A stretch of 64,000 bases of DNA from Desulfofustis sp. PB-SRB1. GTDB taxonomy: Bacteria > Desulfobacterota > Desulfobulbia > Desulfobulbales > Desulfocapsaceae. Under the pieces are notes generated by a model. It was not told where the DNA came from, did no database searches, and saw only the letters and a list, made by a program, of their open reading frames with translations. Below are positions 1 to 64,000 of this stretch, one piece after another. The translations under genes and the position numbers were made by a program. Position 1 is the first letter of the stretch. The number at the start of each line of letters is the position of its first letter. Location of the stretch: positions 310,001 through 374,000 of the forward strand of contig JAEQMT010000059.1 in assembly GCA_016722945.1 (NCBI GenBank), given 5' to 3'.

Positions 1-311
1 TTGCCGGCGTCACCGGCGATAGCACCGATCAGTGCACCTTTGGCGGCGCCCGTCAGCGCATCTTCACCGGTGGTTGTATCAGGGCCCGGTCTTCTGGTCA
101 TCCCACCAAATAATGCGCCCCCGACCGCTCCGGCGGCGGCCCCTTTGCCGGCGTCACCGGCAACGCCGCCGATAATTGCTCCCTCGGCGGTACCGCGCAG
201 GGTATTATCGAGCATCGGAGAGTCGCTGGCTACGACCTCGTGTGCAACAGCCGAAATCCATACCACACCACAACAAACGGCACCGAGTAATAGTAACAGA
301 GTTTTTTTCAC
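1..311 (-). CDS. Glycine-zipper exported protein (C-terminus cut by window edge)
   Basis: A GTG start at 309-311 follows an AGGA-type ribosome site. The product opens with KK and a hydrophobic stretch (about residues 4-24) that reads as a signal peptide. After a short polar part come two glycine-zipper blocks, with repeats of the type GAIIGGVAGDAGKGA and GALIGAIAGDAGK, so small residues recur every four positions. Proteins of this kind are usually small envelope or outer-membrane-associated proteins; no enzymatic role is implied. No proper lipobox cysteine is seen, since the CC pair follows a valine. The gene runs off the left end, so length and C-terminus are unknown. The next gene on the same strand lies 40 nt upstream, so the two may be co-transcribed. 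Confidence 0.72.
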   Translation of the reverse strand, partial: MKKTLLLLLGAVCCGVVWISAVAHEVVASDSPMLDNTLRGTAEGAIIGGVAGDAGKGAAAGAVGGALFGGMTRRPGPDTTTGEDALTGAAKGALIGAIAGDAG

Positions 312-351
312 AATCAAATCCTCCACAGGCATGATAAGCGCGTTGATGGTA

Positions 352-780
352 TTATTCGCCGTCTTTGATACAGGCGCCGAAAATGGTGTATCCAACCGTA
401 GTTTCGGCAACCCCCAAGGTCATCAGCCCGGTTGTTTCGTTAATCACCATGCTCCAGCCGACTCCCGGATCGCTGCCGAGGATCACGATGGAGCCTTCCT
501 TGCTCTGGCTTGATGCTATGGGTGAATTGCGTTTCTCTCCCGCCTCGGTCATGGAGTAGACCATCTGCTGGGTGAAATCGACCTTGAAAAAGAGGGGAAG
601 GTTGACCTTGTCCACCGGCCCCCGTATGCACTCTCCATCTTTTGCGCAGCTTATCGCTTCAGCCGCTGAGCAGATCATATTTGTCGTTTGGGCAAGTGAT
701 AGTGAGGCGCCGATGGTGAGAATCGCACCTACCAGTATTGTTGTCAGTATCTGCTTCAGGTGTTGTCGATCAGTCTTCAT
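352..780 (-). CDS. Exported protein of unknown function, 142 aa
   Basis: I do not recognise the family. The ATG at 780 has a good site (AAGGAGC, 6 nt away). Residues 11-31 form a classic signal peptide ending LSLAQ, so the mature protein of about 110 residues is probably periplasmic. It has four cysteines, three near the new N-terminus (about residues 37, 45 and 51) and one near the end (about 137), which could make disulfides. The rest looks like a beta-rich domain (GSIVILGSDPG, GWSMVINETTG, MTLGVAETTVGYTIFG). It lies between the glycine-zipper gene and the EipA-like gene, all on the minus strand, which suggests an envelope-related role. The function is open. Confidence 0.7.
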   Translation of the reverse strand: MKTDRQHLKQILTTILVGAILTIGASLSLAQTTNMICSAAEAISCAKDGECIRGPVDKVNLPLFFKVDFTQQMVYSMTEAGEKRNSPIASSQSKEGSIVILGSDPGVGWSMVINETTGLMTLGVAETTVGYTIFGACIKDGE

Positions 781-823
781 TTATTGCTCCTTGCTGTAGA
801 TATTATGTTATGGATGGTGCGAA

Positions 824-848
824 ACCCCGCTTCTCCATGAGGCGGGGT
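824..848 (-). terminator. GC-rich hairpin, possible weak terminator
   Basis: ACCCCGC at 824-830 pairs perfectly with GCGGGGT at 842-848 across an 11-nt loop. It lies just past the stop of the 888-1823 gene and before the start of the 352-780 gene, both minus strand. In the minus direction only three T residues follow the stem, so termination would be partial at best. It may instead set the ratio between the two transcripts. Confidence 0.4.
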
Positions 849-887
849 AGTGCACGGCCCGCCCGGCGTGGTTATGGCCGGTCAACA

Positions 888-1823
888 CTATTTGAGCCTG
901 ATTCGTAATCCGGCTCCGGACAGGGTAAGACGCAACCCCTGTTGCTTTGATCTGAGTTTGAGAACAACGCCATTGCTGTTTCTCAGGGCCATCACCGAGC
1001 CGCCGCCGATAAGGGTTGCTCCCGCCTCTCCGGCAACAAAGTCGCCTTCAAGATCTTTTGCTTCCACCAGATTAAACACCTCCCCGGTTGCCTCGACCCC
1101 GGTGATACCGACATCGATAACGCTCAGTCCGCGTACCGAAAACTGATGGGTTGTGCCATCGTACATGGTCAGGGTGCCGCTGCCCCAGGAGACGCCGAGG
1201 CCCACCGCGACTGTCTTGCTTTCCATACTGATGGTACCGGATACCTCCGGCGCCGGTTCGACCGCAATGGCGTATGATTCGGTGTAAAACGCCTCCACTT
1301 CCTGGCCGACCTCAACCGTATCCAAGTCAATCCGGTCACTGACTTTCAGTGCCAGCAGCCGCTCAGGTCCCTGAAGAATTACTATCCTGTTTGGTTTGTC
1401 GATTTCCGCGACAACCGCCGTCACATTCTTGCTTGCTGAAACGGCGATGCCCGGTTTTTCACCCTCTTTGGCGGTTGCGATGGCCACATCCGTAACGCTC
1501 TGCTCGCCTGTCGCACCGGTCGGGTTGAGGGTAAAGACAAATCCCGAAAAATAACTCATGATGACTTGGTCGCCACGTTCCAACTGATCGAAATTCTTTA
1601 CCTCAGGACCCGCGGTATAGGTATACTCTTCGCCGGCCTCGTTTTTCAGGGTGATGGTTCGTGTTTCGGAATCGATGCCGACGATGACGTCTACGGCAAC
1701 GGCCGCTTCGGAAGCGGCCAGCGCTTCACTCATTTCGGCGCGTGCCTCGTGAGTCTGAAAAATTATGTGCGATGTAACACACAAGGTGAAAAACGTGATC
1801 AGTGCTACCGTGATGGGTTTCAT
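888..1823 (-). CDS. Exported two-domain beta protein, EipA/DUF1134-like C-terminus
   Basis: The ATG at 1823 has a strong AGGAGG site. Residues 1-29 are a signal peptide ending ARA. Residues 44-165 look like two OB-like or CusF-type beta repeats (DSETRTITLKNEAGEEYTY, EVKNFDQLERGD), as in small periplasmic domains often annotated as hypothetical. Residues 200-311 (SWGSGTLTMYDG, VSGL-like RGLSVIDVGI, ATGEVFNL, GGGSVMALRNSNGVVLKL, QGLRLTLSGAGL) resemble the YSC84/DUF1134 (EipA) fold of envelope-integrity proteins. This match is from memory of the pattern and is moderate. Genes for other small envelope proteins follow, and a sigma-54 activator lies just upstream on the same strand. Confidence 0.68.
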   Translation of the reverse strand: MKPITVALITFFTLCVTSHIIFQTHEARAEMSEALAASEAAVAVDVIVGIDSETRTITLKNEAGEEYTYTAGPEVKNFDQLERGDQVIMSYFSGFVFTLNPTGATGEQSVTDVAIATAKEGEKPGIAVSASKNVTAVVAEIDKPNRIVILQGPERLLALKVSDRIDLDTVEVGQEVEAFYTESYAIAVEPAPEVSGTISMESKTVAVGLGVSWGSGTLTMYDGTTHQFSVRGLSVIDVGITGVEATGEVFNLVEAKDLEGDFVAGEAGATLIGGGSVMALRNSNGVVLKLRSKQQGLRLTLSGAGLRIRLK

Positions 1824-1906
1824 GATATGACCTCCTGGGTGATAATGATTTGCTTTTTATTGCAATTTACAATGTTCCGGTAACCTTATCGGGCCGGGTC
1901 ATTTTG

Positions 1907-2929
1907 TTAATTTCGCAAAGAGGCGAAGACCTGGTCGTCGCACATGCGGCCGGGCGTTGGGCGCCGCAGTCCCAGTTTGGCCATCTTGCGACGCAGGGTG
2001 CCGCGATCCAGAGCGAGTAACTCGGCGGCGCTGTTTTTGCCGCTGACTTTCCAGTTTGTTTTCGTCAATGCCTGAAGAATGTGTTCTCTTTCCACATCGT
2101 GCAGGGGTTTCATCCAACTTTCCTTATGTTGTTCAAGCCTGGCTGGGCCAAGGGCATCAACAAGATGCAGATACGGACCGTCAGCGGAGATGACCGCCCG
2201 CTGGATGACATTTTTCAGCTCCCGCACGTTGCCGGGCCACTGATACCCAGACAGCCGCCTGAGTGTATCGGAGCTGATACCGTGTATCTTTTTGTTCATG
2301 GTAGCAGCGAAATGGCACCGGTAATGGTCGGCGATCAGGGCAATGTCGTCAACGCGCTCCCGGAGCGGGGGAACAGTCAAGGGAAAAATATTGAGACGGT
2401 AAAAAAGGTCCTGGCGAAACGTGCCACGGGCAACCGCTTGTTCGAGATCTCGGTTGGTGGCGGCAATGATGCGGACGTCAGCCCTGATCGTGCGGTTTCC
2501 GCCGATCCGCTCAAATTCCATGTCTTCAAGAACGCGTAACAGCTTTGCCTGTAGACGCAACGGCAGTTCACCAATTTCATCGAGAAAGAGCGTGCCTTGG
2601 TCGGCCAGTTCGAAGCGACCACGACGTTTTCTATCGGCGCCGGTGAATGAGCCGCGTTCATGTCCGAACAGCTCACTTTCGATCAGTGACGATGATAGTG
2701 AAGCGCAGTTCACCTTGACCAATTGGCGCCGGTGGCGTGGGCTGTGTCGATGAATGGCCCGGGCGACCAGCTCTTTACCGGTGCCGGTTTCTCCGAGAAT
2801 CAGGATGGTGGCGCTGGTCGGAGCGATCTGCCGGATCGTGGCGCGAACCTCTGCTATCGCCTTACTGGTTCCGACGATGCTGTCTTGACCACGCGATGAC
2901 GAGTCGGGACAGGCGCAATCTACATTCAT
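1907..2929 (-). CDS. Sigma-54-dependent transcriptional activator without sensor domain
   Basis: This is a bacterial enhancer-binding protein reduced to its AAA+ and DNA-binding parts (340 aa). Walker A is GETGTGKE at residues 46-53. The sigma-54 contact loop reads GSFTGA at about 93-98 in place of GAFTGA, a tolerated variant. Walker B is TLFLDEIG at 113-120. An R-finger region ([10 protein letters not shown]) and WPGNVREL follow, and the last 60 residues hold a Fis-type helix-turn-helix ([22 protein letters not shown]). The usual N-terminal receiver, GAF or PAS domain is absent; only about 18 residues with two cysteines (C5, C7) precede the core. It may be constitutive, act through a partner, or be an N-terminally truncated relic. 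It reads into the 888-1823 gene. Confidence 0.88.
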
Positions 2930-3331
2930 GGTGATACCGGCTCCTCTGGATCATTTTGGATGGGCCCAAGTGGGTGGGTGTGGCCGAATCCTGTGTTTCG
3001 TTTATGGTAAAAAAAGTGACGAAATGTATCCCGACGTTGCCTTACCAATTCAGCTTACGGAAACAGCTTTATAGTGCGGCTAGTATAAGGTGGAAATTAC
3101 CCAAAAGAAGTATTTTTTTTAAAAATGGCATACTCCGCCATGGTATGATGAAGTCGTAAAAAGTCAGACTTGCAGGTTAAGATGGCTAAGTAAAAACACA
3201 GCTATACTAGGAGTGGTGGTCGTTTTGACCTCGCAGGCGTACATATGGTACGTCGAGAAGTCAAAACGATCCCACGACAACGTAGAGCGAAGTTTTTACG
3301 ACGCCATCATGGTATGGCGGTCGGTATTTAT
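2930..3331. other. Intergenic region with repeat element A1
   Basis: No gene can be supported here. The left part (2930-3146) is AT-richer and should contain the promoter of the minus-strand sigma-54 activator; no clear -24/-12 or -35/-10 pair was fixed by eye. The right part is the 162-bp family A element at 3147-3308. The sequence ACCCAAAAGAAGTATTT near 3099 recurs near 6130, a further small dispersed repeat. Confidence 0.6.
3147..3308 (+). mobile_element. MITE-like family A element, copy A1 (162 bp)
   Basis: The ends are GATGAAGTCGTAAAAA and the complement of GATGGCGTCGTAAAAA, a 16-bp terminal inverted repeat with two mismatches. Inside is a large imperfect palindrome (CGTTTTGACCTCG pairing with CGAGAAGTCAAAACG around a GGCGTAC/GTACG centre). 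It codes for nothing convincing. A second copy of the same 162-bp length lies inverted at 36572-36733 and differs at only a handful of bases. It ends about 23 bp from the FUSC gene stop. No transposase for it is in the window. Confidence 0.82.
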
Positions 3332-5497
3332 CTAGAAACGTGGTTCCCGCAACCGCACCCAGTCGATGGCCGGCGCCGCCCCTGCAAAGGCAACGAGAGC
3401 CTCGGAAAGGCCGCGGTGAGCGCCGAGCAGACGACCGATATCTTTTGCCTCGGCACTGGACGGGGGATGGTGGTGGAAACTATCGAACTGCGCTTCTGCG
3501 GCCTTCTCTATTCGATCGAGTTTGGCATCGAGCCGGGTGCGAAGATCATGCTGAGTGTTGCCCTCGGGCTCTTGGGCAAGCGAGGCAAACGTTTGCTCTA
3601 CGTTTATCAGCCAGTCATCAACTTCCCGGCGCAATTCATTGATGACGTTCTCAGGCCGGCTTCGGGCGCGGACTTCAACAAGTGTCATAGTCCGCCTGCC
3701 GAGGGCCTCCACGCTGGCAACCATTGATTGTACCTCTTCACGGGTTGTGGTTCCCAGAGCGGCCGGCACCAGAGAGTGCGCCAGGCCGGCCAGTTTGCCA
3801 GGGGCCGTGGCCACTTCATGGAGGTGGTGGGCGGTGCGCAGGCGGTGCGGAAATGAGTGGCGGCGCCGCGGTGGCGGCCCGGAGCCAACAAGAAATTCAC
3901 AGCTGTTGAAGAAACGGCGCAGGGTTGCCTGAAACCGGTGTTCGGCCCGGTAGGAGACCGGAAAATATCTGGAAATGGTCAAGACCAGAACAACTATGGG
4001 AAACGCCAGCGACAGATTGGCCACCCCCATAAAACTGTAGTGCTGCGGTGTGTTGATGGAGGCGAGAACCAGCAGAAAGGCGATCCCTACGAAACGAAAT
4101 ATGAGGTACTTGGGTGAATAGAGCAGATAAACCAAGCCAAATACTGAGCCAAAAAGCATGATGCCAAGCGCGAAAAAACCCGGCAGATGGGGCATGATAA
4201 AGATATGAACGAGAGCGCCGAGCATGGTGCCGAAGGCCCCCGGCATGAAAAGCGCCTTCAACGGGTTTATTTGCGGTAGCAGGGACATCAGCATCGTTAG
4301 TACGGTGCTCAGAATGGCGATGAAGCTTGCCATCGGCAGATCGGGGACGTAAAAGTAGAGGAGCATGGTTATCCACAACACCCCGCTGACCCGCACCACT
4401 CCGAGAAGCCGATCCGGATCGAACCATGCTCCTGACCTCGCAATGGCAGGCTCGGGTTCGTGCTCGTCGGCTCGGGTCAGGCCCTTGATGGAGCTTATCG
4501 TTTCAAAGAGTTTTCGGCTCTGGTTTTCCAACTGATTGAGATGCGCAACCGCAAGTTCTAAGGCGCTTTGCTCCAGACGTGTATAGGTAGCTATATTCTC
4601 CTGATCCAGTGTGCAAACTTCCTCGTTAAGCCGGTATTCACCATTTTTTCCGGCCGACATCTGTTTGACGGCGGTAAATCTTGCCTCCAGTTCCTGGGCC
4701 ATGGCCGGTAGTTGGAGTATGGCGCTCGAGGTGTCCACCTGGGCAAGCTCGGCAAAACCCAGCCGCCAGCCTTCCATGGTAGTATCGATGGCCTGCAGCT
4801 GCGAGATTACGCGGCGCCAGGCGTGGCGTTTATCCCATATTTCAGAGGTATCGATTTCGGCATGATCCAGCAGTTCTTGCAAGGAACCCAGGGCGCGCGT
4901 TATGGGTGCCCGAAGTTGTGCCGTCCGGGTATCTTCCGGGTTGCCCGCAAAACGGCTCAGGTAGCCGGACAACAACAATTGCTGTTGGTCGATCAGGGTG
5001 CCGACGGCGCCTTCGAATACACCACGGCTGCTGACCGGCCAGATCAGCAACGAAACGAAACTATAGACAACGATGCCGACGGTCGTCTGCTGAGTGCGTA
5101 ACACCGCCCGATTGAAATCGTACACCGCGTCCGGTTCGGCGGTGATCGCGACGATGGGCACGGTAATTCCCGCCATGAACCAGAAATACCAGCGTGTTGT
5201 GCCTCCCATCATATAGGTGCACAAGGCGATAAAAAGGTTCATCAGGATTATGAAAAGCCAGCGATCCTGCGGGAAAATGGCCAGAATGGCAAGACCCACC
5301 ATGGCCCCGAACAAGGTGCCGAAGACGCGTAAGATCCCCTTGTTCAGGGAGCTGCCGAGCTCGCTCAGCCCGCAGGACACCACCGCAAAACCGGCCCAGT
5401 AGGGAGTCCCCCACCCTTGTGACAGGCTGATGGCATAGACGATAACAATTGCCGTCGCCAGCTTGAATGCGTCTCTAAACCGGGCCGATACCTTCAT
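3332..5497 (-). CDS. FUSC-family inner-membrane protein (YccS/AaeB-like)
   Basis: The 721-residue product has the duplicated layout of FUSC proteins: a first cluster of hydrophobic helices (about residues 12-160), a long helical soluble stretch (about 160-345), a second cluster (about 370-510) and a soluble C-terminal part. Segments such as WAGFAVVSCGLSELGSSLNKGILRVFGTL (shown here only as a region near residues 34-62) match the family N-terminus. FUSC proteins are associated with export of aromatic acids or other toxic organic anions; the substrate here is unknown. The start has a poor ribosome site, and 12 nt upstream lies the dead end of an ABC ATPase gene, so translation may once have been coupled to it. 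Confidence 0.82.
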   Translation of the reverse strand: MKVSARFRDAFKLATAIVIVYAISLSQGWGTPYWAGFAVVSCGLSELGSSLNKGILRVFGTLFGAMVGLAILAIFPQDRWLFIILMNLFIALCTYMMGGTTRWYFWFMAGITVPIVAITAEPDAVYDFNRAVLRTQQTTVGIVVYSFVSLLIWPVSSRGVFEGAVGTLIDQQQLLLSGYLSRFAGNPEDTRTAQLRAPITRALGSLQELLDHAEIDTSEIWDKRHAWRRVISQLQAIDTTMEGWRLGFAELAQVDTSSAILQLPAMAQELEARFTAVKQMSAGKNGEYRLNEEVCTLDQENIATYTRLEQSALELAVAHLNQLENQSRKLFETISSIKGLTRADEHEPEPAIARSGAWFDPDRLLGVVRVSGVLWITMLLYFYVPDLPMASFIAILSTVLTMLMSLLPQINPLKALFMPGAFGTMLGALVHIFIMPHLPGFFALGIMLFGSVFGLVYLLYSPKYLIFRFVGIAFLLVLASINTPQHYSFMGVANLSLAFPIVVLVLTISRYFPVSYRAEHRFQATLRRFFNSCEFLVGSGPPPRRRHSFPHRLRTAHHLHEVATAPGKLAGLAHSLVPAALGTTTREEVQSMVASVEALGRRTMTLVEVRARSRPENVINELRREVDDWLINVEQTFASLAQEPEGNTQHDLRTRLDAKLDRIEKAAEAQFDSFHHHPPSSAEAKDIGRLLGAHRGLSEALVAFAGAAPAIDWVRLREPRF

Positions 5498-5509
5498 AAA
5501 CGGGCTGAT

Positions 5510-5875
5510 TCAGCTGGGAGTGCCATGGCCGCTACAGGTGAGCGTGGGTGCCGCCACGATCAATCTTTCCGCAAGCGTCATGGAACTCCGGAGCGCCCCA
5601 CGTTGAAACAGTACCCCGAAGCCGCGCCTGATGCGTTGCTGGTCCTCGGTCGAATCGTAAAAGTTGACGCCGTTGAAACAAATGGAGCCGTTAGCCGGCC
5701 GTTTTACACCGGTCAGCCCCCGCATCACCGTACTGTTGTCGCCGCCGCTGCCTCCCATGATGATGAATAGATCCCCTCGATTTACGGAAAAACTGATATG
5801 CTGTTGCACCACATAGTTGCCATAGGCACGGGTCATGTCTTGGACGACGATATGTGGTTGTGCGGTCTCAGCCAT
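5510..5875 (-). pseudogene. Truncated, inactivated MlaF-like ABC ATPase
   Basis: The first about 105 residues follow the MlaF/Ttg2A type of ABC ATPase: HIVVQDMTRAYGN, then IIMGGSGGDNSTVMRGLTG and GFGVLFQRGALRSSMT. The Walker A should read GGSGCGKST but reads GGSGGDNST, so the invariant lysine is gone. The protein then runs out at residue 121, before the signature motif, Walker B and the switch histidine. Both defects together make ATP hydrolysis impossible. MlaF normally sits beside mlaE and mlaD, and none is present. The remains lie directly upstream of the FUSC gene. ORF length alone would hide this, so it is called a pseudogene. Confidence 0.82.
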
Positions 5876-5939
5876 GTAGTTTCTCCTTCACATCGACCTC
5901 CTTTTGCGCACATCGAAAAAAGTTGTTACCTGGATATGC

Positions 5940-6070
5940 GATGGCTTCGTAAAAACCCCAATTTCGGTGATTGTGGACTTGAACCGAAATCCATAATCAT
6001 TTGAAATTACTGGATTCCCGTTTTCACGGGAATGACGAAAGCAAGCAATTTTGAGGTTTTTAGAGCGCAT
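5940..6070 (+). repeat. Family B palindromic repeat, copy B1
   Basis: Starts GATGGCTTCGTAAAAACC and ends GGTTTTTAGAGCGCATC. The core hairpin is ATTCCCGTTTTCACGGGAAT near 6013-6032. The same layout, with a TGGATTCCCG..CGGGAATGAC core and ends resembling those of family A, occurs in at least five more places in the window (B2 to B6). Confidence 0.75.
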
Positions 6071-6393
6071 CAATTAATTAGGCAAAGAAAAACATGCGCA
6101 GTCTAACATATTTCCCACAACCGGTACATTACCCAAAAGAAGTATTTCTCTGGAGAGCCCCGCAAAGGAGCAATGTTTGTTCACAATGAAGGTGTGAGAG
6201 AAATGTTACCCCCAGAGCGAGTGGATGTTCCAAGGAGCAAATTTATAGAGCAACGAAAAGGGTGGGCGGAAAGGGTATTTTTGACATTTCCCTTTACATG
6301 GGGCTGCCGGATTTACATGATGACCATCTTAGTCTCGCAGCTAATTGCACACCTGCAAGATCCAGAATTCATCACGATGCCGGCCGCCGAAAA

Positions 6394-6415
6394 GCGAAGT
6401 TTTTACGACGCCATC
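6394..6415 (+). repeat. Terminal fragment of family A element
   Basis: GCGAAGTTTTTACGACGCCA continues to TC, matching the right end of A1 base for base. The rest of the element is missing, so this is either a decayed copy or an internal deletion product. Confidence 0.65.
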
Positions 6416-6417
6416 AC

Positions 6418-7296
6418 CTATTGAAAGTTGATGTAGACCGGCGGGTACTTTATCCTGGTATTGCCGATATCGGCCATACCCATTACCTGCTCGGGGGTGA
6501 GCAGTGCCGGTTTGTCTTCGTTGAAAAACAGCTTCATACCTCCAGAAACCGCCGATGCCGCCTGCTCATCATAGAGCTCGTTATAGATCTTGACCTTTAA
6601 GTCAGGCGACCCGTGCCCGTCAAGATTCATGATCAGATCAATGTTGTCATACTTTTTGACGGAATCTTTGCCGGAAACCATACTTTCCCTGAACATATGA
6701 ACGAGCAGTACCTTGCTCTGGCTGATATTGTTCTTCTCCAGGTAATCATGCATGGCGGACTGCACGGCGTTTATCTCATCGCCTGAAATATGGCCGATCA
6801 CTTTTCCCGGCGGCACGTCAAGCCCATTGACCTCAAATTCCGGATCGATTGCCAGATGCACATTGTCGTATTTGAGATATTTCAGGACCGGCTGGATCGC
6901 CTCAGACGGCGTCATCTCGCCCAACTGCAGGTCGATGATGACGGCAAAATCATGCTGCCTGGCACTGTTGATGTAAAGCATCATTTTGTCATCCGACAAA
7001 GCGGATATGTAGTCCTGATCATTGCCGGGATCACTGGTGGCTAGACCGTAGATGAGATGAAAGGCGGGAATTACCGTCTTTCCCGTTACCTTGCCATACT
7101 CATCGGCTTTTGCCTTGACGAGCGGCACCAGTTCTTCCACCGAATGCTGCCCGAGCACGCCGAGTGATTGTGCGTTCGGGCGGCCATAATAGCCGAGCAT
7201 CAAGGTCGTCCCGTCAAAATAACCGGAATCGGCATGGGCGGCAGAACCATATGAGGCTGTAACGATCAAAACGATAGCGCATAGAATGTGTTTCAT
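6418..7296 (-). CDS. Conserved exported protein of unknown function
   Basis: The start is set at the ATG at 7296, which begins MKHILCAIVLIV and has AGGAG about 13 nt upstream; a longer frame to 7353 lacks a site. Residues 1-22 form a signal peptide ending AHA. The mature protein (about 270 aa) has motifs that I recall from a family of uncharacterised secreted proteins with a likely TIM-barrel fold: LGYYGRP, LGVLGQ, PAFHLIYGLA, VIIDLQLG, VHLAIDPEFEV, GDEINAVQ, LLVHMF, GHGSPDLK, GGMKLFFNEDKP. No biochemical role is established to my knowledge. It ends against a family A fragment at 6394-6415. Confidence 0.72.
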   Translation of the reverse strand: MKHILCAIVLIVTASYGSAAHADSGYFDGTTLMLGYYGRPNAQSLGVLGQHSVEELVPLVKAKADEYGKVTGKTVIPAFHLIYGLATSDPGNDQDYISALSDDKMMLYINSARQHDFAVIIDLQLGEMTPSEAIQPVLKYLKYDNVHLAIDPEFEVNGLDVPPGKVIGHISGDEINAVQSAMHDYLEKNNISQSKVLLVHMFRESMVSGKDSVKKYDNIDLIMNLDGHGSPDLKVKIYNELYDEQAASAVSGGMKLFFNEDKPALLTPEQVMGMADIGNTRIKYPPVYINFQ

Positions 7297-7340
7297 AAGG
7301 TTTACGGACTCCTTGCCTGATGCGGCCGATTGTAACGTAT

Positions 7341-7479
7341 GGGAACTTTGCAAAATGGCCTTTTCGCCCGATTTCGTCGTTGCTCAAAAAATTTTATCCT
7401 CGGAATATCATTCCGGCCGCAGGTAAAATTTTCCTCTCGCCTTGATCTTGAACGAAAATTCTCATTTTTCAAGACTCCC
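7341..7479 (+). mobile_element. MITE-like family C element, copy C1 (139 bp)
   Basis: Begins GGGAACTTTGCAAAATGG; the other end, reverse-complemented, reads GGGAGTCTTGAAAAATGA, giving an imperfect 18-bp terminal inverted repeat. It is about 85-90 percent alike by eye to C2 at 8268-8406, with the same 139-bp length. No coding capacity. C2 has inserted into a gene (see the NIPSNAP pseudogene), so the family has been mobile. Confidence 0.8.
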
Positions 7480-7483
7480 ATAT

Positions 7484-7650
7484 GATGATTAATTCGTGAA
7501 AACCCTGATATTGCTTGCTTTCGTCATTCCCGCCCTCGATAACAACACTCAAGGGCAGGCTGCAGCGGGAATCCAGTAATTTCAGTTAATTACGGATTTC
7601 GGGTCAGCTCCATCATGACGATAGTAGGGGTTTTTACGATTCCATCATAT
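7484..7650 (+). repeat. Family B palindromic repeat, copy B2 (long variant)
   Basis: Runs from GATGATTAATTCGTGAAAAC to GGTTTTTACGATTCCATC. The usual ATTCCCGC/GCGGGAAT hairpin is split by an inner stem GCCCT..AGGGC, making this copy longer than the others. The flanks ATATGATG and CATCATAT also mirror each other. Confidence 0.68.
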
Positions 7651-7712
7651 GATTGGTGGTACTACCACCGACATTGCCGAGACTATCTCTTGCGTAGGTG
7701 AGCGTGATAGCA

Positions 7713-8021
7713 TTATTCACCGATTTGCAAAGGCGCCTCAATGATCTCCTCCGCTCCCTCGCCAATCTGCTTAACCCCTTCACCGGTTCCTTCCAGGGTG
7801 CCGGATACGGTACCGGTTACCGGGTCGTTTCGTTCGGTTGATTCACCGATTCCTTTTGGTATCTCAGCCGGTGAAGTAACAATTTTTCCGGCCCCTTCAA
7901 CCGTCTGACTGACTGGGCCGTCAGCCTGGGCGAACGCGACTGAGGAAAAAGTGCCGCAGATCATTGCGGCCAGGGTGAGGGGAGCGAGAAAGCGCATCGA
8001 TTTTCGGTTTTTTATCATCAT
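7713..8021 (-). CDS. Small exported protein of unknown function
   Basis: Start set at the ATG at 8021 (or the next ATG at 8018), preceded by AAAGGGAAAAA. The open frame reaches 8213, but that extension covers an 8-bp tandem repeat and has no site. Residues 1-29 are a signal peptide (FLAPLTLAAMICGTFSSVAFA). The mature part is about 73 residues, acidic and repetitive: TVEGAGKIV, IPKGIGES, TVSGTLEGTGEGVKQIGEGAEEI. The regular glycine spacing suggests an extended or helical envelope peptide, not an enzyme. Family not recognised. Confidence 0.6.
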   Translation of the reverse strand: MMIKNRKSMRFLAPLTLAAMICGTFSSVAFAQADGPVSQTVEGAGKIVTSPAEIPKGIGESTERNDPVTGTVSGTLEGTGEGVKQIGEGAEEIIEAPLQIGE

Positions 8022-8040
8022 TTTTTTCCCTTTTGTACAT

Positions 8041-8064
8041 GGTTGACTGGTTGACTGGTTGACC
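8041..8064 (+). repeat. Three tandem copies of an 8-bp unit
   Basis: GGTTGACT, GGTTGACT, GGTTGACC in a row, about 20 bp upstream of the start of the small exported protein (minus strand). It could vary by slippage and change promoter spacing, but there is no evidence of that. Confidence 0.7.
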
Positions 8065-8267
8065 CAAAGATTCATTGTCGGATCACCAGCACTTATTGGT
8101 AAGCAGTTTTTAGTACGGTGCAAAAAATATTTTACTCTATCGCCGCATTGCCTGCTATTCACTATCTCGAGAGTACTGAAGCAGTAGGTTGATTTTTTCA
8201 ATGTTATCGTCAAGGAGCAGCTTTTTAAGAGTCCATCAAATACCTGATCGACCCCTATAAGACAAAA

Positions 8268-8406
8268 GGGAACCTTGCAAAATGGTCTTTTCGCCCAACC
8301 TCATCGTTGCTCCAAAAATTTTATCCTCGGAATATCGATCCGGCCCGCGGTAATATTTTCCTCGCGCCTTGATCTTGAACGAAAATTCTCATTTTTCAAG
8401 GCCCCC
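8268..8406 (+). mobile_element. MITE-like family C element, copy C2, inserted in NIPSNAP gene
   Basis: GGGAACCTTGCAAAATGG starts the element, and the complement of its end is GGGGGCCTTGAAAAATGA. AAAAG precedes it and GAAAG follows, which may be a 5-bp target duplication with one change. It splits the codons for DPYKTK and EFENYA. Its partner C1 is at 7341-7479. Confidence 0.82.
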
Positions 8407-8430
8407 GAAAGAGTTTGAAAACTATGCCAG

Positions 8431-8589
8431 TGTCATGTCAAGTTTCAGATGTTCTACCATTGCGCCGTAATTTTGGTTTCCCGCAAGGCGCGAAAGAGGG
8501 CGCATAGCAGCGCTATGTAAGCGAATGAGCTTTGATGTCGGGAAGCCAAAAGGACACGCAAGATTGAACAGATGAGGCTTGACAGGACA
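8431..8589 (+). mobile_element. MITE-like element D (159 bp), inserted in NIPSNAP gene
   Basis: Left end TGTCATGTCAAG, right end CTTGACAGGACA, whose complement is TGTCCTGTCAAG: 11 of 12 match, and similarity continues inward for about 25 bp. CCAG before and CTAG after look like a 4-bp target duplication with one later change. Only one copy is in the window. It encodes no protein and is presumably mobilised by a transposase elsewhere in the genome. Confidence 0.8.
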
Positions 8590-8932
8590 CTAGAATGTAG
8601 ATTCCCCTGGTCAACGGGTTTGGCGGAAACCATCATGGCTATTTTTTAACGCACGAAGGTGCAAACAACATTGCCTATGCCCTGTTCGGCTTTCCAAGTC
8701 TGGCGGATTATGAACGCTATCGGGAAAAGATCAAAGTCGACGGGAAATGTCTTGCGGCCTTTGACTATGCCACTATTCGCAGGGCATATATAGCGCTCTG
8801 GGAGTAGCAAGCCGGCCTGGGCAGATCGTGAATACCGCCATATAAAACGACAAAGTAGTGAGATAAACAGCAGGGGTGGGGTCTGGGTGGCTGTAATTAC
8901 TGGAATCTGTAACTTGAGCGTGCAAAGTTGGG

Positions 8933-10465
8933 TTAGTGGTTGCTGATGAGCTTTTTTTTCGGTCCCGAAATCGTCTGCGCACCGCCGGCAGGTGAGGGGC
9001 CATTTGCCCGGGACTCGATGCTCCCGCTTATATCCAGGTTTTTTTCGAGGGTCTGGTAGGCCAGATAATATTTAAAAATGTTGGCGACGTACTGGACGGT
9101 CTCGCGACCGATCCGTTTGGCGGCGATGAGTTCCACGTTGCGAAACCAGCGGTTGGCATCGAGCCCGGTTTCCGCCGCCTCTTTGCGTAGCCTTGCCACG
9201 CGGGCCGGTCCGGCGTTGTAGGCGGCAAAGGCGAACAGAACCTGGTTGGTTTCATCGATGTTCGGGTCGTCGGCGAAATAGCGGTCGATTAAAAAGCGGA
9301 GGTACTTCGTTCCCGCGTGGATGTTGGGATCAAGCTCTTCAATGTTGGGAATGCCGACGTTTTCATCCTGCGCGGTGCTTGGCAGAAGCTGCATGATGCC
9401 CACCGCTCCGGCGGCGCTTCGGGCGCTATGATCGAGCTGTGATTCCTGGTAGGCAAGTGCCGCCAGCATCAGATAGGGAAAGTCATACTGGCTGCCGTAT
9501 TTTTTGAAGTAGTCAATGGTGTTTGCAAAGCGCTGCAGATGCTCGGTCTGCACCTCATCGGTAATATAGGAGGCATCCATCAGATAGCGCTTGATGAGGA
9601 TATTGCCCATGGTTGTACCGACTTTGTGGCCTTTCATGAACTCATTGACGATACCCTTTAGTTGTGGACTGTCTTTCCTGAAAGCCCAGCCAATCGCCCC
9701 ATCGGTACGAAATTTAACCCCGGGGTGAAGGGTAATATTGTCAAATACCTGGGCCCACAATTCTCCTTTGTGGAAGTCGATCACCGTGTAGTCTATTAAC
9801 GAGGCGTTTACCATCTCCAGCAGGTCCTCATCTTCGAGATTCTCGTCGGCCTCGACGATGACCACCTCGGCCTTGCCCATGGATCGCATGGTCTCGTTGA
9901 GTTTTTCAAGACTCTCATAATAGCTGCTTGATTTACGGACATATATCTCTTTCCCACCCAATTCGAAAACAGAGGTGACATCACCATGATCGGCGCTGGT
10001 GACCAGGATTTCATCGATCCCGGTGGCCAGCGGGTCGCTGAAATCCACCAGAGCCAGACGGTCGTCACTGATGGTGAGGTTGCCCGCCGCGATATCACCT
10101 TTGCCCTCGATCAGCTTGGTGATCAATTGATCCCGGGTGGTGGGGATATAGAGCATATCAACTCTGAGAGTACCGGTGTTAAACGACTCGTTGACGAATT
10201 TGTCAAACATCTCCAGCGCTTCAAAGGTGACACCGCGCGGCTGCAGACCGTCGAAGAAAAAAAATGTGCGGCTGTAAGGCACCAGGACGCGGATAATACG
10301 GTCTTCAACCATTTCTTCCAAATCGCCGGTAAATGGTTCAATAAGCCGCTCCAGTTGCTCAACGCTTAAATCAGTCGATAAGGCGGTGGAGGCGTCGGCC
10401 GGGCAGGTACAGGCAGTCGCCGACACAATCATGAAGCATATCGCCCAGAAGATAGAACGATTCAT
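8933..10465 (-). CDS. MltF-like lytic transglycosylase (solute-binding domain + SLT)
   Basis: A signal peptide (residues 1-26) is followed by a periplasmic solute-binding type 3 domain (about 55-290; VEDRIIRVLVPYSRTFFF, GDIAAGNLTISDDRL, YTVIDFHKGELW) and an SLT lysozyme-like domain (about 315-460). The catalytic glutamate is Glu341 in LAYQESQLDHSARS, with GAVGIMQLLPSTA and FAAYNAGPARVARLR following as expected. This domain order is that of membrane-bound murein transglycosylase F, which cleaves peptidoglycan with formation of anhydro-muramic ends and may sense muropeptides through the N-terminal domain. A cysteine pair C19/C21 could be lipidated but the lipobox is imperfect. It stands 26 nt downstream of rmuC on the same strand. 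Confidence 0.9.
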   Translation of the reverse strand: MNRSIFWAICFMIVSATACTCPADASTALSTDLSVEQLERLIEPFTGDLEEMVEDRIIRVLVPYSRTFFFFDGLQPRGVTFEALEMFDKFVNESFNTGTLRVDMLYIPTTRDQLITKLIEGKGDIAAGNLTISDDRLALVDFSDPLATGIDEILVTSADHGDVTSVFELGGKEIYVRKSSSYYESLEKLNETMRSMGKAEVVIVEADENLEDEDLLEMVNASLIDYTVIDFHKGELWAQVFDNITLHPGVKFRTDGAIGWAFRKDSPQLKGIVNEFMKGHKVGTTMGNILIKRYLMDASYITDEVQTEHLQRFANTIDYFKKYGSQYDFPYLMLAALAYQESQLDHSARSAAGAVGIMQLLPSTAQDENVGIPNIEELDPNIHAGTKYLRFLIDRYFADDPNIDETNQVLFAFAAYNAGPARVARLRKEAAETGLDANRWFRNVELIAAKRIGRETVQYVANIFKYYLAYQTLEKNLDISGSIESRANGPSPAGGAQTISGPKKKLISNH

Positions 10466-10491
10466 AAATGTCTCCGTTACAAGAACATCGT

Positions 10492-11745
10492 TTAGAGTGT
10501 GGGTTCGTCCCGGCGCGGGGGATGCGGTGTGTCCATCTTCGTTTTTACCGCCACACCCAGTTCCGGAAAGGGTTGAGCCCGATCAATCAGGCTGCCGCGC
10601 CCGGTGGCGAGTTTTATCATCGCCTGGTCAAAACTGGTGCGACAGCTATCGAGTTGTCTGCCCAGCCTTTCCATGTCATCGACAAAACTTTTCAGTTTGT
10701 CGTACAGCGCTCCCGCCCGTTCGGCTATTTCGCGGGCGTTGCGGTTTTGTTTTTCGCCCTGCCAGAGATGATTGATGGTGCGCAACACGGCCAGCAGGGT
10801 GGTGGGGGTGACGATTATTACCTGGCGGGCATGCATTTCGTTAAGAAGCGTTTCATTATTGTCGACAACGCTCGTAAAAGCCGCATCAATAGGAATAAAC
10901 ATCAATACAAAATCAAGGGAGGTGATGCCCTGCAAGGAACTGTAATCTTTGCCGCTCAATGATTTCATATGTTGTCTAATTGCCTGTAGATGCTGCTCCA
11001 GGGCCGTGGCCCGATCGCCGTCGGTGACCGCGCCGACATAGCGCTGCCAGGCTGAAAGCGATACTTTCGAGTCAATCACTACGTCCCTGCCGCCGGGCAG
11101 GCGGACAATCACATCGGGTTTGCGCAATCTATTATCATTCGTACGCCATCCCGTTTGGGTCACATACTCGTGACCGTTTCGCAACCCGGCGTGCTCGAGC
11201 AACCGCTCTAGTATCATTTCTCCCCAATCGCCCTGGGTTTTGCGGTTACCGGTCAGCGCCCGGCTGAGCTGAGCGGCCTCCTCATTGAGTCGCTGATTTA
11301 ATTCTCTGAGGTGCAGCAGCTCCTGCTTTAATGAGGCACGATCCCTGGTTTCCTCGGTAAAAATGGTCTCTATCCGGCTGCCGAACCCGGAAATCTGCTC
11401 TTTTAGGGGTTGCAGCAGCGAAGAGATGCGCTCCTGATTGATAGAGGAGTAAGAATGTATTTTTTCATCGATTATCTGGTGGGCGAGGTTGTCAAAAACG
11501 GTGTGCACCCGGGTTTCATTATCCTGGAGCATGGCGATTTTTTCGTGATAATGGCGCTCATCGTCCTGCCGCTGTTGTTCAAGAACGCGAAAATCTGTTC
11601 GCAGCTGCTCGTATCCGCGGCGCCATCTCTGCACCCGAAATTGCGGCAACACGTATCCGATGCCGATTCCTAGTGTAAGTGAGGCCAGGGCAACGACCCG
11701 GACATCTGGCGATGCCGCCAGCATCGACCAGAAATATTCAACCAT
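10492..11745 (-). CDS. rmuC: DNA recombination protein RmuC
   Basis: The 417-residue protein has one N-terminal membrane helix (about residues 14-33, VVALASLTLGIGIGYVLP), a coiled coil (about 40-160) and the RmuC nuclease-like domain (about 165-370) with the family stretches GDWGEMILERLLEHAGL, RKPDVIVRLPGGRDVVIDSK and DFVLMFIP. RmuC limits sequence inversions at short inverted repeats and is thought to cut structured DNA. Given how many palindromic repeats this genome carries, that role is apt, but that is inference. The gene lies 12 nt downstream of the HIT gene and 26 nt upstream of the transglycosylase gene, probably in one transcript. Confidence 0.92.
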   Translation of the reverse strand: MVEYFWSMLAASPDVRVVALASLTLGIGIGYVLPQFRVQRWRRGYEQLRTDFRVLEQQRQDDERHYHEKIAMLQDNETRVHTVFDNLAHQIIDEKIHSYSSINQERISSLLQPLKEQISGFGSRIETIFTEETRDRASLKQELLHLRELNQRLNEEAAQLSRALTGNRKTQGDWGEMILERLLEHAGLRNGHEYVTQTGWRTNDNRLRKPDVIVRLPGGRDVVIDSKVSLSAWQRYVGAVTDGDRATALEQHLQAIRQHMKSLSGKDYSSLQGITSLDFVLMFIPIDAAFTSVVDNNETLLNEMHARQVIIVTPTTLLAVLRTINHLWQGEKQNRNAREIAERAGALYDKLKSFVDDMERLGRQLDSCRTSFDQAMIKLATGRGSLIDRAQPFPELGVAVKTKMDTPHPPRRDEPTL

Positions 11746-11757
11746 AGGGCGAAACTA

Positions 11758-12099
11758 TCAGCCCGGCGGCCACAACATGGCGCGGCCGCCGAGGAAATGG
11801 ACGTGTAGGTGAAAGACGGTTTGACCGGCACCGGCGCCGTTGTTGATAACCACCCGGAAATCACTACCAATGCCGTGCTCTTGGGCCAGACGCGTGCCTT
11901 GTTTGATGATTTTTCCCATCAACTCAATATCTTCGTTGGCCATCGCGACGGCATCCGCTATGTGTTTTTTGGGGATGACGAGAAAATGTTTCGGCGCCTG
12001 TGGGGATATATCCCAAAACGCCAGTATTTCATCATCTTCATACATCTTATTGGCGGGAATATCCCCGGCTACAATCTTGCAGAAAATGCAGTCAATCAT
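11758..12099 (-). CDS. HIT family (HINT-type) nucleotide hydrolase
   Basis: This 113-residue protein is a histidine-triad protein of the HINT branch. It has CIFCKIVAGDIPANK at the start, WDISPQAPKHFLVIPKKH in the middle and the triad HLHVHFLGGR near the end, where the middle histidine is the nucleophile. HINT proteins hydrolyse purine nucleoside phosphoramidates and aminoacyl-AMP. The length is normal for the family. Two cysteines at residues 4 and 7 could bind zinc, as in many bacterial members. The start at 12099 has GGGAGAG close by. It is first of a short run with rmuC. Confidence 0.93.
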   Translation of the reverse strand: MIDCIFCKIVAGDIPANKMYEDDEILAFWDISPQAPKHFLVIPKKHIADAVAMANEDIELMGKIIKQGTRLAQEHGIGSDFRVVINNGAGAGQTVFHLHVHFLGGRAMLWPPG

Positions 12100-12196
12100 T
12101 CTCTCCCCTCATTGCGTGAATAGCAAAACTTGAAATCGCATTTTACCAGCAATTACCTCTCCTTATCCCAACAATTAAAAAGTGGGGATAGAGGAT

Positions 12197-12212
12197 GTTT
12201 TACGACCCCATC
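12197..12212 (+). repeat. Terminal fragment of family A/B repeat
   Basis: GTTTTACGACCCCATC matches the right end shared by families A and B, just past the clpA stop. Next to it, an imperfect hairpin (CCTCT.. TATCCC with GGGGATAGAGG, about 12157-12195) lies in the clpA 3' region and could be the transcription end, though no U-tract follows. Confidence 0.45.
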
Positions 12213-12217
12213 CGTGC

Positions 12218-14490
12218 CTACTGAGGATAGCTGAATGACAGCTCATCCTCGTTCATATCCACCAGCACCTTGCCGCCTTTGCTCAGGTTGCCGAACAAAA
12301 TCTGTTCGGAGAGCACGTCGCCGATCTCTTTCATGATCAGGCGCCGCAGCGGCCGGGCGCCGAAATCGGGGTCGTGGCCCTTACGTGCCAGCCAGGTGCG
12401 GGCCGCGTCGGTAAGCTCGATTTTGACCTTTTTCTCGCTCAATTGCTCCTCCAGTTCACCGATCAGTTTGTCCACCACCCGTTGCATCGATTCATTGCTC
12501 AGGGTTGCAAAGGTGATCACCGCATCGAGACGGTTTCTGAACTCTGGTGAGAACAGTTTTTCCACCGCCTTTACCCCCTTGGTCTTCTTTTCGCTGACAA
12601 AACCGATGGATTTGGCGGTCAACTCGCGAGCCCCGGCATTGGTGGTCATGATGATGATGACGTTGCGAAAATCAGCCTTTCTGCCGGAGTTATCGGTCAA
12701 GGTTGAGTGATCCATGACCTGCAGAAGGATTGAGTAGATATCCATGTGGGCCTTCTCAATCTCGTCAAGAAGCAGGACGGAATAGGGATGCTTGCGAATG
12801 GCCTCGGTAAGCAGACCGCCCTGATCGAATCCCACATAGCCGGGCGGCGCTCCAATCAGGCGGGCAACCGCGTGCTTTTCCATATACTCGCTCATGTCAA
12901 AACGCTCGAAATGGACCGTCAACGCCTGTGCCAGCTGGCGTGCCACCTCGGTCTTACCCACCCCGGTGGGCCCGGCAAACATAAAGGCGCCGGTGGGCGC
13001 GTTGGGATTGCCCAGGCCGGCGCGGGATCGCTTCACCGCCTGCACAATCGCCTCCAGGGCCTGATCCTGGCCGAAAATTACCGATTTGAGCCTGGTTTCC
13101 AGATCACGCAGCGATTCCGTATCCGAGCCCCGCCGCGAGCGTGCCGGGATGCGGGCGATGGCGGAAACCACCCGTTCTACATCAGGCACCTTGACCATAC
13201 CGTTTTGCCGCGACTCCAATCGAAACATGGAGCCCACCTCATCCATGATATCGATGGCCTTGTCCGGCAGAAAACGCTCGTTGATATAGCGATCGGAAAG
13301 CTCGGCCATGGCCCGCAGGGCCGTTTTCGAATAGCGGATACTATGATGTTTTTCATAGCGCCCCTGCAGTCCCTGAAGGATCCGGTGGGTATCGTTCACG
13401 GAGGGCTCTTCGATATCGATTTTTTGAAATCGCCTGGACAGGGCACGATCTTTTTCTATGTGATTGCGATATTCCTCGTAAGTGGTGGAGCCGATACAGC
13501 GGAGACTGCCTGACTGCAGGGCCGGTTTGAGCAGGTTGGAGGCATCCATGGAACCGCCGCTGGTGGCGCCGGCGCCGACGATGGTGTGCATCTCATCGAT
13601 GAACAAAATGGCATTGTCCTTTTTCTCGATGGCGGCCACCACCGCTTTGACCCGTTTCTCAAAGTCACCCCGATACTTGGTGCCCGCCACCAGCGAGCCC
13701 ATATCCAGCTGGTAGATGTCCACATCCTGCAGTAAATCCGGCACCACCGGTTTCTCGCCCCGTTGCCGGGCGCATTGATCCTCGTAAATCCGCAGGGCAA
13801 GCCCTTCCGCCATGGCGGTTTTGCCCACCCCGGTTCCCCCACCAGAAGCGGGTTGTTTTTCTTGCGCCGACACAGCACCTGCATGATTCGATTTACCTCA
13901 CGGCCCCGGCCAATCAGCGGGTCCAGTTTACCCTCGCGGGCCAGTAAGCCGTAATTTAAGGTAAATTCCGTCAGTGCCTTGTCTTCCTTGTCGCCGCCGG
14001 TTTTTTGTCCCGATTTGTCGGGGCCCGGCGGCGGATGCGGCAGCGGTTCTCGCTGCAGTCCCTCCGGCATCTCATGAGAAATGAGATTGACCACCGCCAT
14101 GCGGCCCACGCCGACGGAACTGAGGAAATAGACGGCGTGTGACTCGGTTTCCGAGAAAATCGCCACCAGCACGTCGCCTGAATCCACCTCTTTTTTGCCG
14201 CAGCTCTGAACGTGGGCAACTGCCCGCTGCAGTACCCGGTTAAAGGCGATCGTCTGGGTCGGGTCACCGCCGGTTGCCGCCGGGATGGTCGGTATTTCTT
14301 CAGAAAGAAACGACTCCAGCCGCTGTTTAAGGGTATCCACCGAACCACCGCATTCACGGATGATATAGGTGGCGAGGTCGTCATGCAGCAAGCCGTAGAG
14401 CATGTGCTCCACGGTGACGAACTCGTGTTTGTGTACCTTTGCCTCTTTAATTGCTTTTATCAGCGATGCTTCAAGGGTCTTGCTTAACAT
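12218..14490 (-). CDS. clpA: ClpA, ATPase subunit of ClpAP protease (apparent 1-nt frameshift)
   Basis: ClpA unfolds substrates, including those handed over by ClpS, and feeds them to ClpP. The protein begins [17 protein letters not shown] (ATG at 14490) with the double Clp-N domain, then two AAA+ modules. The first Walker A should be [15 protein letters not shown], but GEP and GVGKTA are in different frames: one base is missing in a run of G/C at about 13827-13832. The second Walker A ([11 protein letters not shown]) is intact and the ClpP-docking loop is present ([11 protein letters not shown]). The C-terminus is complete. All else looks functional, so a base-calling error in the G run is a serious possibility; otherwise the gene is dead at its first ATPase site. 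Confidence 0.88.
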
Positions 14491-14507
14491 GGTTGCACTC
14501 ACATGGG

Positions 14508-14822
14508 TTATTCCTGCTCCATACTGCAACGGAGCGGGAATTGATTTTTTCTGGCTAATTCATGAACAATTGTAATCTTCGTTTCACATATTTCCCTGGT
14601 GTAGATACCCGCGATGCCGACCCCGTCATTGTGAACGTTCAACATGATGCGGGTGGCCTCATGCTTGGTTTTTTGGAATATATTTTCCAATATTGACACG
14701 ACGAACTCCATGGTCGTGTAATCATCGTTATGTAACAACACTTTAAAGCGTGGCGGCTCTTTTGTCTCCACCCTTTCATCGGTGAGTACCTCGCCGTGCA
14801 GCTCTGTATCGCTATCAGCCAT
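14508..14822 (-). CDS. clpS: ClpS, N-end rule adaptor of ClpAP
   Basis: A 104-residue ClpS with a flexible acidic N-terminal tail (about 25 residues), then PPRFKVLLHNDDYTTMEFVV, where the DDYT/MEFV part forms the pocket for destabilising N-terminal residues, and the family's KHEATRIMLNVHNDGVGI and ETKITIVHELARK. It binds N-degron substrates and delivers them to ClpA. The gene lies 17 nt upstream of clpA on the same strand, the usual arrangement. Its intactness speaks for a working ClpAP system and thus against a truly dead clpA. Confidence 0.95.
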   Translation of the reverse strand: MADSDTELHGEVLTDERVETKEPPRFKVLLHNDDYTTMEFVVSILENIFQKTKHEATRIMLNVHNDGVGIAGIYTREICETKITIVHELARKNQFPLRCSMEQE

Positions 14823-14898
14823 TGTCTGTTTGTTTTTTGTTACCTGCTGCCCGTAAAATCCAGAATCAGTCTAAATTATAATCGCGCCGCCGCGCTTT

Positions 14899-16290
14899 TC
14901 AATGGATGCGCCGTGTCCGGTTCCGCCGGGCGCCGGTGAGCAGGGCGTGCAGTGAGATGAGAAGCTCTTCGACGATGAGCATATCTGAGACCGGCGATCT
15001 CTTAAGCTTATAATCGGCCGATAAGATCATCCGCAGTGCCTCTTTCAAAGAGGTTATTGATAGGTTCTCGGCGATCAGGAAATTTTGCAGCAGTCCAAAG
15101 GGATGACCTTTGAGATACTCGCCGCCACCTGCTTTGTCCTTAAGCGCCGGCAGGTAGTGATTGGTAAACTCACCATAGCTCATACGCCGGCGCCAGACCG
15201 GCTCAGCAATCATTTGCAGAGCCCGCACAGCGAGCAGTTTACGGATGAAGTTACGAAGCATCGCGATAACGGCCAGGCTGTGGATACCGTCACCGCGCAG
15301 ATGGTGGTAGATGGTCAGTGTTTTGGCCATATCGCCCTTGACCAGGGCCTCGCTGAGCTCAAATATGGCGTCTTCACGTGTTCGCCCGACCAGCAGGATA
15401 ACATCCTCTTTGATAATTGATATCCGATCTCCCAGATAGAGGGCGATTTTTTCCAGCTCAACGGCAAGAGCGGCGGGATGATTACCGATCAGGTTATACA
15501 GCGCTTCGATGGTATTCTGGTCGATATTTTTTTTAAGCCGGGTGCAGGTGCGTTGCGCAGTTTCAAAAAAAACGGTTTTTTGCTCTTTTTTATCCGGCGT
15601 CCTGCTTCCCTCAGGGATCGAGCAATCGATTATCTCACCATGCTTTTTCACGATGGTGAAGAGTTTTTTCCGCTTATCCACATGCTCGGCGACGAACACC
15701 ACCACCACCCCGGGCGGCAGCCCTTTTTCGATGGAGGCGGCAAATGCGGCATCGGCACCGGCGGTTGAGCTTGTTTTTTTTACCGCGGCCTGCCGTACGA
15801 TCTGATCAGCCCAGCCGATCTCGCCACCGGGATGGGCAAAGCCAAACCACTCACGCCAGAGGTCGGCGCTGATCTGCGAGAGAACCAGGGCCGCTGGATC
15901 ATCGAGCGGTGGGATGAATGAGACGAACTGGCGCAGCGCCCGCACGGTTTCCTTCTCATTTCCGCTCTGGTGGGCGGCAACACTTTTTTCCCAGAGATCG
16001 GAAGCGTGCTGTCTGGTTTGGAAAAAATTACACGGGCTCACCCTGAACAATTGGATGCCCGGCAAGAGTGAACGGGTAAAGAGCTTAACCCGCAGTTGTT
16101 CCACCGGCGTGGTCAGTCCATCGATGGAGTGAACGGTGATCTCGTGGTGATCGGTAAACGTCTGGATCACCGTTTGGCCAGCCTCGCTGCTCAGATAGCT
16201 CTCGCCCCAGCAGAGAAATAGTTGCGGCGGGTCGGCGGAACCAATGGCGTTGCCCACCGCCTCCGGTATGGTTCGCTTATGAACGGGCAC
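14899..16290 (-). CDS. holA: DNA polymerase III subunit delta (HolA-type)
   Basis: GTG start at 16290, inside the end of the preceding gene (14-nt overlap). HolA is the clamp-loader subunit that opens the beta clamp. The middle and end show the family pattern: ALYNLIGNHPAALAVELEKIALYLG, REDAIFELSEALVKGDMAKTLTIYHHLRGDG, AMLRNFIRKLLAVRALQ and SADYKLKRSPVSDMLIVEELL. At 463 residues it is longer than the usual 330-350; the extra length is in the N-terminal half (about residues 95-200), where the sequence is poorly conserved. Similar long forms may be normal in this lineage. Translational coupling to the upstream exported protein is likely from the overlap. Confidence 0.85.
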   Translation of the reverse strand: MPVHKRTIPEAVGNAIGSADPPQLFLCWGESYLSSEAGQTVIQTFTDHHEITVHSIDGLTTPVEQLRVKLFTRSLLPGIQLFRVSPCNFFQTRQHASDLWEKSVAAHQSGNEKETVRALRQFVSFIPPLDDPAALVLSQISADLWREWFGFAHPGGEIGWADQIVRQAAVKKTSSTAGADAAFAASIEKGLPPGVVVVFVAEHVDKRKKLFTIVKKHGEIIDCSIPEGSRTPDKKEQKTVFFETAQRTCTRLKKNIDQNTIEALYNLIGNHPAALAVELEKIALYLGDRISIIKEDVILLVGRTREDAIFELSEALVKGDMAKTLTIYHHLRGDGIHSLAVIAMLRNFIRKLLAVRALQMIAEPVWRRRMSYGEFTNHYLPALKDKAGGGEYLKGHPFGLLQNFLIAENLSITSLKEALRMILSADYKLKRSPVSDMLIVEELLISLHALLTGARRNRTRRIH

Positions 16291-18799
16291 CCGTCTTTTC
16301 GTCGGCGGCGGCCATGTGGTATAAAATGGCCGGCAGTGAACCGGGCATCAGATATTCATCACGGGTGGCACCGGGCACCAGCAGGGAGGGGTCGTCGGCC
16401 ACTTCGCGCCAATCGTTGGTATTATCAGTCAGGGCGACAATTTCCAACAGGCGGCGGTTGAACAGATTGTTGATGGCGGCCCTGCCGATGCCCACCGTGG
16501 CGAAGATATCCACCCGATTGGCGAACAGCGAGTTCAGCTCCTGATAGGCACGAATCCCCCCGCACGAGCCGACGCTCACAAATCGCCGCGGCGCCGGCAT
16601 GTCGGTGAAACTGAGCTCACCCTGTTCATAGAGTGCGGTAAGCGGGTCGAAGAGGTGTTCGTCTCGCCAATAGCTGTGCCCGCGCTGGGCGTACATCTCA
16701 TAGCCGTGGCTGAAAAATCGTTTCAGCAGGGTGGCCTGGCGTTTTTCGCCCTGATAAAAACCGACTGCATGGGAACACTCAATGGCGTTAACGGTTTTCA
16801 CCCATTCAACGATCAGCGGGGATATCTGTAACAATGGATAGAGCTGATCAATGATGATATCGGGCCGGTTGGGCCACCGGCTGATGACGTGTTGTACCTG
16901 TTTCCCCGCCGTGCTCACGGCGGGTTCACCGCTTAATTGCACGGACAGGCGGGGACGATAGCCGTGATCGGCAAGATGCAGGCAGTTGGTGCGATAGGAG
17001 TAGCGACCGTCGTCATCATCTTGAAAGATAGAGAGGCTTTTCAGGGCGCCGTCCGCTTTCCAGTGGTTGAAATCGGCGGTGATAAAGGGGGCAAGGCTCA
17101 CTGTTCCACGTGCTGCCAGCAGCTCCGTTATCTTCTCTTTACAGGTCTCGGTGAGCAGCTCCGGGTGGGTGGTGCGATAATGGTCGAGGATGACCCTAAT
17201 CTGCCGTGAGAGCAGCGGTGGTGCACCGCTTTCGGCGTTCAGCAGGGTATCGATGAGAAATGCGCGGCCAGGGGTCTGCAAAGAGCGCAGCAGGGTCTGG
17301 AAGGTGGCGGCAAAGAGTATCAGGCTTTGTTCATGAGCCAGGGCCGATTCGCACAGCAGCCCGATAATCACCTGTTGTGATGCTTCATCTGCCGGCAGCA
17401 GCGTGGTAAGCTTACCCTTCTGGGCGCAGCTCACCAGAAAATCGGCAACAAATCGCTTGGCCGGATCGATGGTTTCAAGAAAAACCAGGACATTGTCATC
17501 GAATTGCCCCTGCAGCCGGGTTTTAAAAACAGGGATCAGCACATCTCGAAATGAGGAGTCATATAACTCACCGCCACGACACAGCAGGGCGTACAGTTCC
17601 GGTACCGACTGCTCCTCGGCTGTGGCGATGCGGGCAAAGGCGGTTGCCTCACGAAGCGTGGTGATGGCGGCGGCACGTCTTCCGGCGGTAAGCGCTGCCG
17701 AAAAATCCTGCTGGTGCCGAGCCACGGCACGAGGATGCAGATGGTTAAACAGGGTGGTGAGGTGTTCCGGTGAAGTGTTGGCCAGAGTGGCGGCACTGAT
17801 CTCCACCCCACCCTGATCGGTTATCGCATGCAGGTGGTTGATCCGCTCAATAACCGGGTCGGCGCCGTCGATAAGCGCCGTAAGGAGCAACGATTTTTCT
17901 GCCTGCGAGAGCGTTTGGAAGGCGGCCAGGCGCTGTTGCGGAGCAAAACGAAAATAGGCGGCAAGCCAGAACAGCGGATCCGCCTTGGTTTCATCTCGGC
18001 TGGCAAGCAGTGCTTCAAGGCGCGCGATGTCGGCATCGGCCAGCTCCGTGATTGCCGAAGCCATCGCCAAGGCGCCCTCAGCGTCGATCGGCGCGGCATC
18101 TATCGCCGCCTCTGTCAGCCGCTGCCGACTCGGGTTCATGGCGATCAGTAGCCTGCCGGCGTCAACGGCCTGGGTGCCGCGTAAGCCAGTTACGCTATAT
18201 ATGGATTGTGCCGCCCAGTGACCGCTGCTGCCCATTTTTGCGAGCTGGGCAATCAGCTCAAGGAGCTGGGCGGGACTCAGTTCTTTGGCGCCGGCGAGCG
18301 GGACGATCGCCTGCCGGGCCGAAAATGGCAGCCCACTGCTTTGTTCAAGGATACGCCAGCCCTCCTCAATACCGGCGCCCGGCAGCTCGAACATCAGCTC
18401 GAGCAGGGCCAGCTGGTCAAAATAGAGGTCAAAAAATACAAGTGTTTCAAGGGCTTGTACCGCCTGCTCGGCGGTGATTTCGGGATGTGCGGTGAACAGA
18501 CGCAGGGCGTATTGTTTTGTGTAGGGCAGACTTTTAACGGTATCCTGGTGATATTGATAGAGTTCATCATCAAGGCAGCTCACCTGGCTGAAATAGGCCA
18601 GGGTAATATCATCAGAGGTGACGATGTCGGCGGCACCGGCACTTGTTCCGAAGACGGCGGTGATGCCAAGCAGCACGATTGCCCATACCGCGCTACGCAA
18701 TGGACGAGAAAAGTGACGGTCTTCGATTGTCAGAAAAGCGGCAGGGTAGTTCCCTGGTTTGGTGTCGTACCAATCATATTCGTCACCACACCGCGCCAT
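16277..18799 (-). CDS. Large exported protein with likely caspase-like C-terminal domain
   Basis: An 840-residue protein that I cannot assign to a named family. Residues 36-57 are a membrane segment or late signal peptide ending SAGAA, preceded by a charged 35-residue lead, so the true start may be further in. Residues 60-560 are helical and repetitive (EALLASRDETKADPLFWLA, short TPR/HEAT-like units). Residues 560-840 look alpha/beta. There RGHSYW (His708) and FVSVGSCGGIRAY (Cys746) match the His/Cys pair and spacing of clan CD peptidases (caspase, gingipain, C25-type), with VGIGRAAINNLF after it. This suggests a periplasmic cysteine peptidase; it is inference from motifs. It starts 6 nt after korB and overlaps holA. 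Confidence 0.6.
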   Translation of the reverse strand: MARCGDEYDWYDTKPGNYPAAFLTIEDRHFSRPLRSAVWAIVLLGITAVFGTSAGAADIVTSDDITLAYFSQVSCLDDELYQYHQDTVKSLPYTKQYALRLFTAHPEITAEQAVQALETLVFFDLYFDQLALLELMFELPGAGIEEGWRILEQSSGLPFSARQAIVPLAGAKELSPAQLLELIAQLAKMGSSGHWAAQSIYSVTGLRGTQAVDAGRLLIAMNPSRQRLTEAAIDAAPIDAEGALAMASAITELADADIARLEALLASRDETKADPLFWLAAYFRFAPQQRLAAFQTLSQAEKSLLLTALIDGADPVIERINHLHAITDQGGVEISAATLANTSPEHLTTLFNHLHPRAVARHQQDFSAALTAGRRAAAITTLREATAFARIATAEEQSVPELYALLCRGGELYDSSFRDVLIPVFKTRLQGQFDDNVLVFLETIDPAKRFVADFLVSCAQKGKLTTLLPADEASQQVIIGLLCESALAHEQSLILFAATFQTLLRSLQTPGRAFLIDTLLNAESGAPPLLSRQIRVILDHYRTTHPELLTETCKEKITELLAARGTVSLAPFITADFNHWKADGALKSLSIFQDDDDGRYSYRTNCLHLADHGYRPRLSVQLSGEPAVSTAGKQVQHVISRWPNRPDIIIDQLYPLLQISPLIVEWVKTVNAIECSHAVGFYQGEKRQATLLKRFFSHGYEMYAQRGHSYWRDEHLFDPLTALYEQGELSFTDMPAPRRFVSVGSCGGIRAYQELNSLFANRVDIFATVGIGRAAINNLFNRRLLEIVALTDNTNDWREVADDPSLLVPGATRDEYLMPGSLPAILYHMAAADEKTGARS

Positions 18800-18805
18800 G
18801 CTTAA

Positions 18806-19858
18806 TTAGCGCAACGATTCGTTGAGTGCGGCAAGTGCTTTATTGCCGGGACACAAAGTTTTTTCATCGAGCTGATTCAGTGGGGTCGCCACCGTCTTGT
18901 TGATGTCGTGAAACTCTTCGCTGTCGGGGTTGAGATAGAGAAATCCGGTCAACAGCAGTTCGTTGTATCTGGCCTCCTCAATAGCGGCTATGGCATCTTT
19001 TCGATCGGTAACGATGTGTTGTTCCTCCTGCTTGAATAATTTGATAATCGAGCCGTCATGCAGGGTTACCGGAACCGCCGTATTGTCGGGATATTCGGTG
19101 GTGATTTCCTGGCGCAGGGGGATGAAATCAAAGGTGTTGGTTACCTCCATGTGATCGCGCACCCAGGAGTAACTTTTTGTTGATGTGGGGGCGTTGTTGA
19201 AGGTTACGCAGGGTGAGATTACATCGATGAAGGCAAACCCGCGATGAGAGATTGCCGCCTTGATGAGTGGAACCAGCTGTTTTTTGTCTCCGGAAAAGCC
19301 GCGAGCGACAAACCCGGCACCAAGCTGGATAGCCAGTTCACACAAATCGATGGATTCAAATGAGACCGGCGCCCCCTTGCGGGTTTTTGAACCCTTGTCG
19401 GCGGTGGCGGAATCCTGTCCCTTGGTGAGCCCGTAACAGCCGTTGTTCATGACAATGTAGATCATGTTGAGATTACGCCTGACCACATGGGCGAATTGTC
19501 CCAGCCCGATGGATGCGGTGTCGCCGTCGCCAGAGACTCCCAGATAAATTAACTCACGGTTGGCCATGTTGGCGCCGGAGGCCACCGACGGCATGCGACC
19601 GTGCACCGAGTTGAAACCGTGCGACCTGCCGAGGAAATAGGCCGGTGTTTTCGACGAGCACCCGATACCGGAAAGCTTCACCACATGGTGCGGGGGAATC
19701 GACATTTCAAAAAACGAGGTGATAATAGCGCTGACGATGGAGTCGTGACCGCACCCGGCGCACAGCGTGGAGATACCTCCTTCGTATTGCTTGCGGGTGT
19801 AGCCGATGTCGTTCTTTTGCGCTTCGGGGTGGCGAAATGCGGGCCGGTTATAACTCAT
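18806..19858 (-). CDS. 2-oxoacid:ferredoxin oxidoreductase beta subunit (TPP-binding)
   Basis: Start set at the ATG at 19858 (MSYNRPAFRHPE), overlapping the alpha-subunit stop by ATGA; a longer frame upstream is only the shadow of that gene. LCAGCGHDSI supplies Cys residues seen in the [4Fe-4S] part of beta subunits, and GDGDTASIGLGQFAHVVRRN with NNGCYGLTKGQ is the thiamine-diphosphate and magnesium site. The pair with the upstream alpha/gamma fusion forms a ferredoxin-linked 2-oxoacid oxidoreductase that decarboxylates a 2-oxoacid to its acyl-CoA. 2-oxoglutarate (KorAB type) is the likeliest substrate by domain style, but branched-chain keto acids are possible given ilvD nearby. Confidence 0.9.
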   Translation of the reverse strand: MSYNRPAFRHPEAQKNDIGYTRKQYEGGISTLCAGCGHDSIVSAIITSFFEMSIPPHHVVKLSGIGCSSKTPAYFLGRSHGFNSVHGRMPSVASGANMANRELIYLGVSGDGDTASIGLGQFAHVVRRNLNMIYIVMNNGCYGLTKGQDSATADKGSKTRKGAPVSFESIDLCELAIQLGAGFVARGFSGDKKQLVPLIKAAISHRGFAFIDVISPCVTFNNAPTSTKSYSWVRDHMEVTNTFDFIPLRQEITTEYPDNTAVPVTLHDGSIIKLFKQEEQHIVTDRKDAIAAIEEARYNELLLTGFLYLNPDSEEFHDINKTVATPLNQLDEKTLCPGNKALAALNESLR

Positions 19859-21717
19859 GATTGCGTCTCCTTGGCGGACGGCAGCGTCGGTCTGAGAAAT
19901 CCTTTGGTGCGGGCCAGAAGGGTGGCATGGATCTGGTTGCTGATCATGGTTGCGGTGATCGGCAGACCGTTGAAGTTGGTTACCGAAACGAGCTTTCCGG
20001 GCGGCAGCTGGCATTCGCCGGTGAGCAATATCTTCATCTGCGAATCGCGGTTCTGTTCAATGACGAACACCACCTCGTGCTGATTGATAAAATCAAATAC
20101 CTCGGGCTGGAAGGGAAAGGCGCGGATGCGCATGCGGTTGATTACCACCCCGCCGGCCGCCAGTTTATCCAGGGCCTCACCGGCCGCGGCGGTGGTTGAG
20201 CCGAAGAAGATGGCACCCAGCGGCGCCTGGTTGTCGGAAATATCTATCATGGGTTCCGGCACCAACCGTCGAGCCGTCTCCCACTTGTTCAAGAGCCGCC
20301 GCATGCCGCGCTCGTAGGCGGCGCTTTCCTCGGTGTAGGCGGCAAACTCGTTATGTGAGGTGCCTCGTGTCACATAGGCGCCGCGCTCCGGGTGGGCGCC
20401 GGGAATGGTGCGGTAACAGATACCATCCCGGTCGACGTCCAGATAACGACCCCAGGGACGATCCATCTTGTCGAGCTCGTCGTACCCCAGCACCTTGCCG
20501 CGATCGTAGCAGTGCCGGTCATCCCACTCAAGCGGCTCACAGATATGTTCATTCATGCCCAGGTCGAGATCGCTCATCAGAATTATCGGGGTCTGCAGGC
20601 GATCGGCCAGGTCAAAGGCCTGGGCGCTCATTTCAAAACACTCTTTCGGGTCACAGGGGAGCAATAACACGTTGCGGGTATCGCCATGGGAGGCATAGGC
20701 GCAGGCCAAAATGTCGGACTGCTGGGTTCTGGTGGGCATGCCGGTAGAGGGCCCACTGCGCTGCACATCGATGAGCACCACCGGAATCTCGGCGAAATAG
20801 GCAAGGCCGAGAAATTCAGCCATAAGGGAGATCCCCGGACCCGAGGTCGCGGTAAACGAACGGGCTCCGTTCCAGGCGCCGCCGATGGCGATACCGATGG
20901 CCGCCAGTTCGTCTTCTGCCTGGATGGCGGCATAACGCTTTTCACCGGTCTCGGGGTCGGTCCGGTACTTTCTGGCGTAGCGTTCAAAGGCCTCGATCAC
21001 CGAGGTCGACGGAGTTATCGGATACCACCCCGCCACCGTGGCGCCGCCATAAAGAGCGCCTAAGGCGGCGGCACTGTTGCCGTCGATCATGATCCGTTCC
21101 CCTACCCCGTCAGCGCTTTTGATGGTGAGTCCGCAGACGCCGTGATGATGGGTATGGGCGTAGTCGTAGCCGAGCCGCAGAGCGGTGAGGTTGGGCTCCG
21201 CCAGCTTCGGTTTTTTGGCGAATTGCAGACGTACCGCCTCGTTCATGGGCTCCAGACCGATATCAAACAGAGCGGCCAGGGCGCCGATGTAGATGATATT
21301 TTTCATCAGTTGACGCAGCCGGCTGTCGCCGAACTCATCGTTGCAGAGCTGGGTCAGCGGTACCCCGATAGTGGTGATGTCATCGCGGGTGAAACTGTCC
21401 GGCAGCTCACGGGTGGAATCATAGAAAAAATAACCGCCGGGTAACACCATATCGTAATCCTGGCGCATGGTCTGGCCGTTTACCGCAATGATAAAATCGG
21501 CCCCGCCGCGACGGCCCAGGTGCCCCTTTTCGGTGATACGCACCTCGTACCAGGTGGGCAGCCCCTGGATGTTTGAGGGGAAGACGTTTTTCGGAACAAC
21601 CGGGACACCCAGACGAAACACCACCTTGGCGAACAGATTGTTGGCGCTGGCTGAGCCGGATCCGTTGACGTTGGCGAAGCGGACAACGAAATCGTTGGTT
21701 TTTTCCATTGGTTTCAT
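19855..21717 (-). CDS. 2-oxoacid:ferredoxin oxidoreductase alpha subunit, gamma-alpha fusion
   Basis: The start is taken at the ATG at 21717, which overlaps the stop of the flavoprotein gene as ATGA. The 620-residue product joins an N-terminal gamma domain (about residues 1-185; NVNGSGSASANNLFAKVVFRLG, GADFIIAVN) to an alpha domain carrying the pyrimidine and CoA-side motifs (GNSAAALGALYGGATVAGWYPITPSTSV, IQAEDELAAIGIAIGGAWNGARS, TATSGPGISLMAE). This fusion is the common bacterial KorA form. The C-terminal part (ITPSTS to end) also holds RMRIRAFPF and FVIEQNRDSQMKILL, the domain II region. It works with the beta subunit 3' to it. Confidence 0.91.
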   Translation of the reverse strand: MKPMEKTNDFVVRFANVNGSGSASANNLFAKVVFRLGVPVVPKNVFPSNIQGLPTWYEVRITEKGHLGRRGGADFIIAVNGQTMRQDYDMVLPGGYFFYDSTRELPDSFTRDDITTIGVPLTQLCNDEFGDSRLRQLMKNIIYIGALAALFDIGLEPMNEAVRLQFAKKPKLAEPNLTALRLGYDYAHTHHHGVCGLTIKSADGVGERIMIDGNSAAALGALYGGATVAGWYPITPSTSVIEAFERYARKYRTDPETGEKRYAAIQAEDELAAIGIAIGGAWNGARSFTATSGPGISLMAEFLGLAYFAEIPVVLIDVQRSGPSTGMPTRTQQSDILACAYASHGDTRNVLLLPCDPKECFEMSAQAFDLADRLQTPIILMSDLDLGMNEHICEPLEWDDRHCYDRGKVLGYDELDKMDRPWGRYLDVDRDGICYRTIPGAHPERGAYVTRGTSHNEFAAYTEESAAYERGMRRLLNKWETARRLVPEPMIDISDNQAPLGAIFFGSTTAAAGEALDKLAAGGVVINRMRIRAFPFQPEVFDFINQHEVVFVIEQNRDSQMKILLTGECQLPPGKLVSVTNFNGLPITATMISNQIHATLLARTKGFLRPTLPSAKETQS

Positions 21718-23492
21718 AGTTGAGATGCCTGTGCCGACTTGTAGAAGAATTTTATCATTTCCCAGGCCGATGTTGGACACCGCTCCGCGCACATGCCGCA
21801 ATGGAGGCAGACATTTTCATCTTTCACCATCACCCTCCCGGTGGGCAGAGTATCTGATACATAGAGATCCTGGCTTTGGTTGCGGGCCGGGACGATTAGT
21901 TGTTCCCGTAAGACTGCTTCCTCATCGTTTTCGATGAAGTTGATGCAATTGGTGGGACAGATGTCCGCGCAGGCGTCACATTCGATACATAGGGTGTAAT
22001 CAAAGACCGTCTGCACATCACAATTGAGACAGCGTTTGGCCTCCGTCTTGCTGGTCGGTTGGGAAAAGCCAAGCTCCACCTCCACCAGCCGGTCGCGCAG
22101 GGTTTTGGCCTTTGCCACGGTGGGCACCTGTTGCCGGTCATCCTCGGTTACGTGACTGTCGTAAATCCAGTCGTGAAAGCCCAGCTTCTGGCCGGCCAGT
22201 TTTACCTGGGGGTGGGGACGATCATGCAGGTTTTTGCCCCGGCAGAGCAGATCAATGGAGATAGCTGCCTGATGACCATGTTCCACCGCAATGATGATGT
22301 TGGCCGGGCCAAAGGCAGCGTCGCCGCCGAAGAAAACTCTCTCAACGGTGGACTGCAGGGTGACCGGATCGAGAACGGGAAGACCTCTCTCGGTGAACTC
22401 GATGCCGCTGTTTTCGTCAATGAAAGGAAAGGCGTTCTGCTGGCCGATGGCAAGCAGCACCTCGTCACAGGCAAAAAAGACCGGCTCCTCGCCGGTTGGC
22501 TCCAGCCGGCGGCGGCCGTTTTCGTCGTACACCGGCTGGACCTTGTCAAACAACATGCCGACCAGCCTTCCGTCTTCTATGACAAACTCACGCGGGGTGT
22601 GGTTTTCGATAATGGGAATATCTTCCTTAACCGCATCTTCGATCTCCCACTCCGAGGCCTTCATCTCCGCCCGTGGGCTGCGCACGATTACCTTGACATC
22701 CTCTCCCCCCAGCCGCCGGGCGGTGCGGCAGCAGTCCATGGCGGTATTGCCGCCGCCCAGAACGAGAACTTTTTTACCAATTTTTTCTACATGTCCCCAG
22801 ACGACACCGGCCAGCCATTCGATACCCACGTGAATGGTCTTGTCCCCTGCCGCCCGGCCCGGCAGATCGAGGTCGCGGCCACGCGGGGCGCCGCAGCCGA
22901 CGAATACGGCATCATAGTCCTGGGCAAGCAGATCACGTATGTCGGAGACGTAATGACTGGTGCGGGTGGTGATGTTGCCGAGGTTGGTGATATAGCCGAT
23001 TTCGGTATTGAGAATCTCCTCAGGCAGTCGAAATGAAGGCACCTGGCTGCGCATAAAGCCGCCAAGCTTGGTCTGATCGTCAAAAATTTCAATCTCATAG
23101 CCTAAAATGGACAGGTCGCGGGCCACCGTCAGCGAGGCGGGTCCGGCGCCGATCAGTGCTATTTTCTTGCCGTTTGTCTGGGCGGGAGCCTTCGGCAGCA
23201 GCCCCAGAACATCGTCGCGATTATCGGCCGCCACCCGCTTGAGACGGCAGATGGCCACCGGTTCTTCATCGACCCGGGTGCGGCGGCAGGCCGGTTCACA
23301 CGGGCGGTCACACACCCTGCCCAGGACACCGGGAAAGACGTTGGAGACCCAGTTGATCATGTAGGCCTCGGTGTAGTGCTTGTGCAGGATAAGTCTGATA
23401 TATTCCGCCACCGGGGTATGGGCCGGACAGGCGTACTGGCAGTCGATTACTTTATGGAAATAGTGCGGATTCTTGATATCTGTCGGTTTCAA
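21714..23492 (-). CDS. GltD-like FAD/NAD(P) oxidoreductase with 4Fe-4S domains
   Basis: This is a 592-residue homologue of the small subunit of glutamate synthase and of NfnB. An N-terminal cysteine cluster (CQYACPAHTPV, VCDRPCEPACRR) binds [4Fe-4S] clusters, IALIGAGPASLTVARDLSILG is the FAD site and VLVLGGGNTAMDCCRTARRLGG the NAD(P) site. The last 110 residues add a two-cluster ferredoxin domain (CIECDACADICPTNC and CLHCGMCAERCPTS). The stop overlaps the start of the alpha subunit, so it is very likely the electron-transfer partner of the 2-oxoacid oxidoreductase, moving electrons between NAD(P)H and ferredoxin or the enzyme itself. Confidence 0.9.
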   Translation of the reverse strand: MKPTDIKNPHYFHKVIDCQYACPAHTPVAEYIRLILHKHYTEAYMINWVSNVFPGVLGRVCDRPCEPACRRTRVDEEPVAICRLKRVAADNRDDVLGLLPKAPAQTNGKKIALIGAGPASLTVARDLSILGYEIEIFDDQTKLGGFMRSQVPSFRLPEEILNTEIGYITNLGNITTRTSHYVSDIRDLLAQDYDAVFVGCGAPRGRDLDLPGRAAGDKTIHVGIEWLAGVVWGHVEKIGKKVLVLGGGNTAMDCCRTARRLGGEDVKVIVRSPRAEMKASEWEIEDAVKEDIPIIENHTPREFVIEDGRLVGMLFDKVQPVYDENGRRRLEPTGEEPVFFACDEVLLAIGQQNAFPFIDENSGIEFTERGLPVLDPVTLQSTVERVFFGGDAAFGPANIIIAVEHGHQAAISIDLLCRGKNLHDRPHPQVKLAGQKLGFHDWIYDSHVTEDDRQQVPTVAKAKTLRDRLVEVELGFSQPTSKTEAKRCLNCDVQTVFDYTLCIECDACADICPTNCINFIENDEEAVLREQLIVPARNQSQDLYVSDTLPTGRVMVKDENVCLHCGMCAERCPTSAWEMIKFFYKSAQASQL

Positions 23493-23611
23493 AACAAACT
23501 CTCGCTAGGTGTTGATAACAATGCAGTATTGCATACAGAAAAGGTGTTGCTGGTATGGACCGTATCACGATTGGCGATACCCGCGGTCGTCGGCCGTTGC
23601 CGTCATCTTGT

Positions 23612-25456
23612 TTATTGCTCACCTTCTTCGGGCAGAATATGGACGGCGCCGCGGTCTGCCGATGACACGAAATGGGCATAAGTCTTCAGTGCCTTGCTGA
23701 TGGTGCGCTCCCGTGGCGGCGGGGTGTAGGCCTGGGCGCCGCGCTGCTCCTCCCGACTCCGCCGCTCATCCATTTGCTCGGTGGAAAGATGCGCGTTGAT
23801 GGTGCGTTTCGGGATGTCGATATGGATTTCATCGCCGTCTTCAAGCAGGGCGATGGCGCCGCCGGAGGCTGCCTCAGGAGACACATGGCCGATTGACAGC
23901 CCCGAAGTGCCGCCGGAAAACCTGCCGTCGGTGAGCAGTGCGCAGGAGGCGCCGAGTCCTGACGATTTGAGATACGAGGTGGGGTAGAGCATTTCCTGCA
24001 TACCGGGTCCACCGCGCGGCCCTTCATAGCGGATAACCACCACGTCACCTGGTTCGATGTGGCCGCCAAGAATTGCCTCGCAGGCCTCTTCCTGGGAGGC
24101 AAAAATCTTTGCCGTGCCGGTGAACACGAGGATTGATTTGTCCACCCCGGCTGTTTTGACGATGCAGCCGTTTTCGGCGATGTTGCCGTACAGCACCGCC
24201 AGGCCGCCATCGGCGCTGTAGGCATGTTCGCGGTCACGGATGCAGCCGGCGGAGCGGTCGCGATCGAGGCGGTCATAGCTGCTGTGTTGCGAGCCCATCG
24301 TCAGGTTGCGTTCACCGGCCGGAGCGCTGGCGTAGAGCTGCAGCGCCTCGCTGGTTGCCGATTCCCCCATGATATCGTAGCGGGCAAGGGCATCTTTGAG
24401 GTGTAACCCATCGGCCCGCACCACCGAGGTGTCGATAAGACCAGCTCGGTCAAGTTCGCCCATGATGCCCAGTATGCCGCCGGCGCGATTGACGTCTTCA
24501 ACATGATATGAGGATGACGGCGCTACCTTGCAGAGGTTGGGAACCTGACGTGATAATCGGTCGATATCGGCCATGGTGAAATCCACTCCGGCTTCGTGGG
24601 CGATGGCGAGCAGATGCAGTACCGTATTGGTGGAACCGCCCATGGCGATATCCAGCGCCATGGCGTTCTCAAAAGCGGCCTTGGTGCCGATGGAACGTGG
24701 CAGCACTGAATCATCGCCATGCTCATACCAGGCCTGTGCCATTTCCACCAGCCGTACTGCCGCCTGTTCAAACAAGGCGGTTCGGTTGGCATGTGTTGCC
24801 ACCACCGTGCCGTTGCCGGGCAGGGCGAGGCCCAGCGCCTCATTGAGGCAGTTCATGGAGTTGGCGGTAAACATTCCGGAGCATGACCCACAGGTTGGGC
24901 AGGCGTGTTGCTCGACGCGGGCAATCTGCTCATCGGAGATGTTTTTATCCGCCGCCATTACCATTGCGTCCACCAAATCATAACGCTTATCGCCGTCGCG
25001 TCCCGCCTCCATGGGGCCGCCGGACACGAAGATGGCGGGGATGTTGAGGCGCATGGCGGCGATCAGCATGCCCGGGGTGATTTTATCGCAATTTGAGATG
25101 CAGAGCATGGCATCAACCGTGTGGGCATTGCACATATACTCAACGCTGTCGGCGATCAGATCACGAGAGGGCAGCGAGTAGAGCATGCCGTTGTGGCCCA
25201 TGGCGATACCGTCGTCAATGGCGATGGTGTTGAATTCGGCGGCGAAACAGCCATGTTCGGCAATGATCGCCTTGGCGCGTTGACCGATTTCGTGAAGGTG
25301 GACGTGGCCCGGCACGAATTGGGTGAACGAGTTGACAATGGCGAAAATCGGCTTGCCCATCTGCTGTTCGGTCATGCCGTTGGCCCGCCAGAGACTGCGG
25401 GCGCCCGCCATACGGCGGCCGGCGATGGTGGTGGCACTGCGAAGCGTTTGCTTCAT
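23612..25456 (-). CDS. ilvD: Dihydroxy-acid dehydratase
   Basis: IlvD dehydrates 2,3-dihydroxy-isovalerate and its methylvalerate counterpart in branched-chain amino acid synthesis. The ATG at 25456 follows AGGAGC ([15 protein letters not shown]); an upstream frame to 25528 has no support. Family hallmarks include [34 protein letters not shown] and [19 protein letters not shown] (Fe-S cysteines), [20 protein letters not shown] and [20 protein letters not shown]. Length (614 aa) is normal. It runs toward the redox genes with a 119-nt gap and so may or may not share their transcript. PilT-like gene runs divergently. Confidence 0.96.
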
Positions 25457-25567
25457 CGGCGAGCTCCTTTGTTTGTTTGCACAGAATATGAAAAAAAAAA
25501 TATACATTATTTCCATGGCAGTATACAATGATCCCCGTATCTATTGCACAGAATTTCCCGTGGATTC

Positions 25568-26749
25568 ATGAAAAATAACGATATTGATTATTGGATCAGG
25601 GCGATGCTGGCCTCAAATCCCGGCGTCTCCGATCTTATCTTTACCGTCGGCAGGACCCTGCAGGTGGAGTCAGACGGTGAACTGCTGCCGGTGGATGTGC
25701 AGCCGCCGTTGCAGAGCTTGACCCCTTTTCAGGCGGAAACCTTTGCCATGCGGCTGATCGGCAGCAACAAGCGGCTGCTGCGCGATCTTATCACCAACGG
25801 CTCTTGTGATCTGTCGTATTCCATCGACGAAACGACCCGTTTTCGGGTCAATGTCTTCACCCAGAAGCTCTACCTCACCACGGTGTTGCGAAAGCTGGCC
25901 TCCACCGTACCGTCAATTTCATCCATGGATTTTCCGGATGCCTTCGGCTTGATGGCAAGAGAACTCAACGGTCTGATTCTCTTTACCGGGGGAACGGGAA
26001 CCGGTAAAACAACCTCTCTAGCCACCTTGCTCAACCAGATCAATCATGAGCGTGCCGTTCATGTGATCACCCTTGAAGACCCCATTGAGTATATCCATGA
26101 GCATGGCAGAGCCACCTTTAACCAGCGCGAACTGGGAAACGATTTCAGCTCTTATGCCACGGGGTTGCGGTCCGCTTTGCGGCAGGCCCCTAAGATTATT
26201 CTGGTGGGTGAGATACGTGACCGGGAGACTATGGAAATTGCCTTGTCCGCGGCGGAAACCGGGCACCTGGTCATGTCTACCCTGCACACTATCGATGCCG
26301 GCCAATCGATTAATCGGGTTATATCCATGTTCCATGCCGCCGATCAAGCGCAGGTGCGTAATCGACTGGCCGACACCATCCGGTGGGTTGTAAGTCAGCG
26401 GCTATTACCGAAAATTGCGGGCGGGCGGATCGCCGCCATCGAGATACTGAGAACAAGCATCAGGGTTAGGGATTTGATCGTCAATGGGGAGACCGAGGAG
26501 AAGACCTTTTACCATGTCATGCGCCAAGGTTCCACCTGGGGCATGCGCACCTTTGATCAGCATATTCTGGAGTTGTTTAAAGAAGGTATCATCACTGAAA
26601 ACACGGCGCTGCGATTCTCGTCGTACCGCAGCGAAGTTAACCGCGGCATTGACCAGATAAAGGCGGTCAGGGGTGAGGAAACCACCCAGATCGACGGGCT
26701 GAGCATGGAAATTGATGATGAAAATAAAAATCAGCTACTGGGGAAATAG
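25568..26749 (+). CDS. PilT/PilU-like twitching-motility ATPase
   Basis: A secretion-type ATPase of the pilus-retraction branch, about 393 residues. The start chosen is the ATG at 25568 (MKNNDIDYWIRAML); the frame continues to 25544 with a TTG, but no site is seen for either. Walker A is GGTGTGKTTS, the Asp box ITLEDPIEYIHEH, Walker B ILVGEIRDRETM, and the His box LVMSTLHTIDA; RWVVSQRLLPK and the C-terminal helix ending GMRTFDQHILELFKEG fit the family. It pulls back type IV pili. No pilin gene is near. The next gene, a zinc-ribbon protein, follows after 21 nt and may share its transcript. Confidence 0.92.
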   Translation: MKNNDIDYWIRAMLASNPGVSDLIFTVGRTLQVESDGELLPVDVQPPLQSLTPFQAETFAMRLIGSNKRLLRDLITNGSCDLSYSIDETTRFRVNVFTQKLYLTTVLRKLASTVPSISSMDFPDAFGLMARELNGLILFTGGTGTGKTTSLATLLNQINHERAVHVITLEDPIEYIHEHGRATFNQRELGNDFSSYATGLRSALRQAPKIILVGEIRDRETMEIALSAAETGHLVMSTLHTIDAGQSINRVISMFHAADQAQVRNRLADTIRWVVSQRLLPKIAGGRIAAIEILRTSIRVRDLIVNGETEEKTFYHVMRQGSTWGMRTFDQHILELFKEGIITENTALRFSSYRSEVNRGIDQIKAVRGEETTQIDGLSMEIDDENKNQLLGK

Positions 26750-26770
26750 GACTTACACCGAATAACAATC

Positions 26771-27481
26771 ATGATTATGGAGATTTTTTGCGGTAAATGC
26801 GGCGCCTCATATACGGTGTTCACCAAATCCATGGGCGGGTTGGCTGAGTTTGAGCACAACCGGGTTCTGAACCATACATGTAGAACATGCGGTGAGTTGA
26901 TTCCAATCGGAGAGAAACTCCCGCGGATCTCTTCTTCACAGCTGGAGACCGGCGTTGTTCCGGGCTCTGCCGGCTTGATAAAACCGCCTCCTCCTCCTGA
27001 TACCTCCTGGCTGCGGGATAAGGTGTTTGAGGAGGGCGAGATTATCGAGGATATTCCCCTGGCACTGGTGCTGACACCCGAGGGAAGGACACGCGAACAG
27101 GTGGTGCAGACCCTGGCTAAACTTGGGTATCGGCCGGAGAGTGTCGACACCACTAGGGTTGCCATGGAGAAACTGCGTTTTTTGAACTATTCCTGCATCG
27201 TCATGCATGCCGAGCTCGAGGGGCTGGATCTTATGTACAACCCGGTGCACCGGTATATCTTGGAAATGGCGATGAATGTCCGGCGTCATATCTTCTATGC
27301 GCTGATCGGGTCCGATTTTCACACCCTCTACTCCCTGCAGGCGCTGAATCATTCCGCCAACCTGGTGATTAACGATCGTGATATCGGCTATTTCAGTGTG
27401 ATCATGCAGGTGGCCCTACCCGAATATGAGAACCTGTTCGGCGCCTACATCCAGGAACTCAAGGAGCATGGCTATTCTTGA
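26771..27481 (+). CDS. Zinc-ribbon protein with receiver-like domain, unknown role
   Basis: The start could be ATG 26771 or 26777. The N-terminus IFCGKCGASY with a second pair HTCRTCGELI (Cys pairs 30 residues apart) is a zinc ribbon of the MJ0042 type. After a proline-rich linker (KPPPPPDTS) the remaining 150 residues (about 85-236) resemble a degenerate response-regulator receiver fold: VLTPEGRTREQVVQTLAKLGYRPES, then FLNYSCIVMHAELEGLDL, where the phosphoacceptor position is not an evident Asp. A conserved protein of this shape downstream of pilT-like genes would suggest a part in pilus or surface control, but I cannot name a family. Moderate support as a real gene by codon use and length. 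Confidence 0.68.
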   Translation: MIMEIFCGKCGASYTVFTKSMGGLAEFEHNRVLNHTCRTCGELIPIGEKLPRISSSQLETGVVPGSAGLIKPPPPPDTSWLRDKVFEEGEIIEDIPLALVLTPEGRTREQVVQTLAKLGYRPESVDTTRVAMEKLRFLNYSCIVMHAELEGLDLMYNPVHRYILEMAMNVRRHIFYALIGSDFHTLYSLQALNHSANLVINDRDIGYFSVIMQVALPEYENLFGAYIQELKEHGYS

Positions 27482-27615
27482 TGATGGTGCCGCAAAAAAA
27501 AACCTGTTCCCGTCATGTCGGGGTTGACCGGAAATCGATAATGAATTGAAATTGCTGGATTCCCGTTTTCGCGGAAATGACAGTAAAAATAAATAGTTAG
27601 GGTTTTACGGGTGTA
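27482..27615 (+). repeat. Family B palindromic repeat, copy B3
   Basis: GATGGTGCCGCAAAAAAAAA at the left, the TGGATTCCCG..CGGAAATGACA core near 27558-27585 and GGGTTTTACGGGTG on the right. More decayed than B6 and B1. Confidence 0.6.
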
Positions 27616-27832
27616 TTAGTGATCGCAACCAAAAGTGCAGATATTTTTAGTTAGATCAGGCATCATTGTGCTTGCCAGCGAAGTTTTTACAACGCCTTCT
27701 TGTAAATTTATCTGAGTAATGCTATACAGTAGCATTTTGCGAAGCGTCATGGGGAGGCACGCCACGGCCGGCATCCCGATGACACATTTATAAACAAAAC
27801 GGCACGCCCGGAGCGTGGGATACGAAAATCAG
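27482..27832. other. Intergenic region upstream of rpsA with repeats
   Basis: Contains repeat B3 (about 27482-27615) and a family A terminal fragment at 27679-27696 (GCGAAGTTTTTACAACGCC). The rest, roughly 27700-27815, should hold the rpsA promoter; TATACAGTAGCATTTTGCG near 27722 is a possible part of it but no clear -35/-10 pair was settled. No gene is seen. Confidence 0.55.
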
Positions 27833-29557
27833 ATGACCGCGGAAATTAACAACAACACAAACACCACCGAAGAACCCAGTTTTGCCGATCTCTTTGAGAT
27901 GGAAGAGAACAACACCGTTGTTGAAGTCGGCAACGTGGCCCAGGGAACCATCATCGGAGAAGATGATGAAAACTATCTCGTTGATGTGGGGGACAAGGCC
28001 GAGAGCTATATCCCCAAATCAGAATTTCGCCTTGACGAACAGGAATCTATCACGGTCGGTGATTCCATCGAGATTTTCGTAGAGCGACGCAAAGATGAGG
28101 GCGGTCTGCTACTTTCCCGGGAAAAGGCGATCGCCATAAAGGTGTGGGAGGAAATCGCCAGGATCCAGGAGGCGGACGGCACCATCGAAGGCCGGATCGA
28201 CAGCCGGGTCAAGGGTGGCATGTCGGTGGATATCGGGGTACCGGCATTTCTGCCCTATTCGCAGATTGACCTCCGCCCGGTCAAGGACCTCGATGCCTTG
28301 ATCGGCCAGAGCTTTGATTTTAAAATTCTCAAGTTCAACCGCAAGCGTAACAATGTGGTTATTTCGCGCCGGGTTATCCTGGAAGAAGAACGCAGCAAAC
28401 TGCGTGAGAAGATGCGCGAGATCCTGCAGGAAGGGCAGATCATTGTCGGTTCGGTCACCAATATCACCGATTACGGCCTCTTTATCGATCTGGGCGGTAT
28501 GGATGGCTTGTGCCATATCACCGATCTGAGCTGGGGACGGGTGTCACATCCGGCCAAACTCTACAGAGTGGGTCAGGAAGTTGAGGTCAAGGTGCTTAAG
28601 TATGACCGCGACAACGACCGGGTGAGCCTCGGCATCAAGCAGCTTCGCGATGATCCCTGGGCAACCGTGGCCGAGCGTTACCCGATCAGCGAAAAAACCG
28701 TGGGCAAGGTGGTCTCGATCACCGATTACGGGGTGTTTGTCGAGCTGGAGGAGGGCGTCGAAGGGTTGGTCCATGTTTCAGAGATGACCTGGTCGAAAAA
28801 ACCCCGCCATCCCTCAAAAATTGTCGCGGTGGGAGACTCAATCGAGGTGGTGGTGCTCAATATCGAACCCGACACCAAGCGCATTTCCCTGGGTATGAAG
28901 CAATTGCAGACCAACCCCTGGGATCTGGTGGTGGAGAGTTACCCGGTGGGCTCGATTATCGAGGGCAAGATCAAGAATATTACCGATTTCGGCGTGTTTA
29001 TCGGTATCGAGGACGGCATCGACGGGCTTATTCACGTCTCCGATCTCTCCTGGACCGAGCGCATCAAGCATCCATCGGAGAAATTCGCCAAGGGCGATAC
29101 GATCCAGGCGGTGGTGCTCAAAATCGACAAGGAGAACGAACGGTTTTCTCTGGGCGTCAAGCAGCTTATGCCCGATCCCTGGCAGGTCGCTTACAATAAC
29201 TACCCCTCGGGGACGGTGGTGGAAGGAGAGATCACCAATGTTACCGATTTCGGTATTTTTGTAAAACTCGAGGAGGGGATCGAAGGACTCGTCCATGTAT
29301 CGGAGATTCCCAAGGATAAAATCGGCGATCCGGTGCAACACTACAAGGTTGGGGATACCCTCAAGGCAATTGTCATTAACGTCTCAGCCAAGGATCGCAA
29401 GATCGGCCTTTCCGTAAAGACGCTTGAAGACGAGGGTGAGGCGGCTTCCGTGGAACAGATCAAGAAAGAACAGGCGGAAATCGCCCAGACGGCCCCGGCA
29501 ACCTTTGGCGACTTGCTCAAGGCGGCGGCGGAAGGCGACCCCAAACCAGAAGAATAG
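27833..29557 (+). CDS. rpsA: 30S ribosomal protein S1
   Basis: S1 unfolds mRNA leaders and brings them to the ribosome. ATG 27833 (MTAEINNN) is preferred; a GTG six codons upstream lacks a well-placed site, and GGGA lies 11 nt before this ATG. After an acidic lead of about 25 residues there are six S1 (OB) domains. The first two are divergent (VEVGNVAQGTIIGEDDENY, GRIDSRVKGGMSVD), the last four canonical, each with ITDYG or ITDFG followed by a GLVHVSE or similar motif: VTNITDYGLFIDLGG, SITDYGVFVELEEG, NITDFGVFIGIEDG and NVTDFGIFVKLEEG. Total 574 residues, near the norm. The IHF/HU gene follows 58 nt later, as in many proteobacteria. Confidence 0.96.
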   Translation: MTAEINNNTNTTEEPSFADLFEMEENNTVVEVGNVAQGTIIGEDDENYLVDVGDKAESYIPKSEFRLDEQESITVGDSIEIFVERRKDEGGLLLSREKAIAIKVWEEIARIQEADGTIEGRIDSRVKGGMSVDIGVPAFLPYSQIDLRPVKDLDALIGQSFDFKILKFNRKRNNVVISRRVILEEERSKLREKMREILQEGQIIVGSVTNITDYGLFIDLGGMDGLCHITDLSWGRVSHPAKLYRVGQEVEVKVLKYDRDNDRVSLGIKQLRDDPWATVAERYPISEKTVGKVVSITDYGVFVELEEGVEGLVHVSEMTWSKKPRHPSKIVAVGDSIEVVVLNIEPDTKRISLGMKQLQTNPWDLVVESYPVGSIIEGKIKNITDFGVFIGIEDGIDGLIHVSDLSWTERIKHPSEKFAKGDTIQAVVLKIDKENERFSLGVKQLMPDPWQVAYNNYPSGTVVEGEITNVTDFGIFVKLEEGIEGLVHVSEIPKDKIGDPVQHYKVGDTLKAIVINVSAKDRKIGLSVKTLEDEGEAASVEQIKKEQAEIAQTAPATFGDLLKAAAEGDPKPEE

Positions 29558-29615
29558 CGGGGGGGGCGAACCTGATAAGATGTACTTATAACGCCTTATC
29601 TGGGGCAAGGCGAGG

Positions 29616-29915
29616 GTGGTTACGGTGAGTGTGCTGAAAAAGGATCTGGTGGATGCAATGAGTGAGAACCTGCCGGTGGGAAAGCAGGATCTCACCACCG
29701 CGGTGGATATTATGTTCGCATCGATCAGCGATGCTTTACGTGATGGGCGGCGGGTGGAGATCAGGGGATTCGGCAGTTTCTCGACGCGATCTCGCAAAGC
29801 CCGGCAGACGAAAAACCCCCGCACCGGTGTCATCATGGATATTGGCGAACGTCGAACGATTCATTTCACCATGAGCAAATCTCTCAAGCATTCCTTGATC
29901 ACTGAAAAGGAGTAA
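29616..29915 (+). CDS. HU/IHF-type DNA-bending protein
   Basis: A 99-residue DNABII protein. The beta-arm RGFGSFSTRSRKARQTKNPR, with the intercalating proline in NPRTG, identifies it. Its place right after rpsA is where ihfB stands in many proteobacteria, so IHF beta-like is the best guess; HU cannot be excluded. GTG 29616 (VVTVSVLKKD) or the GTG nine bases in (29625) may be used; the second has GAGGGTGG at a better distance. Its 3' end overlaps the convergent YciO-type gene by 17 nt, an odd tail-to-tail arrangement. Confidence 0.9.
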   Translation: MVTVSVLKKDLVDAMSENLPVGKQDLTTAVDIMFASISDALRDGRRVEIRGFGSFSTRSRKARQTKNPRTGVIMDIGERRTIHFTMSKSLKHSLITEKE

Positions 29916-30519
29916 CGTCCCCCTTACCGACACGGATGATCTCCGGACTGGGACCGGTGAGATCGATGATTGAAGATGGGTCGGGCATAACCTCGCCGCC
30001 ATCGATAATCAGATCAATCTGATTGCCGATCGCAAGCTCAATGAGATTCGGATCATGCGGGGTAGCCTCGTCATCCGTATCCATGATACTGGTGTTGACC
30101 AGAGGCGCGCCGAAAGCGGCAAGCAGCGAGCGGCATATGGTATTGGCCGGTACCCGGATGCCGACGGTCTTTTGCCGGGTTGTCATGATTTTCGGTACCA
30201 GCTTGGTGCCGGGAAGAATGAAGGTGTAAGAGCCGGGCAGGTTTTTTTTCAGTAATCGATAGGCGGTATTTGAGACATGAGCGTAATGGCTGATGTTTTT
30301 TAGATCCGAGCACATAAACGAGAACGGCTTGCTGGCCGGTCTTTTTTTCAACTGGACAATGCGCCTGACCGCTTTCGCGTTAAAGATATCACAGCCGATG
30401 CCGTAGCCGGTATCGGTGGGGTAGCAGATGATCATGCCCTGGGCAAGCAGTTGAGCAACCTGATTGATCAGGCGTGGTTGCGGGTTGTCCGGATTTATTG
30501 CGATTAGCTTTGTCATCAA
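29899..30519 (-). CDS. Sua5/YciO/YrdC-family protein
   Basis: A 206-residue protein of the L-threonylcarbamoyladenylate synthase superfamily (tRNA t6A pathway). Motifs are CYPTDTGYGIGCD, IVQLKKRPASKPFSF (KRP..KP signature), GSYTFILPG and VGIRVPANTICRSLL, with STSI-like PLVNTSIMD near the end. The shorter form without the Sua5 C-terminal domain and the SFMCSD style put it nearer YciO than YrdC, so it may be a paralogue of uncertain activity. It converges on the IHF gene with an overlap of its last 17 bases and starts divergently to guaB. Confidence 0.85.
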   Translation of the reverse strand: MMTKLIAINPDNPQPRLINQVAQLLAQGMIICYPTDTGYGIGCDIFNAKAVRRIVQLKKRPASKPFSFMCSDLKNISHYAHVSNTAYRLLKKNLPGSYTFILPGTKLVPKIMTTRQKTVGIRVPANTICRSLLAAFGAPLVNTSIMDTDDEATPHDPNLIELAIGNQIDLIIDGGEVMPDPSSIIDLTGPSPEIIRVGKGDVTPFQ

Positions 30520-30636
30520 TTAGGTGAGTTGGATCTTTTCTATCTCAATATGAGAAAAATATTATAGGCACGCACACGCCATCCGTGATGGTGAGTTGAG
30601 CGCCGATACCCTTTATACCCCATAGAAGGAGACGCC

Positions 30637-32100
30637 ATGTTACCAGATGTTGTTGAAATGGCACTGACTTTTGATGATCTGCTGCTGGTGCCGGCGGCCT
30701 CCAGGGTCTTGCCCCAGGAGGTATCGCTGGCAACCCAGCTGACTCCTACCATCTCCCTGAAGTGCCCGTTGCTCAGTGCCGCCATGGATACTGTCACCGA
30801 ATCCGCCACCGCCATCACCATGGCCCGTGAGGGTGGGATCGGGATTATTCATAAAAATATGAGCATCGAGCAGCAGGTGGTGGAGGTGGAGCGGGTTAAA
30901 AAATCGGAATCGGGCATGATTATCGACCCCATCACGGTGGAGCGGGAACAGTCGGTTTCCGAGGTGCAGGACATCATGAGCCGATATAAGATATCCGGGT
31001 TACCGGTGCTCCACGAGGGTAAACTGGTGGGCATCGTCACTAACCGCGATCTGCGCTTTGTCTCCGATCCAGATCTCAAGGTTGCCGATGTGATGACCGG
31101 CAAGAATCTGGTTACCGCCAAGATCGGCATCGACCTGGAGCATTCTAAAGCACTTTTGCACGAGCATCGGATAGAAAAGCTTCTGGTAGTGGATGATACG
31201 GGTAACCTCAAGGGGCTGATTACCATCAAAGATATTGAAAAAATCAAAAAATATCCCAATGCGGCCAAGGATACCTTCGGCAGGCTTCTGGTGGGCGCCG
31301 CGGTGAGCGCCGGCGGCGGTGCCGAAGAGGCTACCGACAAGCTGATTGCGGCCGGGGTTGATGTGGTGGTGATCGATTCCGCCCACGGCCATTCCACCTA
31401 CGTTATCCGCGCCCTTGAGGCGCTGCGGGGAGCATTTCCCGAGTTGCCGATAATTGCCGGCAACGTTGCCACCGCCGAAGGCGCCGAGGATCTGATTAAA
31501 GCCGGCGCCAGCGGGGTGAAGGTGGGGGTCGGGCCGGGTTCGATCTGTACCACCAGGATCGTCGCCGGGGTCGGGGTACCCCAGGTAAGCGCCTTGCGCG
31601 ACTGCGTAGCGGTGGCACGTAAATATGATATCCCGGTGATTGCCGACGGCGGCATCAAACACTCCGGTGATCTGGCCAAAGCGCTGGGGGTAGGAGCATC
31701 CACCGTCATGATCGGTTCGCTCTTTGCCGGCACCGACGAAACTCCCGGTGAGACCTTTTTGTATCAGGGACGTACCTATAAAGGTTATCGTGGGATGGGT
31801 TCCATCGGCGCCATGAATCGTGGCTCCTCGGATCGATATTTCCAGGAAGAGATCAGTGCCACCACTAAACTGGTGCCGGAGGGAATCGAGGGCAAGGTGC
31901 CCTATCGCGGCCCGCTTGCCTTGGTCTTGTATCAGATGCTCGGCGGTCTGCGTTCCGGGATGGGCTATGTCGGCGCCGCATCCATTCAGGAGCTGCGGGA
32001 GAAGGCGAAATTTGTCAGAATCACCGCCTCCGGCCTGCGTGAATCTCACGTCCACGATGTTATTATCACCAAAGAGGCCCCCAACTATCGGATGGCCTGA
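30637..32100 (+). CDS. guaB: Inosine-5'-monophosphate dehydrogenase
   Basis: GuaB oxidises IMP to XMP with NAD, the first committed step to GMP. The ATG at 30637 has AAGGAGACGCC. Residues 90-205 hold the CBS pair ([37 protein letters not shown]); the catalytic loop [13 protein letters not shown] carries Cys304, and the flap [14 protein letters not shown] follows. DSAHGHS and [11 protein letters not shown] are the substrate and NAD sites. 487 residues, as usual. guaA follows after 23 nt, so guaBA form one operon. Confidence 0.97.
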
Positions 32101-32123
32101 ACCGTTCAGGGATTATACCGCCC

Positions 32124-33677
32124 ATGAGTGCGCACAGCGAGATAATTGTCGTCATCGACTTCGGCTCCCAGACAACCCAGCTCATTGCCCGGCGGGTGCG
32201 GGAGCAGAAGGTCTATTGTGAAATCCATCCCTACACGACCCCGTTTGTCGACATAGAGAAGAAGCGGCCGAAAGGTATCATTTTGTCGGGATCGCCCTGT
32301 TCGGTATACGATGAGGATGCGCCCCGTATCGATCCGGCTGTCTTTGATTCAGGTATTCCGGTGCTGGGTATCTGCTACGGGGCGATGCTGATGATTATGG
32401 AGCACGGTGGCAGGGTAGCACCGGCATCACATCGGGAATTCGGCAAAACCGAACTTATGGTTCTCGACACATCCGGCTTATTTGCCGGCCTGCGGATAGA
32501 GCCGCCGCAGCCCCATCAGGTCTGGATGAGTCACGGTGATCGAATGGAGGAGGCGCCCGCCGAATTTGAGGTCACCGCCACCAGTGCCGGCTCTCCCTAT
32601 GCTGCCCTTCGACATCGAGATAAACCGCTGGCTGCCGTGCAGTTTCATCCGGAAGTTGTCCACACCCTTATCGGTGTTGAGGTATTGCGCAATTTTATTT
32701 TCGGGATGTGCGGTTGTGCGCCCAGTTGGACCATGCAATCTTTTATCTCCTCAACCGTCGCCGAAATCCAGGAGCAGGTAGGAGGCGGTAAGGTGATCTG
32801 TGCGCTTTCCGGCGGGGTGGACTCTTCGGTGACCGCTGCTCTGGTGCATCGTGCCATCGGTGATCAGCTCACCTGTATTTACGTGAACAACGGGGTAATG
32901 CGCACCGGTGAGTCGGAGGCGGTGCTGCGCTTTTTTAGAGAACATACAGCGCTCAAGGTGATCGATGTTGATGGGGTCGATTTTTTTCTGAGTGAATTGT
33001 CCGGGGTAACGGATCCGGAGCTCAAGCGGAAGAAAATAGGGCGCGGCTTTATTACCATATTTGAACAGCATGCCGCCCAGCTCGGCGATGTTGCCTATCT
33101 TGCGCAAGGCACCCTCTATCCCGATGTCATTGAATCGGTCTCCTTTCGCGGCGAGGCGCCCATAAAGACACATCACAATGTCGGCGGTCTGCCCGAGGTG
33201 ATGAAGCTTGAGCTGATCGAACCGCTGCGCGAGCTTTTCAAAGACGAGGTGCGTGATCTTGGCCTGGAGCTGGGATTGCCCGAAGAGGCTATCTATCGTC
33301 ATCCCTTTCCGGGGCCGGGACTGGCCATTCGTATCATCGGCGAGGTCACCCCGCGGCGGCTTGAAATCATCCGGCAGGCGGACGCCATCTTTCTTGAAGA
33401 GTTGAAGACCACCGGCTGGTATCGCAAGGTGTGGCAGGCATTTACCGTCCTGCTGCCGATCCAGACCGTTGGCGTGATGGGGGACGGGCGGAGTTACGAG
33501 CATGTGGTGGTGTTGCGCTGTGTTGATTCGCGTGACGCCATGACGGCGGACTGGTCACGGCTGCCAGACGATCTGCTGGGTGCTGTCGCCAACCGGATCA
33601 TCAACGAGGTGCGCGGCGTCAACCGCGTGGTCTACGACATCTCGTCCAAACCGCCGGCCACTATCGAGTGGGAGTGA
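32124..33677 (+). CDS. guaA: GMP synthase (glutamine-hydrolysing)
   Basis: GuaA aminates XMP to GMP. The first 195 residues are a class I glutamine amidotransferase with nucleophile Cys84 in [11 protein letters not shown] and the HPEVVHT histidine; residues 205-390 are the ATP pyrophosphatase with P-loop [14 protein letters not shown]; the last 115 residues are the dimerisation domain ending [11 protein letters not shown]. The length of 517 residues is typical. It follows guaB closely, and the NYN-domain gene starts 14 nt after its stop. Confidence 0.97.
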
Positions 33678-33691
33678 GACGGGGGGAATCT

Positions 33692-34456
33692 ATGCTGAAG
33701 ACCGGGGTATACGTCGATGCCGAGAACATCCGTCTGTGTGGCGGCTACGGCATGCGATACGATATTCTCGTGGAACTGGCCAACGCCGGTGATTCAATCC
33801 TGCTGCTCGCCAATTCCTATCTGGCCGAGGACAGGGTAAGGACGCGCGAGGATGACGAGTATCGACAAAAGCTCTACCGCTACCATGATGTGCTGCGCCA
33901 ATGCGGCTTCAAAGTTATCAAAAAATACGTCAAGCGATTTGTCGATGATGAGGGGGTGCAGACCACCAAGGCCAATGCCGATATGGATCTTGCCATCGAT
34001 GCCCTGCTTCAGGCCCGCAATCTTGACCGGATAATCCTGCTCACCGGCGACGGCGATTTTCTGCGGCTCGTTCTGGCCCTGCAGAATATGGGATGCCGGG
34101 TAGAGGTAATCGGATTTCGCAATGTCAGTAACGAGTTGCGCGAAGCCGCCGACAGCTATCTCTCCGGCTATCTGATCCCCGGCCTGCTGCCCATTCAGTC
34201 CGACGGTGGGCCCCGGCATCGGGGAGTTGCCATTAACTACAATCAGGAGCGGGGTTTCGGGTTCATGCGATACTTTACCCTGAGTGCTCGGGGACTCAGG
34301 GCCGAGAGCGTCTTTTTCCATTGCTCGCGGTACGGTGAGACCAACGATCAGGTATTTGTGGAGGGTGGTTCGGTTTTTGAGTTTTCCATTGTCCAGACCC
34401 AGGAAAACACGAATCGTACCGAGGCGGTAGAGATTTCTCTGCTCGACACGAGATAA
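33692..34456 (+). CDS. NYN-domain (LabA/DUF88) putative RNase with cold-shock-like domain
   Basis: Start at ATG 33692 (MLKTGVYVDAENIR) with GGGGGGAA before it. Residues 1-165 are a NYN nuclease domain of the LabA/DUF88 kind: VYVDAENI, ANADMDLAIDALLQA, IILLTGDGDF with the acidic residues (Asp9, Asp90s, Asp119 region) expected in the PIN-like metal site. Residues 185-250 resemble a cold-shock domain (RGVAINYNQERGFGFMRY, VFFHCSRYGE), i.e. RNP-1-like and the FFH motif. A nuclease joined to an RNA-binding domain suggests RNA processing or decay. It lies 14 nt after guaA and 14 nt before the glucokinase gene, so it is in the same operon. Confidence 0.85.
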   Translation: MLKTGVYVDAENIRLCGGYGMRYDILVELANAGDSILLLANSYLAEDRVRTREDDEYRQKLYRYHDVLRQCGFKVIKKYVKRFVDDEGVQTTKANADMDLAIDALLQARNLDRIILLTGDGDFLRLVLALQNMGCRVEVIGFRNVSNELREAADSYLSGYLIPGLLPIQSDGGPRHRGVAINYNQERGFGFMRYFTLSARGLRAESVFFHCSRYGETNDQVFVEGGSVFEFSIVQTQENTNRTEAVEISLLDTR

Positions 34457-34470
34457 CAGAACCCGCGCAG

Positions 34471-35478
34471 ATGGTAGATACACACAGATGCATTGCCGTT
34501 GATATCGGCGGTACCAAAACCGCGGTAACTGCTTTTCATCCGGGCGGCTCATTCAAGGAGTTGCGGCAGACACGGTATTTTGCCAGTGGCGACTACGGAT
34601 CAATCATTGATATCCTGAAGATCTATCTTGGCGAAGCCGCCGAGCCGCCCACGGCCATTGGGCTTGCCATCGCCGGAATTGTTGATAAGGGCACGGCAAG
34701 CCTCACTAATCTGCCGTGGCGCTTTCATGAGGATGAACTGCGCCAGCTTGGCTTTGCCCAAGTCTTGCTGCTCAACGACATGAGCGCGGTGGCGGCGGGT
34801 ACAGCGACCTTGGACGCCGACGATCTACTCTGCCTGCAATCAGGTGGCGCCGCCTATGGCGAGGTTACCGCCATCCTTGCCCCCGGCACGGGCCTTGGCG
34901 AAGGCTTTGTCTTTCATACGGAACATGGCCTTTATCCGCATGGAACGGAGGGCGGTCATGCTGATTTCGGGCCGGTGGACGAAGAGCAGCGGGCCTTGTG
35001 GCAATGGATGACCAGACGAACCATGGGCGCCATAAGCTACGAGATGGTCTGCGCCGGCCCGGCCATTGCCAGACTCTATGATTTCTATGTGGAACACGGG
35101 GTCGATGCTGACCCGCACACCGTGGAGAGTCTGAGAACAGCCGGTGATCGTACCCCCATCGTCCTGGCTGCCGCCCTGGCGGGCGCATGCCCGGCCAGCC
35201 GGAAGGCGATCATGCTCTTTCTCAAGCTTCTCGGTCAGGAAGCAGCCAATCTCATCGTCAAGACCTATGCCACCAGAGGGTTGTATCTGGCCGGTGGTAT
35301 CCTGCCCCGGCTGGCCGGCAGAATATCCTTTGATCCATTTTTACGAGGCTTGCAGCGAACCGGTCACACCCGCGAACTGGTGGCCGGCACACCCATCAAC
35401 CTGGTCCTCGCCAAAGATATTGTATTGCGCGGTGTAGCTGAGCGCCTCAGCAGCTTTCTCGACACACAAAGACTCTAG
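34471..35478 (+). CDS. Glucokinase-family sugar kinase
   Basis: A 335-residue member of the bacterial glucokinase (Glk, hexokinase-like ASKHA fold) family: phosphate-1 loop AVDIGGTKTAV at the start, LLLNDMSAVAAGTA as the sugar-side Asp region, ILAPGTGLGEGF, EGGHADFGP (zinc-free type of ROK-related loop) and LYLAGGILPRLAG near the end. It phosphorylates glucose or a related hexose with ATP. The next gene, an APH-fold kinase, starts 2 nt after its stop, so both are translated from one message. Confidence 0.88.
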   Translation: MVDTHRCIAVDIGGTKTAVTAFHPGGSFKELRQTRYFASGDYGSIIDILKIYLGEAAEPPTAIGLAIAGIVDKGTASLTNLPWRFHEDELRQLGFAQVLLLNDMSAVAAGTATLDADDLLCLQSGGAAYGEVTAILAPGTGLGEGFVFHTEHGLYPHGTEGGHADFGPVDEEQRALWQWMTRRTMGAISYEMVCAGPAIARLYDFYVEHGVDADPHTVESLRTAGDRTPIVLAAALAGACPASRKAIMLFLKLLGQEAANLIVKTYATRGLYLAGGILPRLAGRISFDPFLRGLQRTGHTRELVAGTPINLVLAKDIVLRGVAERLSSFLDTQRL

Positions 35479-35480
35479 TT

Positions 35481-36569
35481 GTGGCCGAACATGATGACGG
35501 GGCGCCGGAAACGGTTCTGCCTCATTTCATAGCAGGCGGCGAAAGCGGTTTCACCTGTAAGAGACAGGGCGGCGGCCATATCCATGACACTTACGGTGTT
35601 GCGGCGGCCGGTCAAACCCTTTACATCCTGCAGCGCCTCAATGACAAGGTGTTTCCCGACCCACGCCTGGTTGCCGAAAATGTATACCTGGTTACGAGCC
35701 ATCTTGACCGCCATTGCTCACGCTTTGGTAAGGTGGCGCCGCGTCTGATCACCACCGGAAACGGTAAATCCTATCATTGTGACGACCAGGGCGGGGTCTG
35801 GCGGATGCTCAGCTATGTAGATGATTGCCACAGCTTTGATCACATTTCCGATCCTGAGTACGGCTACCAGGCGGGCATGTTATTGGGCCGATTTCACCAG
35901 GCCATGGGTGGTTTTGATGTGGGGCTGCTGGGTACCGCATTACCCGGATTCCATGACCTGCCGGCATATCTGCATGAATATCAGTTACAGGCGGCGGCGT
36001 TTCGTGCGACTGTTCCAGATCGGCTGCGGGTGTGCATGGAAGAAATCGAGGCACGGATCGATCAGGCTCTTGAATATGGGCGGGGCGGCGCCGGATTGAA
36101 GGGACGGATGATCCATGGTGACCCCAAATGTGCCAACATGCTGTTTCGCACGGATGATGGTACGGCGGCGGCCTTGATCGACCTTGATACGGTCTCGCCG
36201 GGACCGGTGGCGGTTGATCTGGGTGATTGCCTGCGTTCGTTCTGCAATAGTGCGGGCGAGGGCGGCGAGGAGGCGGTAGCCGTTGTTTTTGACGAAGAGA
36301 TGGCCGAGCGTCTTCTGAACGGCTATGCCGATTCTGGTATCGTATTGGCTGAGGCGGAAACCAGGTCGATTTGTCCCGCTCTGCGTTTCATCACCTATGA
36401 GCTTGGCCTGCGCTTTGTCACCGACTATCTGGCCGGCAACAGATACTTTCGTATCAGTCATCCCGAGGATAACCTGATCCGTGCATCCGTCCAGTTCAGC
36501 CTGCTGAGAGCCATTGAAACACGGCACCACCAGCTGCACCATATGATCACAAGGATTCTTGCCCCATGA
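35481..36569 (+). CDS. APH-fold kinase, NahK-like sugar kinase candidate
   Basis: GTG start at 35481, two bases after the glucokinase stop. The 362-residue protein has the aminoglycoside phosphotransferase fold: glycine-rich QGGGHIHDTYGV, catalytic loop MIHGDPKCANMLF, and the metal-binding ALIDLDTVSPGPVAVDLGD. The LDTV..GP form and HGDPK layout are closest to N-acetylhexosamine 1-kinase (NahK) and related sugar kinases, not to drug-resistance enzymes. Beside glucokinase, it may make a sugar 1-phosphate. The substrate cannot be told from sequence. Its stop lies 2 nt before repeat A2. Confidence 0.82.
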   Translation: MAEHDDGAPETVLPHFIAGGESGFTCKRQGGGHIHDTYGVAAAGQTLYILQRLNDKVFPDPRLVAENVYLVTSHLDRHCSRFGKVAPRLITTGNGKSYHCDDQGGVWRMLSYVDDCHSFDHISDPEYGYQAGMLLGRFHQAMGGFDVGLLGTALPGFHDLPAYLHEYQLQAAAFRATVPDRLRVCMEEIEARIDQALEYGRGGAGLKGRMIHGDPKCANMLFRTDDGTAAALIDLDTVSPGPVAVDLGDCLRSFCNSAGEGGEEAVAVVFDEEMAERLLNGYADSGIVLAEAETRSICPALRFITYELGLRFVTDYLAGNRYFRISHPEDNLIRASVQFSLLRAIETRHHQLHHMITRILAP

Positions 36570-36571
36570 GT

Positions 36572-37846
<1,275 letters not shown>

Positions 37847-37908
37847 TTAGGCTTTGGCCGCAAAGCAATGGTTATTTAAACGCTTAGATTATATCAAAGG
37901 AGAAACAG

Positions 37909-38268
37909 ATGGTATCAGTAGCGTATGCACAGGAGGCAGGGGCAGCGGGTATGGGTGGCGGTTTTGCTTCGTTTCTTCCGCTCATTCTCATTTTCGTGGT
38001 TTTCTATTTTTTGCTGATCAGGCCGCAGCAGAAACAGGCGAAACAACACAGAGCGTTTCTCAATGACCTGAAGAAGGGTAACAAGGTGATCACCAAGGGC
38101 GGCGTATTTGGTGAGATCACCAATCTCACCGATAACGTATTGACCCTGGAGATTGCCGATAATGTCCGCATCAAGGTCGCCCGTGACGCCATTGCCGGGC
38201 CCCAGATGACCGCTGAAAGCAAAGCGGAAGGTGAAAGCGGACAGAAAAAAAATAAATCATCAGGCTGA
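37909..38268 (+). CDS. yajC: Preprotein translocase subunit YajC
   Basis: A 119-residue YajC. One membrane helix (about residues 22-46, PLILIFVVFYFLLIRPQQKQAKQ) carries the family's RPQQKQ junction, followed by a small cytoplasmic domain (LKKGNKVITKGGVFGEITNL, VRIKVARDAI). It is an accessory of the SecDF-YajC complex. The ATG has AAAGGAGAAACAG. secD and secF, which usually follow, are not present here: the next gene is convergent. Confidence 0.94.
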   Translation: MVSVAYAQEAGAAGMGGGFASFLPLILIFVVFYFLLIRPQQKQAKQHRAFLNDLKKGNKVITKGGVFGEITNLTDNVLTLEIADNVRIKVARDAIAGPQMTAESKAEGESGQKKNKSSG

Positions 38269-38349
38269 GGTCTCAGCGGCTGTTAACAGCGCCGGGACCG
38301 GCGTTGTTGCATGGTGGGAGGTGGAGAGATCACAAGCGACAAGCTTTTT

Positions 38350-39813
38350 TCACTGAGTTGCTGGTGGTTTTCGGGACATCCTCACCACAGTGTTTGCCAG
38401 ATCTGAAAAGACGAAATTGTGAAACGGCATTACCGCGTACCAGTAGGCACGACCCAGAAGCCCGCGGGGCAGAAAATGGGCGGTCTGCACCAGTTGCGTG
38501 GGCTGAACATCGAACTCGAGCCAGGCCTGGCCGGGTAATTTCATCTGGGCGTAGAGCAGCAGTCGTTTGTTCTCTTTGAGATCAACCACTTTCCAGAAAT
38601 CCACCGCATCGCCCAAACGCAGCTGGCCGGTGTTCCTCCGCCCCCGGCTGAGGCCGTAGCCGCCCACCAGTTTGTCTAGAATTCCGCGCAGTCTCCAGAG
38701 AAAGTGATACTTGAACCAGCCATTGGGGCCACCCAGAGCACAGGCCGCCTGGAAGACAGCTGCTTGCTGGATGCCCTGATCATATTCGACGATGCGCACA
38801 TCACGTAAGACGGCACCGGCCGGATCGTCAAAATCCTTTATATCGCAGGCGGTGCCGCCACTGGAGTCGCACCAGCGGCTGAGCACCTGATTGCTTTCCA
38901 GTTCCTTGATGGCGGTGGCCACCGACTCGCGAAAGGGAGCTGGTTCAATATCCGGATAATAGCGGGCGGCGTGATCGTTTTGCAGCAGTGTCTCGCTTTT
39001 CAGCCCTTCCACCAGGGCGCTGGCGATTTTATACGGAACCGGGGTAAACAATATCAGCCAGTAGGAAGAGAGTCGTGGAGAGAGCACCGGCACCGGGATG
39101 AGAGCGCGGCGCAGCCCCATCACCTCGGCGGCCTGGCGCATCATCTGTTGAAAGCTCAATCGCTCACTGCCGATATCAACCATCAGATCACCAGGATATT
39201 CCAGCTCGATCGATTGTTGCATATAAGCCAGCACATCCTCGATGGAGATGGCCTGGGTCATGGTGCGCACCCAGCGCGGGGTGATCATAATCGGCAGTTT
39301 CTGGCAGAGGTTTCGCAGGATCTCGAAGCTGGCGCTGCCGGAGCCGATGATGATCCCGGCCCGCAGCCAGATTGTCTGGATTTTGTCGGGGCTGGACGAC
39401 AACACCTCGCCGGTCTCGATCCGGCTGAGCAGATGCTTACTTGCACTCTCCTTGACACCGAGGCCACCCAGGTAGATGATTCGTTTTACCCCGGCGTGAA
39501 TGGCCGCTTTTCGAAAATTGTCGGCGCTGATCCGGTCCTGGCGATGATAATCCTCGTTCCCGGCCATCGAATGGATCAGATAAAAGGCGGTGTCGATCCC
39601 CTCCAGGGCGGCGGTCAGTGATTCCGGCTCAAAGGTTGAGGCCTCGACGATCTCCACCTTGTCGGCCACCGCAACCATTACCTTGCGGGCATTGCGCACC
39701 ATCAGGCGAAGATCAAAGGCGCCGTCAGCCAGCAGCCGGTGGGTGAGGCGCCGACCGATGTAGCCGGTGGCGCCGGTAATCAATACCCGTTTGCGGATCG
39801 CGGTATCATCCAT
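38350..39813 (-). CDS. SDR-fold NAD(P) protein with DUF2867 C-terminus
   Basis: A 487-residue two-part protein. Residues 8-260 are an atypical short-chain dehydrogenase or NmrA-like Rossmann domain with ITGATGYIGRRL as nucleotide site and IDTAFYLIHSM. Residues 330-487 are DUF2867 (VGGYGLSRGRRNTGQLRLGDAVDFWKV and KLPGQAWLEFDV), a domain commonly seen in this fusion. Substrate unknown. The stop lies 81 nt from the end of yajC. Its start lies inside the 3' end of the DUF523-DUF1722 gene (8-nt overlap), so the two are likely translated together. Confidence 0.88.
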   Translation of the reverse strand: MDDTAIRKRVLITGATGYIGRRLTHRLLADGAFDLRLMVRNARKVMVAVADKVEIVEASTFEPESLTAALEGIDTAFYLIHSMAGNEDYHRQDRISADNFRKAAIHAGVKRIIYLGGLGVKESASKHLLSRIETGEVLSSSPDKIQTIWLRAGIIIGSGSASFEILRNLCQKLPIMITPRWVRTMTQAISIEDVLAYMQQSIELEYPGDLMVDIGSERLSFQQMMRQAAEVMGLRRALIPVPVLSPRLSSYWLILFTPVPYKIASALVEGLKSETLLQNDHAARYYPDIEPAPFRESVATAIKELESNQVLSRWCDSSGGTACDIKDFDDPAGAVLRDVRIVEYDQGIQQAAVFQAACALGGPNGWFKYHFLWRLRGILDKLVGGYGLSRGRRNTGQLRLGDAVDFWKVVDLKENKRLLLYAQMKLPGQAWLEFDVQPTQLVQTAHFLPRGLLGRAYWYAVMPFHNFVFSDLANTVVRMSRKPPATQ

Positions 39814-40765
39814 GATTGCGCAGTTTCAGCTCGGTGGGGTGTGGGTTGAGATAGTATTGCCGGCGCAGATACGATTCGTCGTACTTTCTGATATAGTGGT
39901 TAAACAGGGTGATGGGCACGACAAGCGGGACGTAATGGTTACGAAACTGCTCGATTACCTCCAGCATCTCTATTTTTTCATCAGGGCTGAGGACGTTCTT
40001 GAAGTAGCCCATCATGTGCAGCATAACGTTGATATGCTTGTTTATGGTGGGCTTGAGTTTCATCGCCTCCATCAAGGTCTGCTGATAGCGCTCCAGGAGC
40101 TCATCCATGTCTGTGCTGCCGGCGCCGGCCACCAGTTTTCCCAGGGTGCGGTAGTGATTCTCGCTGTGCGCCCGCAGCAGCAGCTTATGGTCGGTGTGAA
40201 ATTCAACCAGGTTGCGCGGGGTAGGGTTTTCCAGAACGGTTCGCCAGCGCCGGTAGACAAACACCGATTCGATAAAATTCTCGCGTAAAATGAGATCGTG
40301 CAGCCGCCCCTCTTCTTCTACCGGCAGCAAGGGAAAATGATCCATGAAGGCACGGGCGAACAGACCAACCCCGATGTTGCGCGGCATCCCACCGCCGTTG
40401 TAAATTTTCACGCGCTCCATTCCCGACGACGGTGACTTGGCCTTGAAAATAAAGCCACACAGCCCTTCCGACTCCAGTTCCTGAACCCGCCGTGCGGCCC
40501 ATTCGCGCATACGATCGGTGTGGTCGATGCCGGTTTTGTTGGTCACCAGCCGGGGCAGGGCCGGGTCGCCGACAAGGCGCATCGCCTCTCTGGGGATGGG
40601 CAGGCCGCACTCGACCTCCGGGCAGACCGGTACGAACTCGAAATAGTTGCCCAGGGTACCGGTGATGTAGCGGTCGTGCTTGTGACCGCCGTCATAGCGC
40701 ACCTTGTTACCGAGCAGGCAGGATGAAACGCCGATGGTTATTTTTTCTTCGACACGGTGAGGCAT
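39806..40765 (-). CDS. DUF523-DUF1722 (YbgA-type) protein
   Basis: Start set at the ATG at 40765 (MPHRVEEKITIGVSSCLLG); an open frame 14 codons longer has no support. Residues 8-150 are DUF523 (GVSSCLLGNKVRYDGGHK, CPEVECGLPIPREAM, AKSPSSGMERVKIY), with conserved cysteines that suggest a cluster or metal. Residues 190-310 are DUF1722 (YbgA; HTDHKLLLRAHSENHYRTLG, NVLSPDEK, LRRQYYLNPHPTEL). In many genomes ybgA-like genes neighbour photolyase, as here (the photolyase gene starts divergently 98 nt away). Precise function is not known. Confidence 0.9.
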   Translation of the reverse strand: MPHRVEEKITIGVSSCLLGNKVRYDGGHKHDRYITGTLGNYFEFVPVCPEVECGLPIPREAMRLVGDPALPRLVTNKTGIDHTDRMREWAARRVQELESEGLCGFIFKAKSPSSGMERVKIYNGGGMPRNIGVGLFARAFMDHFPLLPVEEEGRLHDLILRENFIESVFVYRRWRTVLENPTPRNLVEFHTDHKLLLRAHSENHYRTLGKLVAGAGSTDMDELLERYQQTLMEAMKLKPTINKHINVMLHMMGYFKNVLSPDEKIEMLEVIEQFRNHYVPLVVPITLFNHYIRKYDESYLRRQYYLNPHPTELKLRNHG

Positions 40766-40863
40766 ATAATTCACCTTTGGATATATTGTGTTTTTATGAT
40801 AGGGCATATATTGCTAAAGCACAAGCCTGAGCTGGACGGGCAGAAGGCCGACGGGGAAGAGCT

Positions 40864-42234
40864 ATGATGAGACGAAACAAAGATATCGAGCGAAGAAGCA
40901 GGCAGGTGCGCGGCGGCAAGCGCGGCACGGGGCCCGTGGTCTATTGGATGTCTCGTGATCAGCGGGTGCACGACAACTATGGTCTGCTCTTTGCCCAACA
41001 GGAGGCCATTGACCGGGGTACGGCTCTACAGGTGGTGTTCTGTCTGATCGGTGATTATCCGGGCGCCACCCTGCGCCACTATCTGTTCATGCTCAAAGGG
41101 CTGGTCGAGGTGCAGCGCGACTGCGCCCGCTATGGGATCGGTTTCACCTTGCTGACGGGCGATCCGACGCACATGCTGCACTCTTACCTGCGCAATCAGG
41201 ACACCAACTGCCTGGTATGTGATTTCGATCCGCTGCGCATCAAAAGAAAGTGGCAAAACGCCCTGGCGGATGGGGTGAGTCTGCCCATCTATGAGGTTGA
41301 TGCCCATAATGTGGTGCCGGTGTGGGTCTGCTCCAATAAAAAGGAGTACGCCGCCTATACCATTCGTCCCAAGATCAACCGTCTTCGCGGCGACTATCTG
41401 GTTGATATACCCGAACTGGTTTCCCATCCTTACCGCATCGAGCCGGTGGCTCCCATCGATGTGGGCAGCTTGTCCAGCCATGTGGCGGATAAGAAAGGAA
41501 CCGAGCTGGGCTGGCTCGATCCCGGTCAGGCGGCGGCCCATCGCGCCATGGAAGATGCTATTGCGCACCGGTTACCGAACTATGAGGAGCTGCGCAACGA
41601 TCCCACCAGGAAGGCGCAGTCAAACCTGTCGCCCTACCTCCATTTCGGGCACCTGGCCCCACAGCGGCTGGCGTATCGGGTGCTCAAGGCTGATCTGTCA
41701 GATGAGACCAGGGAGGCATTTCTTGAAGAACTGATCGTGCGCCGGGAGCTTTCCGACAATTTCTGCTATTATGAGCCGAATTATGATACCAGTGAGGGGT
41801 TTGCGCCCTGGGCCCGGCAGAGCCTGGAGGAGCACCGCGGCGACCGGCGTGAATATGTCTACAGCCTTGAGGAGTTCGACCAGGCGCGTACCCATGAGCC
41901 GCTCTGGAACGGGTGCCAGATGGATCTGGTACAATCCGGTAAGCTGCATGGCTACCTGCGCATGTACTGGGCGAAAAAGATTCTTGAATGGAGTGCTTCC
42001 CCGGAAGAGGCACAGGCGTATGCCATCGCCTTAAATGACCGCTACAGCCTCGATGGCCGCGACCCAAACGGCTATACCGGCATCGCCTGGTCCATCGGTG
42101 GGGTGCATGACCGGGCCTGGCCGGAGCGTAAGGTGTTTGGCAAGATCAGATACATGAACGAAAAAGGGTGCCGGCGAAAATTTAAGGTGGATGAATATAT
42201 CAAAACCGTAATGCAGCAGAGTGATGAGAGGTGA
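40864..42234 (+). CDS. Class II CPD photolyase
   Basis: A 456-residue deoxyribodipyrimidine photolyase of class II. Its N-terminal alpha/beta part begins GPVVYWMSRDQRVHDNYGLLFAQQ and VVFCLIGDYPGATLRHYLFML. The C-terminal FAD domain has NLSPYLHFGHLAPQRL, EELIVRRELSDNFCYYEPNYD, MYWAKKILEWSASP and LNDRYSLDGRDPNGYTGIAWSIGGVHDR (region near residues 395-425), typical of class II with the WSI.GVHDR signature. It repairs cyclobutane pyrimidine dimers in light. Paired with the divergent YbgA-type gene. The usual photolyase symbol phrB mostly refers to class I, so none is given. Confidence 0.92.
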   Translation: MMRRNKDIERRSRQVRGGKRGTGPVVYWMSRDQRVHDNYGLLFAQQEAIDRGTALQVVFCLIGDYPGATLRHYLFMLKGLVEVQRDCARYGIGFTLLTGDPTHMLHSYLRNQDTNCLVCDFDPLRIKRKWQNALADGVSLPIYEVDAHNVVPVWVCSNKKEYAAYTIRPKINRLRGDYLVDIPELVSHPYRIEPVAPIDVGSLSSHVADKKGTELGWLDPGQAAAHRAMEDAIAHRLPNYEELRNDPTRKAQSNLSPYLHFGHLAPQRLAYRVLKADLSDETREAFLEELIVRRELSDNFCYYEPNYDTSEGFAPWARQSLEEHRGDRREYVYSLEEFDQARTHEPLWNGCQMDLVQSGKLHGYLRMYWAKKILEWSASPEEAQAYAIALNDRYSLDGRDPNGYTGIAWSIGGVHDRAWPERKVFGKIRYMNEKGCRRKFKVDEYIKTVMQQSDER

Positions 42235-42237
42235 GCA

Positions 42238-42756
42238 ATGGAGCCCGGACGAATTATCGTGTATACCGGAGACGGCAAGGGAAAGACCACCGCCGCCCTG
42301 GGTATGGTCATGCGGGTGCTGGGCCATGGCCTGCGGGTCTGTGTCGTTCAGTTTATCAAAGGCCAGGGAGATTATGGTGAAAGGCTGATGGCGGCGCATC
42401 TGGAAGGCCTTGACTGGGTTATCTGTGGTGAAGGGTTTGTCTTTACCCAGCGCGATCAGACAAAAAACCGTGAAGCGGCCCGCCGCGGACTTGAACGAGC
42501 CGCCGAGATCGTCGCAAGTGATCGCTATGATCTGGTCGTCTTCGACGAGATTACCTATCTACCCACCTACGGCTTCGCGGAGGTGGAAGATATTGTCCGC
42601 ATCGTTCGCACCAAACCTTCCCGCCTTTCAATTGTCATGACCGGACGCGATGCCCGTGAAGAGCTCATTGAGCTGGCCGATACCGTCACTGAAATGAAGT
42701 GCGTAAAGCACGGGTATGAACAGGGCATCACCGCGCAAAAAGGCGTTGAGTTTTGA
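42238..42756 (+). CDS. cobO: Corrinoid adenosyltransferase CobO/BtuR type
   Basis: A 172-residue CobA/CobO/BtuR ATP:cob(I)alamin adenosyltransferase: P-loop GRIIVYTGDGKGKTTAALG, VCVVQFIKGQGDYGE, DLVVFDEITYLPTYG and IVMTGRDAREELIELADTVTEM. It adds the 5'-deoxyadenosyl group to the corrin cobalt. It follows the photolyase stop by 3 nt (GAGAGGTGAGC as site), so the pair is likely cotranscribed, an unrelated-looking partnership. No other cobalamin gene or riboswitch is in the window. After it comes repeat B4. Confidence 0.94.
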   Translation: MEPGRIIVYTGDGKGKTTAALGMVMRVLGHGLRVCVVQFIKGQGDYGERLMAAHLEGLDWVICGEGFVFTQRDQTKNREAARRGLERAAEIVASDRYDLVVFDEITYLPTYGFAEVEDIVRIVRTKPSRLSIVMTGRDAREELIELADTVTEMKCVKHGYEQGITAQKGVEF

Positions 42757-42757
42757 T

Positions 42758-42875
42758 TGATGGAATCGGAGAACCCCCTATTACCGTCATGGTGCACTTG
42801 ACTCCAGATCCATAATTATCTGAAAATACTGGATTCCCGCTTTCGCGGGAATGACAGCACAAGTTGTTTGAGAAA
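42758..42875 (+). repeat. Family B palindromic repeat, copy B4
   Basis: GATGGAATCGGAGAACCCC at the left; perfect hairpin GGATTCCCGCTTTCGCGGGAA near 42832-42852 as core (given in 20-base part: GATTCCCGCTTTCGCGGGAA). The right end is decayed. A separate palindrome GTCATGCCCGC..GCGGGCATCCAG lies at 42906-42932. Confidence 0.65.
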
Positions 42876-42905
42876 GAGACGGTTTCGCGACTGTCACCAG
42901 AAACG

Positions 42906-42932
42906 TCATGCCCGCGCAGGCGGGCATCCAGA
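42906..42932 (+). repeat. Palindrome of TGCCCGC-GCGGGCA type
   Basis: ATGCCCGCGCAGGCGGGCAT is a perfect 8-bp stem with a short loop. It resembles the core of family B in layout (GTCAT..ATCCAG flanks) but with different arms. It stands about 100 bp before the GIY-YIG gene. Confidence 0.6.
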
Positions 42933-43038
42933 GGAAGATAAGGTAAAGGGTGTAGCGAACAGGCAATCGCGCATATCACCTTTTCGTGTTAGACTGCAAT
43001 TATGTTGTAGAGATACAATCTTAGGTCAACCATTTAGC

Positions 43039-43293
43039 GTGAAGCAGCCAGCCGTGTATATTCTCGCCAACAGGAGAAATGGAACGCTCTATACCGGTGT
43101 AACCAGTGATTTGTTACAGCGAGTTTGGCAACACAAAGAGAAGTTAGTTGCTGGCTTTACCGCAAAATATGGCATTCGCATGCTGGTTTACTATGAGTTA
43201 CACGCGGATATGGAAGGTGCCATTTGCCGGGAAAAACAGATCAAGCATTGGAGGCGTTCTTGGAAAATAAAGCTGATTGAAAGTCAGAATTAA
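43039..43293 (+). CDS. Small GIY-YIG nuclease-domain protein
   Basis: GTG start at 43039; the frame is open further upstream but that part covers repeat palindromes. The 84-residue product is a lone GIY-YIG domain of the UPF0213/YhbQ kind: VYILANRRNGTLYTGVTSDL holds the Y-I-L and Y-T-G motifs, followed by the conserved Arg and His in LLQRVWQHKEKL, a Glu in EGAICREKQIKHW and a C-terminal basic tail (RSWKIKLI). Such proteins are predicted DNA endonucleases. It lies straight downstream of palindromic repeats of two kinds, see the findings. Confidence 0.88.
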   Translation: MKQPAVYILANRRNGTLYTGVTSDLLQRVWQHKEKLVAGFTAKYGIRMLVYYELHADMEGAICREKQIKHWRRSWKIKLIESQN

Positions 43294-43378
43294 GCGTGGC
43301 GCGATTTGTATCATGAATTGTTGAGCTAGATGATCAGTTGCCCCGGGTGACAACCCTCTTTTTCGGAGAATCATAACT

Positions 43379-44047
43379 ATGAAAGTGAGTGAAGCCTTGC
43401 GTCAACGAAAATCAACCCGGGCCTATAGCGATCGGCAGGTTGAGCAGGAAACAATCATGCACATTCTGGAGGCGGCCAAACACTCGCCGTCCGGCGCCAA
43501 CCATCAGCCCTGGCAGGTGGCGGTGGTAAGTGGCGCCGCCAAACGTGAGTTGCAGGAACGGATTGAGCAGGAATTTGCCGCTGGACGGCGCGGCAAGATG
43601 GATTACCAATACTACCCGGATATCTGGCCGGAGCCCTACAAGGGGCGCAGAATCGCCTGCGGGGTCCAGCTCTATGATGCGCTTGCCATTGCCCGCGGCG
43701 ATAAACAGCGCCGCCTGGAGCAGTGGGCCGCCAATTACCGTGGATTCGACGCTCCGGTGATCCTCTTCTTCTTTCTCGACACCAGGCTCGCCACCGGATC
43801 CTTTGTCGATTACGGCATGTTTTTACAATCGGTCATGTTGATGGCGGTGGAAGAGGGGCTGGCCACCTGCCCGCAGGCGGCACTGGGCGAATATCCCGAT
43901 ATTGTCCGGTCGTTTCTGGGCTATGATGAGACCTGCCTGCTCATCTGCGGTCTTGCCCTCGGCTATGAGGATACCTCGGCACCGGTAAATTCGTATCGGA
44001 CGCCGCGTCAACCGGCGGCGGATTTCACCCGTTTTTTCAGCACATAG
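43379..44047 (+). CDS. Nitroreductase-family FMN oxidoreductase
   Basis: A 222-residue nitroreductase. FMN-binding stretches are RKSTRAYSDRQV near the start, HSPSGANHQPWQVAVV and the C-terminal IVRSFLGYDETCLLICGLALGY with the following ATCPQAALGEY motif. These enzymes reduce nitro compounds, quinones or similar acceptors with NAD(P)H. GADQLGL-type specifics are lacking, so the natural substrate is unknown. A reasonable ribosome site (GGAGAATC) precedes the ATG. It stands alone between a GIY-YIG gene and repeat B5. Confidence 0.92.
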   Translation: MKVSEALRQRKSTRAYSDRQVEQETIMHILEAAKHSPSGANHQPWQVAVVSGAAKRELQERIEQEFAAGRRGKMDYQYYPDIWPEPYKGRRIACGVQLYDALAIARGDKQRRLEQWAANYRGFDAPVILFFFLDTRLATGSFVDYGMFLQSVMLMAVEEGLATCPQAALGEYPDIVRSFLGYDETCLLICGLALGYEDTSAPVNSYRTPRQPAADFTRFFST

Positions 44048-44112
44048 CGAAAGTGGCCGGTAATCAGTATCGTGCTTATTCTTTGTTTGAAATTGATGGG
44101 ACATCGATGGTT

Positions 44113-44250
44113 GATGAAGTCGTAAAAACCTTGATATTGTTTGATTTCGTCATTCCCGCGAAAGCGGGAATCCAGTAATTCCAAGTGATTATGGATTTTG
44201 GGTCAGCTCCACCATGACGGTGGAAAGCAAGTACAGGTTTTTTTGAAGCT
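44113..44250 (-). repeat. Family B palindromic repeat, copy B5
   Basis: GATGAAGTCGTAAAAACC at the left end is identical to the family A left end plus CC. The core hairpin CATTCCCGCGAAAGCGGGAA lies near 44151-44170, and GGTTTTTTTGAAGCTTAATC closes the right. Orientation is opposite to B1 and B6. Confidence 0.72.
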
Positions 44251-44294
44251 TAATCAATTCTGCCTAAAGAACGTATAGTTTTGAAGGGAATGAT

Positions 44295-44906
44295 ATGGCC
44301 AAGGTCGTACACGCTGATTTTACGAGAAAAACCAGGCGGGATGTCGACAAAAGCAGCGATAAACCGATTTCCGCCTATCAGTTCAAGATTTCCCTACCGT
44401 TTTCCGACCCGCTGATCTGGCGTCGAATCGTGGTGGCGGGGCAGACCAGCCTAGCGCGGTTTCACCACATCATCCAGGCCTGTATGGGATGGCACGATGA
44501 GGATACCCACCAGTTCATGGTGGGCAAAATCTTCTATCAATCAGGATTCGGCATAAAAGAGATGCAGGAGCGAGACGCCGACTATGACGAGGCCAGGTTC
44601 AGCCTGCACGACCTCGAGGAGGCCATGGGCTTTATCTTTACCTATCTTTACGACGGTGGTGACGGCTGGGAGGTTGAAATCACTCTGGAAGAGATACTGC
44701 CGCCTTTCCCCGACGACTATGAGCTGCCCCGGCTCGTGGATGGCGAGCGTGCCGCACCGCCCGAGGCGGCCGGCGACATTCATCGCTACCAGGCACTTGT
44801 TCACGACAGCAGGGGCAGTATAACCATTGACGATCTTACCTTTAATCCCGCCGCCTTTGATCATGATGGTTGCGGCCGGCGGTTGGCCGAAGCGGCCGGT
44901 ATGTGA
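44295..44906 (+). CDS. Plasmid pRiA4b ORF-3 family protein
   Basis: A 203-residue protein of the pRiA4b ORF-3-like family (MM3350-like). The conserved YQFKISLPFSDPLIWRRIVV, LARFHHIIQACMGWHDEDTHQF and FIFTYLYDGGDGWEVEITLE motifs are all present. Function is not established; structures of relatives show a small beta-rich fold. ATG 44295 has AAGGGAAT. It lies 30 nt upstream of the OsmC-like gene, so a two-gene unit is likely. Confidence 0.88.
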   Translation: MAKVVHADFTRKTRRDVDKSSDKPISAYQFKISLPFSDPLIWRRIVVAGQTSLARFHHIIQACMGWHDEDTHQFMVGKIFYQSGFGIKEMQERDADYDEARFSLHDLEEAMGFIFTYLYDGGDGWEVEITLEEILPPFPDDYELPRLVDGERAAPPEAAGDIHRYQALVHDSRGSITIDDLTFNPAAFDHDGCGRRLAEAAGM

Positions 44907-44936
44907 GCCTTATCGATACAATAATCGAGGTATGCT

Positions 44937-45332
44937 ATGGCCGAAATAACAGTTGATTTCCCAAAGAATCTGCAGGTTCGGGCAAAGCTGGACACCTTTG
45001 AGCTTCTTACCGATCAGCCGCCCAAGTCGGGTGGGGACGGTGAGGCCCCCTCACCTTTTGATCTGTTTACCGCCTCCATGGCCACCTGCATGGGCTATTT
45101 TGCTCTTAAATTCTGTCAGTCACGTTCCATCGATACCGCCGAAATGCGGCTCACCATGCAGTACGAGTGGGACAGTGAGGCCAAACGCTATCCCAAAATG
45201 AACATCACCTTACATCCGCCACCGCAGTTTCCGGCGAAATATCATGGCGCCATCATCAAGGCCATGGATCAGTGCGCGGTGAAAAAGCATATTCTGCAAC
45301 CGCCGGAATTTGAACTGAGCGTCGCCTCGTAA
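44937..45332 (+). CDS. OsmC/YhfA-family protein
   Basis: A 131-residue member of the OsmC superfamily. The first half gives the dimerising beta sheet (EITVDFPKNLQVRAKL, TDQPPKSGGDGEAPSPFDLF), the second has the helix with MATCMGYFALKFCQSR, in which the two cysteines about nine residues apart are the redox pair of this superfamily, and VKKHILQPPEF. OsmC-type proteins reduce organic hydroperoxides; YhfA-type members have less clear roles. It is likely co-transcribed with the gene before it and converges on the SbmA/BacA-like gene. Confidence 0.9.
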   Translation: MAEITVDFPKNLQVRAKLDTFELLTDQPPKSGGDGEAPSPFDLFTASMATCMGYFALKFCQSRSIDTAEMRLTMQYEWDSEAKRYPKMNITLHPPPQFPAKYHGAIIKAMDQCAVKKHILQPPEFELSVAS

Positions 45333-45354
45333 CGGGTCCACCTCTTGAGCCCGA

Positions 45355-46599
45355 TCAGTGGTCGCTGACGCCGGGCTGATACGATGAGTCGATCTCCGGC
45401 AGCGGTTGTCCTTTGAGCGTCGCTTCAAAAGAAGCCAGCCGTTTATATACCGAGAGCAGTTCCACGATGGTGGTCCAGGAATTCACCAGATACTGAAACG
45501 AGTTGCTGACCTGGTTAAAGGCGGTAAGTATCTGCTGGAGAATACCGAAGGTGATGGCGCCGGCGGCAATGGTCGGCACCAGGATAATGTAGACGAAGAT
45601 ATTGTCGGCCTGCAGGTAGAAACTGCGGGCAACGTTGAAGTACATGTAGTGAAAATAGAGCCGAAAGTAGTTACGGCGCACTGCCCTGAACAGCTCGCCG
45701 AGAGCCGGGGGCTGCGCCCGGTTCTCATCATCTTCACCGTAGACCAGTTCCTTGCGGTAGGCTGCCTCCACCCGCTGGTTCTTAAATTCCAGCCCCGGCA
45801 GTTTAATGCCCACTACGGCCAGCAGGGTGGTGCCGAACAGCGACCAGATAACGGCGGCGGTAAATAGCGGAGAGGGGATGGCGCCCACCAGAGGCAACTC
45901 GGAAACATATTCAGACAAAGCCCACAGCACCGGAAGAAAGGCAAACAGGGTCATCAAAGCATCGATCATTGCCACTCCCAGCCCTTCCATGATGGCGGCA
46001 AAACGCATGGTGTCTTCCTGGATGCGCTGTGAGGCGCCCTCGATATGGCGCAGATGTTTCCACCGCCTGGTGTAGTAATCGTTCATCGCGGTACGCCAGC
46101 GGAAGATATAGTGGCTGATAAAGAAACGGGTTCCCACGAACACGGCAATAGCGAGAAAGGCGATCTGCGCAAAAATGATGATCAGATCATACAAGGTTTC
46201 CACCGGTATGTTGCTGGTGGGGGATAAAGCCTCCTGTACCGCGTCGAAAAATGGTCGTCGCCAGTTGTTGATGGCCACCGAGACCTGCACCGAAAAATAG
46301 GTGGAAAACAAGATTGCGGCGGAGCCGAACAGAGACCAGCCCATCCACGGGTGGGGCGCGACGGCCCGCCAGAACATCCCGAAGATCGCCACGCACAGAC
46401 CGTAGTAGAGGTAAAAGAGAATAAAAGAGTCGGTGACGAAATGACCAAGCCCGATGACCGGCTCCGCCGGCTGCATCTGGAGGCCCAAGAGGGTGCCGAG
46501 ATCGTCACTGAAACCGTACCAGAGAGTAACAACAAATATGGTCCAGAGCAGCAGCGAGAGAAAAAAACCGCGCGGGGCGGGGAAAAATGAAACGAACAT
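45355..46599 (-). CDS. SbmA/BacA-like peptide-uptake transporter
   Basis: A 414-residue integral membrane protein of the SbmA_BacA family, with the typical start MFVSFFPAPRGFFLSLLLW, at least seven hydrophobic segments, VQVSVAINNWRRPFFDAVQEAL, GTRFFISHYIFRWRTAMNDYY, GASQRIQEDTMRFA and WTTIVELLSVYKRL. SbmA and BacA are proton-driven importers of peptides, including proline-rich antimicrobial peptides and microcins. Here it lacks an ABC nucleotide-binding domain, as expected. The gene converges on the OsmC gene and faces the SDR gene with a 329-bp gap. Confidence 0.92.
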   Translation of the reverse strand: MFVSFFPAPRGFFLSLLLWTIFVVTLWYGFSDDLGTLLGLQMQPAEPVIGLGHFVTDSFILFYLYYGLCVAIFGMFWRAVAPHPWMGWSLFGSAAILFSTYFSVQVSVAINNWRRPFFDAVQEALSPTSNIPVETLYDLIIIFAQIAFLAIAVFVGTRFFISHYIFRWRTAMNDYYTRRWKHLRHIEGASQRIQEDTMRFAAIMEGLGVAMIDALMTLFAFLPVLWALSEYVSELPLVGAIPSPLFTAAVIWSLFGTTLLAVVGIKLPGLEFKNQRVEAAYRKELVYGEDDENRAQPPALGELFRAVRRNYFRLYFHYMYFNVARSFYLQADNIFVYIILVPTIAAGAITFGILQQILTAFNQVSNSFQYLVNSWTTIVELLSVYKRLASFEATLKGQPLPEIDSSYQPGVSDH

Positions 46600-46928
46600 T
46601 ATAGGGGCGACAATTTAGGTTTTTTTTATATTGGGCACGCCGGGAAAGTGATGGAATAAACGAGGCTTTGACGGCAAATTCGAAGCCCTCCGTGAAGAGC
46701 CTCTCTTTCTTACTATAGATTACGCTCATTTGAAATCTATTTGACGCTCGGTGTTGACGGCGTCGCAGAATCTTCGTCCTTCGTCGTTATGGAGCTGTTT
46801 TGATTTTTTCGGGTTCGTCATTGGTGCGGCAACTCTAAATCTTTCCCGCCGGTAGCGCCTCTGGTTTCTCGTCTTATAGTTTCGCCTCCCAATCAGATCA
46901 CTGATTCACCACACGGAGGAGTGTACCG
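46600..46928. other. Intergenic region between divergent genes
   Basis: 329 bp between the SbmA-like gene (minus) and the SDR gene (plus). Both promoters should be here. TTGACG at about 46754 could be a -35 for the SDR gene but no good -10 was fixed. Weak open frames on the minus strand have no site or family likeness. No repeat of families A to D is seen. Confidence 0.5.
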
Positions 46929-47831
46929 ATGCCCAAAAATGTATTGATTACCGGGGCAAGCAGCGGCTTTGGCCGGCTCATTACCCTTTCTCTGTTAGAG
47001 CGGGGCCATAGGGTGGTGGCCTCCATGCGTCGTTTGGCCACCAAAAACAAACAGGTAGCCCAAGAGCTGCGGGCGGCCGGCGCCATCACCGTGGAGATCG
47101 ACGTAACCGATCAGCAAAGTGTCGAGACCGGGGTAGCGGAGGCGCTCACCCACTTTGACTGTATCCATGTACTGGTCAATAACGCCGGGGTCGGGGTGGT
47201 GGGGCTGCAGGAGAATTTTACTCCCGATGACTGGCAGCGACTCTTCAACGTCAACGTTTTCGGGGTGCAGCGCATGAACCGGGCGGTGCTGCCGCATATG
47301 CGCGCATGCCGGGAGGGGCTGCTGATTTTTCTCTCCTCAATTCTGGCCCGGCTCACCCTGCCCTTCTATGGGCCGTACAATGCTTCGAAATGGGCCATCG
47401 AGGCTATGGCCGAGAATTACCGGGTGGAACTCTCCGAGTTCGGTATCGAATCATGCCTGGTGGAACCGGGCGGCTACCCAACCACCTTTATGAATAATCT
47501 GATGCAGCCCAGTGACCACAGCCGGGATGAGAGCTATGGCAAGCTTGCCCAGGTGGTACACGATATGTTCGCCAATTTTGAACAGGCCCTGGCCGCCACC
47601 CCCGCCCAGGACCCGCAGAACGTCGCCAACGCGGTGGTGGCTCTGGTTGACGGCACCCCCGGAGAGCGGCCGTTTCGCACCATTGTCGACAAGATGGGCA
47701 TGGGTGAACTGCTCACCGACTATAATGCCCAGCTCGAGCGCATCACCCACCAGCTCTATGAGTCCTTCGGTATGGCCGACATGCTGGAGGTTAAGCCGCC
47801 ACCGTCCGATATCCAGGGTACACCGCTATGA
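46929..47831 (+). CDS. Short-chain dehydrogenase/reductase
   Basis: A 300-residue classical SDR. The cofactor loop is ITGASSGFGRLIT, NNAGVGVVGL is the NNAG motif, FLSSILARL contributes the catalytic Ser and YNASKWAIEAM the Tyr-x-x-x-Lys. The ATG at 46929 has GGAGGAGTG. It ends with ATGA overlap at the metal-dependent hydrolase gene, so the two are coupled. Substrate is unknown. Confidence 0.93.
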   Translation: MPKNVLITGASSGFGRLITLSLLERGHRVVASMRRLATKNKQVAQELRAAGAITVEIDVTDQQSVETGVAEALTHFDCIHVLVNNAGVGVVGLQENFTPDDWQRLFNVNVFGVQRMNRAVLPHMRACREGLLIFLSSILARLTLPFYGPYNASKWAIEAMAENYRVELSEFGIESCLVEPGGYPTTFMNNLMQPSDHSRDESYGKLAQVVHDMFANFEQALAATPAQDPQNVANAVVALVDGTPGERPFRTIVDKMGMGELLTDYNAQLERITHQLYESFGMADMLEVKPPPSDIQGTPL

Positions 47832-48508
47832 AACTTCGATACTTTTCCCACTCCTCATTTCAGATAACCACCGACGCAGGCCAGGTCCTGCTCATCGATC
47901 CTTTCATTGACGACAACCCCACCTGCCCGGTACGTGCCGAAGAACTCAGCGCCGATTTCATTGTGCTCACCCACGCCCACGGCGATCATGTGGGAGACAG
48001 CTTCTCCATCGCCAATCGCTGTGACCCGCTCTTCATTGCCGTCAACGAATTGGCAAACTATTGCATCGACAAGGGCTTTCGCGCCCACAACATGCACATC
48101 GGCGGCGCCTATGAATTTGGTTTCGGTCGCCTGAAGTTTACCATCGCCCATCACGGCTCCATGACCCCGGAGGGCGGCTATGGCGGCGAGCCGGCCGGCG
48201 TGGTGTTGAGTATAGACGGCATCAATCTTTATCACACCGGTGATACCGGTCTGTTTTACGATATGAAACTGATCGGTGAAATGACTCCGATTGATTACAT
48301 GCTGTTGCCCATCGGTGATAATTTTACCATGGGAATCGGTGATGCGGTCAAGGCGGTGGAATTGACTGACCCGCGGGTCGCCATCCCCATGCACTACAAT
48401 ACCTTTCCGGTAATTGAGGCCGATCCCCATGAATTCAAGAGGCGGGTGGAAGCACTGGGAAAAGAGGCCGTAGTCATGGATTTTGGCCAGGAACTAACGC
48501 TTACCTGA
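47828..48508 (+). CDS. UPF0173 metal-dependent hydrolase (metallo-beta-lactamase fold)
   Basis: A 226-residue member of the UPF0173 family. Metal ligands are in LTHAHGDHVGDS, GSMTPEGG..., YHTGDTGLFYD and AIPMHYNTFPVIE. Members are broadly spread hydrolases with no settled substrate. It overlaps the SDR stop (ATGA), and the EamA gene begins 112 nt later. Confidence 0.92.
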   Translation: MKLRYFSHSSFQITTDAGQVLLIDPFIDDNPTCPVRAEELSADFIVLTHAHGDHVGDSFSIANRCDPLFIAVNELANYCIDKGFRAHNMHIGGAYEFGFGRLKFTIAHHGSMTPEGGYGGEPAGVVLSIDGINLYHTGDTGLFYDMKLIGEMTPIDYMLLPIGDNFTMGIGDAVKAVELTDPRVAIPMHYNTFPVIEADPHEFKRRVEALGKEAVVMDFGQELTLT

Positions 48509-48620
48509 TATCCCTTTTGCCGTATGGTTTGCCCGGCGTGATGAACCTGGCAAAAGCCACAACGATTTCTTAAGGCCCAAGATGAAACAGTCATTTTTAG
48601 AGGTACCATGAGCATGCGCG

Positions 48621-49583
48621 GTGAATAATCAGCAAGGATCCGCCGAGGCAACCACCCTGCCGCTTCGTTCGGCTCTGTTCGCCGCTTTTCTCTGTATGCT
48701 GTTTGGCGCCAATGCGGTGGCCATCAAGATCAGTCTGGCGGGGATCGGTATTTTCACCGTTGCCGGTCTGCGTTTCGGCGGCTCCGCTCTGGTGCTTGCC
48801 TGCTATGCCAAGGCCGCCGGCTTACCACTGGCCTTGAACCGGCGCCAGTGGCGCTTGCTGGCGCCGCTTGCCGTGATCTTCTTCTCCCAGCTCTGCCTCT
48901 TCTATCAGGGGGTGAGCCGCACCACCGCCACCCACGCCACTCTGATCGCCAATCTGCTGCCTTTTGTGGTAATGATTCTTGCCCATTTCTTCATTGCCGG
49001 CGATCGTATTACCCGACGCACCCTGCTTGGACTGATCCTGGGGTTCGGCGGCGTTGTCGTGCTGCTTCTTGACCACGACACCATGAGTGGCTCCGCCTGG
49101 ATCGGTGATTCCCTGCTCCTGCTGGCGGTGCTGTTGTGGGGGGTAAACGCCATCTACACCAAGCGCATCGTCGATCATATTTCGCCGGTGCAGATGATTC
49201 TTTATCTGGCGCTGGTCTCCGCCCCATTTTTTCTGATCTGCGGCTTTTTCTGGGACTCCTTTATGGTCGGCACGATTGACTGGTGGGTAAGGGGGGCCCT
49301 TTTTTATCAGATTTTTGCCACCGCCTCTTTCGGTTTTGTCGCCTGGGTGACCATGCTCCGGCGCTACGGTGCCACCGCCCTGCATGCCTTTATCTTTATC
49401 ATGCCGGTGTCTGGAGTGTTTTTCGGCATTGTCCTGCTGGGTGAGCCATTGACTGTCAACCTCATCGGCGCCATGATTCTGGTAACCGCCGGACTAATCG
49501 TGGTCAATCGACGGCCGGCGGCGATGATGCCGGCGCCGGATGTAGTGGCCGGCGAAACCACCGACAATACCTCAGATAAATAA
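48621..49583 (+). CDS. EamA/DMT-family transporter
   Basis: A 320-residue protein with about ten membrane helices in two EamA (DUF6-type) repeats (residues about 18-150 and 162-295): LFGANAVAIKISLAGIG, FYQGVSRTTATHATLIANL, LGLILGFGGVVVLLLD and AFIFIMPVSGVFFGIVLLGEPLT. Drug/metabolite transporters of this kind export small organic compounds. GTG start at 48621 with a poor site; the exact start could be slightly off. TerB follows after 10 nt. Confidence 0.92.
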   Translation: MNNQQGSAEATTLPLRSALFAAFLCMLFGANAVAIKISLAGIGIFTVAGLRFGGSALVLACYAKAAGLPLALNRRQWRLLAPLAVIFFSQLCLFYQGVSRTTATHATLIANLLPFVVMILAHFFIAGDRITRRTLLGLILGFGGVVVLLLDHDTMSGSAWIGDSLLLLAVLLWGVNAIYTKRIVDHISPVQMILYLALVSAPFFLICGFFWDSFMVGTIDWWVRGALFYQIFATASFGFVAWVTMLRRYGATALHAFIFIMPVSGVFFGIVLLGEPLTVNLIGAMILVTAGLIVVNRRPAAMMPAPDVVAGETTDNTSDK

Positions 49584-49593
49584 GGAAAAAGTC

Positions 49594-50052
49594 ATGATCG
49601 ATCTGATGAAATCACTGTTTGGCACAGCGGCCGATGAGACCACATCAACCGAGTCCAGCTCTCATGATGTTGCCGTCGCACTCTGTGTGCTGCTGCTCGA
49701 GGCAGCCTATGCCGACGGTGACTGCTCGGCGGACGAGCGACAGCAGATGGAAAAGATACTGGCCGAAACCTACCAGATCGACCATGCCCGGATCAAGACG
49801 CTGATGGCCGAAGCGGCTGCCCAGCGGCGCGAATCCATCGATCTCTTCAGTTTTACCCGCGCCCTCAACCAGCAATTGGCTAAAGAGGAAAAACTCACCA
49901 TCATGCAGGCGGTCTGGCGGGTAATCCTTACCGATGGGCGGCTGGAAGCGCACGAGGATCAGCTCGCCCACAAGCTGGGCAATCTCCTGCGCCTTACCCA
50001 CAAAGAGCTGATCGACACTAAGATCAAAGCCCGCCAGGATACCGGCGCGTAA
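49594..50052 (+). CDS. TerB-like tellurite-resistance domain protein
   Basis: A 152-residue protein with a TerB domain at residues 27-145: ALCVLLLEAAYADGDCSADE, FSFTRALNQQLAKEEKLTIM and VILTDGRLEAHEDQLAHKLG. The paired D-G-x(2)-x-x-E acid motifs are those of TerB and its relatives, which bind metal and act at membranes in stress response. The N-terminal 26 residues are variable and short. AAGGAAAAAG lies before the ATG. Confidence 0.9.
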   Translation: MIDLMKSLFGTAADETTSTESSSHDVAVALCVLLLEAAYADGDCSADERQQMEKILAETYQIDHARIKTLMAEAAAQRRESIDLFSFTRALNQQLAKEEKLTIMQAVWRVILTDGRLEAHEDQLAHKLGNLLRLTHKELIDTKIKARQDTGA

Positions 50053-50060
50053 CGGTAGAG

Positions 50061-50390
50061 ATGGATCATCGGCTGTTCAGGCCAGTCAGGGTTGCCGGTA
50101 TAGCCAGTATTTCAGCTTCGATTTTTTCTTTAGTTTTTTTTTCCTTCGCTTCTGAAAACTCAGAGAATTCTAAGGTCTTTACCTATTTTGTATCAATTAT
50201 GAGTGCTTGGCACTATTTCATGGGTGTTGGTATTTTGGCACGAAGGATGTGGGGGTATTTCCTGATGAAGCTCTATTTGCATATAATGTTGCTAGGTTTT
50301 CCTGTTGGCACCTATTTGGCTCTGAGGGCGTTAAAATATTTGCGGGAAAATCAAATAATAGAGTTTTTTGGAAAAGGTGTTTCCGGTTAG
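50061..50390 (+). CDS. Small membrane protein of unknown function
   Basis: A 109-residue frame 8 nt after terB with GGTAGAG as a weak site. Three hydrophobic segments are visible: about residues 11-30, 40-58 and 65-88 (LMKLYLHIMLLGFPVGTYLAL), the last in helical amphipathic form, ending with RENQIIEFFGKGVSG. AT content is higher than in the flanking genes, which may point to acquired DNA. No family recognised. Confidence 0.5.
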   Translation: MDHRLFRPVRVAGIASISASIFSLVFFSFASENSENSKVFTYFVSIMSAWHYFMGVGILARRMWGYFLMKLYLHIMLLGFPVGTYLALRALKYLRENQIIEFFGKGVSG

Positions 50391-50563
50391 AATATATTGG
50401 CCTTGCGAGAATTTTGTAATTGCTTTTGACAGTCATTCCCTCCTTAATTGACGGCACCAATGAAGAACCGCTCCCAGTGCTAATCCACCAGCCTCAATAC
50501 TTTCCAGGTGTCGGATTGAGTCCGGCGTGGCGTTTTTTTTGCTTTTTACATGATGCATGATGT

Positions 50564-50696
50564 GATGTGCTCGTAAAAACCCCTATGCCCGTCATACCGG
50601 AATTGACCCGACATCCATAATTAATTGAAATCACTGGATTCCCGCTTCCGCGGGAATGACGGCAGTAAGCAATTTTGAGGTTTTTACGAATCCATC
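50564..50696 (+). repeat. Family B palindromic repeat, copy B6
   Basis: GATGTGCTCGTAAAAACC at the left, GGTTTTTACGAATCCATC at the right, so the two ends mirror each other well. The core is GGATTCCCGCTTCCGCGGGA near 50636-50656. One of the best preserved copies. Confidence 0.78.
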
Positions 50697-50832
50697 ACGA
50701 TGCGGCAATTGCAAAAAAATGGCAGAGGTTTTATTCCATTCGCTGAGCTGCCATCCCAGTTATCGGTGCAAAGTGATAGCGTTACGGGGCAAAACACCAT
50801 CAAATATCGTGCATGGACTGTTCTTATCGGGT

Positions 50833-50849
50833 ATGTTGCGGCGCAACAT
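50833..50849 (+). promoter_or_regulatory. Operator-like palindrome
   Basis: ATGTTGC-GGC-GCAACAT, 7-bp perfect arms around three bases, about 55 bp upstream of the acetyl-CoA hydrolase-GNAT start. Position and symmetry suit a repressor or activator site. No regulator of it is visible nearby. Confidence 0.4.
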
Positions 50850-50902
50850 GCAAGGTGACTATTCACGTGGCTATTACGTAGTCGGAAAACAGGGAGGGAA
50901 TC

Positions 50903-52789
50903 ATGCCGGCATCACACTATTGGGCGGATAAATATCAACAGAGTCGGGTCACCGCGGATAAGGCGATCGGCCGCATCAAATCGGGTCAACGGGTGTTCAT
51001 CGGCTCCGGTTGCGGCGAACCGCAGTATCTCGTGCAAAAGCTTACCGAGGCGGCATCGCGGTTTTCCGGGCTGGAGATTGTCCGTCTGCTGGGCCGCGAG
51101 ACGGCCTCGCTCATCGCCATTGCCGATCGCACCAAGGACACCTCGCTCAATATCCGCTCCATCTATCTGGGCTCCGCCCAGACTTTAGATATTGCAATGC
51201 ATAAGCGCTTTATCACCCCCATGAACATGTCCGATGTACCGGGCCTGTTCATTCGCCGCAAGCTTCCTCTCAACGTCGCCCTGATTCAGGTCTCCCCACC
51301 CGATGATTTCGGCTGGATGAGCCTGGGAATTTCGGTGGACGTGACCCTGGCCGCGGCCCGCTCGGCGGATCTGGTTATAGCCCAGGTCAACCCGAATATG
51401 CCCCGGGTGATGGGGCAAGGGTTTGTCCATGTCAACTATGTCGATCTTTTCGTTGAGCACGAAGAGGATTTGCTGGCGGCGCCGCCACAGCGGGACATCT
51501 CCGAAGCCGCCATTCAGATCGGCAATCACATTACCCATCTCATCGAGGATGGCGCTACCCTGCAGATCGGCCTGGACGCCGCCTCCCAGGCGACCATGCA
51601 GGCATTGCAGGAGAAAAACGATCTCGGTATCCACTCGCAGTTCCTCACCGATGACGTCATGCAGCTCTATGCTAAAGGTAATATCACCAACCTGAAAAAG
51701 GGCATCAACGAGGGCAAGATGGTTGCTTCCATGGCGGTGGGCAGCCACGATCTCTACGAATTTCTCAACGACAACCCGGCGGTTGATTTTCGCTCCTCCG
51801 ATTATGTCAACGATCCGTTTGTCATCGCCCAGCATTATCGGATGATCTCGCTCAACGTCGCGGTGGTAATTGATCTTACCGGTCATGTTTCCGCCGAGGC
51901 CTCAGCTGCCACCCGTTTCGCCGGGGTCTCCGGCATTCCCGATTTTGTCCGGGGGGCACGGAAATCATCCGGCGGTAAATCCATCCTTATGCTGCTGTCC
52001 ACCCGCAACGGTGAAAACGGCGAGCAGTTCTCCAGCGTGGTGCCGTCCCTTGACCCCGGCGCCGTGGTGGTGCCGCGGGCCGACGTGCACTACGTGGTGT
52101 CCGAATATGGGGCGGTAAATCTCTTTGGCAAAAGTCTGCAAGAGCGGGCCATCGCGATGATTTCAATCGCCCATCCAGATCACCGAGAGGCACTTTTTGC
52201 AGCCGCCAAAGAGCAGGGATTGATCGGTCGTGAGCGCAACCTTGGCGAGGCGGTGCGGGCGGTATACCCGGTGCGCCTGGAAGAAACCCTTGACATAGGC
52301 GGTGAGGAGGTGACGATTCGGCCTGCCAAACCGGTAGATGAGCGACGCATTCAGGAGCACTACTACAATCTGCCCACCAATGATGTGGTGCTGCGATTTT
52401 TCGGGCAGAAGACCATATTTGGTCGTGAAGAGGTGGAATTGCGCTCTCAGGTCGACTATGTCAACAACCTTTGTTTAGTGGCGCTGGTGGGTGAATTCGG
52501 CTTTGGCCGGGTGGTGGGGGTAGCCGAGTCGATGCGGTTGCATAGCAGCACCATGGCCGAGGTGGCTTTTTCGATAAGCCCCGATTTTCAGGGCAAAGGG
52601 CTGGGCCGATTGCTGCTTGCCAAGCTGGCCGAGGCGGCCCGGGAGAGTGGTATCGCCGGGTTGATCGCGGTGACTATTCCGGCCAACCAGGCCATGATCA
52701 ACCTCTTCGGTACGCTACCATACAAGGTTGAGAAACACGTGGAGGAGGGCGAGCTGGTGCTCAGCTGCCGCTTTGACGAACTGGCTTGA
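50903..52789 (+). CDS. Acetyl-CoA hydrolase/transferase-GNAT fusion protein
   Basis: A 628-residue fusion. Residues 1-455 form an acetyl-CoA hydrolase/CoA-transferase (family I, Cat1/ACH type): GCGEPQYLVQKLTEA, ISVDVTLAAARSADLVIAQVN, LQIGLDAASQATM (region near 215-230), GARKSSGGKSILMLLSTRNGE, VVPRADVHYVVSEYGAVNLFG. Residues 470-628 form a GNAT acetyltransferase with FSISPDFQGKGLGRLLL as acetyl-CoA loop. Such fusions are known in anaerobes; the GNAT part may sense or use acyl-CoA to acetylate a target protein. AGGGAGGG precedes the ATG. Confidence 0.92.
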   Translation: MPASHYWADKYQQSRVTADKAIGRIKSGQRVFIGSGCGEPQYLVQKLTEAASRFSGLEIVRLLGRETASLIAIADRTKDTSLNIRSIYLGSAQTLDIAMHKRFITPMNMSDVPGLFIRRKLPLNVALIQVSPPDDFGWMSLGISVDVTLAAARSADLVIAQVNPNMPRVMGQGFVHVNYVDLFVEHEEDLLAAPPQRDISEAAIQIGNHITHLIEDGATLQIGLDAASQATMQALQEKNDLGIHSQFLTDDVMQLYAKGNITNLKKGINEGKMVASMAVGSHDLYEFLNDNPAVDFRSSDYVNDPFVIAQHYRMISLNVAVVIDLTGHVSAEASAATRFAGVSGIPDFVRGARKSSGGKSILMLLSTRNGENGEQFSSVVPSLDPGAVVVPRADVHYVVSEYGAVNLFGKSLQERAIAMISIAHPDHREALFAAAKEQGLIGRERNLGEAVRAVYPVRLEETLDIGGEEVTIRPAKPVDERRIQEHYYNLPTNDVVLRFFGQKTIFGREEVELRSQVDYVNNLCLVALVGEFGFGRVVGVAESMRLHSSTMAEVAFSISPDFQGKGLGRLLLAKLAEAARESGIAGLIAVTIPANQAMINLFGTLPYKVEKHVEEGELVLSCRFDELA

Positions 52790-53032
52790 TGCCGCTCATC
52801 CCGCGGGCGCGAGGCGCCGGTTGACGATATGCCAGAGTATTGTTGTCTGTTTGGGTTTACGATCGAAAAAATTTTCGAAGAAACCGATCTCGTTGAGCGA
52901 TGGTGGACATGAATGTCGTTTTTCGCCTTGACCAAACTCCGTTACCCAATCACTTGGCTCGACAGGGGCTGTTATGTTGATAATGGCCCTGCTCTCCCTT
53001 TTACCGCTTCGATAGAGCCTAACCTGGTACGC

Positions 53033-55225
53033 TCAGTTGCGTTTGCGGCTGGCGCTTTTGCCCTGTTTTTTGAGTTTTTTGCGATCTGCCTGTGATTTTG
53101 CCAGCCGTTTCTCGGCCCGCTCGATGAGAATTTCCTGGACGGTGCGATCATCATCGCCTGGTGCGGGCGTCCGCTTGACGTAGGTGCCGTTCGGCTGCAT
53201 GTCCCAGACGCTGCGCTGATTGCCAAGCTGGACGTCAAACACTTCTCGGAGCTTGGCCTGTAACATCTTGTTTTCCACTGGGGTGACCACCTCGACACGT
53301 GACTCCAGATTACGCTTCATGAGATCGGCGGAGCCGATAAAATACTCTTCATCGCCGCCGTTTCTGAAATAGTAGATGCGGGCGTGTTCGAGAAATCTGC
53401 CGACGATGGAGATCACCGTGATATTGTCCGAGACACCTTCTACACCTGGGCGCAACCGGCAGCTGTCGCGGATGATCAGGTTCACCTTCACTCCGGCTTC
53501 GGAGGCCGCATAGAGCGCCTTGGTGATGTCTTTGTCCTCCAGGGCGTTTGATTTGAACTGGATGAGGCCGGGTGAATTGGGACTGTGCAGTTCCATCTCA
53601 CGTTTGATCTTGATGAGCAGCGATTTTTTCAGGATATGGGGTGAGGGCAGAATCTTCTGGTAGTTGCGGGCCGGGGCATACCCGGTCGTGAGATAGTTGA
53701 ACAGTTCGGTCAAATCTTCGCAGATCTGCGGGTCGCAGGTGAGCAGTCCAAGATCGCTGTACTGGCGGGCGGTGCCGGAGTGATAGTTACCGGTGCCGAT
53801 ATGGGCGTAGCGCTGCAGACCGTAATAGTCGCGGCGCACCACGAAAATCACCTTGGAGTGGGTCTTCAGCCCCACTACCCCGTAGGTTACGTGAATTCCT
53901 GCCTGTTCAAGGGTTTCAGCCCACTTGATATTGGCTGATTCGTCAAAGCGGGCCATCAGTTCAACCACTACCGCTACCTGTTTGCCGTTTTGGGCTGCAT
54001 CGATGAGGTATTGGATGATGCGGGAATCGGAACTGGTGCGATACAGGGTCATTTTGATGACCAGAACCTTGGGATCGATGCTTGCTTCTTTGAGGAATCG
54101 CTCCACCGTGGTTTCAAACGACTCGTACGGATGTTGCAGCAGAATCGATTTCTGGTTGCGCAGGATGTGGAAGATATTTGGTTCCTCGCTTACCAGCTGG
54201 GGATGGTCACAGGGATGGTGGATGGGGTAGTGAAGATCGGCGCGATCAATTTTACATATTTCCATAAGGTCTCGTTTGGCCATGATGCCGGGTTCATCAA
54301 AGACGTCTTTATGCTCGTCGATGTCCAGTTCCGCCGCCAGTCTGCCACGGTGCAGGGGGATCATGTCGGCATCCACCTGAAGGCGGATAATGTCAGCGAA
54401 TTTTCTCTCGCGCAGGGCCGATTCAATCATGGCAAGCAGATCATTAGCGCCGTCTCTGTGCTCGGTTATAGCGTTTCTGGTCACCCGGAAGAACTCGCAG
54501 CTGTGGATGGTCATCCCCGGAAAAAGATCGTCAAGGTTGTTGGCCATCAGCTCTTCAAAGGTGATGTACAGGTGGTCATCGCCGATTTGGATGAAACGGG
54601 GTATGCCGACGCCAAGGGGCACCTTGATACGGTTGAGATGGAGTTGATCGCTGTCTATTTCACTGGAGCTGACCAGCAGATTCAGTGAAAGGTTCGAGAT
54701 AAATGGAAAGGGGTGGGCCGGGTCGATGCCCTGCGGGGTGAGCAGGGGAAAAATCTCATATTTGAAGTATTCATCGAGTTTTTTCTTCTGTTTCTGGGAG
54801 AGCTGGTCATAGCCGGTAAAGCGGATTCCCTCCTCAGCCAGTCGGGCCCGCAGTTCCCGTTCTATCTGCCGCTGTTCGGTGAACAATTCGTTGACCGTTT
54901 GGTAGCAGGCATCGATCTGTTCGGCCGGCAGCATCCCGTCGATGCTCGGTTTTTTCAGACCGGCACCCACCTGCTGCTTGAGGCCGCCGATCCGCTTCAT
55001 AAAGAACTCATCCAGGTTGGAGCCCACTACGGCCACGAAAAAGACCCGTTCCAGAAGCGGCACCCGATCGTCCTTTGCCTCATGCAGGACGCGGCGGTTA
55101 AAGGCAAGCCAGGTGAGCTCGCGGTTGAGATAAAATTCGGAGCTGTCGAGATCGATAGGTGCTGGGGTGTCACCGGTCATGGCTTTTTCCGTGGTGCGTG
55201 AGTTGGCGGGGGTACTTTCTTTCAT
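53033..55225 (-). CDS. ppk1: Polyphosphate kinase 1
   Basis: Ppk1 polymerises the gamma-phosphate of ATP into polyphosphate. Start set at ATG 55225 (MKESTPANSR); ATG 55180 is a rival with a similar weak site. Order: N domain (FYLNRELTWLAFNRRVL, SNLDEFFMKRIGGLKQQ), head domain, then the two catalytic C domains. The phosphorylated His lies in YAHIGTGNYHSGTARQYSDL, and the second catalytic His/Arg set lies in YFIGSADLMKRNLESRVE. The tail (QADRKKLKKQGKSASRKRN) is strongly basic. About 730 residues, normal. Confidence 0.96.
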   Translation of the reverse strand: MKESTPANSRTTEKAMTGDTPAPIDLDSSEFYLNRELTWLAFNRRVLHEAKDDRVPLLERVFFVAVVGSNLDEFFMKRIGGLKQQVGAGLKKPSIDGMLPAEQIDACYQTVNELFTEQRQIERELRARLAEEGIRFTGYDQLSQKQKKKLDEYFKYEIFPLLTPQGIDPAHPFPFISNLSLNLLVSSSEIDSDQLHLNRIKVPLGVGIPRFIQIGDDHLYITFEELMANNLDDLFPGMTIHSCEFFRVTRNAITEHRDGANDLLAMIESALRERKFADIIRLQVDADMIPLHRGRLAAELDIDEHKDVFDEPGIMAKRDLMEICKIDRADLHYPIHHPCDHPQLVSEEPNIFHILRNQKSILLQHPYESFETTVERFLKEASIDPKVLVIKMTLYRTSSDSRIIQYLIDAAQNGKQVAVVVELMARFDESANIKWAETLEQAGIHVTYGVVGLKTHSKVIFVVRRDYYGLQRYAHIGTGNYHSGTARQYSDLGLLTCDPQICEDLTELFNYLTTGYAPARNYQKILPSPHILKKSLLIKIKREMELHSPNSPGLIQFKSNALEDKDITKALYAASEAGVKVNLIIRDSCRLRPGVEGVSDNITVISIVGRFLEHARIYYFRNGGDEEYFIGSADLMKRNLESRVEVVTPVENKMLQAKLREVFDVQLGNQRSVWDMQPNGTYVKRTPAPGDDDRTVQEILIERAEKRLAKSQADRKKLKKQGKSASRKRN

Positions 55226-55395
55226 AGAGCGAGGCGTGCGTGAAATGATCATTAATAATACATCAATAGTAGAGGTGGGGAAAAATGTCTATCTTGTTAT
55301 TGTTAGTTTATCATGAGTATCAGATGAAAAACAGTGGGGAATATCTGGTTTCTAGGCTGATGAAGGTAAGCAAAATTTAGCAACAGCTCGTGTTG

Positions 55396-56181
55396 ATGAA
55401 GGATTATTACGACATATTGGGGGTCAGCCCGGAGGCGGATGAGCAGGAGATTCGCACCAAGTACCGACAGCTTGCCATGCGCTATCACCCTGATCGCAAC
55501 CCCGACGACCCACGGGCGGGTGAGCGGTTCAGGGACGTTGCCGAGGCCTACGGCGTGCTTACCGACGCACAAAAACGGCGCGACTACGATCGGGCCCGCG
55601 GTGGCGGTGGCGTTTTCGGGCAACCGGGCGGCTTTGGGTACTCGCAGGAGGAGATCCTGAAAGATCTGTTCAATGATCCGCGTTTCCAGCAGATCATGCG
55701 CGGTATGCTGGCCGAATTCCAGCGTTCCGGGTTTCGCGCCTCGCCCCGATTCCTGCGTAACATCTTTTTTGCCGGCAAGGGCGGGGTGCTCTTTGCCCCC
55801 ATTTTGTTCTTGGGCAGCCTGGCCGGTCCTGCCCTGCTGCGCGGCGGCGCCAAAGCCCTGCAGTCACGTCTGCCACCCGATAGCCCGCTGCGTGCGGTGA
55901 TACAAAAGGTAGCCGACATTGACAAAGAACCAGAATCACCGGCGCAGCAGGAGCGAGGCGCCGATGTCACCTATATCACCTCGCTCAGCGCGGCTGAATT
56001 TACCGACGGAAAAACAGTCCAGGTTGTCTCGGCGGGACCTGAGGGCAATGAACTGCTCAAGGTACGCATACCTGCCGGCAGCAAGCCGGGAACAAAACTC
56101 AAGTTGGCCGGCAAAGGCGCTGATGGGCCGGGCGGCCGCGGTGATCTCTTCCTGGAGCTGGCACTGCACGAAGAAAGTTAA
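55396..56181 (+). CDS. DnaJ-domain protein
   Basis: ATG 55396 (MKDYYDILGVSPE) is chosen over an in-frame GTG two codons earlier. Residues 1-68 are a J domain with the HPD triad in AMRYHPDRNPDD. Glycine-rich residues 75-90 follow, then a hydrophobic middle (about 120-150) and a C-terminal DnaJ_C-like substrate-binding region (TSLSAAEFTDGKTVQVV, LLKVRIPAGSKPGTKLKLAGKG). The J domain stimulates an Hsp70 ATPase. It lacks zinc fingers, like CbpA. The hydrophobic stretch LFAPILFLGSLAGPALLRGG may anchor it in the membrane. The RAYT REP begins at its stop. Confidence 0.87.
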   Translation: MKDYYDILGVSPEADEQEIRTKYRQLAMRYHPDRNPDDPRAGERFRDVAEAYGVLTDAQKRRDYDRARGGGGVFGQPGGFGYSQEEILKDLFNDPRFQQIMRGMLAEFQRSGFRASPRFLRNIFFAGKGGVLFAPILFLGSLAGPALLRGGAKALQSRLPPDSPLRAVIQKVADIDKEPESPAQQERGADVTYITSLSAAEFTDGKTVQVVSAGPEGNELLKVRIPAGSKPGTKLKLAGKGADGPGGRGDLFLELALHEES

Positions 56182-56231
56182 AACGGCCGGTCTGGTGACC
56201 GGCCCTCCCGGCGATGCCATCAGCTGACCGG
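56180..56231 (+). repeat. REP element, upstream of the RAYT gene
   Basis: A 52-bp block that begins at the DnaJ stop codon (AAAACGGCCGGTCTGGTGAC) and ends GCTGACCGG. It is repeated in direct orientation downstream at 56851-56901 with two differences (one missing A and one changed base). GGCCCTCCCGG and CCGGTCTGGTGACCGG are the palindromic core. Confidence 0.83.
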
Positions 56232-56268
56232 CTGGGAAAATAGTTTGCCGCGAAATGAGGGGAAAAAC

Positions 56269-56892
56269 ATGGCTGCATCTACTCATCTGGGTTGGTACAA
56301 ACATGGGAAACTCCCCCACTATGATTGCCCCGATCTCTATCAGGCAATTACCTATCGTCTTGCCGACAGCCTGCCGAGTTCCGTTTTCGCGAGCTTGCAG
56401 AGTGAGCCGGAAAAAAGAAACACGTCGCAAGCCCAATTGAACGCCTCTCGAAGAATTCACTGTGAAGAGATGCTGGATACGTGCCATGGTTCATGTATTT
56501 TACGACAGCATCACAACGCAACCTTGGTGCTCGATGGGTGGCATTACTTCGATGAAAAGAGATACGATTTAGTAATTGGGGTAGTAATGCCTAATCATGT
56601 TCATGTGCTCATCCGCATGTATCCTGAATCCTTGTTGGGAGCAACGGTGAAGACATGGAAAAACTACGCCGCCAGGAGATTTACCAATGAAATTGTACCT
56701 GGCTTGATACCTCACTGGCAGGCTGGCTATTGGGATCGATTTATTCGTAATGAGAAGCATTTGCATGATGTGGTGGAATATATTGTGTTCAATCCGGTCA
56801 AGGCGAGGTTGGTGGAATTGCCGGAACAATGGCCGTATTTCGCTATTGGGAAAACGGCCGGTCTGGTGCCGGCCCTCCCGGCGATGGCATAA
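56269..56892 (+). CDS. REP-associated tyrosine transposase (RAYT, Y1/IS200-like)
   Basis: ATG 56269 with GAGGGGAAAAAC is preferred over an in-frame TTG 24 bases earlier. The 207-residue protein has the HUH motif VVMPNHVHVLI (His-Val-His about residues 110-112), the catalytic Tyr in QAGYWDRFIRNE (about residue 154) and the family ending EYIVFNPVKARLVELPEQW. RAYTs cut and move REP palindromes as single-stranded DNA. The last 13 residues (KTAGLVPALPAMA) are read through the downstream REP. The gene is bracketed by REPs, so it is likely a working or recently working domesticated transposase. Confidence 0.9.
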   Translation: MAASTHLGWYKHGKLPHYDCPDLYQAITYRLADSLPSSVFASLQSEPEKRNTSQAQLNASRRIHCEEMLDTCHGSCILRQHHNATLVLDGWHYFDEKRYDLVIGVVMPNHVHVLIRMYPESLLGATVKTWKNYAARRFTNEIVPGLIPHWQAGYWDRFIRNEKHLHDVVEYIVFNPVKARLVELPEQWPYFAIGKTAGLVPALPAMA

Positions 56893-56938
56893 GCTGACCG
56901 GTCTTAAGCCTCCGGGAGCGCCGGTCACCAGACCGGCG
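56851..56938 (+). repeat. REP pair, downstream of the RAYT gene
   Basis: A direct copy of the upstream REP at 56851-56901, then an inverted core at 56911-56938 (TCCGGGAGCGCCGGTCACCA, ending GACCGGCG). Together they make a bigger stem, a BIME-like pair. Confidence 0.82.
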
Positions 56939-56963
56939 AAATAGAAGGTGAGTGTAGCAAGGA

Positions 56964-58517
56964 TTACTTGCCGTTGGATGGGGGCCCGGCGTGCTCTTCA
57001 ATGCTGCTTTGCAAAGACGCAAAAAGCTCGGCATCGGTAATGATGCGCGGCACCTTGTGCTGGCCGCCGAGTTTGCCACGCTTTTTCATCCAGGCGGTGA
57101 AGGCGCCGGGCGGCGCCGCCAGCAATTGCGGCTTATCCATGCCGTAGCCTTCCTGGCGGTGGGCGGCATAGTCCTCGTTGCGCGCCATCAGTACATCATC
57201 GACCCGATTTATGAATGTCTTCCGCGCCGCATCACTGATGGTGTTTTCGGCAAACTCTACCACATACCGGTGATATCCCGGTTCACTGCTGTTTTCAGGG
57301 ACAATCGCACCAACGCTGAATTCCACCACCGATGTGCCGATAGACTCGGCACCGTTGCTTACCGCGTCTTCGATCTCCTCACCGATGAGGTGTTCGCCGA
57401 AGGCCGAGAGCATGTAGGAAAGCCGCCCGGTAACGTGCAGCCGGGGCGGGTTGCACTCAGTGAAACTGATGGTGTCACCGAGGATGTAACCCCATAACCC
57501 GGCGCAATTGCTGAGAACCACCGCGTAGTTGACCCCCGGCTCGATATCGGTGACCCAGTGCCTTGTGGGACTGGGATGGTCGATCTCTTCCACCGGCACA
57601 AACTCAAAAAAGATGCCGTGATCAAGAATGAGTCGCAACCCCTCGTCGCTGCCCCGATCCGCTACCGCGATAAAACCCTCGCTGGCCGGATAGACCTCGC
57701 GCAACTCGGCCCGCGAGCCGGTGATCAGGTCGCGGTACTGCTGCCGGTACGGCTGAAACGAGACGCCGCCATGCACCACCATTTCCACATTGGGCAGTAG
57801 TGATTTCAAACTGATATCAGTGAGCTGCCGCTGCCTGGCCAGCTCCGCGAAAAACAGATTGAGCCACGAGGGTACCCCGCTGATCATGCGGATATCCTCG
57901 GCCGCGGCGGTTACCGCCAGTCGCTGCATCTTCTGTTCCCACTCACTCATCAGGGCGATATCCAGGGGCGGAAACTGCTTGGGACGCAGCCATGGCGGGG
58001 TAGTAGCGGCGGCGATCCCGCTGAGATCACCGGCGTATACGCCGGGCGCCAGCTTTCGCAGATCGGTGCTGCCACCCAGCATGAAGAGCTTGCCGCCGAG
58101 AATGGCGCTGTCCGGTCGGTTGATCAGATGATGGACAAGCAGATCGACGCCCGCCTTGCGGTTGGAGAGGATCATCTCCCTGCTGCACGGTATGTACTTG
58201 GTGGTGCCGCTGGAGGTGCCTGAGCTCAGGGCAAAGTAGGGGATGCGGCCGGGCCAGGTACAGTTGTCCAGAATGGGAAAGGAGTCCTGCCACCACTGTT
58301 CCCAGAAATCCTCATACCGGCCCAGCGGCACTGCTTTCTGGAAATCCGCTACCGATCGGATGCGACCAAAATCATGGGCCGTACCGAAGCGGCTGGTACC
58401 GCTTTTTTTTACCAGGCTGAGCAGCTGCCGCTGCTGGGTTTCAGGCGGGTTCTGCACACTCAGTTGCCGGTGCCGCCGGCGTGCATAGAGTCTGGTAGCG
58501 GCAGTCAGTATGCTCAT
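56964..58517 (-). CDS. GH3-family acyl-adenylate amide synthetase
   Basis: A 517-residue GH3 (auxin-responsive promoter) family protein. The ATP/adenylation motif YFALSSGTSSGTTKYIPCSR stands at residues 94-113, followed by LFMLGGSTDL, SEGFIAVADR, and HVTGRLSYMLSAFGEHL near 360-380. Plant GH3 enzymes form amides between acyl acids and amino acids through acyl-AMP; bacterial members are mostly unstudied. Its start lies 16 nt after the stop of the penicillin-acylase-like gene, so the two are very probably one transcript, with opposite chemistry on amide bonds. Confidence 0.9.
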   Translation of the reverse strand: MSILTAATRLYARRRHRQLSVQNPPETQQRQLLSLVKKSGTSRFGTAHDFGRIRSVADFQKAVPLGRYEDFWEQWWQDSFPILDNCTWPGRIPYFALSSGTSSGTTKYIPCSREMILSNRKAGVDLLVHHLINRPDSAILGGKLFMLGGSTDLRKLAPGVYAGDLSGIAAATTPPWLRPKQFPPLDIALMSEWEQKMQRLAVTAAAEDIRMISGVPSWLNLFFAELARQRQLTDISLKSLLPNVEMVVHGGVSFQPYRQQYRDLITGSRAELREVYPASEGFIAVADRGSDEGLRLILDHGIFFEFVPVEEIDHPSPTRHWVTDIEPGVNYAVVLSNCAGLWGYILGDTISFTECNPPRLHVTGRLSYMLSAFGEHLIGEEIEDAVSNGAESIGTSVVEFSVGAIVPENSSEPGYHRYVVEFAENTISDAARKTFINRVDDVLMARNEDYAAHRQEGYGMDKPQLLAAPPGAFTAWMKKRGKLGGQHKVPRIITDAELFASLQSSIEEHAGPPSNGK

Positions 58518-58533
58518 GGCGGAGCCCCTGCTA

Positions 58534-60771
58534 TCAGTTTCTCAGGGTAAGTTTGTGGGGAAATGTGTGCTGCGCGGTGGTCAGTCGCAGCGGAACCTGC
58601 ACATATTCTCCCCGTTGCCAGAGGGTATAGAGGTCAAGATAATTTTCACTGCCCCAGAATCCATCCTGGCCGCCCACCAGCACGAAATAGTTGGCATCGG
58701 GATCGGCCATGTCGGAGATATGGCGGGATTGGGCGCCGTAGGTGACGCGCCGTTTAGTATTGGACAGCGAGTGGGCACGCTTCATGATCGTATTGGTTGA
58801 ACCACCCACCTCAAATTCGCCAAACCGGTATTTGCCGCCGATGACCGGGACATTTCCCAATGCATGGGTGAGTCTGAGGACATGCACCTCTCCCCAGCTG
58901 GTGGCCGGATCAAAATCGGCGGCCGCATCGGTTATTGCCTCGGCCAGGGGCATCGTTTCCGGTGCGGTGATGAGATCCTCCAGCAGCCAGCCGTAAATTG
59001 CCGCCGAGCGCATCAGGCTGTCGCGGATGGTGGGACCGTAGCGCTCTTCATAGGCGCGCGAGGCCAGGTAATAGGCCACCAGCTCGAGGGCGACGGCCCC
59101 ATTTGACTCTCTGGTGTAGCGGCCGTCCCATGCCTCCAAAGCGTCAAGCAGGTCATCGGCGCCATCTATTTCTGTCGGGCTGTAGGTGATGATCGCCTGG
59201 GCCAGTTGATGTGAGGTTTGGGCGTAGACGTCCTGCTGGATGGCCATCAAATCGGTGGTGGAGAATCGTTCTTTTTCAGCCATTCTCAGGTTGAACGCGG
59301 TGATCCGGTCATTTGAGTTGCCAAACAGCGACAGTGGCGGCTCAGTCCGGGTGGGGGCGTTGTTGGTGGAGGCGAGAAATCCCTGCTCCGGGTTGAGAGC
59401 AAACGGCAGCTCGGTGGAATCGAGCAGGGTGGCCCACTGGTGATCAGGATTGGCCGGATCGGCAAAGAATTCGGGCGCTGCAACACCTGCCGCCGGAGCG
59501 AATGAAAGGGCCGCGAGTTGGCCGATATTGCCGGCGCTGTCGCCAAACAAAATATTCTGGCCGGACACCCCATATCCCCGAAATGCCTCGCGAAACTCTT
59601 CCCAGTCAGCCGCCCGGTTTGCCCTGAGAAACGGGGTTAATTCATCGCTGGGCAGGTGGCCGCGCCATGTTACCGCGATCTCGGGCAGGTCGTAATCTTC
59701 CAGCAGTGGGGCGTCCGAAATCACCGGACCCAATTCCGATTCCCGAATGGTTACCTCCTTATCCCTCCACCAGCGCACCTGGATGCGCTCGGTTCGTTCG
59801 GTATATGATGTATCATTATCGCCGGAAAGATCATAAAAGGTGGTGGACAGCGCCAGCATATTGGTGCCGGCCCACCCCACCTGCTCGTTGCGGCCCACCA
59901 GCACCGCCGGTAAACCCGGCATGCTGAGCCCCACCACCCGATAGGAAGGGGCGTGACAGCCGATAATCACCCAGAAATTGGGCAACATCAGGCCCAGATG
60001 CGGATCGCCTGCCACCAGGGCGCTGCCGCTGTCGCTGCGTGAACCGGCCACCACCAGGGCGTTGGAGCCGCTGCGTACGGCCGAACCGAGCAGGTTCAGT
60101 GCATCATCTTTATCCCCGTAGCTGGGGTGGGCAATGCGCCCGTGGGAAATCTGGCGCTGCCACACCTCCTTCCAGGCCGGTTCGCCGCGCATGCGCATGT
60201 TCATGAACCAGTAGAGCCAGTTCACATCGCTGGCGGCAAGACGGCCGACGCCGAGCACATCGGCGCGGTTCCAGGGTGTCGGGGTAATGCCCAGTGAATC
60301 AAGCTCCGGCGGCAGGGAGGCGCCATTTTCGATGAAATGATTGATTCCCGCCAGATACCGATCCAACCAGGCCCTGGTCTCGTCAGGCAGGTTTTTTTCC
60401 AACTCCGGTACCACCCTGTCATGATTGAGAATGCGCAGGGAATGATCGATATCCACTGCGTACGGGCCGAACATCTCGGCCAGCCGCCCCTGGCTGACCC
60501 GGCGCAGCACCTCCATCTGGCCAAGGCGCAGATGGGCATGAACAAGGCCCATAACGTAGGGGATATCGTCGTCATGGGTGGCGCTGATAAAGGGGATCTG
60601 GTGGTCGTCCCAGTAGATGTCCACCTCACCTCTCAGATCGAGGTTCATGGTCGGAAATGCGGCCAGCCGCTCTTCGGTGGTGGTGGCCAGCGGGAAGGGC
60701 TTGAGTAACGAGCAGCCACCCAGAAACAACAGGGAGAGCAGCGAGGTTAGTTTGGTTGTCAGACGGCTCAT
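58534..60771 (-). CDS. Penicillin acylase-family Ntn hydrolase, lipoprotein
   Basis: A 745-residue Ntn-hydrolase. LFLGGCSLL has a lipobox Cys at 20, so the mature enzyme is probably a lipid-anchored periplasmic protein. The alpha chain is about residues 25-230; the nucleophile is likely Ser236 in RSGSNALVVAG, the start of the beta chain after autocleavage at Gly235-Ser236. DPHLGLMLPNFWVIIG, VGWAGTNM and HQWATLLDSTELPF region follow. Substrates of the family include penicillins, acyl-homoserine lactones and acyl amino acids. Partner gene is GH3, directly downstream. Confidence 0.92.
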   Translation of the reverse strand: MSRLTTKLTSLLSLLFLGGCSLLKPFPLATTTEERLAAFPTMNLDLRGEVDIYWDDHQIPFISATHDDDIPYVMGLVHAHLRLGQMEVLRRVSQGRLAEMFGPYAVDIDHSLRILNHDRVVPELEKNLPDETRAWLDRYLAGINHFIENGASLPPELDSLGITPTPWNRADVLGVGRLAASDVNWLYWFMNMRMRGEPAWKEVWQRQISHGRIAHPSYGDKDDALNLLGSAVRSGSNALVVAGSRSDSGSALVAGDPHLGLMLPNFWVIIGCHAPSYRVVGLSMPGLPAVLVGRNEQVGWAGTNMLALSTTFYDLSGDNDTSYTERTERIQVRWWRDKEVTIRESELGPVISDAPLLEDYDLPEIAVTWRGHLPSDELTPFLRANRAADWEEFREAFRGYGVSGQNILFGDSAGNIGQLAALSFAPAAGVAAPEFFADPANPDHQWATLLDSTELPFALNPEQGFLASTNNAPTRTEPPLSLFGNSNDRITAFNLRMAEKERFSTTDLMAIQQDVYAQTSHQLAQAIITYSPTEIDGADDLLDALEAWDGRYTRESNGAVALELVAYYLASRAYEERYGPTIRDSLMRSAAIYGWLLEDLITAPETMPLAEAITDAAADFDPATSWGEVHVLRLTHALGNVPVIGGKYRFGEFEVGGSTNTIMKRAHSLSNTKRRVTYGAQSRHISDMADPDANYFVLVGGQDGFWGSENYLDLYTLWQRGEYVQVPLRLTTAQHTFPHKLTLRN

Positions 60772-60794
60772 AACATTCAGAACTGATGGTTATT

Positions 60795-60959
60795 GATGAA
60801 GAATTTGTAAAAAATCAGTATTCCAGTCAAAGATGGCTCAGTAAAAAACGCTGTACGGTGAACGGTTAACGGTGGTCATTTTGACCTATCGATCCCGCGG
60901 TACGTCAAGTGATCAAAAGGATCGCTTGAATCGCGGAGCGAAGTTTTTACCATGCCATC
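60795..60959 (+). repeat. Degenerate family A element, copy A3
   Basis: Left part AAAGATGGCTCAGTAAAAAA resembles AAGATGGCTAAGTAAAAACA of A1; the middle GTGGTCATTTTGACCT aligns with GTGGTCGTTTTGACCT, and the right end reads GAGCGAAGTTTTTACCATGC CATC. About 165 bp and much decayed. It lies upstream of the acylase gene on the other side. Confidence 0.68.
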
Positions 60960-61050
60960 AAAAATTGTTTTATCTGTGGACAATAAGGAGCAAGGCGCAC
61001 AACAGCAAGAAGGCGTCACCCACCCTGCTCCGCGGTTAACCAGGCGCCGC

Positions 61051-61446
61051 TTAGCTCGTCTGAGTGCTGCCGGCGGTGGAAGGAGGTCGCCAGACCAGCA
61101 GAAGGATCAGAAATATGGCGGCGTTGAACATCGGGAAACCGGTAATCGCGATGGAAACGCCAAATGCAAAGGTGTAAACCAGCCCAACCGCCAGGTCGAT
61201 GGCTTGGATAAGTGCCATCATGTCCCACCAAAAGCGGTTTTGCGCAAGGTTTCTGGCAATATAGAACATACCGATACCATAGGCGATGAATCGAGCGGCC
61301 AACTGGCCATAGAGGTATTTTTAGTCAGGGCTTGGCTGGGTAAAACCAAATACCGAAAAAAACTGGTCGACCACCAGTAAAAAGGCGAGCCCCAATACTA
61401 TTTGAGAAACACCAATCAGATACGACAACACTCTTTGCTTGATCAT
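61051..61446 (-). pseudogene. Small membrane protein gene with in-frame TAA
   Basis: One reading frame from ATG 61446 (site GGAGG, 6 nt) to the stop at 61051-61053 runs 131 codons, broken once by TAA at 61321-61323. Before it: MIKQRVLSYLIGVSQIVLGL and VVDQFFSVFGFTQPSPD. After it: KYLYGQLAARFIAYGIGMFY, WWDMMALIQAIDLAVGL and FNAAIFLILLLVW. Four hydrophobic segments are visible. The frame stays open and coherent across the stop, so one nonsense change is the simplest reading. It faces the Rrf2 gene, a likely regulator. No family recognised with confidence. Confidence 0.75.
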
Positions 61447-61531
61447 GCCATCCTCCAGCGGAAAAGTTGATAGACAAACAACATATAAAGAATATATATT
61501 TTATGATTATACTGTCAAGCACGGGTGGCGC

Positions 61532-61553
61532 ATATACTATTTAATATGTATAT
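61532..61553 (+). promoter_or_regulatory. Dyad operator candidate for the Rrf2 regulator
   Basis: ATATAC at 61532-61537 mirrors GTATAT at 61548-61553 with an AT-rich near-palindromic centre (TATTTAATAT). It lies just upstream of the Rrf2 start and within the shared promoter region of the divergent membrane gene, which suits autoregulation. Confidence 0.5.
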
Positions 61554-61560
61554 TTAGTTT

Positions 61561-61992
61561 ATGGCATATGGAATATCCTTCACTCAAGCGTTATACGTTC
61601 TTATCTTCGTGGCCGACAAGATGCGTCTAAATCGGTTTGAGATGGTACCCACCTCTCTTATTTCTGAGGCGCTGAATTTGCCGCGCCCGTCGGCGGCAAA
61701 AATTTTGAAGCAGCTTAATCAGGCTGGAATCGTCGAGACCGCTACCGGCGTTAAAGGTGGCGTCTGTCTGGCAAAAGAGCCCCAGCAGATACGCCTCTAT
61801 GATATTTTTAGAGCTATTGAAGGGAAAAAACCGCTATTTCGCTCAGACCACCCGTTAAATGCTTCTGGGATGCGACCAAAACAGGTAAAGGATACCGTTC
61901 GAGAACTGTTACTTCGTTTTGAACACAACCTTGCCAGGAACCTTGCTGATTACACCTTGGCGGATTTAGTCTCCGTTCACGAAAAGAGCTAG
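61561..61992 (+). CDS. Rrf2-family transcriptional regulator without cysteines
   Basis: A 143-residue Rrf2 regulator: a winged helix (SFTQALYVLIFVADK, PTSLISEALNLPRPSAAKILKQL, GIVETATGVKGGVCLA), then IRLYDIFRAIEGKKPLF. The three cysteines that bind an Fe-S cluster in IscR or NsrR are not present in the usual region after the wing, so it probably senses something else or works as a redox-blind repressor. Divergent to the broken membrane gene. Confidence 0.88.
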   Translation: MAYGISFTQALYVLIFVADKMRLNRFEMVPTSLISEALNLPRPSAAKILKQLNQAGIVETATGVKGGVCLAKEPQQIRLYDIFRAIEGKKPLFRSDHPLNASGMRPKQVKDTVRELLLRFEHNLARNLADYTLADLVSVHEKS

Positions 61993-62614
61993 TCGCCATC
62001 TTCGGCATGCACATAGTCAGTCAACGGATCACCTTGATCGCACCGATACGACGAGGGGCGTGCCGGTTTATTATGATTTCTGTAAACGGGGAAATTTGAC
62101 GATGAGTCCATGCCGATCAAAACCGCGGCTTCACTGCCCCATGAAAAATCCTCCCGGCGAGTGGGGCGGCGGAATTATCACTATGCCGGCTTGCGTCACC
62201 GTCTGAGGCGAACCGTTCCGGCCGGAATTGCTGGTCTGGCGGGATGGAGGTGGCGCCATGCCTGCCCCACGAATGGTATACTCTGGGGAGGTCCGGCGGC
62301 GGGTGGCAGCGGGCCGGATGATTTTGCGGTGATTTACGGACACAGCATATTTTTCTATCGGTGGTTTTTGCCGCTTGTCCGGTGACCGGCCCTCCCGGAG
62401 GATTACCGATGTATTGCCATTGCCACCGGGAGGGCCGTTCTATAGAACAGTCACTATAGTGCTGGTGTGGTTATCCCAATAGCGTGAGTGTTGACAGAGT
62501 CAGAACCATGTTGCTCAAGTTTCAAGAATCTCTTTTGAGGTGACAGGCCCCCACACAAGCAACAATAGCGTTAAAACTGATCCGAGCGTTGTAAGCACTG
62601 GCGGCTCGTTTCAC
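61993..62614. other. Intergenic region with a detached REP hairpin
   Basis: 622 bp with no supportable gene. Open frames at 62110-62385 (plus) and 62131-62343 (minus) are mirror pairs without ribosome sites or family likeness. The REP-like hairpin at 62381-62437 is the one clear structure. The DNA is GC-rich in 62100-62300, as coding DNA often is here, so a decayed gene is possible. Confidence 0.5.
62381..62437 (+). repeat. REP hairpin matching the RAYT repeats
   Basis: GGTGACCGGCCCTCCCGG at 62381-62398 is identical to 18 bases of the REP at the RAYT gene, 6 kb away. CCGGGAGGGCC at 62427-62437 pairs with GGCCCTCCCGG. Probably a mobilised copy. Confidence 0.75.
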
Positions 62615-63445
62615 TCAGCGGACATCGTATAGGGCGGAATCCAGGGGGATTGTCTCTTGGCTGGGGTAGCCGTAGCTATCGATCCGCTCTTTGAGGGCGG
62701 CGATGCGCGCATCCGGGTGGGGATGCGAAGCAAAGAGATAGGGCAGCCGGTCGGGGTGTTGGGCCGCCAGCCGCTCGAAAAAATCGATGCTGCCGCCGGC
62801 GTGGCCATAGGAGCGAACCAGCAGATCGAGCCCGTAGCGGTCCGCGTCCGCTTCTTGGTCTTGCGAGTAGTGTGCCTGAAAGCTCAAGAGCGAACCGGAC
62901 ACCAGGTCGCTTGCACTGCTGTCGGGACCAAACAGCAGGCTCACGATAACGGCAAGACCAAGTCCGCGTCCCAGCCCGCGTAAATGATCCCGGTGGGAAA
63001 AATGACCCATTTCATGGGCAAGCACCATGGCCAGCTCATTTTCTGATTCAACCTGTGCCACCAATCCGGTGAAAACAACGATATTGCCGCCGGGCAGGGC
63101 GACCGCGTTTATCTCCTCGTTTTCCATAAGATACACGTTAATCTCGTAGTCATGCAGGGGGGAATCCCGCGGCACCTGGGCGAGAAGATTGCCGGCAATC
63201 TCGTTCAGGGCCGGGTGGCGCTCACCACCATACTGGTCAAGGGCAATACCCCGCAATGCCCGTTCCACCTTGACGGGTACCCTGGCGACCACCAGATCGG
63301 TGATGATTCCCAGAGCGATAAAGATGATACCGCACAGTACCACCAGGCCGCCAAGCATCCAGAACAGCTCAGCCAGCGGGTGGGTGCGCGACACATTTAC
63401 CGTGTCATCGGTGGAACGGGCAATGAAGGGGATTTTGCTTTGCAC
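62615..63445 (-). CDS. M48-family zinc metallopeptidase
   Basis: A 276-residue membrane-bound M48 peptidase. A hydrophobic stretch at about residues 28-53 (LFWMLGGLVVLCGIIFIALG) anchors it; the zinc motif HEMGH lies in AMVLAHEMGHFSHRDHLRG, and QEADADRYGLDLL gives the third ligand. NEEINAVALPGGNIVVFTGL is typical. Members clear damaged envelope or membrane proteins. It follows 5 nt after the YbjQ-like gene, so the two are likely made from one message. Confidence 0.93.
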   Translation of the reverse strand: MQSKIPFIARSTDDTVNVSRTHPLAELFWMLGGLVVLCGIIFIALGIITDLVVARVPVKVERALRGIALDQYGGERHPALNEIAGNLLAQVPRDSPLHDYEINVYLMENEEINAVALPGGNIVVFTGLVAQVESENELAMVLAHEMGHFSHRDHLRGLGRGLGLAVIVSLLFGPDSSASDLVSGSLLSFQAHYSQDQEADADRYGLDLLVRSYGHAGGSIDFFERLAAQHPDRLPYLFASHPHPDARIAALKERIDSYGYPSQETIPLDSALYDVR

Positions 63446-63450
63446 GACCG

Positions 63451-63948
63451 TTACCCGTCATCGCCGGGCGCGGCGGGTAATATGATCGCCGTGCCGTAGG
63501 CGATGGCCTCGACGCTGCCGACCTGGCGTTTCCGGTTTGCCTGCTGGCCGATGGCCGAGGTTTCCAACCGCAGGTTGATGACAAGTGCCGCCCCCTGCTG
63601 CCGCGCCGCCTCTTTCATCCGCAGGATGGCTTCCCGGCGGGCGCGATCCACCAAACTCTCATAAGAGGTAACGGCGCCGCCGAAGATGTTGCGCAATATT
63701 GCCAGCAACCGCTTGAAATAATCAATCGAGACAACCACACTGCCGACGACCAGTGTTGCTTCGCCAATCTCCGAACCGATAAAGCTCTCGTGCTCGGTAG
63801 TTGTAACCGGCAATGACAGCAGCGCCTGTTCCCGTTTTCTTATGGACCGGTAGTGGTTTCTTTCCATCAATGACCCGGCACCGTATCCCAGGGCAACGAA
63901 AAAGATGAAGATGAAGAAATCACTATGCTGGAGGATGAATTCACCCAT
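63451..63948 (-). CDS. YbjQ/UPF0145-family protein with N-terminal membrane helix
   Basis: Start set at the ATG at 63948 (MGEFILQHSDFFIFIFF), 4 nt after the stop of the preceding gene. One N-terminal membrane helix (about residues 10-28) is followed by a UPF0145 (heavy-metal-binding-like, YbjQ) domain: IGEATLVVGSVVVSIDYFKR, IFGGAVTSYESLVDRARREAI, GAALVINLRLETSAI and VEAIAYGTAIIL. Function of the family is not established. The adjacent upstream gene ends with the same AYGTA-like signature, so this is a tandem pair of paralogues. Confidence 0.85.
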   Translation of the reverse strand: MGEFILQHSDFFIFIFFVALGYGAGSLMERNHYRSIRKREQALLSLPVTTTEHESFIGSEIGEATLVVGSVVVSIDYFKRLLAILRNIFGGAVTSYESLVDRARREAILRMKEAARQQGAALVINLRLETSAIGQQANRKRQVGSVEAIAYGTAIILPAAPGDDG

Positions 63949-63952
63949 CGGT

Positions 63953-64000
63953 TCACTGCTCTCCCATTTCATCCACCACCGTGACGGCGGTACCATAGAC
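63953..64000 (-). CDS. C-terminal end of a second YbjQ-family protein (partial)
   Basis: The last 15 codons before a TGA at 63953-63955 read VYGTAVTVVDEMGEQ. VYGTAV matches the AYGTAI near the end of the YbjQ-like protein just downstream, so this is the 3' end of a paralogue that continues past the right edge of the window. Confidence 0.65.
   Translation of the reverse strand, partial: VYGTAVTVVDEMGEQ

Follow-up and report, generated by a model that had tools for sequence, protein, structure and literature searches.

Does the long open reading frame between korB and holA in Desulfofustis sp. PB-SRB1 encode an exported caspase-like protease? The question was raised by a preliminary description of the window (the whole stretch of 64,000 nucleotides analysed here, positions 310,001 to 374,000 of contig JAEQMT010000059.1), which pointed to a candidate His/Cys catalytic pair in an 840-residue protein. 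The reading frame, here called gene X, is real, and the motifs RGHSYW and VGSCGG do place His708 and Cys746 in its product, 38 residues apart. The features considered below, in window coordinates, are as follows.

16277..18799, minus strand: gene X, 840 aa, probably exported protein; query of the family search
14899..16290, minus strand: holA, DNA polymerase III delta subunit, GTG start; conserved downstream neighbour, overlapping gene X by 14 nt
18806..20014, minus strand: korB, upstream neighbour here, with 6 nt from its stop to the gene X ATG; not family-wide
18632..18706, minus strand: signal-peptide-like hydrophobic stretch, residues ~32-56 (helix and simple hydrophobicity rule)
17057..18616, minus strand: alpha-solenoid, residues 62-581 (secondary structure of the AlphaFold2 model)
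16295..17047, minus strand: C-terminal alpha/beta domain, residues 585-835, putative caspase-hemoglobinase fold (AlphaFold2 model)
17006..17017, minus strand: D595-D596-D597-G598, following strand 1; may form an acidic S1 pocket that accepts a basic P1 residue (invariance and PMC4357240)
16667..16684, minus strand: RGHSYW, putative catalytic His708 and adjacent glycine (alignment)
16556..16576, minus strand: SVGSCGG, putative catalytic Cys746 (alignment)
16409..16411, minus strand: W797 after strand 5, candidate S1-pocket aromatic of clan CD loop L5 (invariance)

The gene X family and its neighbourhood

The window protein has no Pfam match and no PADLOC family at E <= 10, no NCBIfam match, and no significant sequence match in the PDB. 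A single-sequence search of the named genomes returned no relatives, whereas an alignment-based search, using the patterns QRGHSYWR and GKAxINNPYN-like, recovered 115. Matches occur patchily, in 40 of the 97 genomes searched (the source genome included), and within our sample of the phylum none lies outside the order Desulfobulbales. Culturable strains with the gene include Desulfoprunum benzoelyticum and Desulfobulbus elongatus. The window protein is thus the founding member of an unnamed protein family. In the published literature, as judged from brief summaries that leave absence unproven, we recognised nothing that treats it.

Two aligned sets with genomes in common, and hence non-independent, were used. 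The motif-blind set holds 37 full-length proteins (36 relatives and the window protein) from a whole-protein search reaching down to 31% identity. The larger set (n = 81) leaves out 35 of the 115 relatives and was selected partly via the His motif, so that statements on conservation rest first on the motif-blind proteins. CHAT (PF12770), C14 (PF00656), C25 (PF01364) and C11 (PF03415) are absent from the Pfam families matched at E <= 1 by the 37 full-length members, and none of the four is matched by the 81 C-terminal domains at the same threshold.

Gene X had been described as tied to both korB and holA. The link to holA is kept in 72 of 78 loci, but korB was present in the 1.5 kb upstream of gene X in just seven of the 64 loci with room for it, and a family-wide tie to korB is not supported. 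The genes that recur beside gene X are holA, clpS and clpA. In one relative, representing one lineage, gene X follows mreC, PBP2-like and RodA/FtsW-family genes, and in five others it stands beside a YkuD-domain (L,D-transpeptidase) gene. Among ten genomes examined that do not carry gene X, clpA is near holA in nine (the exception being L238), korB directly precedes holA in two (L231 and L232) and other genes occupy that place in eight; clpS went unrecognised in L231, L238 and L240, where mechanical ORF picking may hide it. One single-contig genome with no gene X match (G005) has korB and then, after ~160 bp, holA. A requirement for gene X by holA and its neighbours is therefore not supported. 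Nor did gene X prove to be a replacement for lptE before holA, since an LptE match is present on another contig of the same genome. A role in defence was likewise set aside, given the lack of a PADLOC match and the identity of the recurrent neighbours.

Predicted architecture and conservation of the His/Cys pair

In the AlphaFold2 model (pLDDT 88.8), a helix resembling a signal peptide comes first, then an alpha-solenoid, which corresponds to the long helical region reported earlier, and finally the C-terminal alpha/beta domain. The proposed export signal also finds a counterpart: a hydrophobic helix is predicted at residues 32-51, followed by an Ala-containing, cleavage-like stretch, which suggests that the protein is exported. 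Residues 1-31 are modelled at very low confidence, so the start codon is uncertain and may lie further in. According to a simple rule, the N-terminus is hydrophobic in 71 of the 81 family sequences, and the other ten, which a length rule had shortened, are hydrophobic there too after upstream extension of the ORF.

In the model, the C-terminal domain runs in the order strand 585-592, helix, strand 615-618, helices, hairpin 664-681, helix, strand 702-705, H708, helix, strand 739-743, C746, helix, strand 763-768 and helix. His708 is located at the end of strand 702-705 and Cys746 at the end of strand 739-743, two consecutive strands with one helix between them. In clan CD proteases, the His sits at the C-terminal end of strand 3, next to a glycine, and the Cys at that of strand 4, and the S1 residues are contributed by helix 1/loop 1, loop 4 and loop 5, with a conserved aromatic on loop 5 (PMC4357240). 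By sequence order, D595-D597, where helix 1 begins, and W797, which follows strand 5, match these S1 positions. In its order along the sequence, the predicted arrangement fits the clan CD layout; the hairpin at 664-681, which sits between helix 2 and the His strand, counts against this reading. The clan CD sheet has six strands, five parallel and one antiparallel; the gene X strands are those listed above, and the structural searches described below are ambiguous on this fold.

An H/C pair at such a spacing means little in a single protein, and conservation in relatives had been suggested as a check. His708 and Cys746 are invariant in 37/37 motif-blind members and 81/81 of the larger set, and in both sets the same holds for the glycine adjacent to His708 (G707), for the His-first order of the dyad, as in clan CD, and for DDDG (D595-G598). 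Cys746 is the sole invariant Cys among the nine of the window protein (37-member set), and of its 22 His just two are invariant, H708 being the only one of these within the C-terminal domain. S709, Y710, W711, S742, G744 and G747 are also invariant near the pair, as is W797 further on; position 827, in contrast, is His in 75 of 81 sequences yet Tyr in the window protein. Invariance by itself is no proof of catalysis, because 66 of the 840 positions are invariant in the 37-member set, 36 of them within residues 585-835.

Comparison with known folds and alternative readings

Structural searches did not decide on the proposed caspase-hemoglobinase fold: the predicted placement of His708 and Cys746, each closing one of two successive strands, favours it, whereas the structural matches are ambiguous and Foldseek returned no match at E <= 0.001 with either the full or the C-terminal model. 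In VIA-align with the full model, SAVED-CHAT 8tl0_C was top (Z 8.0, rmsd 4.0, 163 residues aligned over 584-824), equalled in Z by a designed helical protein. Separases scored Z 7.1 and 7.0 (172 and 175 aligned), partly in the solenoid, since these alignments begin at residues 492 and 460; the C11 protease 6n9j scored Z 6.8 (rmsd 5.0, 176 aligned, residues 584-840), and GTPases and receptor domains Z 6.8-7.6. With the C-terminal domain alone, SAVED-CHAT ranked seventh (Z 6.7), level with GTPases and receptor domains, and C11 ranked 45th (Z 6.2). All of these matches are middling, such Z values being common according to the tool. Caspase, metacaspase, legumain and gingipain are absent from the best 50 matches listed for either model, an absence that the tool does not count as evidence.

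Profile comparison with hhalign gave scores for gene X against CHAT, C14, C25 and C11 that were no better than reversed controls. Among known clan CD pairs, CHAT-C14 (96.7%) and CHAT-C25 (95.2%) pass and C14-C25 (13.5%) and C14-C11 (5.9%) are weak, but the true pairs CHAT-C11 and C25-C11 fail too, so the negative result decides little. We also scored the flanks of the pair with H and C masked. Using the family profile and a C25 template, whose anchors were picked by rule without one-by-one checking, the gene X pair ranked 39 of 32,445 placements, with 38 placements outscoring it and a negative score of its own (-9.7). For single members the median fraction rank on C25 flanks was 0.005, a value reached by four (0.6%) of 633 H-C pairs in 113 other ORFs. 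The CHAT and C14 templates ranked the pair 4188 and 2320 of 32,445, and as only C25 favoured it, that result is to be discounted for three tries. In a control with the same templates, the true pairs of known clan CD members took ranks between 1 and several hundred, reaching 1577 with C14 on C25 and 3778 with CHAT on C25; the test is therefore of limited power either way.

Among the nearest known systems, C25 (the gingipains, PF01364) has motifs of a similar style. Its clearest examples show G-H-[GS] and, ~30-43 residues on, [SG]-C-x-G; the gene X flanks are closer to C25 than to CHAT or C14, and RgpB has an acidic residue on helix 1 and a Trp on loop 5. Unlike C25, however, gene X carries a predicted alpha-solenoid in front and no further domain after ~residue 835, and neither profile similarity nor a Pfam C25 match was detected. 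Its His is followed by Ser, where most clan CD examples compared have Gly. Helical repeats followed by a C-terminal caspase-type domain are shared with separase (C50) and with TPR-CHAT/Csx29, the Craspase protease, as outlined in PMC9729208, and separase and SAVED-CHAT both appear among the structural matches; gene X differs in its signal-like N-terminus and in the absence of a CHAT match or CHAT profile similarity. The C11 (clostripain-like) family offers a precedent for exported clan CD proteases, clostripain being secreted according to PMC11296011, and 6n9j is titled a secreted C11 protease, but the C11 motifs H-G and D-[AM]-C-L-M-[AG] differ from those of gene X, again with no profile similarity. 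Prokaryotic metacaspases and orthocaspases (C14) share the His/Cys dyad, and PMC3501461 lists 46 sequences with one N-terminal helix, maybe a signal peptide, so that some may be exported. Gene X has no Pfam C14 match, and the C14 flank template misses its pair.

The surroundings of Cys746 admit another chemistry. A nucleophile elbow usually lies between a strand and a helix, and G744-S745-C746-G747-G748, a G-x-C-x-G sequence, is placed in this way between strand 739-743 and helix 748-758; the protein could then be a thiol hydrolase or an acyltransferase built on a different alpha/beta fold, acting on envelope esters, amides or glycans and not on proteins. We consider this unlikely. In the common elbow families, alpha/beta hydrolases and class I amidotransferases, the catalytic His follows the nucleophile, whereas the one invariant His in the gene X domain comes before Cys746 and the later His827 is Tyr in the window protein. 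About equally improbable, in our estimate, is a Ras-like or other Rossmann-like domain that has no protease activity and serves as an exported scaffold or sensor, with D595-D597, H708 and C746 as its ligand- or metal-binding residues. Most entries in the structural lists are GTPases and receptor amino-terminal domains, hairpin 664-681 fits the beta2-beta3 hairpin that Ras-like topology includes, and Asp, His and Cys at one sheet edge could bind metal. Yet those matches share the middling Z values noted above, the P-loop G-x(4)-G-K-[ST] is absent from the sequence, and a ligand role alone would not account for a lone invariant Cys with small residues on either side.

It is also conceivable, though very improbable, that the domain has a caspase-type fold but lacks catalytic activity or serves as a binding module. 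The patchy distribution of gene X would agree with this, and pseudo-variants of bacterial caspase homologues exist (pseudo-orthocaspases, PMC6426788), but these replace their catalytic residues, whereas no aligned member of the gene X family departs from the putative catalytic His and Cys.

Proposed function and significance

We infer, and regard as fairly probable, that the gene X protein is an exported clan CD-type (caspase/gingipain/separase) cysteine endopeptidase composed of a solenoid and a protease domain. Its invariant His and Cys have the placement seen in caspase- and gingipain-type proteases; gene X therefore probably represents a new cell-envelope protease family, even though the structural matches do not clinch the fold. 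The protein would probably be translocated to the periplasm, where the N-terminal solenoid may hold the substrate or regulate the protease domain, His708 would activate Cys746, and Cys746 would attack the peptide bond. DDDG after strand 1 and Trp797 after strand 5 may form the S1 pocket, from which cleavage after Arg or Lys is predicted. That the substrate is an envelope protein is a guess, made solely because of the adjoining RodA/FtsW-family and PBP2-like genes in one relative and the YkuD-domain gene in five. The fullest version of the proposal, a new clan CD family in the form of an exported, separase-like, Arg/Lys-specific machine of the Desulfobulbales with a cell-envelope or peptidoglycan-synthesis protein as its substrate, is doubtful.

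More than 100 relatives exist, and the members scanned are unnamed in every family library searched here, which marks a gap in annotation. If the proposal is true, clan CD would gain an unusually arranged family, its solenoid-plus-protease enzyme lying outside the cytoplasm, and with it a test case for a possible repeated origin of the separase-like layout. The Desulfobulbales, an order important for sulfur cycling, would then possess an unannotated and possibly regulated envelope protease.

Conservation and distribution of the X family

The gene under study, which we refer to as X, occupies 16277-18799 on the minus strand, encodes 840 residues and is present as a single copy in its own genome (4.69 Mb). 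Its coordinates, its two motifs and the spacing of 38 residues between His708 and Cys746 were correctly given in the preliminary description. At E <= 10 the protein had no match among the Pfam, NCBIfam and PADLOC models. Sequence searches of the PDB gave insignificant matches only, the lowest E value being 0.47 for the protein and 0.48 for the profile. Scans of its relatives gave weak, scattered matches of at most four members each; the best E values against Pfam were 0.0047 for full-length sequences and 0.0074 for the C-terminal domain, and the best against NCBIfam was 0.014.

To define conserved positions we used a motif-blind alignment of 37 sequences including that of the window, excluding the fragmentary sequences of genomes G008, G050 and G054. 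Invariant positions number 66 of 840 and include D595-D597, G598, S601, E701, R706 to W711, S742, G744, C746, G747, W797 and Y816, all of which stay among the 56 invariant positions of a larger alignment (81 sequences including the window's, with relatives found partly via the His motif pattern). The proposed catalytic residues, His708 and Cys746, are invariant in both alignments. Of the nine cysteines in the window protein C746 alone never varies, and of its 22 histidines only H324 and H708 are invariant.

Whole-protein searches identified X in 40 of 97 genomes, its own counted. The window's own bacterial family accounts for 33 of these, out of 60 genomes searched, and the remainder of the order for 7 out of 37. 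When 395 genomes of the phylum were sampled with a full-length profile (E <= 0.01), 12 carried X, all from the same order; the C-terminal domain profile alone again gave 12, all from this order. At E <= 1 the latter profile also matched nine genomes from outside the order over short stretches (E 0.1-0.6); we read these matches as chance. Phyla beyond its own were covered solely by a pattern scan of genome contigs, which confirmed 115 X relatives; locus and larger-alignment counts cover 80 of these. Genera among the listed relatives include Desulfofustis and Desulfurivibrio, both members of Desulfobulbales, together with Desulfocapsa, Desulfopila, Desulfoprunum, Desulfobulbus and others. Several are labelled broadly (for example, Proteobacteria bacterium), two as Desulfobacteraceae (L098, L104) and one as Desulfoarculaceae (L069). 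As far as sampled, the X family is confined to one order.

Elsewhere in the own genome, on a different contig, G000:C1:292277-292819 scores 24.7 bits against CHAT, barely above the cut-off of 24. At another locus an ORF located upstream of X and separated from it by two others (L106:3827-5452) begins with residues that we take to resemble a C14 caspase homologue.

Predicted architecture and comparison with clan CD peptidases

The AlphaFold2 model of full-length X (pLDDT 88.8, pTM 0.84; pLDDT < 50 at residues 1-31, 53-56 and 837-840) contains the following parts:

Residues 32-51, hydrophobic helix, signal-peptide-like
Residues 62-581, alpha-solenoid (helices)
Residues 585-835, alpha/beta domain

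By a simple rule, the hydrophobic N-terminal stretch is found in 71 of 81 X sequences; the other 10 are ORFs cut by the length rule, in which it appears on upstream extension. Two of the 81 show a lipobox-like pattern, and 22 have a 19-residue hydrophobic segment further along, which may be a buried helix. Within the solenoid, N321, H324, E333, S416 and F417 are invariant (residues 318-334 and 406-430; window 17510-17848, minus strand), possibly forming a binding surface for some partner.

Fold comparisons are ambiguous on whether the C-terminal region has a caspase-like fold. Foldseek returned nothing at E <= 0.001 for either the full or the C-terminal model. With VIA-align and the full model, SAVED-CHAT came first among the matches listed (Z 8.0, 163 aligned, rmsd 4.0), but a designed helical protein tied with it, and receptor domains and GTPases came next at Z 6.8-7.6. 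Among the matches listed, two separase alignments (172 and 175 residues) and that of a C11 protease (176 residues) are longer than those of the GTPases, but the separase alignments begin at X residues 492 and 460 and so take in part of the solenoid. For the C-terminal model alone, SAVED-CHAT (Z 6.7, rank 7) and C11 (Z 6.2, rank 45) sit among GTPases and receptor domains in a list with a top Z of 7.2.

Profile comparisons of X with CHAT, C14, C25 and C11 using hhalign were equal to reversed controls. Applied to known clan CD pairs, the method found CHAT-C14 (96.7%) and CHAT-C25 (95.2%), gave only 13.5% for C14-C25 and 5.9% for C14-C11, and missed CHAT-C11 and C25-C11. Since true clan CD pairs are missed, the result for X is unsurprising for a deep branch. 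We also conducted an active-site template test in which the His and Cys themselves were masked. The His708/Cys746 pair ranked 39 of 32,445, not first, with the C25 template, and 4188 and 2320 with the CHAT and C14 templates, respectively. Across 80 single X members the median fraction rank with C25 was 0.005, and the same score was reached by 4 of 633 (0.6%) control H-C pairs from 113 other ORFs (at least 250 aa, mechanically called, some perhaps not genes). The C25 result lends modest support to a putative caspase-type pair, weakened by the trial of three templates.

In the clan CD layout, as set out in PMC4357240, strands 3 and 4 end with the His and the Cys, a glycine adjoins the His, and S1 residues come from helix 1/loop 1 and from loops 4 and 5, the last bearing an aromatic. 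In the X model, H708 and C746 end consecutive strands joined by one helix, and, as in clan CD, His708 has a glycine beside it, the invariant G707. Invariant Asp residues opening the helix after strand 1 and the invariant W797 after strand 5 would fit the S1 residues of this layout by their position in the sequence. The S1 pocket would by this pattern be acidic, and X would therefore be predicted to cleave with Arg or Lys at P1. Overall, X is probably a clan-CD-like protease, with a putative caspase-type fold.

Gene neighbourhood

holA, encoding the DNA polymerase III delta subunit, lies downstream of X on the same strand at 72 of 80 loci; at six it is absent despite room, and two are too short. 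The distance from X to the downstream start, assigned by rule, is -23 to +23 nt in 42 of 62 loci, including 12 at -14 as in the window; in the remaining 20 it is larger or the start is wrongly assigned. The X-holA overlap suggests co-transcription and is not evidence of shared function. clpS and clpA are often found further downstream. In the window, clpA (12218-14529, minus strand) is frameshifted, with its N-terminal and C-terminal parts in different frames and the change near the first Walker A region, whereas in relatives it is one ORF of roughly 755-760 aa; the split may reflect an assembly error or a true break.

Of the 64 loci with enough upstream sequence, 7 have korB within 1.5 kb upstream of X; 10 of the 80 loci have it somewhere upstream, including Desulfofustis-like and Desulfopila loci. 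In 35 of the 80 loci an EamA transporter family gene is close to X (Pfam check on one); it is upstream and divergent in all 14 listed of the 35. At four of the six loci lacking holA (L079, L111, L114 and L116), X converges with a gene on the opposite strand that encodes a YkuD-domain (L,D-transpeptidase) protein (Pfam check on L079 and L111). The same gene was found at L034 and L037, which belong with these four to a group where X does not adjoin holA. L037 and L111, on contigs of equal length, are probably one genome, giving five genomes with this neighbour. At L095:3294-11285, X is part of a cell-elongation-like cluster: mreC, a PBP2-like gene and a RodA/FtsW-family gene stand directly before it, and a GHMP kinase gene after it.

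The surroundings of holA were examined in ten relatives without X; in genome G005 korB is followed by holA, about 160 bp apart. Because X is absent from relatives that keep these neighbours, it is not required for them to persist; X has been lost or gained without disturbing them.

Proposed activity and relation to known systems

We propose that X would be exported, that its solenoid may serve as a platform for a substrate or regulator, and that a caspase-type dyad would cut an envelope protein after a basic residue. Gingipains are exported clan CD enzymes. Others are clostripain, according to PMC11296011, and a secreted C11 protease in the PDB, judged by its entry title; some metacaspases are possibly exported too, according to PMC3501461. 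Exported clan CD enzymes are therefore not new as such. TPR-CHAT, structurally separase-like according to PMC9729208, couples helical repeats to a caspase-type protease and in this respect resembles the layout proposed for X. New here are the X family itself, the arrangement of a solenoid and a proposed protease domain behind a signal-like N-terminus, and the restriction of the family, as far as sampled, to one order. X represents a real, conserved and unannotated family, and is a good candidate for a new peptidase family.
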